A stretch of DNA of 64,000 nucleotides from Sthenelais limicola (lineage: Eukaryota > Annelida > Polychaeta > Phyllodocida > Sigalionidae). How positions within the stretch are numbered: position 1 is the stretch's first letter; each line of letters begins with the position of its first letter. The notes below the pieces were generated by a model that was given only the letters and a program-made list of their open reading frames with translations, searched no databases and was not told the origin of the DNA. Shown here piece by piece: positions 1-64,000 of the stretch. Made by a program: the position numbers and the translations under genes. The DNA is taken from assembly GCA_942159475.1 (NCBI GenBank), contig OW804095.1, forward strand, positions 70,522,773-70,586,772, in the 5' to 3' direction.

Positions 1-456
1 CTTCAACCACCTGTTGGGCAAAACGACTTTGTCAATCTTTGACCAAGGAAATCTCTGATGTGTTTGTAGCTGTAGCCTAGATATTAAGTAGCAATTCATT
101 ATCAGGAAATGTTTGTGAATGATTTAGAATCTCTCAAATAGTTGTCCACAAGAGAAATGCATATTGTTGGGGGCTGTGGCAATTTTTTATAACTATTTTT
201 GTTTTTAAAAGGTTTTATTCAACATAAACTGCCTTCGAGGCTCTTACAATTCTAATGGCGTTAATGTCGTGTCCCTTGCGATTTTTTATTCTTTTTTTGT
301 TTTCTGATTTTCTTTAACTCTCCGCCGACACATCGGTACATCTTTTGACTGGTGTCCTATGTTTTTGTGTTTCTTTTGTTGTTTTTTTATATTAAAAACT
401 GTAAACCATAAAGTAGCTAACAAATAAGCTATATCTTTTCACTCTTGATGTAACCT
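1..456. other. Non-coding flank, T-rich
   Basis: No gene is seen. The plus strand has T-rich runs around 185-215, 280-312 and 368-392. These lie just beyond the 3' side of the decayed minus-strand LINE fragment, so they may include its degraded 3' UTR or A-tail, but no clean tail or target-site duplication is visible. Confidence 0.4.
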
Positions 457-1235
457 TCATGCCTCCAATTCCGCTATGAATTGTGACCATAAATTTGATT
501 TTTGTCCCCCTCTACCATGAATGTCATTGTTGTATTCTGAGACTTTTATCTCTATTTTTGCTTCGTTCAGAAAAGCTTTAAGCACCATTTTGTTCTCGTG
601 GTTAATTCTCTGGCGATAAATGTAACATTTGATGGCAGTTGTCAACCAATTAATAAAGTTTTTGTGTGGGCTCTTGCCACTATAACCAAGCATAATATTA
701 TTTTCATTTAAATCGTCTGCCTTAAAACCTTTCAACAATTTGTTTCTCTGTACCCAGCTTTTAACCTGTTTCCATAGGAAATTCTAGTCTTCACACTTCA
801 CATACAAAAAAGTGACAAAATAGTATCTTCTTCTCCACAGTAATCACAACTTGGTGATTTTTTCAATTGAATCTGTTGGAGATAACTATTACAACCTATG
901 GTTCTGTGCATAATCCTATATTGGAGCGACTGCCATTTTGTTATCTTATTACATTGAAACGGAATCATACATTTTTCTTTCTACACCTTCTCCGAACCTA
1001 CAAAATGTTCATCTTTTAATAATATATTCCAGCCGCCCAGTTTTCCATAGTCAATGTTAGCCTGTTTTACGAGCTCACCATCCACATTTTTCGTTCTCAA
1101 ATCTTCAATCTTTAACAGCTTATTATTCGCTTTGAACATTAAATGATTCTTTTAGGTATGTCGAAATTCTCACCTGCTACCATGTGTAACCATTCTCTAG
1201 GTATTGCGGCCACTAGTTTCAGTCAAAATGCTGCA
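457..1235 (-). pseudogene. Decayed 3' fragment of an L1/Tx1-type LINE ORF2
   Basis: Read on the minus strand, this is the C-terminal part of a LINE endonuclease-reverse transcriptase, broken by stops and frame changes. Collinear matches to the better-preserved LINE at 25773-29596 are visible. An IPREWLH segment near 1195-1215 matches IPKEWLL. LQYRIMHRT near 920 matches LQYRILHRT. A CDYCGEED zinc-knuckle-like segment near 840 matches CSFCDRRD. The terminal open stretch (457-738) has NWLTTAIKCYIYRQ matching NWIILNTKAFIHRQ. All catalytic domains are missing, so it is a dead 5'-truncated copy. It appears to be the same broad family as the intergenic LINE but much older, judging by the many differences. 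Confidence 0.8.
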
Positions 1236-1904
1236 ACTGTTTTGGATTGTTAAGCTAGCTTAAGCTGCATGGTGTTGGGTTGTATCATTAAAGTCGGTGG
1301 AGTCTATCATTGATTCAGAGGAGCAAATGAAAACAACACAAGTTTACACAACATCGTTGTGGCAAATGAATTTAAATTTATAGTTAGGTGAATATAGGTG
1401 CGTTAGAAATATATTGACGGTCTTAGATGCGTACAGAACCTTCCCATCTTAAAGTGACACTTGCCGCTGAGTTCCTAATTTTGGGAACGTTAGTTTGAAA
1501 TTCAACCAATCTATTGTGAAGCTAGCATCTCCTCTCAGATTTGAATTGACCCAGTCATTCAACTCCACTCTAACTATATTACAAATGTCAAATAATCTAA
1601 AGGACACATAGGTGTAATAATCAACCCAAATGATATACTTATTCAAATTGTGGACATCTGCAATTACATTTCCAAATGACATAATTTATAGACAATATAG
1701 TGATCTTAGCCACTTTAAGTACAAGGTACACATGCGATGGGTTGACGTATCTGTAGGTTCAAAGCACCTGCTAAGGTCTCTAAATACTCTCTCTTCCCTA
1801 CCCACTATAGGGATGAGAGTGTCCTCTAGATCTATGCGAATGTACCAGAACTCGGCTTAAATACGTCCATGCCTCCAAATTATAACACCAACCCATACCC
1901 CATA
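1236..1904. other. Non-coding, nothing recognised
   Basis: Short open frames on both strands at about 1449-1860 overlap each other and have no recognisable domain. No repeat structure was noticed. Confidence 0.4.
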
Positions 1905-2902
1905 CAGGGGCGGATCCAGGATGGGATTTCAAGGATGGAATTAAAACTACGAATGATGTTAACTTAGGTTGACAGTGAAATTATATAAAGTGGAATACTG
2001 AATTAAAAGTTAAATCATAATTGACCTGGGTGTGAGGAGAAATCTGTTAAAAAATATGAGTGAAATGATGCATTCTCTGGGCTTTTTTTGTTTATTTGTT
2101 TACATTATTTGAATCCTGTCCTATGAGGATTCTTACATGTATACATATTTACATTATTAAGGCCCCATGTATATTATATACATAACACCTAATGTTTTTT
2201 TACATTAATAAGAGGGTCTGCACAATCAATAGCAAATTTGGCCCTTGAATCATCAAACAAATAGCCCTGAAATTCTTGTTTTAGTATTTCTCATTGTAAA
2301 TTTTTTTTCGGCAACCAACAACCAACCAGGAACCCACTAGAAGACTTGGAATCTCGGTTTTAAAAGTGGGCCTCCCTTTGTACTTATTCGTGCAAATAAA
2401 AAATATTTTGAATTGAATTGAAATTACAAACCAATATGCATATAATTATATGGTCAATTCTCACGAAATCGGTACACAAATGATATTTTTCAACCTATTC
2501 TAATAATCCTGAAGTTTTGCATGCATCAAAGCAACACACTGTACAGACATTCAGAGAAGTTTGAGTTTAGCAAACTAATACCTTCCTTTGTCCAGTCGAT
2601 CAAGTCAGCAATTGTTTTGTATCATCACTGTCATTTGTATCATCACTGTATAGGCCATTTGGGTACATCCTGGCCCCTCTGAATTGGCGACGTATGGTCT
2701 GATTTCTTTGTTCTTAACCTATTTCCAGTGTAAGAAAGTTACCAAAGAGCTCAATGTCCTCTAAGTCTGTCATTTGTGCCCATGCCCATTGGACCCCAGC
2801 TAGGCTTTTTCATGAGATTGATTCAGAGAAGTAACAAAAAGAAGATATTTTTAAAAAAATTCGGGGGCCCGCCCCTGCCCCCGCCCCCTGGATCCGCCAC
2901 TG
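1905..2902. mobile_element. Non-autonomous DNA element with hAT-like inverted termini
   Basis: The left end begins CAGGGGCGGATCCAGG (1905-1920). The right end, read on the opposite strand from 2902, begins CAGTGGCGGATCCAGG. The 16-bp inverted termini differ at one position and have the CAG...GGATCCAGG form common at the ends of hAT-type elements in invertebrate genomes. No transposase frame is present. The 8-bp flanks (ACCCCATA left, CCCTTACT right) are not an obvious duplication. An A-rich stretch with repeated TTGAAT units at 2395-2425 resembles a LINE/SINE 3' tail, so the interior may contain a nested retroelement end. The superfamily assignment is inference from the termini only. Confidence 0.6.
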
Positions 2903-4207
2903 CCCTTACTTCCATATACTACTTACGTGGGCCTTTCGCCAATCCAGAAAATTCGACCGAAATACCGTTTCAAAACTTTAATTACCGGGTATACATTTCC
3001 ACTGCAAAGGTTTTTATGGTCATACAATCAGCAACAATGAAGTTTCATCCATTCATATGCAAATTAATATGATTACCTGTTTCTTTTACTAAAATAATTC
3101 TACGCGATGCTACATAATTACTTTGTATAGATCAATATCTTTTAGGCTTGCTATACCTGAGCTATGTCCAGCAGTTTAAGAATAAGTACACAGGTCCGAC
3201 TCCAACGCATCATCTGTATAAGAAACACTTCAAACCACATTATCCTTAATTGCAGAAATCATGTTAAAATTTTCAACATTCGCCCATATTGTTGCATTTG
3301 GAGTGAGTATACTTATGCCCAGACCAGCATTATCTTCAGTTGTAATTATTCGTATAATAAAGACGCGAAAATACGTTAAAACTTTTATTCATATCCATGA
3401 TACAATTAGGTAGTTTACTATCTGTTACATCATAATAATTATACATGTATAATTTACAGTACCAGTGCTATTTAGAACCTTTATATCATAAGAAGAATGT
3501 TGCACTAGGGATCATTGATTGCCGCATATTGCACATGCAATCCACGCAGAAAAAATACCAAACACCAAGAAATAAAACAGAAACTCTTTCTCCTTCAGTT
3601 CCAAAACTCTGGTCGTGTCAGAAAGATGAAAATCACGTGGGCGTGGGTTTTAGTCTTTTCCATCCTCCCTATAGGTGCAGGGTGAGTTACTATAAAGGGA
3701 AGTGGAGAGGAGTGGAAGGGACCGGAGTGCACACACTGCCTAAGGAGGATGAGTCTTTCCCAAATAGTAAGGATGTGGTATTCCCACTTGTGTAAAGCAC
3801 TTTGCCGGCGGCACATGTTTCTTCAAAACATTTGAATGCACGTTCTTTGCATCCCTGGGAAAATTTCAGTATTGTAGTTCATGAAGTGAACATTCCTCAA
3901 CAAATCCGACTGGAAAGGATGTGCAGAATTTACACATCAACATTCTTAGTTAATGTTACAAGTTCAACAAAAGAATCTCTACATAGTGCAAGTTGTGTGC
4001 CAATAGAATTAGACATAAGTTTTTCATACACGTGTCGTTGCAATCATACAGTATTTTGATGATCATAGCTTACCTATACATACAAATCCAAAGTGCAAAT
4101 AATTAAATAAATCATTCTCCAAATTGAGGATTTTTACTCCACAGCCATATAAGGTAAGCATAGCAACGTGGGAGTAAATATAGAACCTAAATTCAAATGT
4201 GGAACTC
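2903..4207. other. Xlox 3' flank, no gene recognised
   Basis: Overlapping short frames on both strands (for example 3445-3795) show no domain and look random. A minus-strand AATAAA (plus TTTATT at 3384-3389) could be a distal polyadenylation signal for Xlox, implying a 3' UTR of about 1.3 kb. This is weak, since such hexamers are common in AT-rich DNA. Confidence 0.3.
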
Positions 4208-4310
4208 GGGACAATATTGCACTGTCCGCGGTGTTTTTTTCGTAACCTACTCGCCTATCGGCTCGTGGGCCACGAAAAAACAAACATCTCGGACAGTGCA
4301 ATAGTGTCCC
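4208..4310. repeat. Foldback (inverted-repeat) element
   Basis: The left arm GGGACAATATTGCACTGTCCG (4208-4228) pairs with the right arm CGGACAGTGCAATAGTGTCCC (4290-4310), with a single central mismatch. An inner pair (a T7 run followed by CGT, against ACG followed by an A6 run) extends the stem towards a loop near 4245-4270. The structure resembles a miniature foldback transposon. It lies in the Xlox 3' flank, possibly inside its 3' UTR. Confidence 0.75.
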
Positions 4311-4680
4311 TTATTTGTATCACATTCTCATCAGGTTCTATCTATGTACCGCAATTAGTCCTTAGTCCTTCGGTTCTACAACATTGTCCGATGGAGCTAT
4401 TCGATAAGGTTCCTCTTTAACATACTCATTCTCTAGAGATTGAAGACTAGATAAAGTTGGTACACATTAAACATGTCAGGACTTGGAGCAATATATAGCA
4501 AATGTGCATGAATCTATCATTATGATGGCTAGTAAATGTATGTACACTGTACCGATCCAGCATCCTGATGCTCTCATATTCGAGATCAGAATACATGTAG
4601 TTCTCCTTGATGAAAATTAAAACACTTTCCAGAATGTTTAGCTTAGAGAGACAGTAAATGTTATGGCACTCCCATTTGGG
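4311..4680. other. Probable Xlox 3' UTR
   Basis: This lies immediately downstream of the Xlox stop codon on the minus strand. No coding potential and no close canonical AATAAA were seen. Confidence 0.35.
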
Positions 4681-5195
4681 CTAGGCCTTTGACAAGACCC
4701 TTTGCTCCGTTTTTATCTTAGGTGCTGAAGCACGTTCACATTCACTATCACCTTTAGAGTTTGTTCCCAGGGTTGCCTTGTCATTTTTCTCCTTTTCCTT
4801 GTCTCCAAATTGAATATTACTTTCCGTCGCTGGTGGCGACCCCCTTCCCGAATCTTCGTCACTGTCTCCAGCTTTCTCGGAGCTTACTTCTTCTTTTGTC
4901 CGCGAGAGGTCAGAATCGGCGTCTTCATCGCCACTACCATCTTTGCTATTTCCATCGTTACTAGACAGGGGGCGCGGTCGGCGTTTGGCCTCATCCTTCT
5001 TCCATTTCATGCGTCGATTTTGAAACCAGATTTTGATGTGGCGCTCGGTGAGATTAAGCATGGCTGCAAGCTCGATTCTCCTCGGTCTAGATATATATTT
5101 GTTGAAATGGAATTCCTTCTCCAGTTCCAAAAGTTGAGCACGAGTGTATGCTGTTCTTGTCCTCTTATTTTCATCGGTAAAGTCAAGGTTAGCAC
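4681..5195 (-). CDS. Xlox: Xlox/Pdx homeobox gene, exon 2 (homeodomain and C-terminus)
   Basis: This is the second coding exon of the ParaHox transcription factor Xlox (Pdx1 in vertebrates, Lox in echinoderms), a DNA-binding regulator of mid-gut/endoderm fate. The acceptor is a T-rich tract ending CAG at 5198-5196. The exon opens in phase 1 and completes the glycine codon begun in exon 1. The homeodomain is about residues 228-287 of the joined 389-residue protein. It starts [20 protein letters not shown], has helix 3 [17 protein letters not shown] with Q50 and N51, and carries the Xlox-diagnostic histidine at homeodomain position 44. The tail is acidic and Ser/Glu/Lys-rich, ending at TAG (4683-4681). 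The homeodomain identity is very secure. The tail has no recognised domain. Confidence 0.97.
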
Positions 5196-6639
5196 CTGAA
5201 AAAATAGATGGAATTGATATATCATTAAAGTGGGAATAAATTGACTTCAAAATAGAATATAATTATCATGAAAGGTGGTTTGCTTCATGAAATCATGTTA
5301 CGTGGCCCTGGGTGAACTTTTGTTCGCTTAGCTTCATACAGAATTATGTTACAGACACAGAACTAGTCGTTTGGTTAGAGCAACGCGTATACAACAGGCT
5401 CGTTGGTTAAAGACAATGCTACGCATGTAATTCCACTGGTGCGCTATATGGATCCACCCTAACGTCACGCTTGCTTCTTTTTGTTATTGTTCGGCTTGGG
5501 AATTTGGCATATACTGACTGCTTTTCTTTTAAATTGTTTTCTGAAAACGTTTAGCAACAAACATGTTCGTAAGTGACTTAACAGCACGTCTTCCGCTTCG
5601 CCTATAGGCCTACAACATCGTGTTCCAATATAAATTCCATTTATATTTCATAATTATATTCGCAAAGTTATTCAATAATTAAACATGATTTTATCAATGT
5701 GCTTAACATAGGCTAACTGTAGGACACTAATGATTCGATTGCGTTAAAAATGTCCTAAGCTGATTAGTGGCAGGGAGAAGTTATCGCACCCTAACCAGGG
5801 TTATACCACTGACTGCAGTATATAATAGGCAACACGTATGGTTCTATAAAATATGTTTGATACTTCGGGCAGAGAGGTAGTATTTTTCTAAAATGACATG
5901 TGCATAGACCATAGATATAAATACATAGGATATAACTGTTTCGCAATCTCTTCGTCGCAATGACCTTTATAATTATGTACATGCATATAATACGGGATCG
6001 GATTCGGTTCTACATGGGAATTGGTGTCCAAAGTCATAATATATAACGTATTGTTTTTATTTCAATCCGGAAAGTTTAGATAACAAATAAGTAGAGGAAG
6101 AAGAAAAAGGTCTGTCATTCAGCTCCTCCAATGATAAATTTTGTTTGGCCGAATGATATTATGCCTTCGAGAAACATCTTTGAAATTAATTAATGTCCTT
6201 GATGAACACAACGAGTATAAAATAAATCCATTTTAATCTCGTTGATGAACACCATATAGGCTATGTATAGCCTATAGTTTGGCCATGATTTCGAAAGTGT
6301 GGCGCAAATCTGTATAATATATAAGACAACCCAAGAATATACATAGATCTATGCAATCCTGATATAGTACAGACGCTATATAGCGCATTATGATACAAAA
6401 TATACGAATTAAGCACTAAGGATCTTTAACTGGCATAAGCCTAAACCGCATCTGAAAGAGGAACCGACCATCCGACACTACCCAGAAGCCCTTAGATCTA
6501 TACATTTGGTGAAGGAAGGGTCTTAGTGTATCTATGCATGTAAAGCAATGCAATACCATGGCTCTAAAATAAGACTATGGTATCAGTTTCAAACGTCGTC
6601 CAGGTACACGCAGGCTGATAAATCTGGCTTATCGTCGGT
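5196..6639 (-). other. Xlox intron, 3' portion
   Basis: This AT-rich intron sequence begins at the AG acceptor (5197-5196). It includes a TAGGCCTA octamer at 5605. A tRNA-like A-box string near 5374 has no matching B-box. No gene or clear repeat was seen. Confidence 0.6.
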
Positions 6640-7060
6640 AATCAAATTACATCTCTTGGGGTGTCCTTGCCAACCCTATAGCAATCCCGGCGTGCGCCCG
6701 TCGCCCCGCCTCCTCCATCAATCCTGCGTCGGGGCTGGCTGCCTTCTGTCTCGGCTGACAAATCACCCCAGATTCCGTCCTCCCGGTGTCCCGAGCCACC
6801 ATAGTGACCCATGTTATTGGCGGGGCTGTGCGGCCCATACGTGTCTGTTTATGGGGCTATTTATTTGTTTTATAAATGTCGCCATTTGTAAGATCGCGAC
6901 GCGCGACAGATGGATGAGGTCAGAGTCGCCGCGTCTCCGTCGCGCTCTTGGTTGTATACAATCGGCGGCGCGACGGAAATGTGTCACGGGCGAGACAACA
7001 AACAGGCAACAGTATGCAACCTTTTATATATATGTTTTAGCTTTGGATTAATTGAAAATC
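6640..7060. promoter_or_regulatory. GC-rich motif-dense patch in the Xlox intron (candidate enhancer)
   Basis: An abrupt rise in G+C and CpG marks this stretch within an AT-rich intron. Near 6840-6890 there are TTTATGG, CTATTTATTTG and TTTATAAATG strings of the type bound by Cdx/Hox or Fox proteins, next to GATCGCGACGCGCGAC. Open frames across it (6548-7051 plus, 6647-6838 minus) overlap antisense and lack any domain, so composition rather than coding explains them. Enhancer status is inference. A cross-species alignment would decide. Confidence 0.35.
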
Positions 7061-10000
7061 GTTAAAACAAAATGGCGGACGGCGATGCACTGTAATTGTT
7101 GGTAAGCTGAACCCCAGAGTAAGGGTAAGGGTAAGTGCATTGACAAGTAAGCATATAGGTAGTCCGGAGTGTCCTATAGAATTTGCATAAGTAGTATACA
7201 ACGATTGGTATTAATCACAGGGAAGAGGCATCGAAAAGAGAGAAAAATGTATAGAGATTTATTTTGGATGAGTTTGTCAATGAATAATAATACATGTAGG
7301 CTCTTGACAAGGGAAGAAACAAAAAATATCCAACTGGGAGATTAACTGAAAGAAAACTATAACCTACGAGTAGAAAGATTGGAAAAGTGCTCAGATGGTG
7401 TTGTATATAATTGCCCTAAACCCGCTAGTTTATCAATTACAGGCTGGTATTGGCTCAGTGAGAACCTTTTAAAGGCTTTCCCATCCTATTGAAGGGAGTA
7501 AATAATGGGATGGGTGGTTTGGAGGTACATCCGACCCAAGCGATCAGCAGGTACCTCCTTCCTTCACTATCTCACCAAGACTGTCCCTGAGGCTAGACAC
7601 CAATAGCTATTGATTTGTGGTGACAATTAGCCACGTTGGAGTGAGATATTTCTGCCTTGTTGAGTATTGTTAATCACCCTCCTGACATTGGCCCCGGGCG
7701 GGCGCGGAGGCTCGTTGGGGCGGGGCGGAGTGAGAGCGGCGGGGAGTGGGGCTTCCGGGGAGGAGGACCCGCCAGTAGGGCCGGACCGAGCGTCATGGTT
7801 TTCGCGTCAACCGTGTCCCTCAGAAGTATCCCGAATAAAGAATCAACATAATGAAAACAATGTAGTGACTGTCTTGATGAATTTCTAAAGTTGTTTTTTT
7901 AAAAATCCAAATTGCACTATAGGCCTAAGTGATGTCTTCTTGGGAAATGTCCACTTCGCAGCGGATAAAACCGAACCAATATTTCGGAAGGTATTGATAT
8001 TGTGCACATACGTCGCTGTGAAGATAAATGTTTCGAAATATAACCTGATCTTTTATAAAATATCCGCCCCTTGATATAACTCAAATTTGTATGCGGAATA
8101 TTCATAACGCATAACCACAGGGAAAATGTACCAAAAATATATTATCAAAAGTATAAAAGTTTTCAAGTGCAAAGGCGCACATCTCCCCGGGAAGTTTTGC
8201 TTTAGAGGAGATCTATGGGAACGTAAATAGCTGCCATTCACTTTCACCTTTCGCAATCCCAGTACGACACCAGGAGAGTGTCTGTGTACATTGTGTAAGA
8301 TGTACCAGGTGCGCTTATAAAGTACCTAGCATTAAAAACCCACAAAGCCTCCAGGAGGTGGTCTAAATAAGCACCCCTACTGTTCACTTTTTATATAGCC
8401 ACTTAACTAACCTTACATCACCCCGATTGTGCTTGAAGGAGAGTAGCTGCTCGCACAGCAAGGGGTGGTATCTGGGAGGTTGTCATTATTGGGAGAAAGG
8501 CTCTACAGAAGGCAGAAGGGTAAATAATCAACAGGTCTGAGGGAGAAAGAGAATATGTTTTGAGGAGCTTAATCTGATTATATGGCGGTTGATATGGGAT
8601 TAGACACCTCCGTTTCCGCAGTGCTTTTTATCCCGCGGTTTATATTGTCTGTAAAGCGCGACCGGCACGGGTCATATTATATACATACCACCACACCTTG
8701 CCGACCGTGGGAACATTTCCATTTTTCTGTTTATTTAAAACATGACAGGTCTATTCCTTCCAAGAAGTAACTGATTTCATTATAATACGATATGATGTAA
8801 GTAAGGTAAATGAAATAGCTTGCCATCAATGACTTGTCGTGTTTGATAAACTTTGTTACAATGATGACGTTAAGGCAATCTCTCCTAGATATGCCATCTT
8901 GTTTAAATTAAGAAAAAACCCGCATGATTTCGTAGACGATCTGTTGGTATGGAAATGTGGTTGTTCGACCACAGTCACTTTTCCTATAGTGTAGCGAAAT
9001 GAATTTCGAAAAAGATAAAAGTTTTGAATATCTCCTTGTTGTGTTGACGGCTTTGCATTTCTTTGAAAGTCCAAAGGCTAACGGAAAATTCGAAGTGGAA
9101 GATGAATGGGATATTTGGACTGGGAGAGGAATGCAAGTAACGTGCGGCGACTGCAAAGTTCGGTAGTACTTTTTGAAAAACCCAATAAAAGAAGCGATAG
9201 CAAACATATAGTCAAGATCGAATTACAGCCCTCAAATCACTGGCCATCATCTTCACCGGCGTTGCGAGTTGGTATACACTGACTCTTCCTTGAAGTATGC
9301 TTGTGGGAGATACCCGACACCAATTGACTCTACAATGTTTTATTTGGTAGCATATGTCATCTAAAACACCAACCTCGCGCGTGTGTTAGCATTAAACTGT
9401 TGGGCAAGGGAGTCAAGTGACCGGATAAGGAAATGATAAACACAAATGAACACTAGTGGGTACTGATGGTCACCAAGAGTGTGAAATACAAGCCATCACT
9501 ACCAAGCCCTAATGCTCAAGGAGCTGGAGATGTTAAATTGCTGCTTGAGATAAAATTCGAGACTGGATTTTCACCGACAGTGAGTTATTATTGACATGAT
9601 CTATACCACCTGGCCATACGAGAAACGTCAGAGGGTGAATTCATTAACAACATGTTTATTAATCAGATGCGATAAGAATTTGTGGTGCGATTACGATAAT
9701 CCATTGTCGTGAATGTGGGTGTGATTGATACGAACGTTTCAAGATTAGAATGTTGCGTTTCTCAGATTATTTTAACAGATTTTATTTTGGGGGGCATTCG
9801 AGGCAACGTTTATGTCTTAAATAAATATATATATAAGTAATTTCATTTCCATTTGTCATTTGTGAACAATACAGTTACAATACGGACATAGGGCCATCCC
9901 ATCTGTAAATGACATGTCTTCCTGGGCGCCCTTAAAGAAATATTTATAGGCCTATACAAAAAGATCAGTTTTTATGTTAAAGCAATATAATTCTAGTTCA

Positions 10001-10380
10001 TAAGGTTCTGGTATCAATATAGAAAACAGGCGATGCATGAGAATAATCAGAGGACAGATAATGGGATTTTCCCTAATAGTTTGTAATTCTATTTAACCTG
10101 TAAATGAAGCCTGAATAAAGTAATTATACATTATAATAAAATCCACCCAATACTGAGTTCATCTGAAAAGACCAAGTTGATTTATTGTACGTATAGTGAG
10201 GCCAACACCATTTCTATATGAGTAATGTGCCTGATACCAGCAAAGATATATAATATAGGAGTTAACCCCTATAGTATCTTTAATACCAGTACCCTGCAGG
10301 TGTACCTGTAAATACGGTTCTATGCGCATAACATGTATGTTTACATAGCATTATAGTATGCAAAATGATGTTATTCTTAT
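7061..10380. other. Xlox intron, middle portion
   Basis: Mostly AT-rich with no gene. A short GC-rich island at about 7685-7800 has strings such as GGGGCGGGGCGG (GC-box-like). It could be a regulatory element or CpG-rich patch, and the two plus frames over it are compositional. TAGGCCTA octamers occur at 7920 and 9947. An imperfect inverted repeat around 10225-10300 shares AAAGATA and TATAGG in its arms. Confidence 0.45.
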
Positions 10381-10990
10381 AAAAAAAAAATGCTAAATTG
10401 TTTTCTTATGAATCAGACGGATTAGGAGGTTAATTTATCTTGATTCTCAACTTTCCTTCATGGGAAAATGTTCTTGGAATGTAATTAAATTCAGCACATT
10501 ACGTCTCACTAGAAAAAACTGCTCATGGTCTGAATGGGAAATCTGTGCTAAAACCTGTGTTTACTGCTTTGTTATTGGCCCCTAATGAGAAAATTAGCCA
10601 TCGAAAATTGTGCTTCTGCCGAGAAGAGGCAGGATTCCAAACAACAATCCTTCATTTCCCCTGAAACCTAAGCCATTAGACCCTCGGGCACACTGACCAC
10701 AAAATGCTTTTCTGGTTTGTGCTAAAACCACGGGAAAATCAGTCGGGAAAAAATTCCTCTCACGTTTAACTGCAATATGATCTCTATTTTTCTTTGACCG
10801 CGGTAATTATATAATGAAGTTTGTGTGCTCTGTTAGAGGAAGAGTTATAATTAACAGTGATTTTAAAGCCCGGACGATTCCGTCTACCTACCCCAGGTAG
10901 AACCGCGTGAATTGTTGGCACACAAAGGGAGGACACTCAACGCTCGCGAACCCGATATTTGGCGTGCTTTCACGAGAAAAGAGGCGTGAA
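10381..10990. promoter_or_regulatory. Candidate non-coding regulatory stretch in the Xlox intron
   Basis: The stretch is of mixed composition, with strings typical of developmental enhancers. There is CTTTGTTATTGG (Sox-like, about 10567), ACCACGGGAAAA (about 10727) and GTCGGGAAAA, and TAATGAGAAAATTAG (homeodomain-type, about 10583). It has no coding potential. The call rests only on motif density by eye. Confidence 0.25.
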
Positions 10991-13279
10991 ATCGGATCGC
11001 TCTTGTTGTCAATTTGTTAAGGGAGAAAGTGGCGGAGGAAAAAATATCTGTGTGAAAAGTGGGGTTAATAAGTGAAGGGTGCCGATGTGTTTGTTGTGGG
11101 AAACCACGGTGGGGTGTTTAGATTGAACTTCGGGTATGCTATTGGAGGATGTATGTGTATTTTGAATCACATCACAGTTTGCAGCTGAAGGGAAATAATT
11201 TGAAATGTTCAAATCAGCATGTTTGAATCAAGATCAACCATGTCAACCAATTGAGCCCCATTCATCAATCAGGTTTTCGGTGTTTCACAGAGGAGCTTTC
11301 CGGAAAATGCGATTCAGTATAGCTAAACTTCAACAGCCTAAAGAGAACATGTTGGATATTATTATTTTTTCAAACAGTCAGTATACATTGATATAGACCT
11401 ATATGAAAGTTTTGATTCACGGAAAAAATACGTGTGATATATTTACTCTATAACATTTACCATAGCAAGAAACTTAATGTGTGTAAATTCATAAGTGCTC
11501 TCTACCTAGATAATTGTGTACACAGCATACCTCTGGTTCTTTGAAGCAGACGACATTTGGTCTTAACTGGTTGTTGGTAACCCATAATGGACGCGTGTTC
11601 ATCCTATTAGTCACGAGTGCGTGCAAATCATAGTCAAACATGGTGTCTATCCATCCATGGGTCATTTAAAGAAGTTCCCTCTTTTCGAAGAAGTGAAATA
11701 TGAGCTTACAAAGAGATTTGAACCAAATCATGGTGGCTAACAAAAATTGTTTGGATAGCACCTGTAGCACCATTTAATAGGAAACTCGGGGATTTAAATA
11801 TCGGGGGATATATGTGGCGATAAAAATAAATCTCGTTGCTGTGAATTTCCAATGTTCATTTTTTATTTGAATTAATTTATTCGAAACAGCTCTACAGCTT
11901 AATCTTTTTGAATGCGCTTAATCAAAGGTGTATTTACTGCATTTGTGTATACATAAAGGCAGGAATCCTAGAATATTCGTGTTCAAACCTTCCACAAATT
12001 CCTCGCAAATTTACCGGATATGCCCTGGGATATATTCTCGAACCACTAAGTTAGATGTCAAATGTTTGATAGCACCGAAATAAAAGTGATTACAATATAC
12101 ATCGGAACAAAGAAATCCTGACACTGACCACACATTACCCTAGGATTAACCATCAATATTACTGACAGATATACACTAAACGATTTAGCGCTCGGTTTCG
12201 AGAATCAAATATTTGTTACTGGTATCAGTAATTTGTCAATTTTGATGAGACCTATAGCGTTTAATTGGAAAGCGCTAAACTAAGTCAACACATAGAAACT
12301 CCAAAATGGAAGTAGTCTGAAGACCACATTCAACTCCTTAGCCTGCAGAAAGACTAGTCACATCTGGTCCAAGCCTTCCGGGGACTTGAAATGTTTACCT
12401 TGGAGTCAACACTTACCCATCAAGCCACTTAAGGGCGAGGGACAAGGATTGTTGTTGGTAAGTCAACAATCACCCCACCTGCCACACCAGTCAATACTCT
12501 ATAACGCAGATTCACAGATTAAACACAACCGCGTCTGCTCCTCCCAACCGAGTCTTCCATTTCCCCAGCCCACCGATCGTTACAGGGAAACTATATACAT
12601 TTTTGTTTTTAGACCCACTACAAAGATTATTTTTTCCCAGCGCTATATGTATGAATACATGTGTATTATTATTTTACAATGTTATTTTGTCTTAATGTTA
12701 TTTAATCATATAATGGGGGTTGATATCCGAATTAATTTAATTACTGTTGTCATTGTTATAGGCCTACTAACTAAACTTGATTTTCTCCCAATGATTCACA
12801 CATGTGATTTTATTTGATGGACTAAATTATTTTATATATTATGAAATATAATTATAAATTTGTTCACTCAAATTTACAGTTTTGTACCGTAGATTTCCAC
12901 CTATCCTTAGAACTAATTTAGCACTTCTAATGTAAACATACGTCTATAGGGCAAAATGCACCCTGAATGCAATCCACTGCAGGGCCAACTAAAAGTAACT
13001 GGATAGAAGAGCGTGAGAGATAATGGTTCATGTATATACGGAAGTCACTATATGCAGTGCAATCTGACTAAGAGTCGAATTATTGGGATTGTATATTGAT
13101 CGTGCATAGAGGGGTAGAATTGGGTTGATAAATGTGACATTGCCACTTGGAAATGAGATGAATATTTCGGGTGTCCCAATCCGTACATTTATGGAACGAT
13201 TAAGATTTGTATTTTTGACATGCAAAGTTATCATATGAAGGATGAGAGGATCTGTTTTCTTCGAAGTATAACAAGCATT
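10991..13279. other. Xlox intron, no feature recognised
   Basis: AT-rich with scattered short frames (for example 12386-12817 plus) that show no domain. One TAGGCCTA octamer lies at 12759. Confidence 0.45.
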
Positions 13280-13620
13280 AGTCCATGTTTGGGATGATAT
13301 GGGCTATAACTGCCCGCTGAAGCCATTAAAGGATTAATGACCTCCATTTAATTACCTCCATTTCGGACAGGAAGAGGGCACTGCGAAGCCGAGCGTATTA
13401 TCATGCAACAACAGGGCCCGATTCCTGGCTTCAGCATCCAGTTATAGTCTAAAATGATCCCAAACATGCTGGACTGGTCTGAAGACCTATAATGTCCTGA
13501 GAGAACTATAACTGCCCTGTGAGGCCATTTATCTCGTCAGAACACATTATTAGGAGGTTTGAAACCGTCCCAAATAGACTAAACGGATTAATGACCTCCA
13601 TTTCGGACAGGAATTGTCGT
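13280..13620. repeat. Local duplication containing the GGATTAATGACCTCCATT motif
   Basis: Two partial copies lie about 200 bp apart. Each has ACTATAACTGCCC or CTATAACTGCCC, followed by a GCCATT string, then GGATTAATGACCTCCATT (13331-13348 and 13585-13602) and TTTCGGACAGGAA. GTTTGGGATGAT (about 13288) and ATGATCCCAAAC (about 13453) form an inverted pair between them. Related motifs occur at 33999 and 34699. This may be an old repeat family or a repeated regulatory unit with a K50-homeodomain-type GGATTA core. Confidence 0.5.
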
Positions 13621-14920
13621 TGATAATACCGTCAGCTTCGCCTCGAGCATTATCAACATACAGATTCCTAGCTCTTCCTGTCCTCAAAGTCAGTCATTAA
13701 TCTATTATCAGTACTAAGGCCAATAAAAATATTTGTAAGTATTAAGAGAAACATGACGAGTGAAAATGTTGATATAATCCTGTCGACGACAGTGTGATTG
13801 GAGGGTCAGTGGCCTTCATCCCTATTGAAGTTGCTTCAAATGTGTGCGTGCGATTCCTTTAGAGTATATTCAATCATGCAAAGTGGAGCTTTCCAGTTGA
13901 AAGCGAAAGGGCCTAAAATGGACGCGAACGGCAAGTCCGTAAGTAGTACATGGAAGCAGCGGATAGTGTCAGGCCTTGCCACGTGTTTTCAAGGGCTACA
14001 TCGAAAATATCATCATACTTGAAAATATGACTATTATGATAATAAGCATATTTTGAAAGCTTAAATGAGAGATAACGAGATATTACGGTACTTATGAAAT
14101 GAGTGGACATCCCATCTAAGCATAGCTTATGGGTTTGCTTAAGTCTATGCGATGTCCGGCCATTTCATATATTAGTGTTATTAGTGTTAGGGCGTAAAGC
14201 AACCAATACCTCTCCCCCAAATCACGGAAACATAAGATGGAATTAAATTTAATAAGATGAATGCGATGATGCATCATTGAATGTGTATACAACAAACATA
14301 CTCTCTATTATGCACACAATCTTTGGCGTGTGAGTTTGTTTTCATTTTTTTTTATCTAACATTACTTGTGATTTGCTAGAGCGATATTCAACAATATTGG
14401 TCTTTTAAAGAGTGAAAGTAATTTTAAGACTTCCAATATTTCCACATAATCAACACTTCTAACTACTTTCACATATGCTGAGAATGCACACGGTCACTCA
14501 ATCTTCTGTCTGATTCGTGGTCCTCTCTTCATCTGATGGCTGATCACCATATCAATGGATAGGTCAGGAGCGGATTAAACGGAGAGGTCCCGATACCATA
14601 ACCTGGCCATAAACCAGATACATAACCCGAATAACCTAAGACCACTTTACAAACCCTGCACCGACACTAGAAGCTCACCCTTTCTGACCCCAAGATCACA
14701 GATTCCCTTTGACCGACCAGGATGACATGGCAGATTCAATTATTGGTCAAAACACAGTGCTCTCAAACAATAATTGTATCATTCTTATCTCTACTGGACA
14801 TGATTGTCTCTGGTGATGACCCTTCCGAGGGGTCAACGCGATATTTATCGCAAACAGCTAGAAGTCCTAATCTGCTCGAGCGACATCTATGGAGTGCAAT
14901 AACAGAGCCGAGATGAGCTC
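13621..14920. other. Xlox intron, nothing recognised
   Basis: AT-rich non-coding sequence. No repeats or domains were noticed beyond low-complexity runs. Confidence 0.45.
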
Positions 14921-15060
14921 GACCGACGTCCGAGTACGTCAGTGACGTCGGCAGGGCATTACTTTGGGCGTTACGATGGTTATTTTACTGTTCAGCCGCC
15001 AGTGTAATATTAAAATTCCTGTTTTTGTGCCGCCTCTGGCAGTTTTCTAATATCTAGAAA
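14921..15060. promoter_or_regulatory. CRE-like TGACGTC cluster in the Xlox intron
   Basis: Within 40 bp there are CGACGTC (about 14924), TACGTCA (about 14934) and GTGACGTCGG (about 14941). This is a dense run of CRE/bZIP-type half sites, followed by homeodomain-like TAATATTAAAATT. A functional role is inference from the motifs. Confidence 0.35.
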
Positions 15061-15237
15061 CAATATTGGGGTTTTATGGACCACCACTTGAATGGGAGTG
15101 GCACGAGTCGGTGGGATTGTTATGCGATACTATGACAACGTTCATCGAAGCGTAAAGAATGCTATTGTTTAGAATTGAAGGGATGGAGGGAAATGAACGG
15201 TGGGTGGAAATCCCTGGGAATATCGGGATGGTGGGGT

Positions 15238-15253
15238 GGGGGGGGGGGGGGGG
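15238..15253. repeat. G16 homopolymer
   Basis: A run of 16 G follows GGGATGGTGGGGT. It could form a G-quadruplex and is a likely site of sequencing or length error. Confidence 0.85.
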
Positions 15254-15714
15254 CGACCGAACCTAATCAGGGAAGGTTTGAGAGCCTGATCAATGCTGAA
15301 ATTAAGTGATGAATGTCTGACAAACTAGCATGCAGGAAGACAACAAGACTGTACAAATGATAAATCAAGAGTTGGTTAACCAAATAAAGATAAGTAGGCC
15401 GAAAGTATACCGTAAGAACAACATACCGAGCGCAGGAATGATAATTATAAATATGAAATTCCAATTTTTGATGTTCGAAGAAGCCTACACTACTCAGTTT
15501 TTGCTTTCACTCGCATCAATTCATCTTTCTCAGTACTGATATTGGTCATTGTTTTTCTCATTTCTTTTATAGGCATATATTGCAAATGCCATATGAATGA
15601 TCTTGTCATATGTGATGTCAGATTCAAATCCAATGAATCCACATTTTTGCTCTGATTCCAATTTGATGAAATGGGAATTATTTTAAAGACCAAAGAAGTT
15701 AACAGTTATCCCGA
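15254..15714. other. Xlox intron, nothing recognised
   Basis: AT-rich. The short frames at 15267-15693 on both strands overlap and carry no domain. Confidence 0.4.
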
Positions 15715-16040
15715 GGAGGAAGATCAGCAACCGGAGTGAACGTATGGGCCCAAGAGGAGATGGTCCAGGCGTGTGCCTGATTTATCGCGTTTATCTCCGT
15801 AGTGTCGCTGCCATGCACCTCCTCTTTCCAGTGATCGCATGAGGCGACGTCCGTTGACCGATCGCTCATTTGGCGATTATTGTTCGGACTGACCTAAAAC
15901 TTCGCCAGATAGTGGAGCGAGAGTACAAGATAGAGAGACCTAGCGGGTAAGGAGGTCGACAGATAAGGGCGCGGAGGTCGCCTCAAGGTCGCCGAGATCA
16001 GACCAGGCGACATTGAGAAGCGACAGAAAATTCTCGCTCA
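15715..16040. promoter_or_regulatory. GATA/nuclear-receptor motif-rich patch in the Xlox intron (candidate gut enhancer)
   Basis: GC-rich and CpG-containing, with strings resembling GATA sites (TTTATCGCGTTTATCTCC at about 15781, CCAGATAGTGG at about 15906, AGATAAGGG at about 15961). It also has a Sox-like ATTATTGTTC and TCAAGGTCG (nuclear-receptor-type half site, about 15984). GATA factors are classical endoderm regulators, so an enhancer about 2 kb inside the Xlox intron is plausible. This is inferred from motifs, with no alignment. Confidence 0.35.
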
Positions 16041-17900
16041 GGGTTACACTTGGGTACTTTTATCTTGTCCGGGAATTTGGTTGATGGAGAGGAGGATGTG
16101 GTTGCCATTATAACACGTTAGGCTACACCTATAAATCATATCTGTCGGATAAAGTTCTAACATTATGCCCACAGGGGCCAAGATACAAGGGATCCATGTG
16201 GTCATATGCCTCATGAAAAGCCAAAGGGTGATTGTGGCTTTATTTTCTTTCATTATCATGTCATTTTCTCTAAACATGTAAACATGACCTCTGAGCAGAC
16301 TGTGCGTGACCATGCAATAGTATATTCAAGAGAGAGAGAGATAGAAAAGCTCTCACATCTACTGCAAGTTCGTAACCTCAAGAATTAGTTGAGGACCTGA
16401 ATTAGACCCCAAACTGTGTCCTGGACACCGAATGATTTGGGCAAGGGCATTATTGATCCCAATTAAAACAAGCTGTAATACATTGTTGGTAATTATATGT
16501 CTACGGTATGCGGAAATTGAACAAACCAACACATCACGTAATGGTGGTTTAAATATTTTCTTATTCGAAACAGAAGAACACAATTACTGCAGGAAAAAAA
16601 AGGAAAGGAAAATGTGTGTTAGATCCCATGTTCTCACAGGGAATGTGTGTAAAGAAAGGGGAAGTATCTATATTTGATATCAGTCCTAATCTTCATTATA
16701 TCCAGGGCTAATCTCTATAATAGTGGTAGGCACACATGGAATACGCACACAGCTGTTCTGCCCTCTAGTCCTCCTTATCGGCCTACCATTAGCCCACTGC
16801 CAGTATTATTTGTCCGAACAAACCTATCATAATGGTCGATAGAACAACAGCCGAGTGGGCTCTCATTTGGTGGGGTGTATTAATGCAACAGTAATTTCCT
16901 TCGACCATAATGGCAAAAAAGTATATAAGTAGAGTGGATGTTAAAGAAATATGTGTAGTTACTTGTAATTGTAGTGTGGTCGTAATCAGTGCTAAATGCT
17001 GAGAGTTTCTGAAATACATTTGTATCTTTTAAGGGGTGTGTGTCCTACAGGTCTCCCCATTGTGTAAAAAGCAGGCCAGGGAGGACTTGGAAGTGTGCCT
17101 TGAGCTTTGAGTCATTACAACGCTTACTGAGAGAACTTACATGCCACCCCAGTTCTCATGATTAGATCTCCTTCCCTATGAAACTGCTTCGTGTTCAATC
17201 CTTTATCACAGGTTTTCGTTTACACGCGGTGGTCATTCAACTATAGTTCGAGTACTTCTATCGCGATTTTATTTAGAATTTGAAATTAGAGTGACAAGAT
17301 TTATCTTTTAGAGTGCATTCGTTAAGAATAATTATTTACTTCCTAGAGTAGAGTTCATAAATAATCGCGACAACGATTATAAAATCTCAATGTTACCATT
17401 GTAGTTCCTGGTTAGAGGCGTTGTTATCTTTAATAGAGTAGGAAATGATATTAGCATCCTGCCTAGTTTTTTTTGTTCCACACACAATAGACATGGAGGT
17501 ACCACTACTCAACAAATAAGGAATTGGTGTATAATGAGATTGAGTGGATGGTGACAAACTATTCAGGGCTCAGTTCTAGGACATGACTATCTGACAGTCT
17601 GAACAATGGAATTATATGTGGAGTCGGTGCAATAGAATGTTCCCATAATGTACTGGTAGCAATGTCTGTTGCAATAACATTCTTACAAAATCGTTATAGT
17701 GATGGCTTAAATGTGATGGCAGTAAATTCGTGCAAAATTGATTAATGTTAGTAATCATATCTGAAGATTAATCATAAATTGACTCTTGTGAGGAATTAGT
17801 CAAAATACTGTAATAGGTATGTAATAGACAATATTAATAAGTAATAGGAAAACTTTTTGTTTAGAATCAAGTTATCTGAAAAGTTAGGTAATAAACTCAC
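16041..17900 (-). other. Xlox intron, 5' portion with donor site
   Basis: This ends at a strong GTGAGT donor (17900-17895 on the minus strand). Otherwise it is AT-rich and non-coding. Short frames here lack domains. Confidence 0.5.
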
Positions 17901-18555
17901 CCGCCCAGTTAGCCTTCCATTGATGAGCATGAGATTTTGTGGTCTTCATCCAGGGAAAATGCAGTGTTGGCTGACCATTGTTGTTATTTTGGGTGTTACT
18001 GTTGTTATTATTATTGGGCTTATTTTCATTTCTCAAGGGGTGCGAATGTGCAGGAGGGGGCTGATGTCCAGAATTGTGTGGCAGGCCCACATGGTGTGGC
18101 GGTGGTCCAACTGATCCCCCTACACCACCACCACCTGCACCACCACTGCCCCCACCACCCCCTCCTGCCCCACCCAGGGCACTATGGTGGTGAGGGTGGT
18201 TAGGGCCAACCCCCATGTGCGCAGGGTGGGGAGCAGACTGGTGATGATGGTGATGGACTCCCATGCCTGTATGGTTATGATGTGAAGGATTGGCTAGGCT
18301 TACACTAACAGCGAGATGGTGAGGGACCATTCCTCCACTAGCTCCCTGATGATCCAACCCAGCTCCTACTCCCAATCCTCCATGCTCTACCACTGACATG
18401 GTCTGGGGTCCATAGTTCGCCACCACAGGGTTTTTACCAGCATATACACATGTAGTTTGGGGCTGACCATAATGTCCAGGTAATGCAGAAAACTGACCAT
18501 AATCCCGACCGTACATGGACGGGGTATGGGTGAAATACTGTCCCGGGCCCTCCAT
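17901..18555 (-). CDS. Xlox: Xlox/Pdx homeobox gene, exon 1 (N-terminus and hexapeptide)
   Basis: This is the first coding exon of Xlox, 218 full codons plus one base. The start is ATG at 18555-18553 in a good Kozak context (ACACCATGG). The open frame continues upstream to 18723 but contains no other ATG; its first possible initiator is TTG. The N-terminus MEGPGQYF...CVYAGK resembles the Pdx/Xlox start. Low-complexity blocks follow: His/Gly-rich (HHHHHQ), a long Gly run with Ser/Ala, then Asn-rich. The PBX-interacting hexapeptide FPWMK sits at about residues 200-204, followed by TTKSHAHQWKANW, an Xlox-family signature. The exon ends TGG GCG G before GTGAGT (phase 1), exactly compatible with exon 2. 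Joined length is 389 residues, longer than vertebrate Pdx1 because of the low-complexity blocks. Confidence 0.95.
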
Positions 18556-19260
18556 GGTGTTCTCCCGAGCGACTTCCCTTGCTTCAAGTCCTGCTCCTCC
18601 TCTCCCACCCGGAGCTGCTGCTCCTCCTGCGACTGCTCCTGTGGCCGGACCGTCAGGCCCGCTGGGGTAACCAATTCCTCCGGATGATTTAACAAGGGGC
18701 ACTCGGCTGGAAAATAATGTCAAGACTTGATATTGAACAGGCGATGACTGAGGTATAGGGGGACCGCCTAACCCTGACCTGTGTGGTTAAAGACCGTCGA
18801 GAAGGTGGGGGACAGGTCAGCACGGAGCAGATTAAGTAGTGACGAGTCGTTGTGGCGCGAGCGACGGATCAAGACTAAGAGATGCCTCCTGGGTGTGGTG
18901 GGGGATCTACTTCTCGCACTGTTGGGGGAGAGGTGCCTGCCTCAAGTCATAGAAAAAGGCACTGCTCCATGAGGCAGTGAACAGGCCTATGTTTTCTCCC
19001 ACTCCCTCCCCTTTCTCCGACTACCGCAGGCTCCGCCACTCCAATTTACATACATCAATGTCACAGTCTTGTTGCTGTATTTGGGATAATTAGTCATGTG
19101 ACCAATAGGCGGTGTTTGGGGGAGTGCTGTGGAGGGCGGGTGTGTGGGAAGGGATAGGGGTTGGTACTGGAGAAGGGGGAAAGAAAGTGTTAGACACTGG
19201 ATTATTAATAATGCATGGTTAGAAGAAGGTGAATGGGCCAATGTTGGACTGGGGTAGCAG
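18556..19260 (-). promoter_or_regulatory. Xlox 5' UTR / proximal upstream region
   Basis: This GC-richer DNA lies directly upstream of the Xlox ATG. No convincing TATA box was found on the minus strand. A CCAAT string in plus orientation lies near 19101. CTGACCTGTGTGGTTAAAG (about 18776) contains a Runx-like TGTGGTT. The promoter is probably TATA-less. The start site is not determinable from the sequence. Confidence 0.35.
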
Positions 19261-22200
19261 CTAGTAGATGAAAGTGACTATTTTTTCTTTTTAAATCATA
19301 ATGTTAAACCTACTAATCACCTTAAACCAATATAAAAATGCACGCAATAATAACAATTGGTCTAAAAAAGGGATACCATTAAGTACCACGTGAACGAACG
19401 AACGAGCGAATATCTTATTCGAAAAGTAACGTATTTTCTGTGGGTATATTGAGCTTATGATAAATAGTTTAGATAACGTTGGGACAAAATTACTTATTGC
19501 AAAAAGTATCGAGTATTCCATTTTACTGACACTATTAGTTATTATATTTTTTTTAAAAAATCCTATAATTATACAGTCAGCCAGTTTTATCTAACACATA
19601 CACCATATACATGTGATTGCAGATGATGATATATAAAAGCATAGAGAGAGAAGGCACATTCGACAATATTGAAAAGAAGGCAATCGATAAAATTCGGCCA
19701 GGAAACATTCCTCCTTTTTCGGAGGATCGACATTTCCGAGCGGCACGAGACATGTCAGGAATGCTGGCATTCCCCCGATGTTATTGCTTTTCGCATTTGC
19801 ATAACAGTGGTCACGTGACAAGGTGTTATGTGGGGCGTCTAGCTAGGATGAAAGGGGCCTGTAATCCTTGTCACTCTTATTGAATCATATAATCTGAAGA
19901 GAGGGAAAAGCAGGGGCTTCTAAGCTTCAGCATATTCATAAGCGATTCAATCGAAATTTGATTGTCGGCTGTATTGAATGTCAAAAGTATCCAGCACGAT
20001 TTTCATTATTTCCGTTATTGAAAGCCATGTAATACACATGTCTATGTCTATGGATGCATCATTATTACTCTATTTGTAACCCAAGCGTGGGGCCAAAATA
20101 ATAATTATTTGAGATAAGTTCATGGCCCAATACAGAATGAATGAATAACAATAACAAAAGTATAAAGTATATAATATTACAGACGCATTAAATAAGAATG
20201 GAATCCTATCACCATTCGGATCTTAAAGTATTCCGTCAGGGGGTGTCCCGAATTATCTGTAATGTAATCACTGGAGGGGAACGGTGACTAGAGAAGGCAA
20301 AGTTCTTAAATAAGGACGGTACTAGATACTATGCATGGCAGGGTCAAAGTAACTAGATGTAATTAAACAGAAATTATTTTGAATCATAGTTTGGTTCGGG
20401 GTTGCGCATTATCATTCTTGGACTTTGTCACCAATGTCAAGTACTAACCCGCTTGAGATTCTTATTACAGACATATATTAAGCTTATGGAAATCACCTTC
20501 TTAACAAAGAGACATAATTCTTTTCCAGCTAATGTTGAGGAAATTAAAACGAAAGCAGGTGATGTTGATAGAGTGGTGGTGCATTTTCGTTATAATAACA
20601 CATGTGTAAGTCCAACATGTATGTAAGCGCAGGTGTCAGCTGGACCTAAGATAAATGACGCAGGGCTTAAGGTGCTCACTTATAAAATGTTCTTCAATTC
20701 ATGGAGTGTATATCTTTTGTTACGATTACAACTCTTGAACTGATAGCGTACACACGCAAGTACCATAGTAAAGAAAGAGGTCCATGACCGATGTGTCAAA
20801 AAAGTTTTGTTTTGTTTTCAGCCCGAGTTTAAAGTGACAAAACTTAGTGATAAACTTGATTGAAAGGCTTAGAAATGTATAATAAATTAACAAATTGCTT
20901 ACATAAAATGGTGGCAAGCGCACGTGTTCATTTCGATACTTCAAAATACAAACTAATTTTGAAATGTCCATTATTGTTGGATGTGGGTGCACTGTGGATG
21001 ATAATTTGTATCCACATTTCGCTAGGCCCAATATGATGCATCCACTAGAGTGATAATGTAACAATAACCCCACGACACCTACCTGATTTCTCTATCACTC
21101 TTCATACTGCAGATAAATCCTGTATACACAAAATCAAACTTTCATCGCTCTCTATTATTGCTTACTTATAGACAGATATGAGGATATGTGGTACCTATAT
21201 AGATGTTGTAAGCTCGTGCATGGAACAAAAACCGTCTGCCACCGATAAATGCTAACTGGGTTCTGCTTGCTTTAAGAATGGCCATCTAAGATTCGTACCA
21301 AGATATCTAGGCAGGGACATGGCACGTTTCCGTTTAATTGAGTCGCCCAAAGTGGCAAAGGTTAGCGTCGGACTATCGGTAAGGGCCAACGGTAAACAAA
21401 GAGATCGATTGTGTCCAGAGCCGAGGAGGAGAAGGAGAGGAGCGGGATGATAGGTGCGTGGTGTTGGCATAGGAGGAAGGCCTGGCCAAGTCCTCCAGAG
21501 AGTCTGGGAAAAGAGAAGAGGAAGGGTTTAATGCGGTGTGAGTTGTGATAACTGTTCTTGAGGTGACAGTCAGCGGGCAACAGTGCCCGGAGCGGATCAA
21601 GTGCTCGGGCGGGGGAGCAACTCGCTCTGACATTATGACAAACAAGAATAAATGACTCATTTTGGGCTCAACAGAAAAGTGTCAATCCTGGATAGGGTGG
21701 GTGAAATATAATAACTATAGTGCATGATTGCTCTGGACAAAATGCCAAGTCTATTTATTTTGCGCAGGGAGTTATAGAGGAACAACTTGGAGTAACTAGT
21801 TGATTCTGCCAGTAAACGAGTTAAACTTATAAGATATTAAAATTTTATTCGAGGAGAATTCCTATTTCTAGCAAAATATAAATATTGTTGATGTAAATTC
21901 ATTTTATATAGCATTTGCAAAATATGATAGGCTCCCATTCAGCTAACTCCTATGACTTTTTACCCAACAGACTTCGACCAATATCTGAAAGAACCCATTG
22001 ATGGGTCTGGATTGAATGTAACAAAAGAACTGTCGACCAAATAGTGGTCTTGGCGTGTAATGCCTTCTATTTAAGATCGAGATATCGATGGGTAAAATAG
22101 AGTGGGAGGGCGATGGGGTGACCCTTATTTAAGGATCAGATATAATGTATAATTATGTTGTATGATATCTTATGTGTATCTATTTAATGTTGTTGACATG

Positions 22201-23375
22201 GACCTATATTATACTCTCTAACAGATTATAACCTTTGAATTAACTTGACACACTCTTACCTGTACTGATAAGAGTACTATCATGAGTCGCTCATTGACTC
22301 ATTGGGTTAGGATTTATGTCATATCACTAGGATTCACAGTATAGTGCCATATCTCATACTAATATCAATGTACAAGAGTCCATATATACTATGTATACTA
22401 TATTGTATGTTATAAATACTCATCAACATTGTAAGAATTCTTATGTACTGTAAAATCATATCCTACATAACTGTCATAATTCTAAGACTACTCGAATTAT
22501 GAGAATAATGAATTACTCCTGTCCAGCTGGATATTAATAAGTAAATTGTACCCACAGATTTTTTATGATTTTCTTTCGGAGGCAATGGAAGACCTACCTT
22601 GGAGAATTGTTACCCATTTCACGATGTAATTGTATACTTCATGAATAAAAATTCTATATATATATATAAAAGACGAACACGAACCAAAATTGGCACCCTT
22701 AAATGCATGTATATATATTGATAAGCCCTGACTCACTTCTTATATATCTTACTGTGTTAATGTATTCAGGTTTCAATATCTTTTACTGAAGTGTTTCCCA
22801 TCAGGTCCTTGCAGATAGCATAATGATAGGACTCGTGAGATAAATCTGGGCATCATATGGGTTCACCTTACCTCGCCCTACTGACATATATATTATGCGT
22901 GCGTGGTTCGTTGTAATTGTTAAACTTGGGATCGCCCTTGTAAGAGATATATGAAATTCATGAAGACGATATCTACCATCTCTGATATTACCGAAAGTTT
23001 CAATGTGAACGGACACATTTGTCATATCTTTCATAACATGGCGTGTTATCTTAAATGCTTTTGGTGGAATCCCTTTATCTTTGTCAGAATATTAGTGTTT
23101 GGAATAGTAATCAAGCGTCGTAAATTGTGAGCAAATAGCAATGTGTGGACGTTGTAGTTATAGTCCTGTCCTGCACACAAAACAATGACAACAGCTGTTA
23201 CTATTTTATCGGGTGAAATGGAGAATAAATGGAAATCCAATGATATTTAAAGATAAGAAATAGAATAGTGATAAGAAATAGAGCGGTTTACAGTGGATGA
23301 AAGGGCAAGTTTCTTCAAGAATATACACTTTTACATATTACTTATTTACGTTTCGCGGTGCTTTCATCTGGACCG
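19261..23375. other. Xlox upstream intergenic DNA
   Basis: AT-rich, with short overlapping frames and no recognised domains. A GC-richer stretch at about 21270-21620 gives minus frames that overlap each other in two phases, which suggests composition rather than coding. A (TA)n run lies at about 22652. Confidence 0.4.
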
Positions 23376-23405
23376 CCCCCCCCCCCCCCCCCCAACACAC
23401 ACACA
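23376..23405. repeat. C18 homopolymer followed by (CA)n
   Basis: A run of 18 C is followed by an AC dinucleotide run. The next 120 bp remain C-rich on the plus strand (for example CCCCTCCGCACATTCCCCCTCCGG split across 23417-23440). Confidence 0.85.
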
Positions 23406-24177
23406 CCTGACTTTTCCCCTCCGCACATTCCCCCTCCGGACATCTCACCCTTGAACTTCTCGCCCCTTGGACTTACAGCCCACCTTTAGAACATACCCCC
23501 GCCCCCCTAAGACTTTACCCCCTCCACAAGTCATTTCTCAGTAAAAGGCTCCGTGACAATACAGTGATGATACGCGCATAAATCTAAAGCCGGAACAAGG
23601 TTGGAAAATAGTTATCAAAAACAAAATTGACGATATGCTCGGCAAATTCAGTCCAATCAAGCATGAAATTACTAATTCAAAACATTTGCAGGCGGTCTTT
23701 TTCAGGATGTGCAGAAAACTAAATTAAAAGAGAGATGCAAGAGATGAATAAATAGTTATTGCAAAGGACGTAAATAAATATGTATCTATATCATAGACAA
23801 CAATATTGGATTGTGCATTATATCTCTGTAATATGTCATCAGTATTCGACAGTACCTATTATTAATTCTGTAAGAGAATTCTTTGATTCTCCGCATCTCC
23901 TCAGAAACCACTGGAGGGTTTGCCGCGATTTTCGATGCGGACATAATTTGGCATACTGGGAAGCGATTCCACTATTTTTTGTGAGCGATATCCTAGAAAA
24001 AGGGTTTTAAAAGGGTTTCAATTAAAATTTACACCCGCTTCTTTTACGCCCACCTGTTTATGTCCGACTTTTCATGGGAACGTAAAGTCTGGACAACCAG
24101 CCAGCATGACTCAAAGAGGTTCAACACTGCGTCATAAGATAGAACGTGTTGTCATAGTAACATTTCCGCTTACATCT
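23406..24177. other. Intergenic, nothing recognised
   Basis: A C-rich patch up to about 23530, then AT-rich DNA without coding potential. Confidence 0.4.
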
Positions 24178-24275
24178 GACACCCCATCCTCCTTCCTCCT
24201 CCTCCTCCTTCCTCCTCCTTCCTCCTCCTTCCTCCTCCTTCCTCCTCCTTCCTCCTCTCCCTGCCTCCTCCTCTC
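24178..24275. repeat. CCTCCTCCTT minisatellite
   Basis: The decamer CCTCCTCCTT is repeated about five to six times, with degenerate CCT units on both sides up to about 24335. The open frames over it (Ser/Leu/Pro on plus, Arg/Glu/Gly on minus) are compositional. Confidence 0.9.
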
Positions 24276-24337
24276 TCTTCCTCCTACCCATATAGCTCAT
24301 ATAATCTTCTCTTCTTCCTCCTCCTCCCTCCCTCCTC

Positions 24338-24554
24338 ACAGAATTGGAGTTCAAAACGTGAAAGTTTAAACAGGGCTGCGGGAATGTATTTTAAATTCAG
24401 AAAAAATCTAAAGCTGATACCACCGAAATTATCAATCTTCAAAAATAGGTTTATTTACAAAGCAGTTCAATCCTGGAATGCTCTCCCAGCAGAACTCCAA
24501 AATCTTGAAACAATTAAATTGTTTAGGAGGAATGCTGAAAAACACATACTATAA
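24338..24554 (+). pseudogene. 3' end of a CR1/L2-like LINE ORF
   Basis: The plus frame ending at TAA 24552-24554 encodes the characteristic C-terminal tail of CR1/L2/Jockey-type reverse transcriptases. It reads YKAVQSWNALPAELQNL, then IKLFRRNAEKHIL, the usual W-N-x-LP...F+xxLKxHL pattern. Only about 70 codons remain, abutting the CCT minisatellite on the 5' side, so it is a 5'-truncated dead copy. The following sequence (24590-24960), ending GTGAATAAATACTCACTCG, may be its 3' UTR. It belongs to a different LINE clade from the element at 25179. Confidence 0.7.
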
Positions 24555-25163
24555 AATAAAATATTATAATAATAGTTTAACTTAAAAAAGGCACCCCCAA
24601 CCAGGCTGTGGACCTTCACCAACATTCAAAAAGATCTTGTATTGTCAACGACACATTAGTCTATACAGATGTCTTCTTGTCACCATTGTGGCTATCATTG
24701 TTGTTATTATTATTACATGTCATTGTGTTTAACTTTAGACGATTCATGATCTTGTATATCATTGGTAAAATGTACTTTTTGCTATTTCCCATGCCTCTTA
24801 AAAATTGTATATCAAGCCAAATCGATGGCCTTTGAACACTGAACTCCTCGATGTATACTGATTAATTACTAGGTCTCAAAGTATATTGAGATTCTATTAT
24901 TTACTACTTAATTTTCTGTTGCTTGTACAAGCTCGTGATGTCCCGAGGTGAATAAATACTCACTCGTTGTAACGTATAGTAATGTACCTTATTATACGAT
25001 TAGAACCTATAACCCACTTTATCTGCCCCACTAGAAGTATCAATTTCTCAAAGGCTGTTGTCATAGCAACATGTATCTAGCAAAGTTTTTAAATGACTGG
25101 GGGTCTGTTATATGTCATGTACAAGGTTGCTGGGGTCTGACTTGTAAAAATAACCACATTGGA
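24555..25163. other. Intergenic, possibly LINE 3' UTR then unique DNA
   Basis: The first 400 bp may be the 3' UTR of the preceding LINE fragment. The remainder is AT-rich, up to the target-site duplication of the next element. Confidence 0.35.
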
Positions 25164-25178
25164 ACATTCAGCATGTAA

Positions 25179-25763
25179 AGAGGAAATATAAAAGTAAATG
25201 GAGACTTTTACAGACACGACCAGTTTGCCACATTACCAACCGAGCTAGTGCTTTCCAAAATCTCTAAGAGGGAAGACGACAATACGTTCATATTTTTCTC
25301 AGAGGACAACCCATTGTCAAACCACCACTCAGCCCCATTTTACTTGGATGGACACGAATTTGACAACGTGGAACAGTTTATTTTGTATAAGAAGGCCTAT
25401 TATGGAAAGGACGTAGAGAAAATGGAATATGCTCTAGCCACAACCGATCCTAAAAGCTGCAAGCGAAATTTCAGAGCCATCACCCAAAACCAAGATGAAT
25501 GGGAAACCCACAGGTCGGAGCTTGTGCTTAGGGCCTTGAAGGCTAAAGTGTCAAAGAATGAAAGAGTAAGGAATTACCTCCTTATGACCAGGGATAAGAA
25601 AATAGGAGAGGCATCCTACAACCGACTATGGGGGATAAGGCAACCTGCTCGGGGAGCTTTGGATGAAAACAAGGCAATTCCTGATCGACCAAGATCAGAA
25701 AAAGCAGGAGGATCAAAAGAAATAGACTATCTCAAGCTCCAGATAACGCCAGAAGCGGATTAA
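25179..25763 (+). CDS. LINE ORF1 remnant encoding a NADAR (YbiA-like) domain
   Basis: This is an open frame of 194 codons running from the element's 5' boundary (stop TAA at 25176 lies in the flanking duplication) to TAA at 25763. There is no early ATG; a GTG lies at 25248 and the first in-frame ATG is near residue 82, so the true start is probably lost by truncation. Residues about 37-154 match NADAR: FIFFSEDNPLSN, a DGHEFDNVEQF segment with the conserved D-G and E, a DPKSCKRN loop, W108 and R112, LRALKAKV, RNYLLMT, GEASYNRLWG. The usual acidic residue before the last WG appears replaced (NRLWG). Family members act on ADP-ribose-like substrates, and some remove ADP-ribose from guanine. The stop lies 9 nt before the ORF2 ATG. 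Domain identity is strong; its role in the element is unknown. Confidence 0.85.
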   Translation, partial: RGNIKVNGDFYRHDQFATLPTELVLSKISKREDDNTFIFFSEDNPLSNHHSAPFYLDGHEFDNVEQFILYKKAYYGKDVEKMEYALATTDPKSCKRNFRAITQNQDEWETHRSELVLRALKAKVSKNERVRNYLLMTRDKKIGEASYNRLWGIRQPARGALDENKAIPDRPRSEKAGGSKEIDYLKLQITPEAD

Positions 25764-25772
25764 CACGCCGAA

Positions 25773-28700
25773 ATGGAGGACGACAGTCAACAAGAACTGA
25801 CTAAGTTCATTTCTCTAAATGTGAACGGTCTGGCTGGGGTAGTCAAAAGATCTGCCATTTTTAATAATCTTAAAGAAAATAGAAGCTGTATCATATCGTT
25901 GCAAGAGACCCACTCGGAGCCGGACAAAGAGGCCATATGGTCGTCTCAATGGCCAGGGAAAATATATTTTTCTCATGGTTCATCAGCATCTAAAGGTGTT
26001 ATGTTAATGGTGTCTAAAGATGTTAACGAAAGAGTAATAAAAACAGGTAAAGACCAAGAAGGCAGATGGATATATGTTATTGTTAAAAATCGTGAGTCGA
26101 CAATGTGTATTTTTAATGTATATGCCCCTACGGCAAATTTCTCAAAAGAGCAAGAAAAGGTCTTAAAAGCTATAAGAGCAGAATTGGAGGAATTATCCTT
26201 CGACGAACTGGTAATAATGGGAGATTTCAATGCTGACATAACAAACAAAGCCTCTTCTCAATCGAGTAAAACATTGTTAGATTTCATACAAGAGTATGAT
26301 CTGTGCGACATTATAGCAGCAAAGAGTGAAGGTTCCCCCTCAAACACATGGGAGAGGGTAGGAACGGGCCTAGAGTCGAGGTTAGATTACATTTTCGTGT
26401 CGAATAATATTTCAAATTGGATGACAAAAACAGAAGTTTCCTCCTCTGCCCATTCAGATCACAAAGAAATAATAATGTTCATGATTCAGAAAGAAGTTAA
26501 AAGAGGCAAAGGCTTCTGGAAATTTAATACATCTTTGATAGAAAATGAATCCTTTAGAGCCGGGGTGGAGGAAATATCCAAATCGATACAAGAAGAAAAC
26601 CTCACTGACAAAACCAGATGGGAATTTTTCAAATTGAAAGTTAGAGAGCTGGCGATGTCTCTAGGTAAAAATCTAGCTATAGAAAGAAGGAGAAAGAACG
26701 AGGAATGCTCTATAAGGATCAGAGAACTGGATAAAATTAATGGATTAAATGTTGAACAAAAAAGAGAGAAAGAAAATCTTCTATTAGAAATAAGAAAACA
26801 GGAGCTAAAAAAAGCGGAGGGAGCCCTAATTCGCTCTAGGGCAAAGTGGGCAGAGGAGGGAGAGAAACCCACGAAATACTTCTGCAATCTGGAGAAGTAC
26901 AAAGCAAGTAAAAAAAGCATAACACAGCTTAATGTAGATGGAGTGATAGTAACTAATCAGAAGAGTATACTTCTGGAGGGTGAAAAATTCTATACTAAAC
27001 TATATGCCAAAGAGAATTTAGATCAGGAGGTCGCGGAGGAATTCGTAGACCCCAATAAGTCTCCAAATATGGTTGATAGAAGAGAAAATGACATGTTAAT
27101 ACGTCCAGTTTCTAAACAGGAGGTAGAAAAAACTATGAAAACCTTTAAAAGGAACAAAGCGCCGGGTAGTGACGGTTTTACGATAGAATTCTATCAGGCC
27201 TTTTGGCCAGTAATAAGCGAAATGTTCATGAAAATGCTATATAGCTGTTTAGATGACGAGGAAATGACATGTGAACAAAGAAGAGGGTTAATTAACGTAA
27301 TACCAAAAAAAGAAGCTGACAGTATATTTTTGGCTAACTGGAGACCCATAACTCTACTTAATGTAGACTACAAGATTATCTCAAAAGTGTTGGCAGAAAG
27401 ATTAAACAATATACTTCCCAAACTGATAGGCGAGGACCAATACGGTTTCGTCAGGGGTAAATACATTGGCTCTGCTATTAGAAGAGTGGATGATGTTGTC
27501 TCTCTCCTTGAAAAAAGAAAAGAGCAAGGTCTAGTAGTGGCTTTGGATTTTTCCAAAGCATATGATTCTATATGTTGGGAATTTTTAGAGAATACATTAC
27601 TAGCCTATGGTATCGACTATGTATATGTAGCGTGGGTAAAAACCCTATTAAATAAATCTGTGGCAGCATTTTGCAACAATGGTTTTTCCTCGGCATGGTT
27701 TAAACTTGGAAGAGGGATGAAGCAAGGTGACCCCATCTCTTCGTCCCTCTTCATCTTATGTGTAGAAAGGCTAGCCGAATAAGTGAGGCAGGATGGAAAT
27801 ATAGAAGGTATACCCTTGGAGGGGGGAGAGTCAAAGCTGGTCCAATTCGCAGATGATTTAACAGTTATGGTCAGGAACGAGTTTTCACTTCACAAAACCA
27901 TTCAAATGCTGGATAGATTTGCTGAAGCCTCCGGGCTTAGGCTGAATGCGAAAAAATCGAAAGGATTTAACATAGGCGGAATAAAATTATCCAACAGAGA
28001 AATATTGAAAATAGAATGGACAGACACCATGCGAGTGCTGGGGGTGACTCTCCTCTCTCCAAGAAACGAATCAAAAATGGCCTCAATAAACAGCGAAAAA
28101 CTCTTGGAAAGGGTCAGGGAGATAATCAATCAGTGGAGAAAAAGAAGCCTAACTATAAAGGGCAGAGTGCTAGTGTGTAATGTTTTTCTTCTCCCTATTT
28201 TTCAGCATGTGCTGGCGACAATATCTCTAACTGTAAAGATTCAAAATGAAATCCATAAAGAGATGATGAAGTTTGTATGGTCTAATAAAGGGCATAAAAT
28301 TAGCACAGCATTCCTAGCGCAAAAAGCGGAAAATGGGGGCCTGGGCCTAAGAACAATTAGAGAGGTTATAATAACAAATAGACTCAAATGGGTACAAAGA
28401 ATAATATTATCAAACAACGACAGAGACTTTAAGGCCATGGCAGCATTTTCTGCCCCAGGTAGACAAGCCCAAGAAATTATGCTAAGTAGGAGCAAGCCCA
28501 AGAAAGCCTTAAATGGTTTTTACCAAGAAATATTCAATATATGGGATAAATATTATTTCAGTAAGGCTCCAGTAACAAGAAATGAAATTCTCAAGGAAAG
28601 GCTGTGGGTGAATCGCCTTATTAAGAGTAAGAAAAAGCAAATGTTCCACTATCAGAGCTGGGAAAAAGAAGGATTGCTGTGTATAGGAGATATTGTTAGC

Positions 28701-29596
28701 CAGCAAGGAAAGGTTATGTCTAGTCTCGAGTTGAAGAGGCTTCACGGTATAGCCCCCGATTTTTATCTCAAGAAGGAGTTACAACAAGCTATCCCTAAGG
28801 AATGGCTTCTCACAATTAGAAATTCCCCCCCCTGCGAGGATAAAGGGAATATAGAAATAAAGATAAATAGTAAAATTTTTGATATTCGAGTATGCTCGAG
28901 CAAGGCTATATATGGCGCCTTAGTAGAGAGTATGAAGGTAAAAAGAGAAAAGCGTGACAAGTGGAGAAACCTGCTTGATTTAAGCGAGGAGGACTATCTA
29001 ATGTTACAGTGGAAAGATGTGTTTAATAATCCGTACAAAACAACAAGCGAAACAAGACTGCAAGTTTTGCAGTACAGAATTCTACATAGAACTGTAACAT
29101 GCAACCTTTACCTGAAAAATGCCTCCTTTCTGGATCACCCTGGATGCTCTTTTTGTGACAGGAGAGACGATTTGATTCACTTTTTCTTGACGTGTCATGA
29201 CACAGAGAAACTCTGGTCAAAGGTGTATAATTTTATTGAATCGGTAGGATATCTCAACGAGGATATAGGGGGAAGAAAGATAATAAGAAGAAACCCTTCT
29301 GGGACCTTGTATGTCGAAAAAATTAACATCATGTTCGGTTTTAATAAAAAGGGGACAAATGTAAAGGTTATAAACTGGATTATACTTAATACAAAAGCCT
29401 TCATACACAGGCAGAAATTGTTTCACCAAGGAAACTTGGAATGGCTGTATTATATATATATGAGATGAGGTCAAAAATAACGATCATATTATATCAAAAT
29501 AAGTTCAGAGCCATAAGCAAGGAGGAAAATATGCTGTGGAAAAGTCTAGTGGCAGATATATCAGATCTGCTGAGCAATAACAACGCCCAAGACTAA
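25773..29596 (+). pseudogene. LINE ORF2: APE-type endonuclease and reverse transcriptase, two lesions
   Basis: Starts ATG at 25773 (CGAAATGG), 9 nt after the NADAR frame. Residues 12-235 form an APE-like endonuclease with all hallmark motifs: SLNVNG (N16), QETH (E45), NVYAP, GDFN (D151, N153), SRLDYIF (D205) and SDH (D229, H230). The reverse transcriptase follows: NKAPGSDGF, NWRPITLLNVDYKI, YGFVRGK, LDFSKAYDS, MKQGDPISS, then FADD at about residues 692-695. A CX2CX8HX4C zinc knuckle (CSFCDRRDDLIHFFLTC) lies near the C-terminus. The NWRP...DYKI style places it in the L1/Tx1 group. Lesions: an in-frame TAA at 27780-27782 between the QGDP and FADD motifs, and a 2-nt gain in the AT run near 29450-29463 that ends the frame early at 29468. 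The shifted frame stays open to TAA 29594-29596. Probably inactive. Confidence 0.93.
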
Positions 29597-30925
29597 ATGT
29601 CTTGCTATTTGCCTTATTTTACATCGGTTGGAAGAGATATATGCTCAGGTTGAAGCTTTTAAAATGTATTTTTAGTTCGCATTTTATCGATGTGCTCCAG
29701 TCGTGAACCCTTAAAATAAAACCACGAAGGATCCCAGCCAAAAAGAAAATACCCTGTATATAAAGAGTAGAAGTGTACGGTAAGGGTCAAAAGGGGCGTG
29801 GCCACAAGCGATAAGTCATTAGACGAAATGTTTGGACCGTAGTGTCGAATATCGCGGCAACGTTAAATGTATAGAGATATGTATTTCATTTTTTCTCTGT
29901 TGTGTACGGTATGGGTCAAAGTGGGAGGAGCCACGAGATTCTAAACTCATAATGCAATGTTTGTACCAAACTAGTCTCACTTTTAACCGACTGTAGTTAC
30001 TCGTAGGTAGAAAATCATAATAGAGAGTGTATTGCAAGAAGAAAGGCATATGTAAATCTCGATGTCGATATGCTGGAGGAGGAGAAAGTTCTTTGTTGAC
30101 ATCCATATAATATAAAGCTAGAGCGATTTCTAGGAAAGGAGGTAGAAAAGAAATGGTAGAAAGAAGGTTTTCTTTGTCCAGAATGTTCTCGGAATTTGTT
30201 GTTTTACAAACCACTTTACTCATCTTTAGAGGTCTCTCCCCCCTCTCTGGATGTCGTTGTATGTGGTTTGTGAAGGTATTTGGGGTGAAAATGGGATTTT
30301 GGAGCCTTTTTTAAATCGGGATAACCACACTCTATTTATAGCCTGGGAAAGCCCCTGTGAGATACTACGTCATTTCCCACAACCTACGTCCAGGGGGACC
30401 TATCTCAGTGGGTGAAATTAACTTTTTTCTTCACCAGCTAAGTTTACCCGCCCACACAGAAATTTATCAGACCTCTAATTACTCTAAAATTGTACTCTTT
30501 CTGTCTCTCTGTCTCACCTTCCTTTATCCGCCAAGGAGGGTGGGTAACTTTTGGGTTTTACTTTTGGGTGTTAATTTTACACTCTGTAACTGCATGCAGA
30601 GGAGTGGGAGAGTGAAGAAGAGGGTGTAGGAATAGGAAAGGGGGAGGGAAAGAAGAGGGGGTGAGAGAGGAGGGAGATGATGTAGGGAAAGGGAGAGAGA
30701 GGAGGGAGAGAAAGCGGGGAGGGGGAGCATGAGGAAGAGGGGAGAGAGGGGGGGGGAAATCGGAGATAGGGTTGGGAGAGAAAAACAGGTATGAAAGTCA
30801 GAGAAGAGGGGGAGGGAAAAGAGGGAGAGGGGGAAGTGTGGCGATAGAGGGTGACCGTCCGGAGGACGGGTACTTTGCTAGTATTGAATAAAAGTTGATG
30901 TAAAAACAAAAAAAAAAAAAAAAAA
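29597..30925 (+). other. LINE 3' UTR with polypurine tract and poly(A) tail
   Basis: Non-coding. Two direct repeats, GTGTACGGTAWGGGTCAAA followed by a GGCCAC/GAGCCAC string, lie at about 29773 and 29905. From about 30597 to 30841 the plus strand is almost entirely G and A, with many GGGAGGG, GAGGGGGAGGG and G9 runs. It then passes to a poly(A) tail (about 30902-30925). Minus-strand frames over the purine tract (Ser/Pro/Leu-rich) are compositional. Confidence 0.85.
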
Positions 30926-30940
30926 ACATTCAGCATGTAA

Positions 30941-31310
30941 CAACACAACTTCAAATGTCTAAAAATGCCAATTTTTGGTGTTTGACCTTGAACTGACCTT
31001 GACCTTGACCTCAAATGACCTTGGTCAGGTGTTCATCTGATAGCAGGTACCAGGTTACATATGTGTGGTCACTTGAATCAAGTTTATATCATTTTTATTT
31101 CCAGAGATATGCAAAATTCTAAAATCCCCATTTTCATGGTTGGTTGCCATGGAAACGGATTTTATTAAAAATGCTCAAAAACACCTCCTTGGCATGGATC
31201 AGTTTCTTGAACCTGACCACCTGCTGGATCCATTTCAGCAAAAAAATCGTAGTAGTACTCCAAGTCACGCTTTTTCCAAGTTCTACTGGACTACTAGTCG
31301 TTAGATCTTT
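30941..31310. repeat. Probable dispersed repeat with TGACCTTGA runs
   Basis: Contains TTGACCTTGAACTGACC and TTGACCTTGACCTCAAATGACC in close succession (about 30984-31022), then a stretch with GGTTGCCATGGAAACGGA (about 31141). This kind of sequence is typical of dispersed non-coding repeats in marine invertebrates, but I cannot name the family. The LINE at 25179 inserted at its left edge. Confidence 0.4.
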
Positions 31311-31329
31311 TACTCTTTAAAAGTACATA

Positions 31330-31480
31330 TTTACTTACTAAAATTAATTATTCTAAATCAGGGTAACAGCAGGAAGAAATGTATTGATTCAATTCGACAC
31401 AGAGGCATGTCGACCCATTTGTCGCTCTTTATGTAATACTTATTAGACAAATAAAAGATTTTCTATTCTATTCTAATCTA
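31330..31480 (+). repeat. Possible LINE/SINE 3' tail with TTCTA repeats
   Basis: AATAAAAGATTTTCTATTC followed by repeated TATTCTA units (about 31449-31480) is the kind of short-repeat tail seen at the 3' end of many non-LTR elements. No coding remnant was found upstream. Confidence 0.4.
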
Positions 31481-31724
31481 TAATTTCTTCATAGGATTCT
31501 GTTAACAAATGTTATTGTAAATGGCAGGATAGATTATTGTTATAGTATCACGCCAGATGATGACCTTTTAACCATATAGGGATCATCATAGAACTTTGGG
31601 AATGGTTCTAAAATGACGGGAAATATTGGGGCTTCCCAGCCATGCTCTTTGTCTCTCACCATAATATTATTTATTATATGCGCATGCTATATGAAGGGTG
31701 CTATAAGTGGGGTGCTATAAAAAT
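31481..31724. other. Intergenic, nothing recognised
   Basis: AT-rich. GGTGCTATAA is directly repeated at about 31698 and 31711 just before the palindromes. Confidence 0.35.
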
Positions 31725-31752
31725 ATTCATATAGGACGCGTCCTATATGAAT
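31725..31752. repeat. Perfect 28-bp palindrome
   Basis: Fourteen base pairs on each side of the centre ACGCGT (31736-31741) are exactly complementary. The left arm is ATTCATATAGGACG. It could extrude as a cruciform. Confidence 0.95.
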
Positions 31753-31774
31753 GTAGTTGTCTAAAAATAGCTCT

Positions 31775-31820
31775 GTTTATATGCTTCGCGGAGCTTTGGC
31801 TCTCCGCGAAGCATGTAAAC
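31775..31820. repeat. Hairpin with 4-nt loop region
   Basis: GTTTATATGCTTCGCGGAGC pairs with the reverse complement of the right arm GCTCTCCGCGAAGCATGTAAAC (31799-31820), apart from one mismatch and a 2-nt bulge near the TTTG loop. It lies 23 bp from the 28-bp palindrome. Confidence 0.9.
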
Positions 31821-32139
31821 AAACCCCGCGATCTGTAATCCACCTGTGATTCTGGTACTTTAATTATAGAAATACATAATAAAACCCACACCATTGGATA
31901 GAGCATTAAATTCTCTATTGAAAGATATAAGATTTATTAATGTAGGCCAAGAAATGGCTGCGATATGAACGTTTTAAGTCAACAATATAAGTAGGCCTAA
32001 AAACTGCATGATCGCACAGTAGGCACCGAACATTGTAGGCCTATTAACGGGGCTGTCAGCGGGGCTCTCTGAGACTTCTTTAGTATTTTTTCAGTGATAT
32101 CTGATGAAATATGATCAAATTTTATGCACATATAATAAA

Positions 32140-32285
32140 TATAGAATGGAACTCGCCAGCAATAATCGAAAATTTATAGGACTTGATTCGTCCACATAAG
32201 CACGATGCCGTAGGCAGAGTGCTTATGTGGACGAATCTCGTCCTATAAATTTTCGATTATTGCCGGCTCGTCCCATTCTCTCTAT
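32140..32285. repeat. Foldback element with arms of about 60 bp
   Basis: The left arm (32140-32203) and right arm (32219-32285) are inverted copies with few mismatches around a 15-nt loop. The inner stem is GATTCGTCCACATAAGCAC against GTGCTTATGTGGACGAATC, and the outer stem includes AATAATCGAAAATTTATAGG. The outer ends (TATAGA and TCTATA) may carry short target duplications. It is likely a miniature foldback transposon. Confidence 0.9.
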
Positions 32286-33062
32286 ATATGCTTGATCTTG
32301 ATGTTCAGCTCTGTAGGTCTTCATACTTTAATTCAATATAAACATTACTTTGGGCACTCAATCTCTGTTTCTCTCCGTGTCAGGGCCTCTAACTTCTATT
32401 CAGGAAAAGTAAGAAAAAAACATAACAGTCAGTAACATAATCCTCCTCCTCCCTCCCTCTTCCCAGAATTTGTGTTGAAAACTGGCTGTCCCATCTTTAT
32501 TCCTGTTCTTTCCTTCATAGTTCCTCTAGTAGTACCCTCTTTCCCTGTGTCTGTCTCCATATATATCCATTTCACTTGAATTTCCTGTCTCTATCTCTGA
32601 CATTCTATTCTGTTTCGCTCTCTTCCTGTCTCTCCCTGCATCCATTTTTCTCCTCTCCTCCTTTTCCCCCTTCTCTTTTTCAATCACATACATTTTCATT
32701 CCCTTTCATTCCCTACCTCCTATATCAACCCCTCTGCCTCATTATTGTCCTTCTCCGCCTGCCATGTCTCTGTCTAGATACACATTGGTGAAAACATTTT
32801 AAGCTTATACAAAGAGAAGGGAGAACATAATATTATTTGGGCAATTCAAAGTCCGGCGGGGTTATCACTGGAGGGATTTTGTCCGTACAAGGGGATGAGG
32901 GGGTCAAGTTGATAAAGTTCAGCGAAAGCTAAAGAGGTTTATAACAAATTACCTTTAATGATAGTTCTATCCAGAGCGCTTCCAGATATACCAGTATGCA
33001 TTCTAATGATTCTAGTATAGGCCTAAATGACAAAATACTTCGACGATCGAAGTAAGACGCCT
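32286..33062. other. Intergenic, pyrimidine-rich then unique
   Basis: A CT-rich plus strand at about 32340-32780 (many TCTC/CCTC strings) explains the short Ser/Leu/Pro frame at 32576-32791. No gene was recognised. Confidence 0.4.
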
Positions 33063-33093
33063 GGCGGTAGCATGGCGGTAGCATGGCGGTAGC
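33063..33093. repeat. Triplicated GGCGGTAGCAT unit
   Basis: Three tandem 11-bp units, the last diverging after GGCGGTAGC. Confidence 0.9.
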
Positions 33094-33998
33094 CAGAACA
33101 GACCTTCCCCCTTCAAGCCCACAGACAAGCTTTATAATTATTTTCCTAAATCGATGCACAGCTTTTATTCCATTGTATTGCTGACCATAGCAATAACAGA
33201 ACATCCGCGCGTTCAACCTTCGAGCACGGCCTTTCAGCGATATTTTTGGAGAGGCGCATTTGATCTCTATGTTGACTTGTGACAATTTATTGGGTCTAGA
33301 ACATAATAAATATGGGTACAGACCCTTCAGGACCCTCAACACGGCCCGGAGGTCGACCATTGCGCTCAAGTGTCGTAATTGGTATTTCTTACAAACAATA
33401 AACCAAGTGCCGTTATCTCCCCGCACGATCATTCTCACTAAGATTTCGGTTAATTTGCTGCTTTCCTTATCGATTATTGATATGAATTCTCTGAATGGCA
33501 TCGATTAATTGGTCCCGTATATGAGGAAATGGCCATATAGGTGATTTGCATGTATCGTTTGTCGGGCCAATTACAATGTTGTCAGTATAACATGCCACGC
33601 AGATCTAGCATCATTATCGACAAAGCCTGCTTAAATTAAGCTTTTTATTTATTTTTGATACTCGAGTACCAGGGTGGTGTTTTCACTTTCCCGAGCCGTC
33701 TTTGATTGGTAAGATACGTGGCAAGGAGGATGTTAATTAGATTAAATATAATATACAATATTCTAGGTACTTTCTATGTGAACAACAGCTAGAATTGTAT
33801 GCGTCACGATGGCAGGCTAATGTAATAAAAGCAAATGTTTAAAAAAATATATATAATACAATAGACGCCATAGCCACTGTTTATAGTTTAGGCGCCAGTT
33901 TTTACGAGTGAGTATATTAGATACATGAAATGGAAGCTAATTAGGAAGTATTTTCGAGTGTTCTTTAGTCACTTAATTGAATAGTGCAGAGGCTATAG
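33094..33998. other. Intergenic, possible regulatory DNA at 33180-33510
   Basis: A 190-codon minus frame (32929-33501) has no recognisable domain or codon pattern and overlaps an 82-codon plus frame. Strings such as CTTATCGATTATTGATATG and GCATCGATTAATTGG at about 33466-33512 resemble onecut/homeodomain sites. A TAGGCCTA octamer lies just outside at 33018. Confidence 0.3.
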
Positions 33999-34040
33999 CA
34001 ACCTAAGGCACGGACTAAAACGATTAATAGCCTCTATTTA
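33999..34040 (+). repeat. Copy 3 of the dispersed GACTAAA-GATTAAT motif
   Basis: CAACCTAAGGCACGGACTAA is followed by AACGATTAATAGCCTCTATTT. It is nearly the same as the copy at 34699 and shares its core with the pair at 13331 and 13577. Confidence 0.6.
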
Positions 34041-34698
34041 ATATATATAAAACCATTGTTGTAATCATCATATTTCTTATAGATAATGTAATACAAAAAT
34101 ATGTGTTTACTGTTATAGATATAAAAAATCGACTTCAAACAGTTGTGTCTTAATCGTCCATGATGGGCAAAGAACGGATCATTTCGCGGTGAAGTAAGCG
34201 GACACAACTGAACAACCATTCAATTAATACCAGATAAAGAGGGCAATGAAGCAGCAATTTTATTGATGGACCTTCGGTGATGTAAGACTGTATTACCGCA
34301 GCATATGAAGCAAATAATGTATTGTAGTCTGAAAGTAGAGCTTTTACACTAGACTGCAATGATCGGTGGAGAGGGTTGGGCATGCTGATATCCATACTAT
34401 CCAACACGAAGGGATATTTTGAAGTACTGTAGATACATGTTTGTTCAGTGAATTCTTCCCATGGCCACCTATAATATTCATCTAAAGAAGATTTATAAGC
34501 GCCTATTACCATATCGGTTCTATATCATTACCATGGTTATGTTGCTCTTCCTTGCATTTCTTTCATTCCTCATTTTCCTACTTATTTCAATAGGTTGTTA
34601 GGAAGACTGGTTTATTATAAACATCATAATTACAACCCTACATTTACTACAAGCTACTACATTTCGTCTACATGGCTTTATGGCTTGGGGGTGTATGA
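34041..34698. other. Intergenic, nothing recognised
   Basis: AT-rich. Minus frames (34034-34219, 34150-34512) have no recognisable domain. Confidence 0.35.
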
Positions 34699-34739
34699 CA
34701 ACCTTAGGCAGAGACTAAAAGGATTAATAATCTCCATTT
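34699..34739 (+). repeat. Copy 4 of the dispersed GACTAAA-GATTAAT motif
   Basis: CAACCTTAGGCAGAGACTAA followed by AAGGATTAATAATCTCCATTT. It lies about 700 bp from copy 3, in the same orientation. Confidence 0.6.
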
Positions 34740-34750
34740 CACGGGATTAT

Positions 34751-34795
34751 GCACCAGCAGTGCACCAGTCGTGCACCAACTGTGCACCAGCAGGC
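34751..34795. repeat. Fourfold TGCACCAGCAG-type tandem repeat
   Basis: Four adjacent units of GCACCA plus a variable pentamer (GCAGT, GTCGT, ACTGT, GCAGG). Confidence 0.85.
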
Positions 34796-35259
34796 CAGAG
34801 ATGCCTCTCACCGGGGCCTCTCATTAATCCTTCCATACACATGGATCGGATCTTTTAGGAATATACAATAGAATGTCGGGTATTTGTATCGTATACCAGA
34901 CGTTCTATTGTCCATTCCGAAAAAAACTACCATATATAGTGGCCAGACCAACTTTGTATCTAGTCCTTCCGGAAATAAATCCTTTCACCATGGATATCCT
35001 CATGTTGTCCACCCTTGTCCTCCGCTTAACCCTCCTCCGCCTATGTTCCTTCCCTTGTCTCCTTCCACTCAGGCCTCCTCGCCACAGAACCAGCCGCATC
35101 TATCCTCTCACACACGTAGACCAAGGCCTGCTGCTGCTTTTGCTGGAGACGTGTTAGCATATTGTTGCCTTGTTTGACTTTCAATTACAACCCAGGAGCC
35201 AGCTCTCAGCAGGCCTTCACACTCTGTCCCAGCCCCATGATAAATCCCACCTAACCTAA
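34796..35259. other. Intergenic, nothing recognised
   Basis: Pyrimidine-rich on the plus strand. Overlapping frames in two phases at 34873-35177 indicate composition, not coding. Confidence 0.35.
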
Positions 35260-35570
35260 TACCTCGCGCACAAATTAATCCTCACCAATACGTAGATTAA
35301 AACGCCCATTATGCTCGCCAAATAAATGTTCTAGGGCCTTTATTGCCGACCAGAAACGTTTCAATCTCTACGCCATGCCTCTTGATAAATGAGTGTAATT
35401 TCTGCTCTGCCAGAACATGTCGGAGCGTAATTTGTAATTTTGCCGAGAGGGGCGCGAGCGAGGAGGGGTACATAAATAACGCCCCCTCCACAATGGAGCG
35501 GTCCACTGCGCACGCCGTCGGCGCAGGATGCGCAGTAATCGTTCTTATCATTGCCGGCAACTAATGGTAG
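35260..35570. promoter_or_regulatory. GC-rich motif-dense intergenic patch (candidate enhancer or promoter)
   Basis: An island of higher G+C in AT-rich DNA, with CCTTTATTGCCG (Cdx/Hox-type), AAATAAATG, ACATAAATAACGCCCCCTCC (TATA/GC-box-like, about 35470), and an antiparallel GCGCACGCC/GGATGCGCAG stretch. Opposing frames (35309-35560 minus, 35343-35564 plus) overlap. Function is inferred only. Confidence 0.3.
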
Positions 35571-37177
35571 AATAAAGCTGGGATTGACTTACGGATGTAA
35601 TAATATTCCTTTCAAGTTATTGGAAGTCTCTTTTTTGCACACCCATACAGATAGAATGGTTCGGATTGCAATTCATAAGAACTCTCCTTAAGAATGTTAG
35701 ATGTTGAAATTTTGAGAAATTTGCTTTTGAAGAGCAATTATCAATGTGCAGCAGAACATATATAGGGATTGACCAAAACCATTAAAAACAGGTTTTTAAT
35801 ATTATTGGGGTTTCTGTTTTGATTGCTGAATTGTGTGTATCAATCTTGTTTTATATCAGGTATACATAAGTTGACATCCATTTCATAGTAAATATATTCA
35901 TTTTTGTAAGTACTGAAATAAATGAATGGCGTGCCGTGCGAAATCAAAAAGCTAATTGGCTTCCAATCTTAGTACCATCATCTGCAGTCCTTTGCGTGTA
36001 GCCTACAACAAGCTTTTTCTACTAAAAAAATAAACTACACGCGTAGAACCTTGGTAATTTATGGAATAGAAAAACTATTCATTGGTGGTTGTAGCTTCTG
36101 CATCCAAGCAGTCAGATAATATCAGAAAAGAGTCTGTTGAAAATTCCCATTTAATAATTTGGGCCACATTTTCATTAACTCCTTTTAATGGGCGAGGTAT
36201 GGCATAACACAATCTCATATATATCTGTACCACCATGTTATATTAGTCCGTGTTGAGTAGGCCTACGTATGGAAGGGTGAACCTCAATTTCCCCAAAAGT
36301 GTATATCGTATTAAATCCAACGTGTGCATTAGAAATAATAATAAGTATAATAAAATAGAACCTAGATAAGGCGGAAATAAAGTCGGACTTGCTTACTATA
36401 ATATAAGTGTTCAATACATGTATTGTGGTGCAAGTGGATGGTTTACTTTAGCCTTCCTGAAGTCGAAGGCTCCTGACAAAATCAGGAAATACTCCAATCC
36501 CGTCCACATTTCATCTTCACCAAGTGATGTCACTCTGATCAAACCTATCGTATTACACACTAAAACCCTCTCTGTCACCAGACATATGTCACCTTAAAGA
36601 GGCGCATGGTGAACCTTTATGTGGGATGTTCAGTATCTAAACAAGTCTGGTAATCTTATACTATAAGGCTAACTAAAAGGTCGCCGGAACTGGTGAGGGT
36701 GCCGCAAGGGTTAGGCATTAAAGCTCACAGGTATAACCAGCTGCTCCCGATCACCTTTATGGCAGTGAGGTCAGCAGTAGCGGGGGGATATTCCTATTTG
36801 GAATTATTTCCAAAGAAGAATTTTATGGTAGGTTCCAAAAGGCGAAAATATAGATATATAACTGCAAGCACATTTATCAATATATCTTGAGAGCAATAAG
36901 AAGGAAATAGTTTTACTTTACATGCAGTTAAAAGCAAGATGTATCAATGGGAATGGAATTGTTCAATTTATAGTCCAGAAAATTAAGCTGTATTCTCGCC
37001 AGATTTACTCATGTTATGACATGCAACGCATGAAAACAATCACAATCACACAGGATTACCTGATTATCCCGTTAAATTTCTGGCTAATAAAAATATTTCT
37101 TAAAAAAAATGACTAAGGACAGAATGTACTTCTCCTGTTGTATATATGCCTATTCAAGAATTTAAAGTCGAATGGGC
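35571..37177. other. Intergenic, nothing recognised
   Basis: AT-rich non-coding sequence with one TAGGCCTA octamer at 36258. Confidence 0.4.
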
Positions 37178-37345
37178 TGAGAGGAAAAGGGCCGCCCGTA
37201 AGCAATAATAAGTGAAGCCACCACAGGAAAGGATTTCAGCGGGTCTGCAAAATATAAATGCCCTGTAGCAAAAACAAACGGACGACATCCTCCATAATTT
37301 AGGTGAAATGACTTTTAGATGCGTTGGGAAAAAACGGAACAACAA
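37178..37345 (+). repeat. Old relative of the TTAA-flanked MITE
   Basis: Aligns by eye over about 165 bp with the interior of the element at 62266-62608. Shared anchors include GCAATAATAAGTGAAGCC versus GCGATAATAAGTAAAGCC, GCGGGTCT versus GCGGGTCT, ATATAAA, and GCGTTGGGAAAAAACGGAAC versus GGGTTGGAAAAGAACTGAAC. The left edge TTTAAAG near 37161 may be a degraded terminus. No clear right terminus was found. Confidence 0.6.
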
Positions 37346-37599
37346 TTACATTTTATATCATTTCCAGAAATTGGACAATCATTTTACAAATTAATATAAG
37401 ATATCTCCATCTGCGGATTTGTATTCGCAGGTCTTCCAGGAACACTTATAGCTACTTTGTAACCGATGGTAACTGGGAGTGCAGGTTTAACATTATGAAT
37501 ATTAATATGGGTAAACTAATTGGATAATAATCAGCTAAAAGTTTGATGACGAGCAATAATTCTCAACTAGATATATCCATTGATTTACGTGTGAAGATG
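37346..37599. other. Intergenic, nothing recognised
   Basis: Short AT-rich interval without repeats or coding potential. Confidence 0.35.
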
Positions 37600-38060
37600 A
37601 AGAAGACAAATGGTGAGTTGCCCCCACGTCCGAGCTCACTTTGACCCTGTACATGCCCTTTTAACTTCTTACATTACAACCCTCATGTAGGTGATGAGCA
37701 GAGTCAACATAACATCACTTGCACACATAATCACCTCCTTCGTCTCTTTATTATTTAATAAATGCTCGTGTCACCGCCGTCTGACTAATGTTCAATATGC
37801 CGATGAGGCTCTAATTTATGCCTTGGTGGCTCGCTTTGTACCCACACAATTGATCATGGTCCACTGACAGAATTTCCCACTGGAAAGCTGTCCTAGGACA
37901 CGCCTGAAACCCGCTCTGCGGGTCATAGGTTATGATAGATGATTTGGTGCTTATCTTTATAATTCGATTTCTGTATATTCTGCTTGCACCAGCGAGCAGA
38001 TATAAGGCTAGGGTTGTAAATCAGTCCTATCATAACACCTGGCTGCTTATTTCTCCAACT
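37600..38060. promoter_or_regulatory. Motif-dense intergenic patch (candidate enhancer)
   Basis: Balanced composition with CTTTATTATTTAATAAATGC (about 37746, Cdx/Hox-like), CACTTTGACC, CAATTGATCATGG, GCTTATCTTTATAATTCG (GATA plus homeodomain-like, about 37951) and AGATATAAGG. Non-coding. Inference from motif density. Confidence 0.3.
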
Positions 38061-41000
38061 GTACATGTATGCGAAACGTGAGTTTTCCTATGTAGTTTTG
38101 ATAGTGGCATTCTGAGTAAATACAGCAGTGGCAGATTGGGATACGTTGGTGTGAAAATTATCAAAAGTGGGGATAGCTATGGGGTAAATACAAATAGATA
38201 TTTTCCAAATTGGCACGATTCATTTCAGAGTTTCTGATAAAATGTTTATTACTCGTTAAGGAGCCGTACGACTGCACTGTAATACCTGGATAAATAAGGT
38301 TTAGACACAAAATAACCCCACAAAAAATGAACATGAAATGCACATTGTTGATGTGTAAATTCCACCATGTAGAACAGATAGTCTACACCGTAAACCGCAG
38401 AACAACAAATGCGATGTTAGAGGAGAGTCGTTCCAAACATCATTGATCGGAGTGAAGTTTCAAATAAATACTACTACCCGCGTAGAAAAACATATAATAT
38501 TTCAAACATAGATCGGCACTATTCGCAATGTCCGATTGGCCGCTATAACATGTGAATGGCGTCTTTAATCCACGCTCATAGTCACGAGACAGATTTGTAT
38601 ATTATCTGAAAATTCTAATTTCCTACATAAACTGTCTAATTTACCTTTGAAAAATATATTCATAAGCTATACGCATTGATTACATATCACGACCATTATC
38701 ACATAGATGTTAGGATACTAGTAATTTAATGCTTTAGTACTCTAGATTAGTGAACCTTTAAAACGAGGAGATTACAAAATCATTCTCCTCTTGACGCTTG
38801 CTGAGTGGAATGAGCTCATAACGTGACGCCACCTCTTGGCAAATTACAAAAGCGCAGCAGGACTCCAAAATAAACATTTAGTTCTGATACTGGTCGCTGA
38901 AATAGAGACAAACAAATCCTCCTGAAATAATCCTCACGTGTATCCGTAGGGACTATTCTTTCCCCGTGCAGTGACGGTGAGGAAAATAGCTCTGTTGTAA
39001 TTTAATGCATTTGTATTGTATACAGTATTGGTTTTAGAGAAGTGTTTTCATACTAATAGTTATTTTCCATACCAATAAAACATGCAGCTTTGAAAATAAT
39101 CCAACACACGGGAGAATAACTAGTCCTGGTAAAAAAAAGTAAAAAGAAAACAAAAGACGGAGATAATCAATAACCATGAGGATGTATTTGGTTACTTAAA
39201 TTAACCACAATCGTTATCGAATTTTACCAAGCGATCATCTTACAGATGCGAAATAAAAATGTGTATTTTATGTTCATTTCATTTGCAATTCATATCTCAT
39301 TTAATTCCAAGTCATTTACGACTAACGAATTTATATGATTTGCATCAAAGCAACGAATCCAAGATTACAAAGTATTCTGACTGGATTCTGATTTGGTCAA
39401 CATTTGATAGCGTTATGTCATCATAAGTAAACGAAGTGTTGTCTAGACATGGATAATCGGCCTGTACACATGTGCATCTGGATAGATCAAACAATAAATA
39501 TGCCTATGAAGTAGTCGCAATAAGAAATTACATAATAATACTCCACTTTACAGGTTACGCCATGTTCTTATCACTAAGGACTGGCGTCTGCGGCCTGGAG
39601 AATTTGATGGAAAGTGCCATATGGTATTTCCATTACCATGTTATCGTTAGCTGATACAATATAGTTGATTATCTCTTGATAAATATCCATGGTTAGAGTC
39701 GCTTTATGTAAGGTAAATGACGTTGGCAATGCACCAGCCTCAGACTGTGTGTATATCAAAGTCGTAAGTAGTATATGAAAAGGAAGAATAGCATCTGGTT
39801 TTAGGCTTGCTCTTGATATGTTGCGCGGATCAGACAACGTAGATCTATCGTGATTTTTTTTAATGAATTTAAGTGATGCAATAATTCTCAAAATTAAATT
39901 CCAGTCATTACTATAAGACAGCTTTGTTTTTCCTGTCGACCCCACGTGGGCTAGGGGAAATGACACTTTCAATGACCCTTCAATAGTCGGTGGCTGCCTT
40001 CCTGCAGTCATGTTATCACACAATATGACAGTGCTTCACCCACCTGATCCCAATCCTGACAATAATAAAAGATAACCCTCCAACATGGGGACCAGCACGC
40101 GACCCAAGACCCCCCTGGCACAGGGGTGTAAATCAGACGTAATATACCCCTGCAAAGTGAGTGACTTCTCCACCCCAACAAGCCCGAGCCCCCCTTGGAG
40201 ACCACTACGCACCCTTATGACAAATTAAGGTAATATAAATGGAAGGCAACAAAGAGGAGCTGACAAGTTGCCCCACTGCTAGCTGTTGCAGGTGTTTCGC
40301 ACTGTCGCTCCCCATCGCAAGCGATGCTTTAATGGGCTAATTGTGAAAATACTAAACAATACCATGCATTTCTCGCCACTTGGTCCAATTGTCAGCTCGC
40401 AAGTGGGGGGTCTTGTATGCTAACTCTCCCCAAGGGCACCCGTGACTTTGAAAAGTTTTTACCAGTTTTTTTTCTAAATAGATTGCAATGAAAATGAACC
40501 TTCACTCCACTTTTTTTGCCATCATGTCGACTTACCATTATACGCATGTCAGTGACTTAAAAGCATGTAAATGACTTGCTGTGTTGATTTCTGACGTAAG
40601 ATTTAATGAATGAAAATAAAACACTTAGTTGGGAGAAGCATGACAAATATGGCGTTCGTGTATAGATTGACTCCATTATTCCAAATTGGTTAAATTTATT
40701 TATTGATTATGCTAGTGAAAGTTTTGTTGGTATTATTATTATCATTTATTTCATCATTCGATCAATTTTTTAGTACAAGTACAACATCGAGGCAATCAAA
40801 CTACTTCTACGTTCGCAGCTTTCCCAATTATACCTTTAATTAATCTTACAGGATAATCTGACTAATCTCAACCAGATTCTACACTAACAGTAAAGACTCT
40901 TTATTATACACGCATTGCTATGAAAACAACGTATCTAGAGTGATTTACGCATGGTGCGTATTTCACTAGTGATTTACGTGGCGTTGTCATGGCAACCAAT

Positions 41001-41759
41001 CTGTTTTTTTGCTAAGATTACCGGTAAAATTCAAATTTATGACTCGATTTTTTTCTATTTTCATGATTGAAAGCATGTATAATAAATCTGTTAACTAACT
41101 CACTGGTTTCAGTCGCTTAGAATATACCAACTCGTTAGTTAACCTGTATTTAATATTCTCCATGTCACTATAACTCAACATACAATTCGATCTTTTACCG
41201 TCTGCTTATGTACATTTATATTTTAAGCAAAGCGTGCATGCATGCATACATACATGGATATATATATACTAATTTCGAACAAAAAAAATAGCTTGGTTTA
41301 GTGTGTATGTTAATAGCATAAAATGTTATGCCCCATACACAATGTTCGCCATGTATTTAGTCTTAATATTATTACGGTCGATTTATGCTTTACTTCTTAA
41401 AAAAATATCATGATGATAGGATTCAATTTATTACAAAAGTGACAAGGAACATCTCTACTAATTTGGTCAGTTATGTATAGTTGATCATCTTTTAATGACT
41501 GAATGGCCAACTATTTTTCACCAATTCATTCATAGAATTTCAAATCAGTCGATTTAACCAGTCCAAACTGACCTTTCAATAGATAATTTTCCATGGTGCC
41601 ATTTCTCTTCTAGGTCCTATTATTGTAGACGACCAGGAAGGCACCTAGTCCCTATAGGGACATTAGCCGGAGACCCTGACTCAGTATTATGCCTATTTAT
41701 GAAGTAGTGTTAAATTAACCATGTACAAATGGGAGGAGAGTGAGGGCTTCGTGCCAGCA
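38061..41759. other. Intergenic, mostly featureless
   Basis: AT-rich with no recognised gene; the 149-codon minus frame at 39574-40023 has no known domain. A GC-richer stretch lies at 40230-40450. A GCATGCATGCATAC microsatellite is at about 41240. A 14-bp perfect palindrome GTCCCTATAGGGAC is at about 41649. Confidence 0.4.
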
Positions 41760-42130
41760 AAAAGACAATGATGACCAACGGAGGCAAGAGGCTGGCCTCT
41801 CTGTCAAGGGTCAGGCCCCGGCATATGGCCCCGTGGCAGGGCACTGAACACTGCACTGCCTCTAGTATTAATCAAAATGGATGACAAGCAGAGCGGTTAA
41901 AACGAGATCTGTAAGTGTAATGAGTGAAGGGTTTAAGGCACTGACAGATTTCCCGGCACGTGTGAAGAGAATGGAATGAATTTTAGAAGCCCTCTAAACA
42001 TCGCTCGCCTGGTGGCGCTTAATATCTGTCCCACCTGTCTGCCATTGGTTTGCATTAAGATTTGGATCACTTCCTGTTAGGGGAATCTTCTCTCCGCAGT
42101 TTACTATAAAAGTCGACTTTCGGCTGGATG
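41760..42130. promoter_or_regulatory. Motif-dense intergenic patch (candidate enhancer)
   Basis: Balanced G+C with TATTAATCAAAATGGATGAC (TCF/homeodomain-like, about 41867), CTGTCCCACCTGTCTGCC (E-box, about 42026), CACTTCCTG (ETS, about 42069) and GGCGCTTAATATC. No coding potential. Inference only. Confidence 0.3.
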
Positions 42131-45100
42131 ACTTACTCAAATAGGTATTACAATGGTTAGGGAATGAAAATAATGATTAAAACATAATACAACATGGGTC
42201 ATTTAACTTGTTTCATATGTTTTGAACACTGGGTCTAACTGTTGTTATAATCATAGTTAGTAATTATATTTTTGCTATACCGCCGGCTATACCGATACCC
42301 GTAGGGCACATCTATTATATGAGGACATTTACTTATATCTAATAAGTATAACCTTTACAATAACTCTGGCTCCTAGTCATCTTTCCAGGATCAGTATAAT
42401 GATATGAATTATATGATTTAATTGATCAAATATGTGAATATTTATAGAAATTCAAAATTATGAAATCCCTCTCTTAAGAAACGTTACCTTTTAATAAAAC
42501 ATTTTGGTACATAGCCTATTTGTTTAAAAAATAAAATGTTGCAAGCAACACACATCGTAATAAATTGGACTTACAAAGCACCGATTACATTTTCAATCAA
42601 AGTGGATGTTCCTTTATAATCAATGGGAAATTACTTACAAAGGGAAAAAACGTTTTAATTTGGTCTGGGTCCCAAATAGGAGTCAGCCGGTCAAGGTTCA
42701 TCCCTTGTTGCCCCTCACTAGCCATTCTCAACTCTTTTATTTTGCCATGTTCCAAGCGTGCTCCTTTATTGAACATAATTTATTTTTTTCAATAGGCCAA
42801 GAACATGCTGTGCAGGTGGTCCTGGTACTGGTACAAACCTTGGCGAAATCGCAGCTAATAAAAGACAAGGAAACCGTCGCGATAAATGGCCGGCAAACCA
42901 AGCGTGAAGTGACACTGCGCATGCGTTGCGCAGCTCAGGTGCGCAGTGAATACTCTGAAGGAAGGGGTAGCTTGCACTGGCCTGCACTAATTACAAGTTG
43001 GGAACAACACAAGACACATGGAGACGGGGTTCATGCTGTTTCTAGGAGAATGCAAAGAAGAGGCGGATCTCACTCGCTCCGAGTCGTAATCACCAATTGT
43101 CTGCTAATATGATTAGACTTGATTGAAAGACCGGTCCCTGAAATTATGACATGTCTTGACAGATTAACAGAGGCTGGTCTCCTTAGAGAGCCCTGTAATT
43201 TACCTCAGTATTTTGACAGCCTGATGGCAATTGGAGCAGATTGCTCTGCTCTCCTAAGACCAATTTTCAAATCTATATTTCCTTTCCGACCGTTTTATCC
43301 AAGAACAATTAGATTGTAATCCTGTGGAGGGTCAATGGGTGCTACTTTGCCAGCGGATATTGAAATAAAAGGTAGAATTTAGGACCGGAGTATGTGATAA
43401 GGTATATTAAGGGCCGCAGTGGTCATCAAACCCTTCATCATCTACGTCAGTGCGACCACCATTTATCCGTCCATCATTTCCGTCCAGTTGGACTATCTTG
43501 TATCCGAGTTATCCAAGTGGGGAAACTGTTTGCATGCAATGCAACAGAATTCGATGCAAAATTAATATTTAGCAGTGAATAATGGCATTGAAAATATTGA
43601 TTATTTTGAACAATATTGTACAATACAATGTATTATATGTGTAACAACAACAAGAGATTAGGCGATGGGGAACATTACGCTGATAGGCCTATACGTTAAT
43701 AAGTTGTGGAAAAGGTTTAATAAATAGCATGTGTAAAGTGTGAAGGGGCGGAGAGAAACAAATGAAAAGAAAACGAAGTGTAGTTATAAAATAAACCGTC
43801 AGTTTATGTTTACGAAAGTTTTACTGACTTTTTGCAACATGCTATTCACAAGGAAAGCCCATAGAAAGCAACCTATGAAAGAATTCTCTTTGACATCGCT
43901 CTTTTTTCCGCAAGATATGCCATCCAAGCTAATTTATCATGTTTTGCTTCATTAAGCATTTACGTAAGCCCTTTAGACTTCAAACCAGGCAATAATCCAA
44001 GTTAAAAAATGGCATTTTTAGAATTCATCTTGTTAGATGTCAAATGTCACATGGACATAACAATGCGATCCTATGATTGGAGTAAATGAGATTAGGATTT
44101 TTTTCCAACTGTTGGGTTCAGCCTCTTGGTGGTAAAAAGACTTTATTGATGGTTTTATAAGTGACTATCTGTCACCTGCATAGGTTGAGGACAATAGACA
44201 TGTATTTGTTTAAACCCAACACGTCGGGGGCTCGTGCATGCTCCACCCTATTCTCAATACGGTTTTGGTAACACCACCTGGTCTGAATGGGTAAGTGGTG
44301 GCCCCAAAACGACAGGCAAGGAGGGACCGGGGTAAGGGTGACTGAGGGCCATGGGAGATGGGGTAACATTGCTTGCTTGACTTGGTTTGCGGGTAGGAAG
44401 AATTTCGGGTAAAACTTTCAGAAACAAAAGTTTGAATAATGCAAGAGTGCATAGACAACGAGGGGAGACCAAATACAAATGTGAAATAAATTTGTGCTCA
44501 CACGTGCAAACATGAAAAGAAATGAAGAACGATATTTTAAAATGTATGGACTTTGTTAACAATAAAGGGTGAAAGGCGTTGAATTGGGCCTTTCCTTTCT
44601 GTTGGAACCAAATTGTGACAAAAAAGAACACGCACTCCCATAATATAAACCACCTATGAGGGAAAAGAAATAATCTTCTTTAATATTTCTATAAAATTTC
44701 TTTAAAATTTGGCGCGTATGTTTGACATTATTAAGCCCTTTATCATTCATTTCAATGGGAAATCAAAAGCTCTATCACAATTTAGTTTTGAAAAGGTATA
44801 TGGCGCCAGTCGGAACTGACGGCAATGCATAGGTCAGGGTGACAGGAAGGAGAGCCTGAATGAAAGGAATCATATTGCCCGCCCATTGAGAAATAAGAGA
44901 TTCTCTAATTCATTATTCATGGCTGCGATGTACTCCTGTCCTGTCGCCACCGCGTTCTTATTTAGAATACACTGAGATTGACAAAATTAATGTAGACAGG
45001 AGAGTGATATCTCAAACTCGTCCAATTTCTGAACGGTCATAATTATTCTTGACGTTTTAGACATAATTCCTTTTTTAACTTCCCCAATACATGTATATTA

Positions 45101-46379
45101 TATGTAAACTTTGATATGTTTTGTGTATGGATCTACTCGTAGAAATCTTTGTGGTACTGAATAATTATATCATATTATTAATAAGATGCAATTACATTGA
45201 ACATCAAATAACACATCTCGGTAATGTAATTGACAATATGCAAAGGCCAGTGAATTGCCATGGATGAACTATGGCAAATTGTTTAATATTCATTTAAGTG
45301 TTAACAGTCTGAAAAAACCTTCAAAAATGAAAACGGGGTTCGGCGTAATGTTTAAGAATCCCAACAAAGCATTTAACACGAGTAAGACCTTGTCCAAGTC
45401 AACATGCATCCACTCTGAGTAGTGAAACTGTCGCACTAGCGATGCCATTCTTCAAAGAGTCGCTAATTGAAACTCACACAATGACATTAGGAAAGGCGCG
45501 CAGTGAGCAACACATGTTCCAACAGTATGGGGTCTGATGCATCCCCACCAGCCAAGTTAAACATGTATAGATCTAATGCTAATGACTGAGTCAATATGAA
45601 ATTCCATATTTGAGCCTTTTATCTCTATCATCATCAACACATGTTTCCGTGGGTGAGAATCAGTGGCTTTAAAGTAATTATAACCCCGAGGGGAATATTG
45701 CGTATTATTCATGACATCTGTCAGTCCCAATCATAAAGTGTATATACAGGGATTCTGGACTCCTTTGTTTATATAACACTTTAACGGGTGTTGATATTAA
45801 TATTATAAGTTTGTATAGATAAGTCTATGAACATAGAATGCATAGTTATGGAAAAAATATTGAACGGAGGTACAATCCACATAGACTCCTGTGAAGTGGT
45901 ACATGGGCTAGTTCTAAATGTTACTACTTGTTCACTCACTTAAGTTTTGCATACGATAAAGTTAAAAATACTTGTATTAGGAGATACACAAATCCTTTGT
46001 AACATTATTTTGAATACTGTATGATTCAATGCTGAACAAAATGATTTGTTAATCCCATAAATGTGTAAATAATTGGTTTATTTTAAACACTGTTAAGAAG
46101 TTATACATGAGACCCGGGCTACTAATAAAAATATTGATTGTATCTAAACAATGTACCCTATTTTTCATTTAATAAATATTTCCAATTGAAATCAAAATCA
46201 TGGTCTAAATCCAAAAGCTATTTTGTAGTAGATTACTCTTAAAATCATTCATAAGTACCGGAAATGTCGCTTGTGGGAAAAAGGGCGATGGGAATGTTTT
46301 GTCGGACACAGAACACGCTTCGAAAAGCTGGAAGATTATGAAAATTAATGGTAAGTAATTTCAGTCATGCCACAACAGC
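42131..46379. other. Intergenic, no gene recognised
   Basis: AT-rich with scattered GC-richer patches (42850-43090, 44800-44960, 45380-45560). The 168-codon plus frame at 42606-43112 overlaps frames on the other strand and has no domain. One TAGGCCTA octamer lies at 43684. Confidence 0.4.
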
Positions 46380-46700
46380 GTCGCGCGTACATCGAGATTT
46401 TCATCACAACCGCAGTGGACCGACTTAATAAGACGCTCTCAATTCAAATTCAATTTTCTTCGCACCGTTCTCATCATTTCCCCATGCTTTATTTATACAC
46501 GTAGGGGATTATCCGTGACGTCATGATAACCCAAAGATAGGTAAACCAAAACCATAAACACAGCTCATATTCACAACCGCCCCCGGCAGCTCGTCAAAAC
46601 AAACTTATGTGTATACCATCCCACATGATTTATGCCAGCGTGAAATCCCATCTTCGGTGACGTTGTTTACCCACGGGCCTGAATAGAATCATAAATCCAT
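46380..46700. promoter_or_regulatory. CRE/GATA/Fox/Runx motif-rich patch (candidate enhancer)
   Basis: Contains CCGTGACGTCATGATAACCC with a full CRE (about 46515), AAAGATAGG, ACCATAAACA and TTGTTTACCC (Fox-like), AACCGCAGTGG (Runx-like), and GCTTTATTTATAC. Its composition is CpG-containing compared with flanks. Regulatory function is inferred. Confidence 0.35.
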
Positions 46701-47219
46701 ATAACGAGACATATACCCCCTTCAATGGATGTCCTAAGCATGGTTGAACAGTTGTGTTAGGCCCCAAAACCCAACACTCCACGACTAAGCGACAGCAGCC
46801 ATAGACACAGTTACATTTGTCTAAGGATTAGTCAACTTATCAGTCCTGAATGGCAATCGTTGGGGCTTTGTTTGCTTTTGGATTTTGCATGCTATTATTT
46901 TTATGATTGGGTATTGTGACTTGGTTGTTTGTTCAGACCATCTTTCTTTACATAAACTAAGCAGTTTTCATTCTTATTTGTATAAAATGGGTGATATGAA
47001 TTAATCAAGGCATTTGTTGTCAATCTGGAGTTTTTCAATTTTGTCGAAAGGGAAAACAAATAAATCTGTAATTCAAAAAATAATGGATTTTTGCCTACAA
47101 ACAATAAATCTCACAATAAAAACACCAAATCCGCCGCACACGTCCGTGTTAAAACAAATAATACGTTGATTTCCTGACTGTGAGCTGACGAGAAATCGCC
47201 TTTTCACTTCTTTACAACA
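46701..47219. other. Intergenic, nothing recognised
   Basis: AT-rich. The short minus frame at 46901-47104 is without domain. Confidence 0.35.
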
Positions 47220-47620
47220 TAACGTTGATTAGTTTATCCTTTTGCGCTACAGATGTCGCCCTTGTATCACAATGCAATCCCGCATGGAACCACGGGAAGG
47301 AAAAGTTAGCTTAGTACAAGACTTTGTGGCGGGTAAATGGGCGTGGCGCGAAACAAAAGTCGTCTGCTTCTTACATCTGCCAGCGCACTGATTTACATGC
47401 GCTTTCCCGATCTTATGCCATTCAATAAGCGAACAGAAGAGAAATCTAGAGCACATTGAGCGAGGGAATTTGATGAATAGGCGAAGAAACGGAGATAAAT
47501 GGAACATCGATACTGTTGACTGTATATCTGGTTCGGTGGTAGCGCAATATGGTTTCGTTACGCGCGGGTCAGTAATGTCTTGGCGCGATTCTATTAGACG
47601 GTTCTGATGCATGCATAATC
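47220..47620. promoter_or_regulatory. CpG-containing intergenic patch (candidate enhancer)
   Basis: Richer in CpG than its flanks, with GGCGTGGCGCGAAAC, CGTTACGCGCGGG and GGAGATAAATGG. The 121-codon minus frame (47247-47612) has no recognisable domain and follows the composition. Function is inferred. Confidence 0.25.
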
Positions 47621-50600
47621 AAAATGCCTTGCACATGATCAGCAGACACTTTACTTGGACAATATGGACATGTAATTGTATCTGTTGATCAAGTCGGCTG
47701 GGTGGGTTTCCTATACTCTACTCGCCTGTAATTAATATCCTTGATGTGGGGGTGCGAGGTCCCATACCTAGATTGCGTCTTAACTGCTGGAACAAAGGCC
47801 TGTCAACCGATTGAATAATAACCAAGAAAAAGTCCATCATTTAACTGGTATGGAGGCAGGTCCAAGGTTTTTATTTGGTTGGAATAAGGCTTTATCAATT
47901 GATTGCGTGGCCACAGATGTTTGGGTGTTGTTTAACGAGTCAATTCTTTTGACATCACAGGTACTTTTGACTTGGTAAATTTTGGATTATTGTCACAACC
48001 TGTTTTGTTTTATTACACCACAAATCAATCAATGTCAGGACAATATTTTCTCCTAATTTTTTCATGAAATGTCAATTTGTTGAAGACAAAGCCACTTGAG
48101 GAGTTGTTTTCACACTTTCAGGGTGTTATACATCTATGGGGTTTGTGCAATTCATCACCACAAGTATATTGGCGATTGAGAAAGAATAGCAAACTGCCCG
48201 CACCACTTCTAAACTTTATGATTTGGCATTGTGTTCATAGCACAAGTAATCATAAATTTATCACCTTTTCTGAGCGAGGATATGCGCATTAAAAGGCCCT
48301 CAGATCTGGCCCAAGAGCTACTTGAACAGCATTTCCCTGACTCGAATCTAGCCAGTAATCTTGCGTGTCAACCTGCTATAATATTTACCTGTATTGGCAC
48401 ATGTTTGCCTTCACACAGGCACTTTTCTCTAATTAAATTAAAAATTCACACAACAAGAAAAACCAGACGTTTGCCAAGACAGGTGATTATGGAATGATAA
48501 AGCTATTTCGATGGCTTTATAAATAAGAGGTTTTGGGGTGTAGACGGAGCCACACGTGGCTTGAACTGACAGTCCCACCAGTTCGACATTTGCTCTACAA
48601 GTTAGCAAGTCCAAGAGCCTTGTGCCAAACAAGACTTGTTTTGAATCCATAAAAGGAAGTGTAAGTTACAACAAAAGAATAAGTTGTGTTCTCGTTGGGT
48701 CGATGGCGTCCTTTCCTCTCTTTAAGTCAGTAGGTGTCACCCAAAACAGCTCCTACGACTCCCAAGGCTCACGTGGCTTCGCTAATAGGGGACAGGACAG
48801 CATTTATTACTTTCATGGAGACAGTTTTAGTTTTGAACATTGTAGATGCAGTTTTCTCTTATAAAAATAAACCTTTGACAGAGATTAGAGAATGATATCC
48901 ACGAGTCATACTTACTTTATATTCTATTATTTAGGTTTGATGAAATTCAAAACATTCATTTATCAAAAGGGACCATGCAGATGAACTGCAATCAACGGTC
49001 GCGCATTTGCTGATGCGGTCACCCGAAGCACCAAGAAGGGCCCTCCCTCATTGGAGATCCCAGACCCAGCATGGTCCTTTAACCCTCTAGTTTACAAGAT
49101 GCTTAACACAACTTGAACCAGCACCACACTATTCGTTCCCATGCTCCGATTGTTTGATTCCCATCTGTAGAGAAAAAAACAATGTTTATTGTTGATTGTT
49201 GGTTCAACGAAGAATAAGAGAAACCCCCTCAGCCTGTCTCCTCTTGCTGGGTTGGACATGAAAACGGACACCAGGAGACTTTATCAGAAAAAAATCTGCT
49301 TCAAATTTCATTTCACTTGGATAATTGAAGTTGCAGACAAGCATCTCGTTCCTATTCACTCCTTGTCACCTCTAACATCTGGTTTTGTTGAGACAATATC
49401 ATGTGATAAATACCCAATTAGAACCCTAGCCACAGATCCTCAAATGAATCGTACCCTAATCGTAGGACGTTCCTGACAACTGTAGAATTTGTGGGCAATA
49501 TGAAGCTGCCCTATTCTGTGTTCAGGTGGCATTGTCATTTTGAAATGTTCGAAAGTTAGTTCATGATATCAGATATTCAAAAATTGGGAATTGACCATTT
49601 TCTTAAAATTGTCAATGTCATCTCTCAGCGTATATATTCGATAGCAATTATTTTCAGTCATGTTTTGGTTGATAAAAGGTTAATAAATGCTACCTCTACA
49701 TGGATATAGATGAGATTAAGGCTATTTCCTCCGGTAGAATGAGTGGTACAAACTGGTAAAAATGATAATGCCAGTGCCTATCAATGCAAGGGTCACTAGT
49801 GTATCTTTACACCAAGTTCCATAGCTTTTGTTAATACTTTTTGCATGAGTTGGGAATCGACCACCTGTTTGTCCACGTACTATGGAATAGTGGCGAGAGG
49901 GCACCATAATGGCTTACTATTTTATTAACGTAATCAAATTGACAAAAATGATAATGTCACAAGTCCTTTAACATTCCTCGATGCACGTGTCGTTTCCATA
50001 GCGCATTTGGTAGCCTTTATTCAGTGTCCTCATGTGGAGGTACCTTAGTTCCCACAGCTTAGGGACCTCCATGTTTGTACATGCACAATGCCTTCAGATA
50101 TTTGTCAATTTTACCAGGGTTTATATCACAATAGATGAGGGCTATCCTTCCCCTCTAGCAACCCCGGTATTCATGCATTGCAGGTGCTTGATACTTCATT
50201 CATTCCACTTGGTTTGGCGAGATTTTCCAGTTCAATAGATGGCGAACAAACTCTTGCTAATTCAACATAATGTGACATCTTCAGGACAAAAGCAATTCAT
50301 TTCGAATGCAATTCAAATGTATGTTGAGATATTACAATTAAGGTTAATGTATGTGACCTCTCCATTGACTTACAATTATCAGGACATGGCTCGGCCTCAC
50401 TAGAGTCAGGACAAGAGTGAGTCCCTATTGAGCATTTTTTCAATGGAACCTTCGTTTTGTGGGCAATCACTCATGCGCAGTGGACACTTCCGGATGTGTC
50501 ATAGTCTCCATTGGTAACCAGGTGGTTTTTGGGTTGCCATGGTCGTTGCTAAGGACCTGTATTGTGACCACGAATACTCAAAAAGAGGCAAGGCCAAGGG

Positions 50601-53600
50601 TCGAGTTGATTCGGGGCGAGACTAAGGTCCAGAGGGGAAGCTCTTCATCCAGTCCAAAATCCTCAGGTTTTACTTGAGCCTAACCTTTCTTTCAGAATTG
50701 GGACTTTAGCAGTGAAAGGTGGACCAAAGGTTCCTCACCAAAGATGGGCACCTGCAGTTTACGGGGTCAGTAAATCAATGCTGGACATTGGATGGACAAT
50801 AGATGGATGTAGACTCGGGTTACAAGGTTCCAGTAGGGTGTTGGTGTAGCTGTCTAGCAAGGCCCTGACCTCTTACTGGTCAAACTAGAAGGGCCAAAGA
50901 GGACTGACCCACAGGGCGTGTCCTCTCCGACCAGGTGGAGGCCTTCTCTATGGGTGGTCATGTCGGATGCTGATTAACACATAGCCATCATGATATCTCA
51001 TACAGGGAGTTAATTAGTAAAATATAAGGAGACACACGAAGCCTGCCATCTCAAACTCGAGGCAACAAGGTCCCAGACAAACATCGCTGACCGGTGGTCA
51101 AGGAAGAAAGCATAGCAAATAGCCACCCACCAGAAATGACCACAGGCCAACACTGGACTTTCTCCATAACCTCTGACCTTGGAGCAGACTGGGTTTCAGA
51201 GTCGGTGAATGTCACACCAAAGGTCTATGTGTATCCGGTCAGAACATCTCTATCTCACAATGTTATCGGGCGTGCGCCACAATTCATTAAGATAAATTGG
51301 GAAGGCTCTGTTTTGTTTTCTTTTGTTACACGATCCTGATTTCTGATTGCATGCTTGATTAGCTCGAGCTCTTTGTGATATCTCTCATCGCAAACTTGGG
51401 CAAGCGAGGATCCACAATGCAAAACTAGACCCAATTTATTGGCAAAGCCGTGCATTGCAATAAAACATGTATTAGAATAAAACTAAAGAGTTGCATCTAT
51501 ACATTTGTTATCCAAGTTCTGAGCACACAAAAAAGATCATATGCCTTGGCTGTTATTTCAATTTACAGTGTGAAAGGAAAACCATTACAAATTATAAGTT
51601 GAAATGGGAAACAGCCCTGTTGTCTTAGACTCCCAGAGTTGACACTTAATTGCTCTATTTTCCACTGTGGACTTCCACTTTGCCGATATGGAAAAAAATG
51701 TGATAAAGGCTGCAAAATTTAATATTCCTTCATTCCTTCATTCATGACTCGCCCTTTCAATTCGCAGATTGCATGAGTTCCATACCATCAGCAAGTTAAG
51801 ATGTAATTCATACCTACATCCCAGATATTTGCATAATGCTCTTCCTTAATTTACTCTCCGGTCCTGAATCAATTCCCACTTCACAGATATCAGATAACTC
51901 TTATATTCTTTTGAAATCAGCTCAGGACATATTTAAAACGATGAAGGTCCTCAAACTCCCTTCGGTAGTATGTAATTTGCATGAAAATTCAACTGCCTAT
52001 GTAAGCAATGCTCAAGAACAAACTTTTACCGCCGGGCCGTATTTTTTTAGATGGCGTACCCCCGCTCCCAAGTCACGGGGAATCTTTCGACTGGTTCCAT
52101 CCATATGGATGCTCGCGGTACCATATGTCGTGGCGATCACCTTCCCCACCCATGGCGCCTAGGAAAGGTGTGATATTCTGAAAAGAGCAAATCAGGGGTG
52201 ATGCAAAAAGTAGACCACCTTTACTCATGCTGTTCATGGGACTCAATGGCCGTACCTTAAAGTGCGTTGACAGTCGCTCGCTACAAGCCCCCTTTGAGCA
52301 TTGAAATTCTGTCCAAGAGACATTGGATGTTTGATGGCAGGTGGAAACACTGGGTTTACCACAACACAAGCCTGGTCCATGTGAAAAGTTTGTAGAAGTC
52401 AAAGGCAAAGGTGTGAACGAACTACATGACTTGACAAAAACTTGTAAACGAGCTCTTGCATGGCTAGATGGAGTTCAAACGACATCTAACGAGGCTTGTT
52501 AGGGAATTGAATGGATTTGTTTTGGTGCATAGAGACAATAGAGTATTCAGATTGTACATCGATGCCCGGATATCATCAAGAGAGTAGGTCAGGCGGGAGA
52601 AGATGGCTTCTGACAAGCAGATTAAGTCGTCATTTTAACATGACTGGATTAATTAGGCAGAGTGAGTGGCTTGGTTGGGGGCATGTTTATACTAGGCTAC
52701 TTATTTGTACCTTTCTATTGGTGAACACCAGAGCGAGAGAATCTTTGTTTGTTGAAGTGTTGAAGTAGGAGGAGCAGAAGATAGGAGGTGTGGGGGTACA
52801 GCAGTGCAGCCCCAGGCAAAGGCCCATACAAGATGCTTTTTAATTCAATTGAAAAACTGGGGATCTATACCCAACAAATCAGTGACTCGACTCCCTGCGT
52901 TGTTGGACAAAACCTTCGAAGTTAACTCCTAATTTTGGTCATATTTCCTAAACAATCCAAGCTTAGAGACAGACTCTCGGCATTGACACATGGATGGGGT
53001 TGACAGACAGTGAGACACTGGTTAGCAGTTTGAGGTATCAATCCAAAAGGGTGGCTATATTAGCTCAGGGTGGGGTTTTTACCCTCGGGGTGTTAGAACA
53101 CATTATGCCCCCAGTGGGGGAACAAAAAACAGTACCTGTCATCTCGGAGTGCTCATTGTCGCGTCAAACCTCATTGATAAAGTAATTGCCGCGAATGAAG
53201 ATAAATCAGGAAGCTGGAGGGTTAGGGAGAGGGGTTTAGGGATAGCCCCCTTCATCTGGTCTGACCCCTTGGGCAGGAAAGGTTCGTCGGATGGATTGCA
53301 AAGTAATACACTCTATCCATCATCATAGGCCAATCTGGTTTTTGACAAAATGGGTGCTAATTAATTCCTAAAGCGATTAATAAGTGCAGCTCACTGGCAC
53401 ACCTAATGCCTGTGGCACATCTAAAAAGCAGTGGGACGCACTTCTAATAACATTTCATGGAGATTCCATGTCAATTCCTTCTCAAATTTCATTATCATTT
53501 CGTGCTCAGGATAACAGGATGAGCCCAACCGTCATTTATAGCACTTTTGCTAAGACTAATAGATAATTCTAGTGACATGATAATTGTAGGTACTGATTCA

Positions 53601-54761
53601 GCTGGCACTGATTCAACTGATTATAATGAGAGGTATTTACTATATTCCCATTTCGGGTATTTACTTCATTGTTCCATTCAAAATTAGATTAGATTTACTC
53701 CTATAATACTTTTTAATCCTATTCAAATCTATAATCATTCTCATGTCCGGATGTTTTGCCTATTATGTGCAGTACGAATTTCATTGCTTTCCGACTATCG
53801 CCATATACGAATTATTTTCTTTCATTGTTTTCCGACCATCGCCATAGGAATTATTTCCTGTACTACTTACTCTTTTTTCTAGTTGAGAGTTGGGTTTTGT
53901 TTGTTTCTCTAATAGTTTATTCAACACTATTATTGCTGTTCTGAATGCCCAAATTTACGACTTCTAGAGATTTCGAATTTTCTGCTAGAACCGAGTCTTG
54001 TTGATTTTGGCAAACTCCGTCTGAACTAAGAGACGTGACGTGCGGGTATCGCCAGTAGTATATACAAAGTAGGTTTTAGGCATGGCGCGGTCAATTAATG
54101 GCTTGATATATCATGTAAATTATATACTACCTAATTAGGGATCGATAAATTGTAATTGGAGTGAAACTAATGTCCTATCTTTTTAATTTTTCAGCTACAG
54201 TTTTTGTTTTCACAAGGTCATCGAGTTCCCGAAACCTTTATGCCTGGGGCCTGTTGCATAAGAAGTCCCCACTTAAACTGTTCCTTGATAAGGTATCTTT
54301 ACTTGTTTAGGTAGTAAATTCATACTATAGGGGTGATAGTTAGTATTGTATGTATAGCAAATTTCGCCCTAAAAGTTCCTTACAACGATCATTATAAGAT
54401 TCGGACATCTTCTAAGGCAGCAAGCAAGAATATTGGATGGACGAGTGCTGATGAAACATTTCAAACAAAGGAATATGGAAACACTCATGGAAGGTGTTGT
54501 ACTGTTTAATCTGAGATAATAAGTTATCAACACGAGGTTCTATGTACAGTGTGGTTTATATACAACAATATAAGGCACGTTTGCCAGAAGCATCAGGTAA
54601 CAGGTAAAGCACAGATTTAAGGCTCAGGTAAGTGAACAGGAGGTGATATTAACGTCTTTGTTCGCAAAGCACGCTCAGTATTTAAACCATGTATATTTTA
54701 CAACTGATAATTAAAGACATCATCCAACATGGTGATACTCTTTTCATATGAAAACTTCCCT
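47621..54761. other. Gsx 3' intergenic DNA, no gene recognised
   Basis: Frames in this 7-kb stretch are short, overlap on opposite strands and show no domain. A GC-richer block at about 50640-51180 (many GGTCA/TGACC and GGGCCAAAGAGG strings) could be regulatory. A local repeat of CATTG-TTTCCGAC-ATCGCCATA occurs at about 53783 and 53825. Confidence 0.4.
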
Positions 54762-54767
54762 TTTATT
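54762..54767 (-). terminator. Candidate Gsx polyadenylation signal AATAAA
   Basis: Minus-strand AATAAA about 90 nt downstream of the Gsx stop codon, followed by a TG-rich stretch (about 54735-54715 on the minus strand). This implies a short 3' UTR. Position and context are reasonable, but single hexamers are common in AT-rich DNA. Confidence 0.5.
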
Positions 54768-54856
54768 TCTAACATTTGATCACTCTTTAGTTTTAAACGG
54801 TGAAACATCCAATTCTAACCCGCTTTCCCATAATGTTAAAATAATATATAAAACAC

Positions 54857-55425
54857 TTATAGATTTCTATGCTCTTCTTCGTCCTCTGAGGACCCAACAT
54901 CAATGTCCGCGTTTGCGTCATCATCATCAACATCATCACGTAAGTCTACATCGTTACTACTGACATCGATTTCTTCTTTAACGTCTATATTATAGTGCTC
55001 AGAGCATTGGTTATCTTGTTGACATTCTCGTTTTATATCTGTTTTACCATCACAACTTTCATCGTCAGTGACACCGACGCAGCCTCCTTTCTCAATGTCA
55101 GAACTTCCTGCGTTTTTATTTCTCGTTGCACACGTCCGCAGACACCGGCATTTCTCGCGAGAGTCCACGTCCCCTTCTTTCTTGTATTTGACCCTCCTGT
55201 TTTGGAACCATATTTTGACCTGTTTCTCGGACAGATTTAAGTAGGTAGCTATCTCGATACGACGGAGGCGCGAAAGGTACATGTTGTTGTTGAACTCTCG
55301 CTCGAGTTCGAGAAGTTGTGTTGATGTAAAAGCAGTCCGGATGCGCTTACCGCCGGCAAGGTCATCGTCGGCACTTCCGGTTGAGGGCGGCGAGGTTCTG
55401 TTTGCATTTCCTCCTCCGCTAACTC
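54857..55425 (-). CDS. Gsx: Gsx homeobox gene, exon 2 (homeodomain and acidic C-terminus)
   Basis: Second coding exon of the ParaHox transcription factor Gsx (Gsh/ind family), a DNA-binding regulator usually used in anterior neural patterning. The acceptor is TATTTTGCAG ending at 55426. The exon opens in phase 1 and completes a glycine codon. The homeodomain spans about residues 231-290 of the joined 394-residue protein. It has [19 protein letters not shown], the Gsx-diagnostic [20 protein letters not shown], and helix 3 [18 protein letters not shown] with Q50 and N51. The tail has a Cys-containing segment ([13 protein letters not shown]) and then a strongly acidic Asp/Glu-rich end, which may act as an activation or interaction region. 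Stop TAA at 54859-54857. Family assignment is very secure. Confidence 0.97.
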
Positions 55426-57252
55426 CTGCAAAATAAAATATTCCTGTCATTAGTGAACCACGACGCTGAGTATATTACAAGAAACTCCTTATAAAGTCCC
55501 AATTGTATCTCAATATACCGATAGGGATTGAGCTCATATGGGATAATGACATGCAGTTAGTGTCTAAATTGCTTAATAAACAAATCTAACATAAAGTATA
55601 TATGTTCCTTTATGATAAAAAATAAAAACTGGTAACAGTAATATCGCTGATGGTCTAGCGATTCCCCCATTTATTTGATATATCTTTCCATCAAATATCA
55701 GGCAAAGGGACAGAGGTTTTTTATTATGCGTAATGGGGTAGGCTTCGTACATAACACTTGAGATTAAACCGTTGCATTATAATACAATCTATTACATTCA
55801 TTCATTCCCAATGGAAGATCAATCATCTGCGAATGGCCTCATGAGAAAGTTAAAGCTGCACATTTGACACAGACTGGTCAATGCCACTTGCCCTTTACTG
55901 TTAGTTTTATGTCAGATTCCACAAACACCCCGTCTAAGCTACAGCACAATTGTAACTGATGTCTCCCTGAAAAATCGCAAGGAAAACATAGACATGCGGG
56001 CCGTTCGCCAACCTTACTGACACCCATGTCAAAGTGTCACCGGTTTTGCAATGATATAATGCAATTATGACGATATAGCGTTGGCTCTAAGAAGTGCTTT
56101 CAATGGTCCGAGGGCCTGAGGTCCATACCGAAGGTCATCCGAGCTTTGTTGAGAAGGGCCGGGGTCAGTGGCCGGCTGGTTTGGCCGGCCCTCGGACGTG
56201 CTACCACGGTAGGCATAAAGGATTAGACCTCCCAGTTTCAGTAGTGATAAGTAAATATACCCAGATAACTTCCAATACAAGAGTGCCACCGCTTGGCGCT
56301 TAAGAAAAAATGGGTGAAAAGCTATATGTAATTCCATCTTCAAGTGATCTATGTATACCCCGGCTTTCAAGCCCATTCAACCCTGCGACTAGTTGTATAT
56401 GGAGGGTCAACAAAGCTGGCTTTTTAAGTGGCCCTTGGAATTTTTGTATACGAATCAAATTTCTGGATGTTCAAGGGCGGACCAATTGAGAGGAAAAGGT
56501 GGATTGTTATCCGCTAAACATTACTTCCACATTTGATCTATGACTTAAGCATACAAGGCAAAGATTTATATATTTATGTTAGACCCAGTGTTGATCAAAA
56601 GCAAGGCCATGTACTGGGAGAGTTATATATACTATATGACTATATGATATGATCTACCGGTATTTTTATGCCAATGTCAATAGGGGTCTGACATAAGAAG
56701 GCGTAAAGATCCTTGACAGACTGTTTAGACGACTGAATAGGTTCAAATGGGAGTTAATGGATCCTATTAAATCTAAAATATTATTCAATAGTCCAGTAAA
56801 TATACGAAAACCTTAGGATCATATTTATAGACTTTTAGCTGGGGAAAATGAGAAGCGTGAGGATTGAATATGCCTGCAATAACCAGTATGTATTTTCTGT
56901 TAGCCTGTGCATTTTTGTGAGGGGGCAAAATCAGTAGTTAGTTTTCTTTCTATATATAAAATTATATATGAATGCTTAAAATCTGTCCTTAATGTCGATG
57001 GAAGAGATGTTCTAGTATACGCGTAATGGCAAAGTTAATAATTGCTGGCTATATAGGATAGAATGGAGTTATATACTTCAGAAAAGTTCCTTGAGTGACA
57101 CAAACACAATAATGATATCAATCATACCAGGCTATCTCGAGATAGAAAGGAACATGTAATATCCAATAATTTACAGTAAATGGGACGCATTTTAGGTACT
57201 ACTTAGTTTTTGTACTTATCTAGAAAGCAATATCCATGTCCCCTTGACTCAC
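55426..57252 (-). other. Gsx intron
   Basis: An 1827-bp phase-1 intron with GTGAGT donor (57252-57247) and CAG acceptor. AT-rich. A GC-richer stretch at about 56095-56215 contains the inverted pair GGCCGGCTGGTTTGGCCGGCC (56169-56189). No gene inside. Confidence 0.85.
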
Positions 57253-57868
57253 CTAAATTCATATATCTGATTCTTTGAGTGTCTGTTGATCTGAGGGGCT
57301 GGTGGTGGCTATTGTTGTTCTCTCCTGCACTCGACCCTCTTGGCTGGAAGGCTGATCCTCCTCCTCCGACTGATCCACTGGTAAGTGATCCTATCACAGG
57401 TGGCCTCACACTGGAGGAGAAGACATGGTTCACCTGAGCCATGGAAGCACTGGAGTTGCTGGGTGAATGCGGTGAGTGGTGTGCTACGCTGGTTGCCATG
57501 GATGTGGGCAAGGACTTGAGAAAAGGCACAGAACTGGTCAAAGGCAATGAGAGGACGCTGGAAGGCACTGGTGATGTAGGTGTATGTGTGCATAGAGGGC
57601 AGCAGATATCGAAGGTGATGCCTCTATGGTAGTGAAGCATGTGGTTGTAGTAGTATGCAGACCTGGCGTAAGCTGGACTCATCATGTGGGCCGGAGAGAA
57701 GCCAGCAGCGGCCGCCGCAGCTGCAGCAGCCGCCGCAGTAGCTGCAGCCGCCTGTCCCGGAGACATCCCACCTGGAGGATGGCCCTGGACAGCTCCAGCA
57801 GGGAGGTTAGCCTCTCCCCCAGCTGGTTTCTTCAAGATGAGTGAGTCTACGTAAAATGACCGGGACAT
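57253..57868 (-). CDS. Gsx: Gsx homeobox gene, exon 1 (N-terminus)
   Basis: First coding exon of Gsx, 205 full codons plus one base. I place the start at the second ATG (57868), giving the family's conserved N-terminus MSRSFYVDSLI, an octapeptide/SNAG-like motif linked to repression in relatives. Another in-frame ATG two codons upstream (57874) would add Met-Thr. Residues about 40-55 are a poly-Ala tract (four Ala, Thr, eleven Ala). Then FSPAHMMSPAYARSAYYYNH and a GITFDICCPLC segment typical of Gsx N-termini, followed by Ser/Pro/Thr-rich sequence. It ends YMNL plus one base before GTGAGT, matching the phase of exon 2. The neighbour Xlox lies 36 kb downstream in the same orientation. Confidence 0.95.
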
Positions 57869-58154
57869 CGTCATCTGGATGCGTTTTGATTCCTTCTCTT
57901 GGAAATAAAAAAGTCAACTGAGTCCGTCCACGGATTGGAATTATATTTAAAAAAGCTCCTGGAATGTTACTGGAAGTGAAATAAATGTAAGTGTCCAAAG
58001 GAGTAAGACTTCTCAATGTTCTATTGATTAGTACATTATCCGTGTAGTATGTGAGTCGATGCGTGTGTGATTATCTTTGGGAGGGTCATAGAGAGATGCG
58101 TTCCCTCTAGCAGTGATCGTCACTGAATGAGTTCCACTCGTTGCGAGGTGCCAA

Positions 58155-58162
58155 TATTTATA
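58155..58162 (-). promoter_or_regulatory. Candidate Gsx TATA box
   Basis: TATAAATA on the minus strand about 290 bp upstream of the Gsx ATG. An initiator-like TCATTC lies 34 nt downstream (A at 58128). The spacing is slightly longer than the usual 28-33 nt, so the start site is approximate. Confidence 0.5.
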
Positions 58163-58600
58163 TGAAGTCGCCAGGTATTGTTGTGGGAGCCCTCACGTGG
58201 CCCGTCTATAATTATCCATCAATCATGCGCCGCCGACCACCAAAACACACTCCTGCGCAGCCTAATTTGCATGTCAGCTTTTGTGATGAGAGCGAGGCTA
58301 ATCATGCGCGTTCCTCGCTTTCCGCGGCGGGAGAGTTCCAGCCGACAATACAGCGCGAGGCCACCAGCATACAATGCCCATCTCGGGGTCTTTAAAAGTA
58401 CAAAATGGCGCCCAAATGCTTCAAGAATTACCCATATTTAATGTGACAGCAGAAATGCCGAGCTAGGGAAATCGCGCCACTTATCCTCCAAACCCCACGC
58501 GGCTTAATAAACACAGGGAAGATGAATATAGATGAGTGGCTAAATTGTCGTCTGCTTTTCAAACTTTCTGAAAAGGACGCGTGGCTAAATATAATTTTGG
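58163..58600 (-). promoter_or_regulatory. Gsx proximal promoter region
   Basis: CpG-containing DNA directly upstream of the candidate TATA box. It has an octamer ATTTGCAT (about 58265), ATTATCCATCAATCATGC (Pbx/Hox-type composite, about 58211), GCTAATCATGCG, CACGTG-like CTCACGTGGCC (about 58191), GGGTCTTTAAAAG and GGCTTAATAAACAC. No coding potential. Short plus frames here have no domain. Regulatory role is inferred from position and motifs. Confidence 0.45.
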
Positions 58601-61600
58601 AATCGAGGAGAGGGAAAGTCTTTCATCTGTTGTTAGGCGACTATTCTCTAGGCATTAGACGATTTTCTGGATATTAAACTGGAGTGCTCTTCTAGATATT
58701 ACACCCATAACACTTAAACAAAACTCCTGATAACCATGCACAAGAAATTGGTACTTATTCATGATTTATAGGCAGACTGTCTTAGATGAGGGCTGCGCCC
58801 TATATTGTTGGATAACGGATGGAGTGGGTATACCGACAAAGAAGATAAATAAATATCTAGTCTATTCCATACGAATGTATTTTATACGTTGATTGATTTG
58901 ACTCAAGAATATTGGAAAATCTGGTGAAATATTCTCTGTATAAGAGCGCGCCTTAGAAGTTTGAATCCAAGCTAAGAGAACAGTTGACTGAGAACCAAAC
59001 GGCGCAACACTTTAACTGGAATGCGGCATTGAGTTCCCTTCAGAATCTCTCAAAATTAATCATCTACCCACTCAGCCATTAAGTTCATCTTTGTGTGCGG
59101 TTCGGGACCCAAATATTGATCACCGTGTCATTATTCCTTTATATATGAACATAACCCATGCTTTTACAAATCATTTAATAGCTTCCTTTCGAAACAACAT
59201 GAATTTTAAAATGCAATATTTGACCAGTGAAATATTTCTATGCCATTATATTACTCCCTTTTTATGATTATTGAAACCATGGTCTCATTAATAGTTCTAT
59301 GTGTTAGTGTACTTAAAACAATTGTTCGAATAAAAACCAATCCCCTTCTTTAACAGCACACATAAGCTTACTGCAATGTCATCCTTCCTATACTAAATTA
59401 AGCTATACCCAGGTGGTTGGGGAGTTTTCCCTCTCTCAGCCTGACTCACAGTCTGCTACTGCCACCCTTCGCCACCCTTTGCTCCTTCCCCCAGGTGCAG
59501 CCCATGGTCCCCGGCATCAGGTTACATCTACAACATACCATTTTCACGCCATACAAGACATTTTCCTGGCGAGCCGCCTATTACTGTTCACAACTGACAA
59601 CATTGGCCATAATTGACATCAAAATAAGCCTTCGCACCTTGAAAAGACCCTCGGGGCATCCACTCACTCCGAATATACAGCGCGCCACCTAAAAAGTCCC
59701 CCAGTGCTATTCAAACACACTTCGGACTGGATGAAAAATCTCGCCCAAAACATGTCATCAGCCATCAAGTGGGATCGGGAAACGAACTGTGAACTGGAGC
59801 CGTTGCCTCCGCCGTTGCTGCCCCGGGTATACCTGCGCTGAATGGCTAAACTGGTTTTCCCCAATTCCATGTTTACAAGTGTGAATGAACTCATTTATCA
59901 TATCTTACTGGCCAGCTTAGGTTTCAGCTAAACACAATCTGAGCTCTGAGCGGGTAAGGTCTGATTTTAATGGTTGATGGTAGACAGAAAGGGATGGGGA
60001 TTCCACCTGTCTAAATCTTGCGGCATATGAAGCCGCTAGACCCTGGGGCCTAATTTCCTTTAGTGAGCCCTATAGACCCGGTGTCTTGTGGAAAGGAAAA
60101 TGATGATTTTACCGAATAAAGTGGACTCATTGAAAAGTGCCGTCTGTCGCTAATAACTCAATGGAAGGCTCTTCTCCGAACCATATGGATTGTGGGGTGA
60201 GTACCCAACATTTATATCCCTCCACAAAAAGGTTGGTTTCATCTTTCTGTCACATACACCCCTGCTAAACGAATGGTGCATAAATGGCCACCACTGACTG
60301 CTGAGGCAAAGTAAATTCATTTTATACTGGGATCAAGTTTGGATTTCGGCTTTTCATTAGATTTCAAATATTACAGGGGGAAGAGTAGTTTGACAGTACC
60401 AACTATCTGACTACACTGTGGTAGGCAATGGCACACGTTATATTGTCCAAATTTCCATATATAAATACTATATGTATTGAATGAATTGACGTAGGAAGTC
60501 TTTTAAAACACCAATCTACTTATTTTAATAAGAGATTACAACCAAGCGTTAAAATATTCAGACATCGAAGAATGGAATTGATTCAGATAAGAAATATTAA
60601 GACGGTATCCATCATTCGATAGATTCACACTATTCTATGAATTTCAATTAAACAATGTGTCAAGTTTTCACACTAATTCAGCTTTATCTCTTTCGCGAAC
60701 AAACGAAATCAAAATAGAATTAGCATAAGTACCTTTGTGGATGGTATTGTATATGTTAATATTGCCTTAATTCTCTCGGTCAACTCAAGGGGACAAAGAA
60801 TCGTGCCAAGCGGTAACGTGCGAGGGTTTCGGAGGTTGGAAGTTTTCTATGGCGACAAGACAAACAGAGAGACAAGTAGCTGACAAACGAGTTGACTCAA
60901 TACAAGGCAGGCGAAGGGCAAATTAGAATCTGACTCAAAGTGTTGGGCAATGCGAGACGCGTCTTTTCTTGTGGTTTGGCATCATCAGCTGCGTTCCCAA
61001 TGCGTGGACAAGGAGAAAGAGGAGCAACTATAGTTTGGATTGCACTCGAATGAAGAGTAGACTGTCTACAGCGGTCTGGTTAGAATTTAACCATATGGAA
61101 TTATGAAAGGGAAGTCCTTCATATCTATATCCATGTATTACACTATACTTCTTGTATTCTGTTCTCCAAATGGCAATCAATGATGATACCATTATGTTTA
61201 TTGACGTGTTATCAAATAATTTAGTTTAGTTTGTGGCATCTATCGATATCTCTCAAGTATCCGGTTGCGCAGGATTTGCGTCGTAAATCCTTGACTCATA
61301 AGCATAGTAATAACTTAAAAGAAACAAGTTGTTTTATTTTGTTCAGTATACAATTGCCTTTGAGAATTATCAGCTCTTCCAGTGGCAAAACGATTCAGTT
61401 CACTCTAACTGCACACGTTTTTGAAAACAAAATTCACCATATTTTGTCAATTCTTATTCAAAAGAATGTCAGGCAAGAATGCAGCAAGCAGAACCTCTGG
61501 TAAAACCCTTGAAATCGTCCTCCCTGGAACGATTGGTTGTTTTATGGGCTTTGGTTTTAGAAAGTCACCTATGACATCCAAGAGAAGAGGACAGGCGACA

Positions 61601-62265
61601 CGTGCACAAGACCCATCCTTCACCACAGGAGCTCTAATCTTTAGCTCAAACAAGAAATCTTCCAACTTGGTCCCCTGAAAACTGAACCCTCCCTCTATGT
61701 GCCATTGACTGGTGGGTGAGGTAACTATTTGATTTGCTCTCTGACATTATCCTGCCATGGTAGAGCAATTGGAAGTCAACAATATTGAGTTCACCTTTGT
61801 CAGCTGAAACCGATCCTAATCCATATATACAGCTGGGACTTGTTGAAATGAAACATTTGATGTGTGTTAGTGCATAAAAATAAGAATACTTTGGAAGGTT
61901 TTTCCTCGTCTTTTAGTTTAGACGGAGTTGCAGAAGAATGGCAACAGTAAACACAAAAATATGCTTGGCTCCGACTGTTCCCTTTAAGTAAATATAACAC
62001 TTTTATGTTGAAAATTAACTATACATGCACCTGGTGTTACGATTGAAATAGTAGGAAGATACTAATCCCACTTTTCATCCATCAACTTTCGCACTCACTT
62101 CTTGATGATTAAGGTCGAGAGAACAGATCATTTTTTATCCATGCAAGCTTCAGAAAGATCTTAGTCATAAATGCACAGTCAAACCCTAGTGTTTTCTTCC
62201 ATGTGGACAATAGTTTTCAATATACAATATTGCTTTGGCTGCCAATATGATTTTGTATACAATTA
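58601..62265. other. Gsx upstream intergenic DNA
   Basis: AT-rich with GC-richer patches at 59400-59530, 59740-60070 and 60780-61030. Short frames (59413-59692, 59664-59894, 61421-61678) overlap in several phases and lack domains. No other gene was recognised. Confidence 0.4.
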
Positions 62266-62608
62266 TTAAAGCTGCATTCTCAGCTATACGACAAAAACAA
62301 ATCTGGCCAAATTTACTCTGACCTGTAGGACTCAATTTTCAATATTCTACTACTGTTATGCCGGGGAGAAAACGGCCGTTGATGAGCGATAATAAGTAAA
62401 GCCTACATAGAAAAGGTTTCCGGCGGGTCTCCGTCATATAAACGTGGACTTTAGTAAAGCCCAGTTGTAAAAAAAAAACCAACCGGAAAAAATCCGCCCA
62501 CACTTTCCTCAAATGAGTGAGTGAAGTTGTGATGGGTTGGAAAAGAACTGAACAAAAAGTAGAAAATCTTTAGTTTTTGATCGATGTTAACTCAGAATGC
62601 AGCTTTAA
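62266..62608. mobile_element. MITE with TTAA target sites
   Basis: Left end TTAA plus AGCTGCATTCTCAG (62266-62283). The right end, read on the opposite strand, is TTAA plus AGCTGCATTCTGAG (ending 62608). The 14-bp inverted termini differ at one base and are flanked by TTAA on both sides, as for piggyBac-type TTAA-specific transposition. At 343 bp it has no coding capacity, so it is non-autonomous. An older related copy lies at 37178-37345. Confidence 0.8.
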
Positions 62609-63710
62609 ATGCCTTCTGATAATTGCGTTTATATGTATGACATGGTGGCAATATTGATATAATTATGTTAGAAAGCTACAAGAAAAGGGCAGTACAAAAG
62701 CCAATATTGTGAGAACAGAACTTCCCCCAAAGTGACAAATTCCCTGGCGAAAATTTGTCCAAACATACCGAGCACGCACACGGGATAAGGAGCACAATGA
62801 TATTAATAAACAGGAGATGATGAGAAATTATCGCCTGTAAATTACATTGAGACCAAGATTAGCATCTTTATCAAACCATCGGCCAGGTAGTAACCGCACC
62901 CCTTATCTGGCTCCAGTGTGCTCTGGTAATGGGTTGGGATTTACCTTCCTCTTCACTCCTCCCCTCCTGCTTCTCCTCCACGGTTTCTTACCTGACAAAT
63001 GATCACTAATTGACTGCTGACGCGCGACACCAGATAGCGCTGGCTTTTTGATCAGGATATAATTCATGGCATTAACTGACTTACTGGAGTACCGGCCAGT
63101 AGGTCCTCTCCTCCAGCGAGTCCTCCAGACCAGGAAAGAGGATGTAAGCCAAACGCTGGCAGACCATTGCCTCACACTTAAGCGAAGATCATTTACAAGT
63201 AAATGCTTCAGTATGCCAACAAATCATGTTTTCATAGCCACTCCCGCTCAGGGGGTATCCATACTATGCATCATCGCTCCTATTAGGTGAGGCCACCACA
63301 GTGTTTGCGACCTTCAATTTAGCCACTCAAGCAACGCGCGGTGGAAATGTGGTGATGTGGAGTACAGAGTGCATTACCGATCGGCCAGGACAATGACAGA
63401 AAGCAGAAATGAGGTATAATTGGTAATGGGAACAAATTAATTAATGCTACGAAGCGTAGATTACGGTCTTCAACAAGTTGCGAGTGGGTGAGTGTACACA
63501 GTCAGATGCAGTTTCCGAGAACATCAGTCTTGGAGTGAGTGAAACGCTGGAACTTTTGAGGTCTGAATGGCTTAATGTATAAGTGTTTATTTCGCTTTTA
63601 CACCCATGTTAAGTAGTTTTATGTGGTTGTCTCTCTTAATTTTCAACGCATCTACTTATAAACAAGAATCTGATGGGTGGTTTTAACTTACATATAGTTT
63701 CGAAATGAAT
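62609..63710. other. Intergenic, nothing recognised
   Basis: Mixed composition with a GC-richer stretch at 62880-63180 whose short frames overlap on opposite strands. No domain was found. Confidence 0.35.
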
Positions 63711-63785
63711 GGAAGATGTGAGACTAGGTCTAAAACAAAAGATATGATGGAAGATGTAAGACTAGGTCTAAAACAAAAGATATGA
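63711..63785. repeat. Tandem duplication of a 38-bp unit
   Basis: Two adjacent copies of GGAAGATGTRAGACTAGGTC followed by TAAAACAAAAGATATGA, differing at a single G/A position. It is a recent tandem duplication. Confidence 0.95.
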
Positions 63786-64000
63786 AAGAGAATTTCGCAC
63801 CAAGGAACATTTTGATCTGGTTCTATTATTAAGCTGCAAGCCATCAGTAAAATAAAGAGGTCCCACTGTCCAGACCCCAACCATATGTCTTGCCGTCGCC
63901 GAACATGCGATACCGACCATCCGTGCATGAATTAAGTAGCCTACTCAAACAGTTAATTGTGATGTTAATACCATGTTCACACCTTAGGTGCTGACCACTG
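63786..64000. other. Right edge, nothing recognised
   Basis: Non-coding sequence to the window end. The short minus frame 63683-63928 spans the tandem repeat and has no domain. Confidence 0.35.

What the first reader, a model, noticed from the sequence alone, without database searches (positions are those of the whole stretch)
25179..25763. A LINE carrying a NADAR (YbiA-like) domain directly upstream of its endonuclease-reverse transcriptase
Seen: within one target-site-duplicated LINE insertion, the frame just 5' of ORF2 (9-nt gap) encodes a near-complete NADAR fold, with the SN, DG, E, W...R and WG landmarks. Known: NADAR proteins belong to NAD/ADP-ribose metabolism, and characterised members remove ADP-ribose from guanine, acting as antidotes to DNA-modifying ADP-ribosyltransferases. 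Inference: the element may use NADAR to reverse ADP-ribosylation of its RNA, cDNA or target DNA (a counter-defence or repair function), or as a nucleic-acid-binding ORF1 substitute. The open frame runs into the 5' truncation, so the family's full ORF1 is probably longer. I do not know of this as a canonical LINE accessory domain.
Basis: partly seen in the sequence, partly recalled or inferred. Interest (0 to 1): 0.9.

Follow-up and report, generated by a model that had tools for sequence, protein, structure and literature searches.

The report
Jumping gene carrying ADP-ribose-removing enzyme domain
A broken copy of an animal jumping gene carries part of a protein that looks like an enzyme for stripping ADP-ribose from DNA or RNA, and other jumping genes in the same genome carry it with its key residues kept, so it probably helps them copy themselves.

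Summary
The NADAR frame is real: 25179-25760 scores Pfam NADAR at E 1.4e-18 and sits just 5' of an L1-type endonuclease-reverse transcriptase. It is not a one-off capture: a sister element with open frames in the same genome (L044) has a 489-codon ORF1 ending in NADAR and a 1248-codon ORF2, each 40% identical to the window's over the aligned part. The window copy is decayed: truncated within ORF1, frameshifted after WG (the missing C-terminal NADAR motif lies in the +1 frame, 25639-25722), with a stop and a frameshift in ORF2. In this genome all 150 scored NADAR hits (of 5561 candidates) pass the cut-off. In 20 chosen regions 17 lie upstream of an EN-RT ORF2 of a second LINE type. NADAR is under strong purifying selection there (median omega 0.06); catalytic glutamates are kept in 41/41 and 40/41. 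Best reading: an active ADP-ribosylglycosidase fused to ORF1p that protects element nucleic acid; the substrate is inferred. Prior art: a 2025 paper notes NADAR-like ORF1s in oyster Tx1 LINEs.

The parts
25179..25640 (+). C-terminal piece of ORF1, in frame: short linker, then NADAR core (HMM match residues 33-154, nt 25275-25640), with catalytic residues E65, K72, E144
   Evidence: Pfam PF08719 E 1.4e-18; TIGR02464 above cut-off; HMM without the window 96.4 bits; fold match 8bau E 2.7e-6
25639..25725 (+). C-terminal NADAR motif (GNLLGELWMKTRQFL...) in the +1 frame, ending in TAG 25723-25725; points to a deletion with frameshift in this copy
   Evidence: C-terminal HMM E 1.5e-5, best of 3416 window fragments; resembles the end of L044 ORF1, by eye
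25641..25763 (+).
   Evidence: Low-confidence tail in the model, pLDDT under 50 at 148-162 and 165-177; NADAR motif lies in the other frame
25773..29468 (+). ORF2: endonuclease (about 25812-26462), reverse transcriptase (about 27300-28052), weak zf-RVT; one in-frame TAA at 27780-27782
   Evidence: Pfam Exo_endo_phos 3.7e-12, RVT_1 4.7e-25 and 1.2e-8, zf-RVT 0.0011 below cut-off; human L1 ORF2p 230.9 bits
29465..29596 (+). Last part of ORF2 in another frame (frameshift in this copy), stop TAA 29594-29596
   Evidence: Three-frame reading; compare the ORF2 tail of L044, judged by eye
25173..25178 (+). ATG followed at once by TAA, in frame with ORF1; at or just outside the 5' truncation point, not the family's start codon by comparison with L044
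   Evidence: Sequence; L044 ORF1 continues 288 residues upstream

Best explanation
What it is (shown): a dead, 5'-truncated copy of an L1-type LINE (probably Tx1) whose ORF1 protein ends in a NADAR domain of the YbiA (glutamate) type. The genome holds related elements with NADAR ORF1s, one of them with both frames open. How it works (inferred): ORF1p binds the element's RNA through its N-terminal and middle part and carries the NADAR enzyme into the ribonucleoprotein. There NADAR acts as an ADP-ribosylglycosidase, removing ADP-ribose from bases, most likely N2 of guanine, on the element's RNA or on the exposed single-stranded cDNA and nicked target during insertion. Host or ambient ADP-ribosyltransferases would otherwise block reverse transcription. 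Steps shown: fusion, conserved catalytic residues, presence in two LINE types, purifying selection (measured in the second type). Steps inferred: activity (about 0.75), nucleic acid as the substrate (about 0.5), defence by the host as the reason (about 0.35).
For: NADAR by sequence and fold. Side chains that contact ADP-ribose or lie beside it in PMC11543638 section 12, mapped through the 8bau alignment (numbering offset of 2 counted by hand): E43, K50, K75, R79, D86, W89, R93, E125 and W133 are identical in the window (9 of 11); Y84 is N and D130 falls at N beside a one-residue gap. Over 41 distinct genome NADARs including the window and three stand-alone ones: E43-position E 41/41, K75-position K 41/41, W89 41/41, W133 41/41, E125-position E 40/41 (one H), K50-position K 24 and R 17. 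Selection: 18 of 125 pairs usable, median NADAR omega 0.06; NADAR below the rest of ORF1 in 12 of 12 pairs with enough codons in both (medians 0.046 and 0.142). Sister L044 with open frames. L066, reached through its ORF2 tail and not its NADAR, also has a NADAR ORF1 directly upstream. Guanine de-ADP-ribosylation is reported for eukaryotic NADARs too (PMC11543638 passages). NADAR also occurs in bivalve and annelid picornaviruses (PMC9503650 passages), a parallel in other RNA-based parasites.
Against: No activity, partner or substrate is shown. The R79 position is not conserved in the genome's copies, and D78 and G152 vary. K-to-R at the K50 position, seen in 17 of 41, kept in-vitro hydrolysis in the E. 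coli enzyme but failed to rescue cells from DarT1. In L066 that position reads C by my count from the translation. The window copy cannot make a complete NADAR, and putting the +1-frame piece behind the core adds only 1.9 bits with the whole-domain profile (98.3 against 96.4). Selection was measured on the second LINE type and the stand-alone NADAR gene, on copies from the highest-scoring (so more intact) 150 of 5561 candidates, with overlapping pairs; no pair is from the window's own lineage, whose copies I could not retrieve (genome search busy). No ADP-ribosyltransferase was looked for in this genome.
Confidence: 0.5

Rival explanations
1. NADAR is active but its substrate is not nucleic acid: it degrades small ADP-ribose or NAD-derived signals, or removes ADP-ribose from host proteins, to blunt an innate response to retrotransposition.
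For: PMC9503650 argues that phage NADARs may act mainly on low-molecular-weight ADP-ribose derivatives and RNA-virus ones on macromolecular ADP-ribosylation (passages). TIGR02464, an N-glycosidase family for riboflavin intermediates, is reached just above its cut-off. Catalytic residues are kept.
Against: Fusion to ORF1p, which by general knowledge of LINEs travels with the element's RNA, suggests a local substrate in cis. Guanine de-ADP-ribosylation is reported for eukaryotic NADARs.
Confidence: 0.22
2. NADAR has become a structural or nucleic-acid-binding part of ORF1p and catalysis no longer matters.
For: The R79 position and D78 vary, 17 of 41 have R at the K50 position, and one related element has C there.
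Against: Both catalytic glutamate positions are almost invariant (41/41 and 40/41), and NADAR is more constrained than the rest of ORF1 in 12 of 12 pairs.
Confidence: 0.15
3. One-off capture: a host NADAR gene fragment happened to lie beside a LINE.
For: Only one copy in the window; the window copy is decayed.
Against: L044 and L066 have the same arrangement, and 17 of 20 chosen NADAR regions have an EN-RT ORF2 downstream on the same strand.
Confidence: 0.02
4. Two independent acquisitions of NADAR by two LINE types, rather than one old fusion passed on or exchanged between LINE types.
For: The quick tree put the two types apart, with long branches flagged. In 13 of 28 ORF1 frames of the other set the part before NADAR shows no match to L044 at E up to 0.005.
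Against: Holding 38 NADARs of the two types together gave a likelihood 31 units higher than the free tree, p-AU 0.917. The part of L044 ORF1 before NADAR matches 15 of 28 frames of the other set (E up to 0.005; several are near copies of each other) and 0 of 5 frames taken as controls from LINEs without NADAR.
Confidence: 0.3

Closest known systems
NADAR-like ORF1s of Tx1 LINEs in the oyster Crassostrea gigas (Repbase, reported in PMC12477816)
   Same: LINE of the L1/Tx1 kind with a YbiA-family NADAR in ORF1 (paper's words, passages)
   Different: A short passage in that paper. I could not compare sequences (Repbase not held). The window's genome is 1.13 Gb in an unnamed assembly. The second LINE type with NADAR and the selection data are not in the passages seen.
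NADAR-bearing Gypsy LTR elements of Ectocarpus (PMC12477816)
   Same: Retrotransposon with a NADAR domain
   Different: [quoted passage not shown] here it is at the end of a LINE ORF1
YbiA / NADAR enzymes, e.g. Phytophthora NADAR 8bau, E. coli YbiA, DarT1-associated NADAR
   Same: Fold and most active-site residues
   Different: Those are mostly free-standing; here fused to a retrotransposon ORF1p. The window is of the glutamate (YbiA) type, not the aspartate type paired with DarT1
LINEs with enzymatic ORF1 add-ons, e.g. the GDSL esterase plus zinc knuckle ORF1 in L011 (mussel-symbiont assembly)
   Same: A related ORF2 (29% identity) preceded by an ORF that carries an enzyme domain
   Different: Esterase, not NADAR
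NADAR in positive-strand RNA viruses of invertebrates, including bivalve and annelid picornaviruses (PMC9503650)
   Same: NADAR carried by an RNA-based genetic parasite (passages)
   Different: Virus polyprotein; relationship to the LINE NADARs not tested

Membership tests
NADAR / YbiA superfamily (PF08719) | Profile match above curated cut-off | tested here: met
   68.1 bits against 35.1
NADAR / YbiA superfamily (PF08719) | Conserved catalytic Glu and Lys (E43, K50 of the Phytophthora enzyme) | tested here: met
   E65 and K72
NADAR / YbiA superfamily (PF08719) | YbiA subfamily: Glu in the last strand (E125) | tested here: met
   E144; 40 of 41 genome NADARs
NADAR / YbiA superfamily (PF08719) | C-terminal G-x-N-L-L-G ... 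R helix | tested here: met
   Present, but in the +1 frame in this copy; in frame in L044
NADAR / YbiA superfamily (PF08719) | Hydrolysis of ADP-ribosyl-guanine | not testable with these tools
   Needs an enzyme assay
L1/Tx1-type LINE | ORF2 with APE-type endonuclease then reverse transcriptase | tested here: met
   human L1 ORF2p 230.9 bits
L1/Tx1-type LINE | Tx1 clade in particular | not tested
   No Tx1 reference sequences on hand; the label follows PMC12477816 and recall
L1/Tx1-type LINE | ORF1 with RNA-binding part before ORF2 | tested here: inconclusive
   L044 ORF1 has a highly charged part before NADAR, but Pfam finds only NADAR there above cut-off; the resemblance to L1 ORF1p is recalled, and no coiled-coil program was run
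L1/Tx1-type LINE | Target-site duplication | tested here: inconclusive
   Best candidate not clearly above background
Oyster Tx1 NADAR LINE families (Repbase) | Sequence similarity to those families | not testable with these tools
   Repbase not held
DarT1-NADAR toxin-antitoxin | Aspartate at the catalytic position and a DarT partner | tested here: not met
   Glu at E144; no ADP-ribosyltransferase in the Pfam scan of the element's three frames

The most novel reading that the evidence does not exclude
An ancient NADAR-ORF1p fusion is shared or exchanged between at least two deeply diverged LINE types and has been kept active by strong selection through their spread. This would mean that invertebrate hosts ADP-ribosylate retrotransposon nucleic acid (for instance guanine N2, the position modified by clam CARP-1) as an anti-transposon defence, and that these LINEs carry its antidote.
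Probability: 0.27. Interest if true: 0.87.

Novelty: new variant of a known kind. Interest (0 to 1): 0.64.

Why it matters
What NADARs do in animals is stated to be unclear (PMC11125620 passage). An animal genome in which NADAR is kept under strong selection inside repeated LINEs gives a direct test: does removing the catalytic glutamates cost retrotransposition, and is the element's RNA or cDNA ADP-ribosylated? It would also add a repair-like enzyme to the list of LINE ORF1 functions and point to nucleic-acid ADP-ribosylation as a force in the conflict between animals and their transposons.

Tried and rejected
One-off capture: rejected by L044 and L066. Target-site duplication: not clearly above background. 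Close relatives of ORF1 in 5.8 billion proteins: 48 candidates, none at E 0.001. Related loci in viral contigs by ORF1, by ORF2 and by ORF2 alignment: none confirmed. In genome contigs, 11 loci with a related ORF2 (7 of 11 from deep-sea mussel symbiont assemblies; I take them as host DNA): no convincing NADAR, best E 0.0094 in L015; 5 of 11 hold under 200 bases upstream of the match, so they could not show an ORF1. Rfam (gathering threshold) and ARAGORN scans of the window: nothing. Papers: searches for NADAR with retrotransposon (104 papers, only 20 listed, many matched only by other words beginning with nadar, as I judge), NADAR domain (15), YbiA with transposable element (2), Tx1 with ORF1, non-LTR and oyster (1), DUF1768 (6), NADAR with LINE, non-LTR and ORF1 (0). 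Of what was listed, only PMC12477816 was seen to describe NADAR in retroelements. Papers on LINE-1 and PARP and on CARP-1 were seen as listings; of these I looked at passages of PMC11209040 and PMC11543638.

Dropped or limited: of 125 pairs, 107 fell outside 0.05<dS<1.5 or were saturated and were not used for omega; the 18 used share sequences and are not independent; four of them, with the short frames L042 and L043, have omega 0.20-0.47. Copies came from the 150 best-scoring of 5561 candidates, which favours intact ones. The 46 NADARs in A2 were picked by hand from 120 listed of 4706. The 20 regions were picked for variety from the 150, not at random; 17 of 20 have an EN-RT ORF2 match downstream on the same strand (my count; in L025 and L031 only weak or broken pieces), the exceptions being L039 minus, L040 and L043. 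In one search matches under 90 bits (ORF2) or 45 bits (ORF1) were not printed.

Full report
1. The observation. The frame 25179-25760 is open and contains a NADAR domain: PF08719, E 1.4e-18, 68.1 bits against a cut-off of 35.1; TIGR02464 at 74.9 bits against 73.7; solved NADAR 8bau E 1e-9 and YbiA 0.0081 by sequence. A profile built from 46 other NADARs gives 96.4 bits; the next of 1652 window ORFs has 7.5, and the best of 2000 shuffles of the protein has 13.1. The AlphaFold2 model has its NADAR core, residues 41-140, at block means of pLDDT 86-97 and a poor tail. Foldseek finds two matches at E up to 0.001, both NADARs: 8bau 2.7e-6 and YbiA 1.3e-5.

2. Corrections. The end of L044 ORF1 shows the same motif in frame. 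I conclude that this copy lost the loop after WG and changed frame. Residues ~153-194, the TAA at 25761-25763 and the 9-nt gap are by-products; the +1 frame ends at 25725, 47 nt before the ORF2 ATG. ORF2 has a TAA at 27780 and a frameshift near 29465. Target-site duplication: the best pair is equalled or beaten in 82 of 382 background pairs (14 of 382 with tighter flanks), so it is unproven.

3. The element. ORF2 has EN and RT and is closest in the PDB to human L1 ORF2p, 230.9 bits, with the best R2 at 51.5. The label Tx1 follows the oyster report and recall; it was not tested. The best-scoring ORF2 relative in the protein database has 33% identity over 99%.

4. The same genome. The window lies in a 1.13-Gb assembly of 161 contigs; nine contigs, whose lengths are printed, sum to 1.127 Gb by my addition. 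A Pfam NADAR search gave 5561 first-look candidates; 150 were scored and all 150 passed the cut-off, in frames of 162 to 827 aa, mostly with nearly the whole domain. Of 20 regions chosen for variety, 17 have an EN-RT ORF2 match downstream on the same strand (my count). These 17 match the profile of window-type ORF2s only weakly (14-127 bits) and I take them as a second LINE type: ORF1 of about 574-827 codons where open, with NADAR inside; in seven of them a frame of 208-245 codons next (one tested gives a weak GDSL match, E 0.0085, below cut-off; another none); and an ORF2 of about 950-1080 codons where open (L026: R2 58.1 bits, L1 ORF2p 50.5). Two regions (L039 minus, L040) and L064 hold a stand-alone 162-codon NADAR.

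5. Sisters of the window's element. L044 holds a relative with both frames open: ORF1 of 489 codons with NADAR at residues 329-472, a 52-nt gap, ORF2 of 1248 codons; identity to the window 39.6% over ORF1 residues 2-153 and 40.4% over ORF2 residues 12-1222. L044 residues 1-288 have no convincing counterpart upstream of 25179, so the window copy is truncated inside ORF1. L066 was reached by extending an ORF2 tail seen in L025, a region fetched for a different NADAR; it has a broken ORF2 and, directly upstream, a NADAR ORF1 39% identical to the window's. A second ORF2 tail, in L043, was extended too (L065); nothing above the printed thresholds (90 bits ORF2, 45 bits ORF1) was found there.

6. 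Active site and selection. Mapping through to the residues named in PMC11543638 section 12 (read), 9 of 11 are identical in the window. Over 41 distinct genome NADARs including the window and three stand-alone ones (L066 not included): catalytic glutamate positions 41/41 and 40/41, K75 position 41/41, K50 position K 24 and R 17; the R79 position is not conserved. K-to-R there kept in-vitro hydrolysis but not rescue in cells in the E. coli enzyme. L066 reads C at that position by my count. In 18 usable of 125 pairs the median omega of NADAR is 0.06, and in 12 of 12 pairs with enough codons elsewhere NADAR is more constrained than the rest of ORF1 (medians 0.046 and 0.142). The pairs overlap, come from the best-scoring copies, and none is from the window's own lineage.

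7. Origin. A quick tree separated the two LINE types, but holding 38 NADARs of the two types together gave a higher likelihood by 31 units, p-AU 0.917. The part of L044 ORF1 before NADAR matches 15 of 28 frames of the other set at E up to 0.005 (13 do not; several of the 15 are near copies) and 0 of 5 frames from LINEs without NADAR. One old fusion, with ORF1 inherited or exchanged, is the simpler reading but is not proven.

8. Mechanism. Best reading: ORF1p brings an active NADAR into the element's ribonucleoprotein, where it removes ADP-ribose from nucleic acid. Known: guanine de-ADP-ribosylation by NADARs, eukaryotic ones included (PMC11543638 passages); guanine N2 ADP-ribosylation in six edible clams, one enzyme of which is CARP-1 (PMC11209040 passages); the Mol Cell authors call NADAR as eraser of CARP-1 marks an assumption not experimentally confirmed. 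The host here is not named, so the clam link is only a lead.

9. Prior art. [quoted passage not shown] So the kind is known in print. The second LINE type, the open sister and the selection evidence are not in the passages I saw; the searches were made, of which one search listed only 20 of 104 papers.

Noticed in passing
window 4684-5262 (-) and 54860-55474 (-): Two homeobox exons (Pfam Homeodomain); by recalled motif they look like Xlox/Pdx and Gsx, so the LINE lies in a ParaHox-like region.
   Followed up: partly
window 586-1151 (-): Decayed tail of another LINE ORF2, about 27-31% identical to the window's ORF2.
   Followed up: no
window 24180-24554 (+): Frame whose end resembles the tail of a LINE reverse transcriptase ORF (recalled; no Pfam match), just upstream of the element.
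   Followed up: partly
L039 (-) 5995-6480, L040 (-) 5995-6480, L064 (+) 1134-1619: Stand-alone 162-codon NADAR, three similar copies on contig C1; in L040 an open frame of at least 1972 codons without clear Pfam domain follows 77 nt downstream and reaches the end of the fetched stretch.
   Followed up: partly
L034 (+) 7444-9000: Diverged NADAR frame (65 bits) in which, by the tally and the printed alignment, the catalytic Glu position reads His.
   Followed up: no
L006-L011: LINE contigs inside a Bathymodiolus symbiont assembly, probably host DNA; L011 has a zinc knuckle plus GDSL esterase frame before ORF2.
   Followed up: partly
window 32135-32287 and 4208-4310: Long imperfect palindromes (84% and 77% identity to their own reverse complement in self-BLAST).
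   Followed up: no
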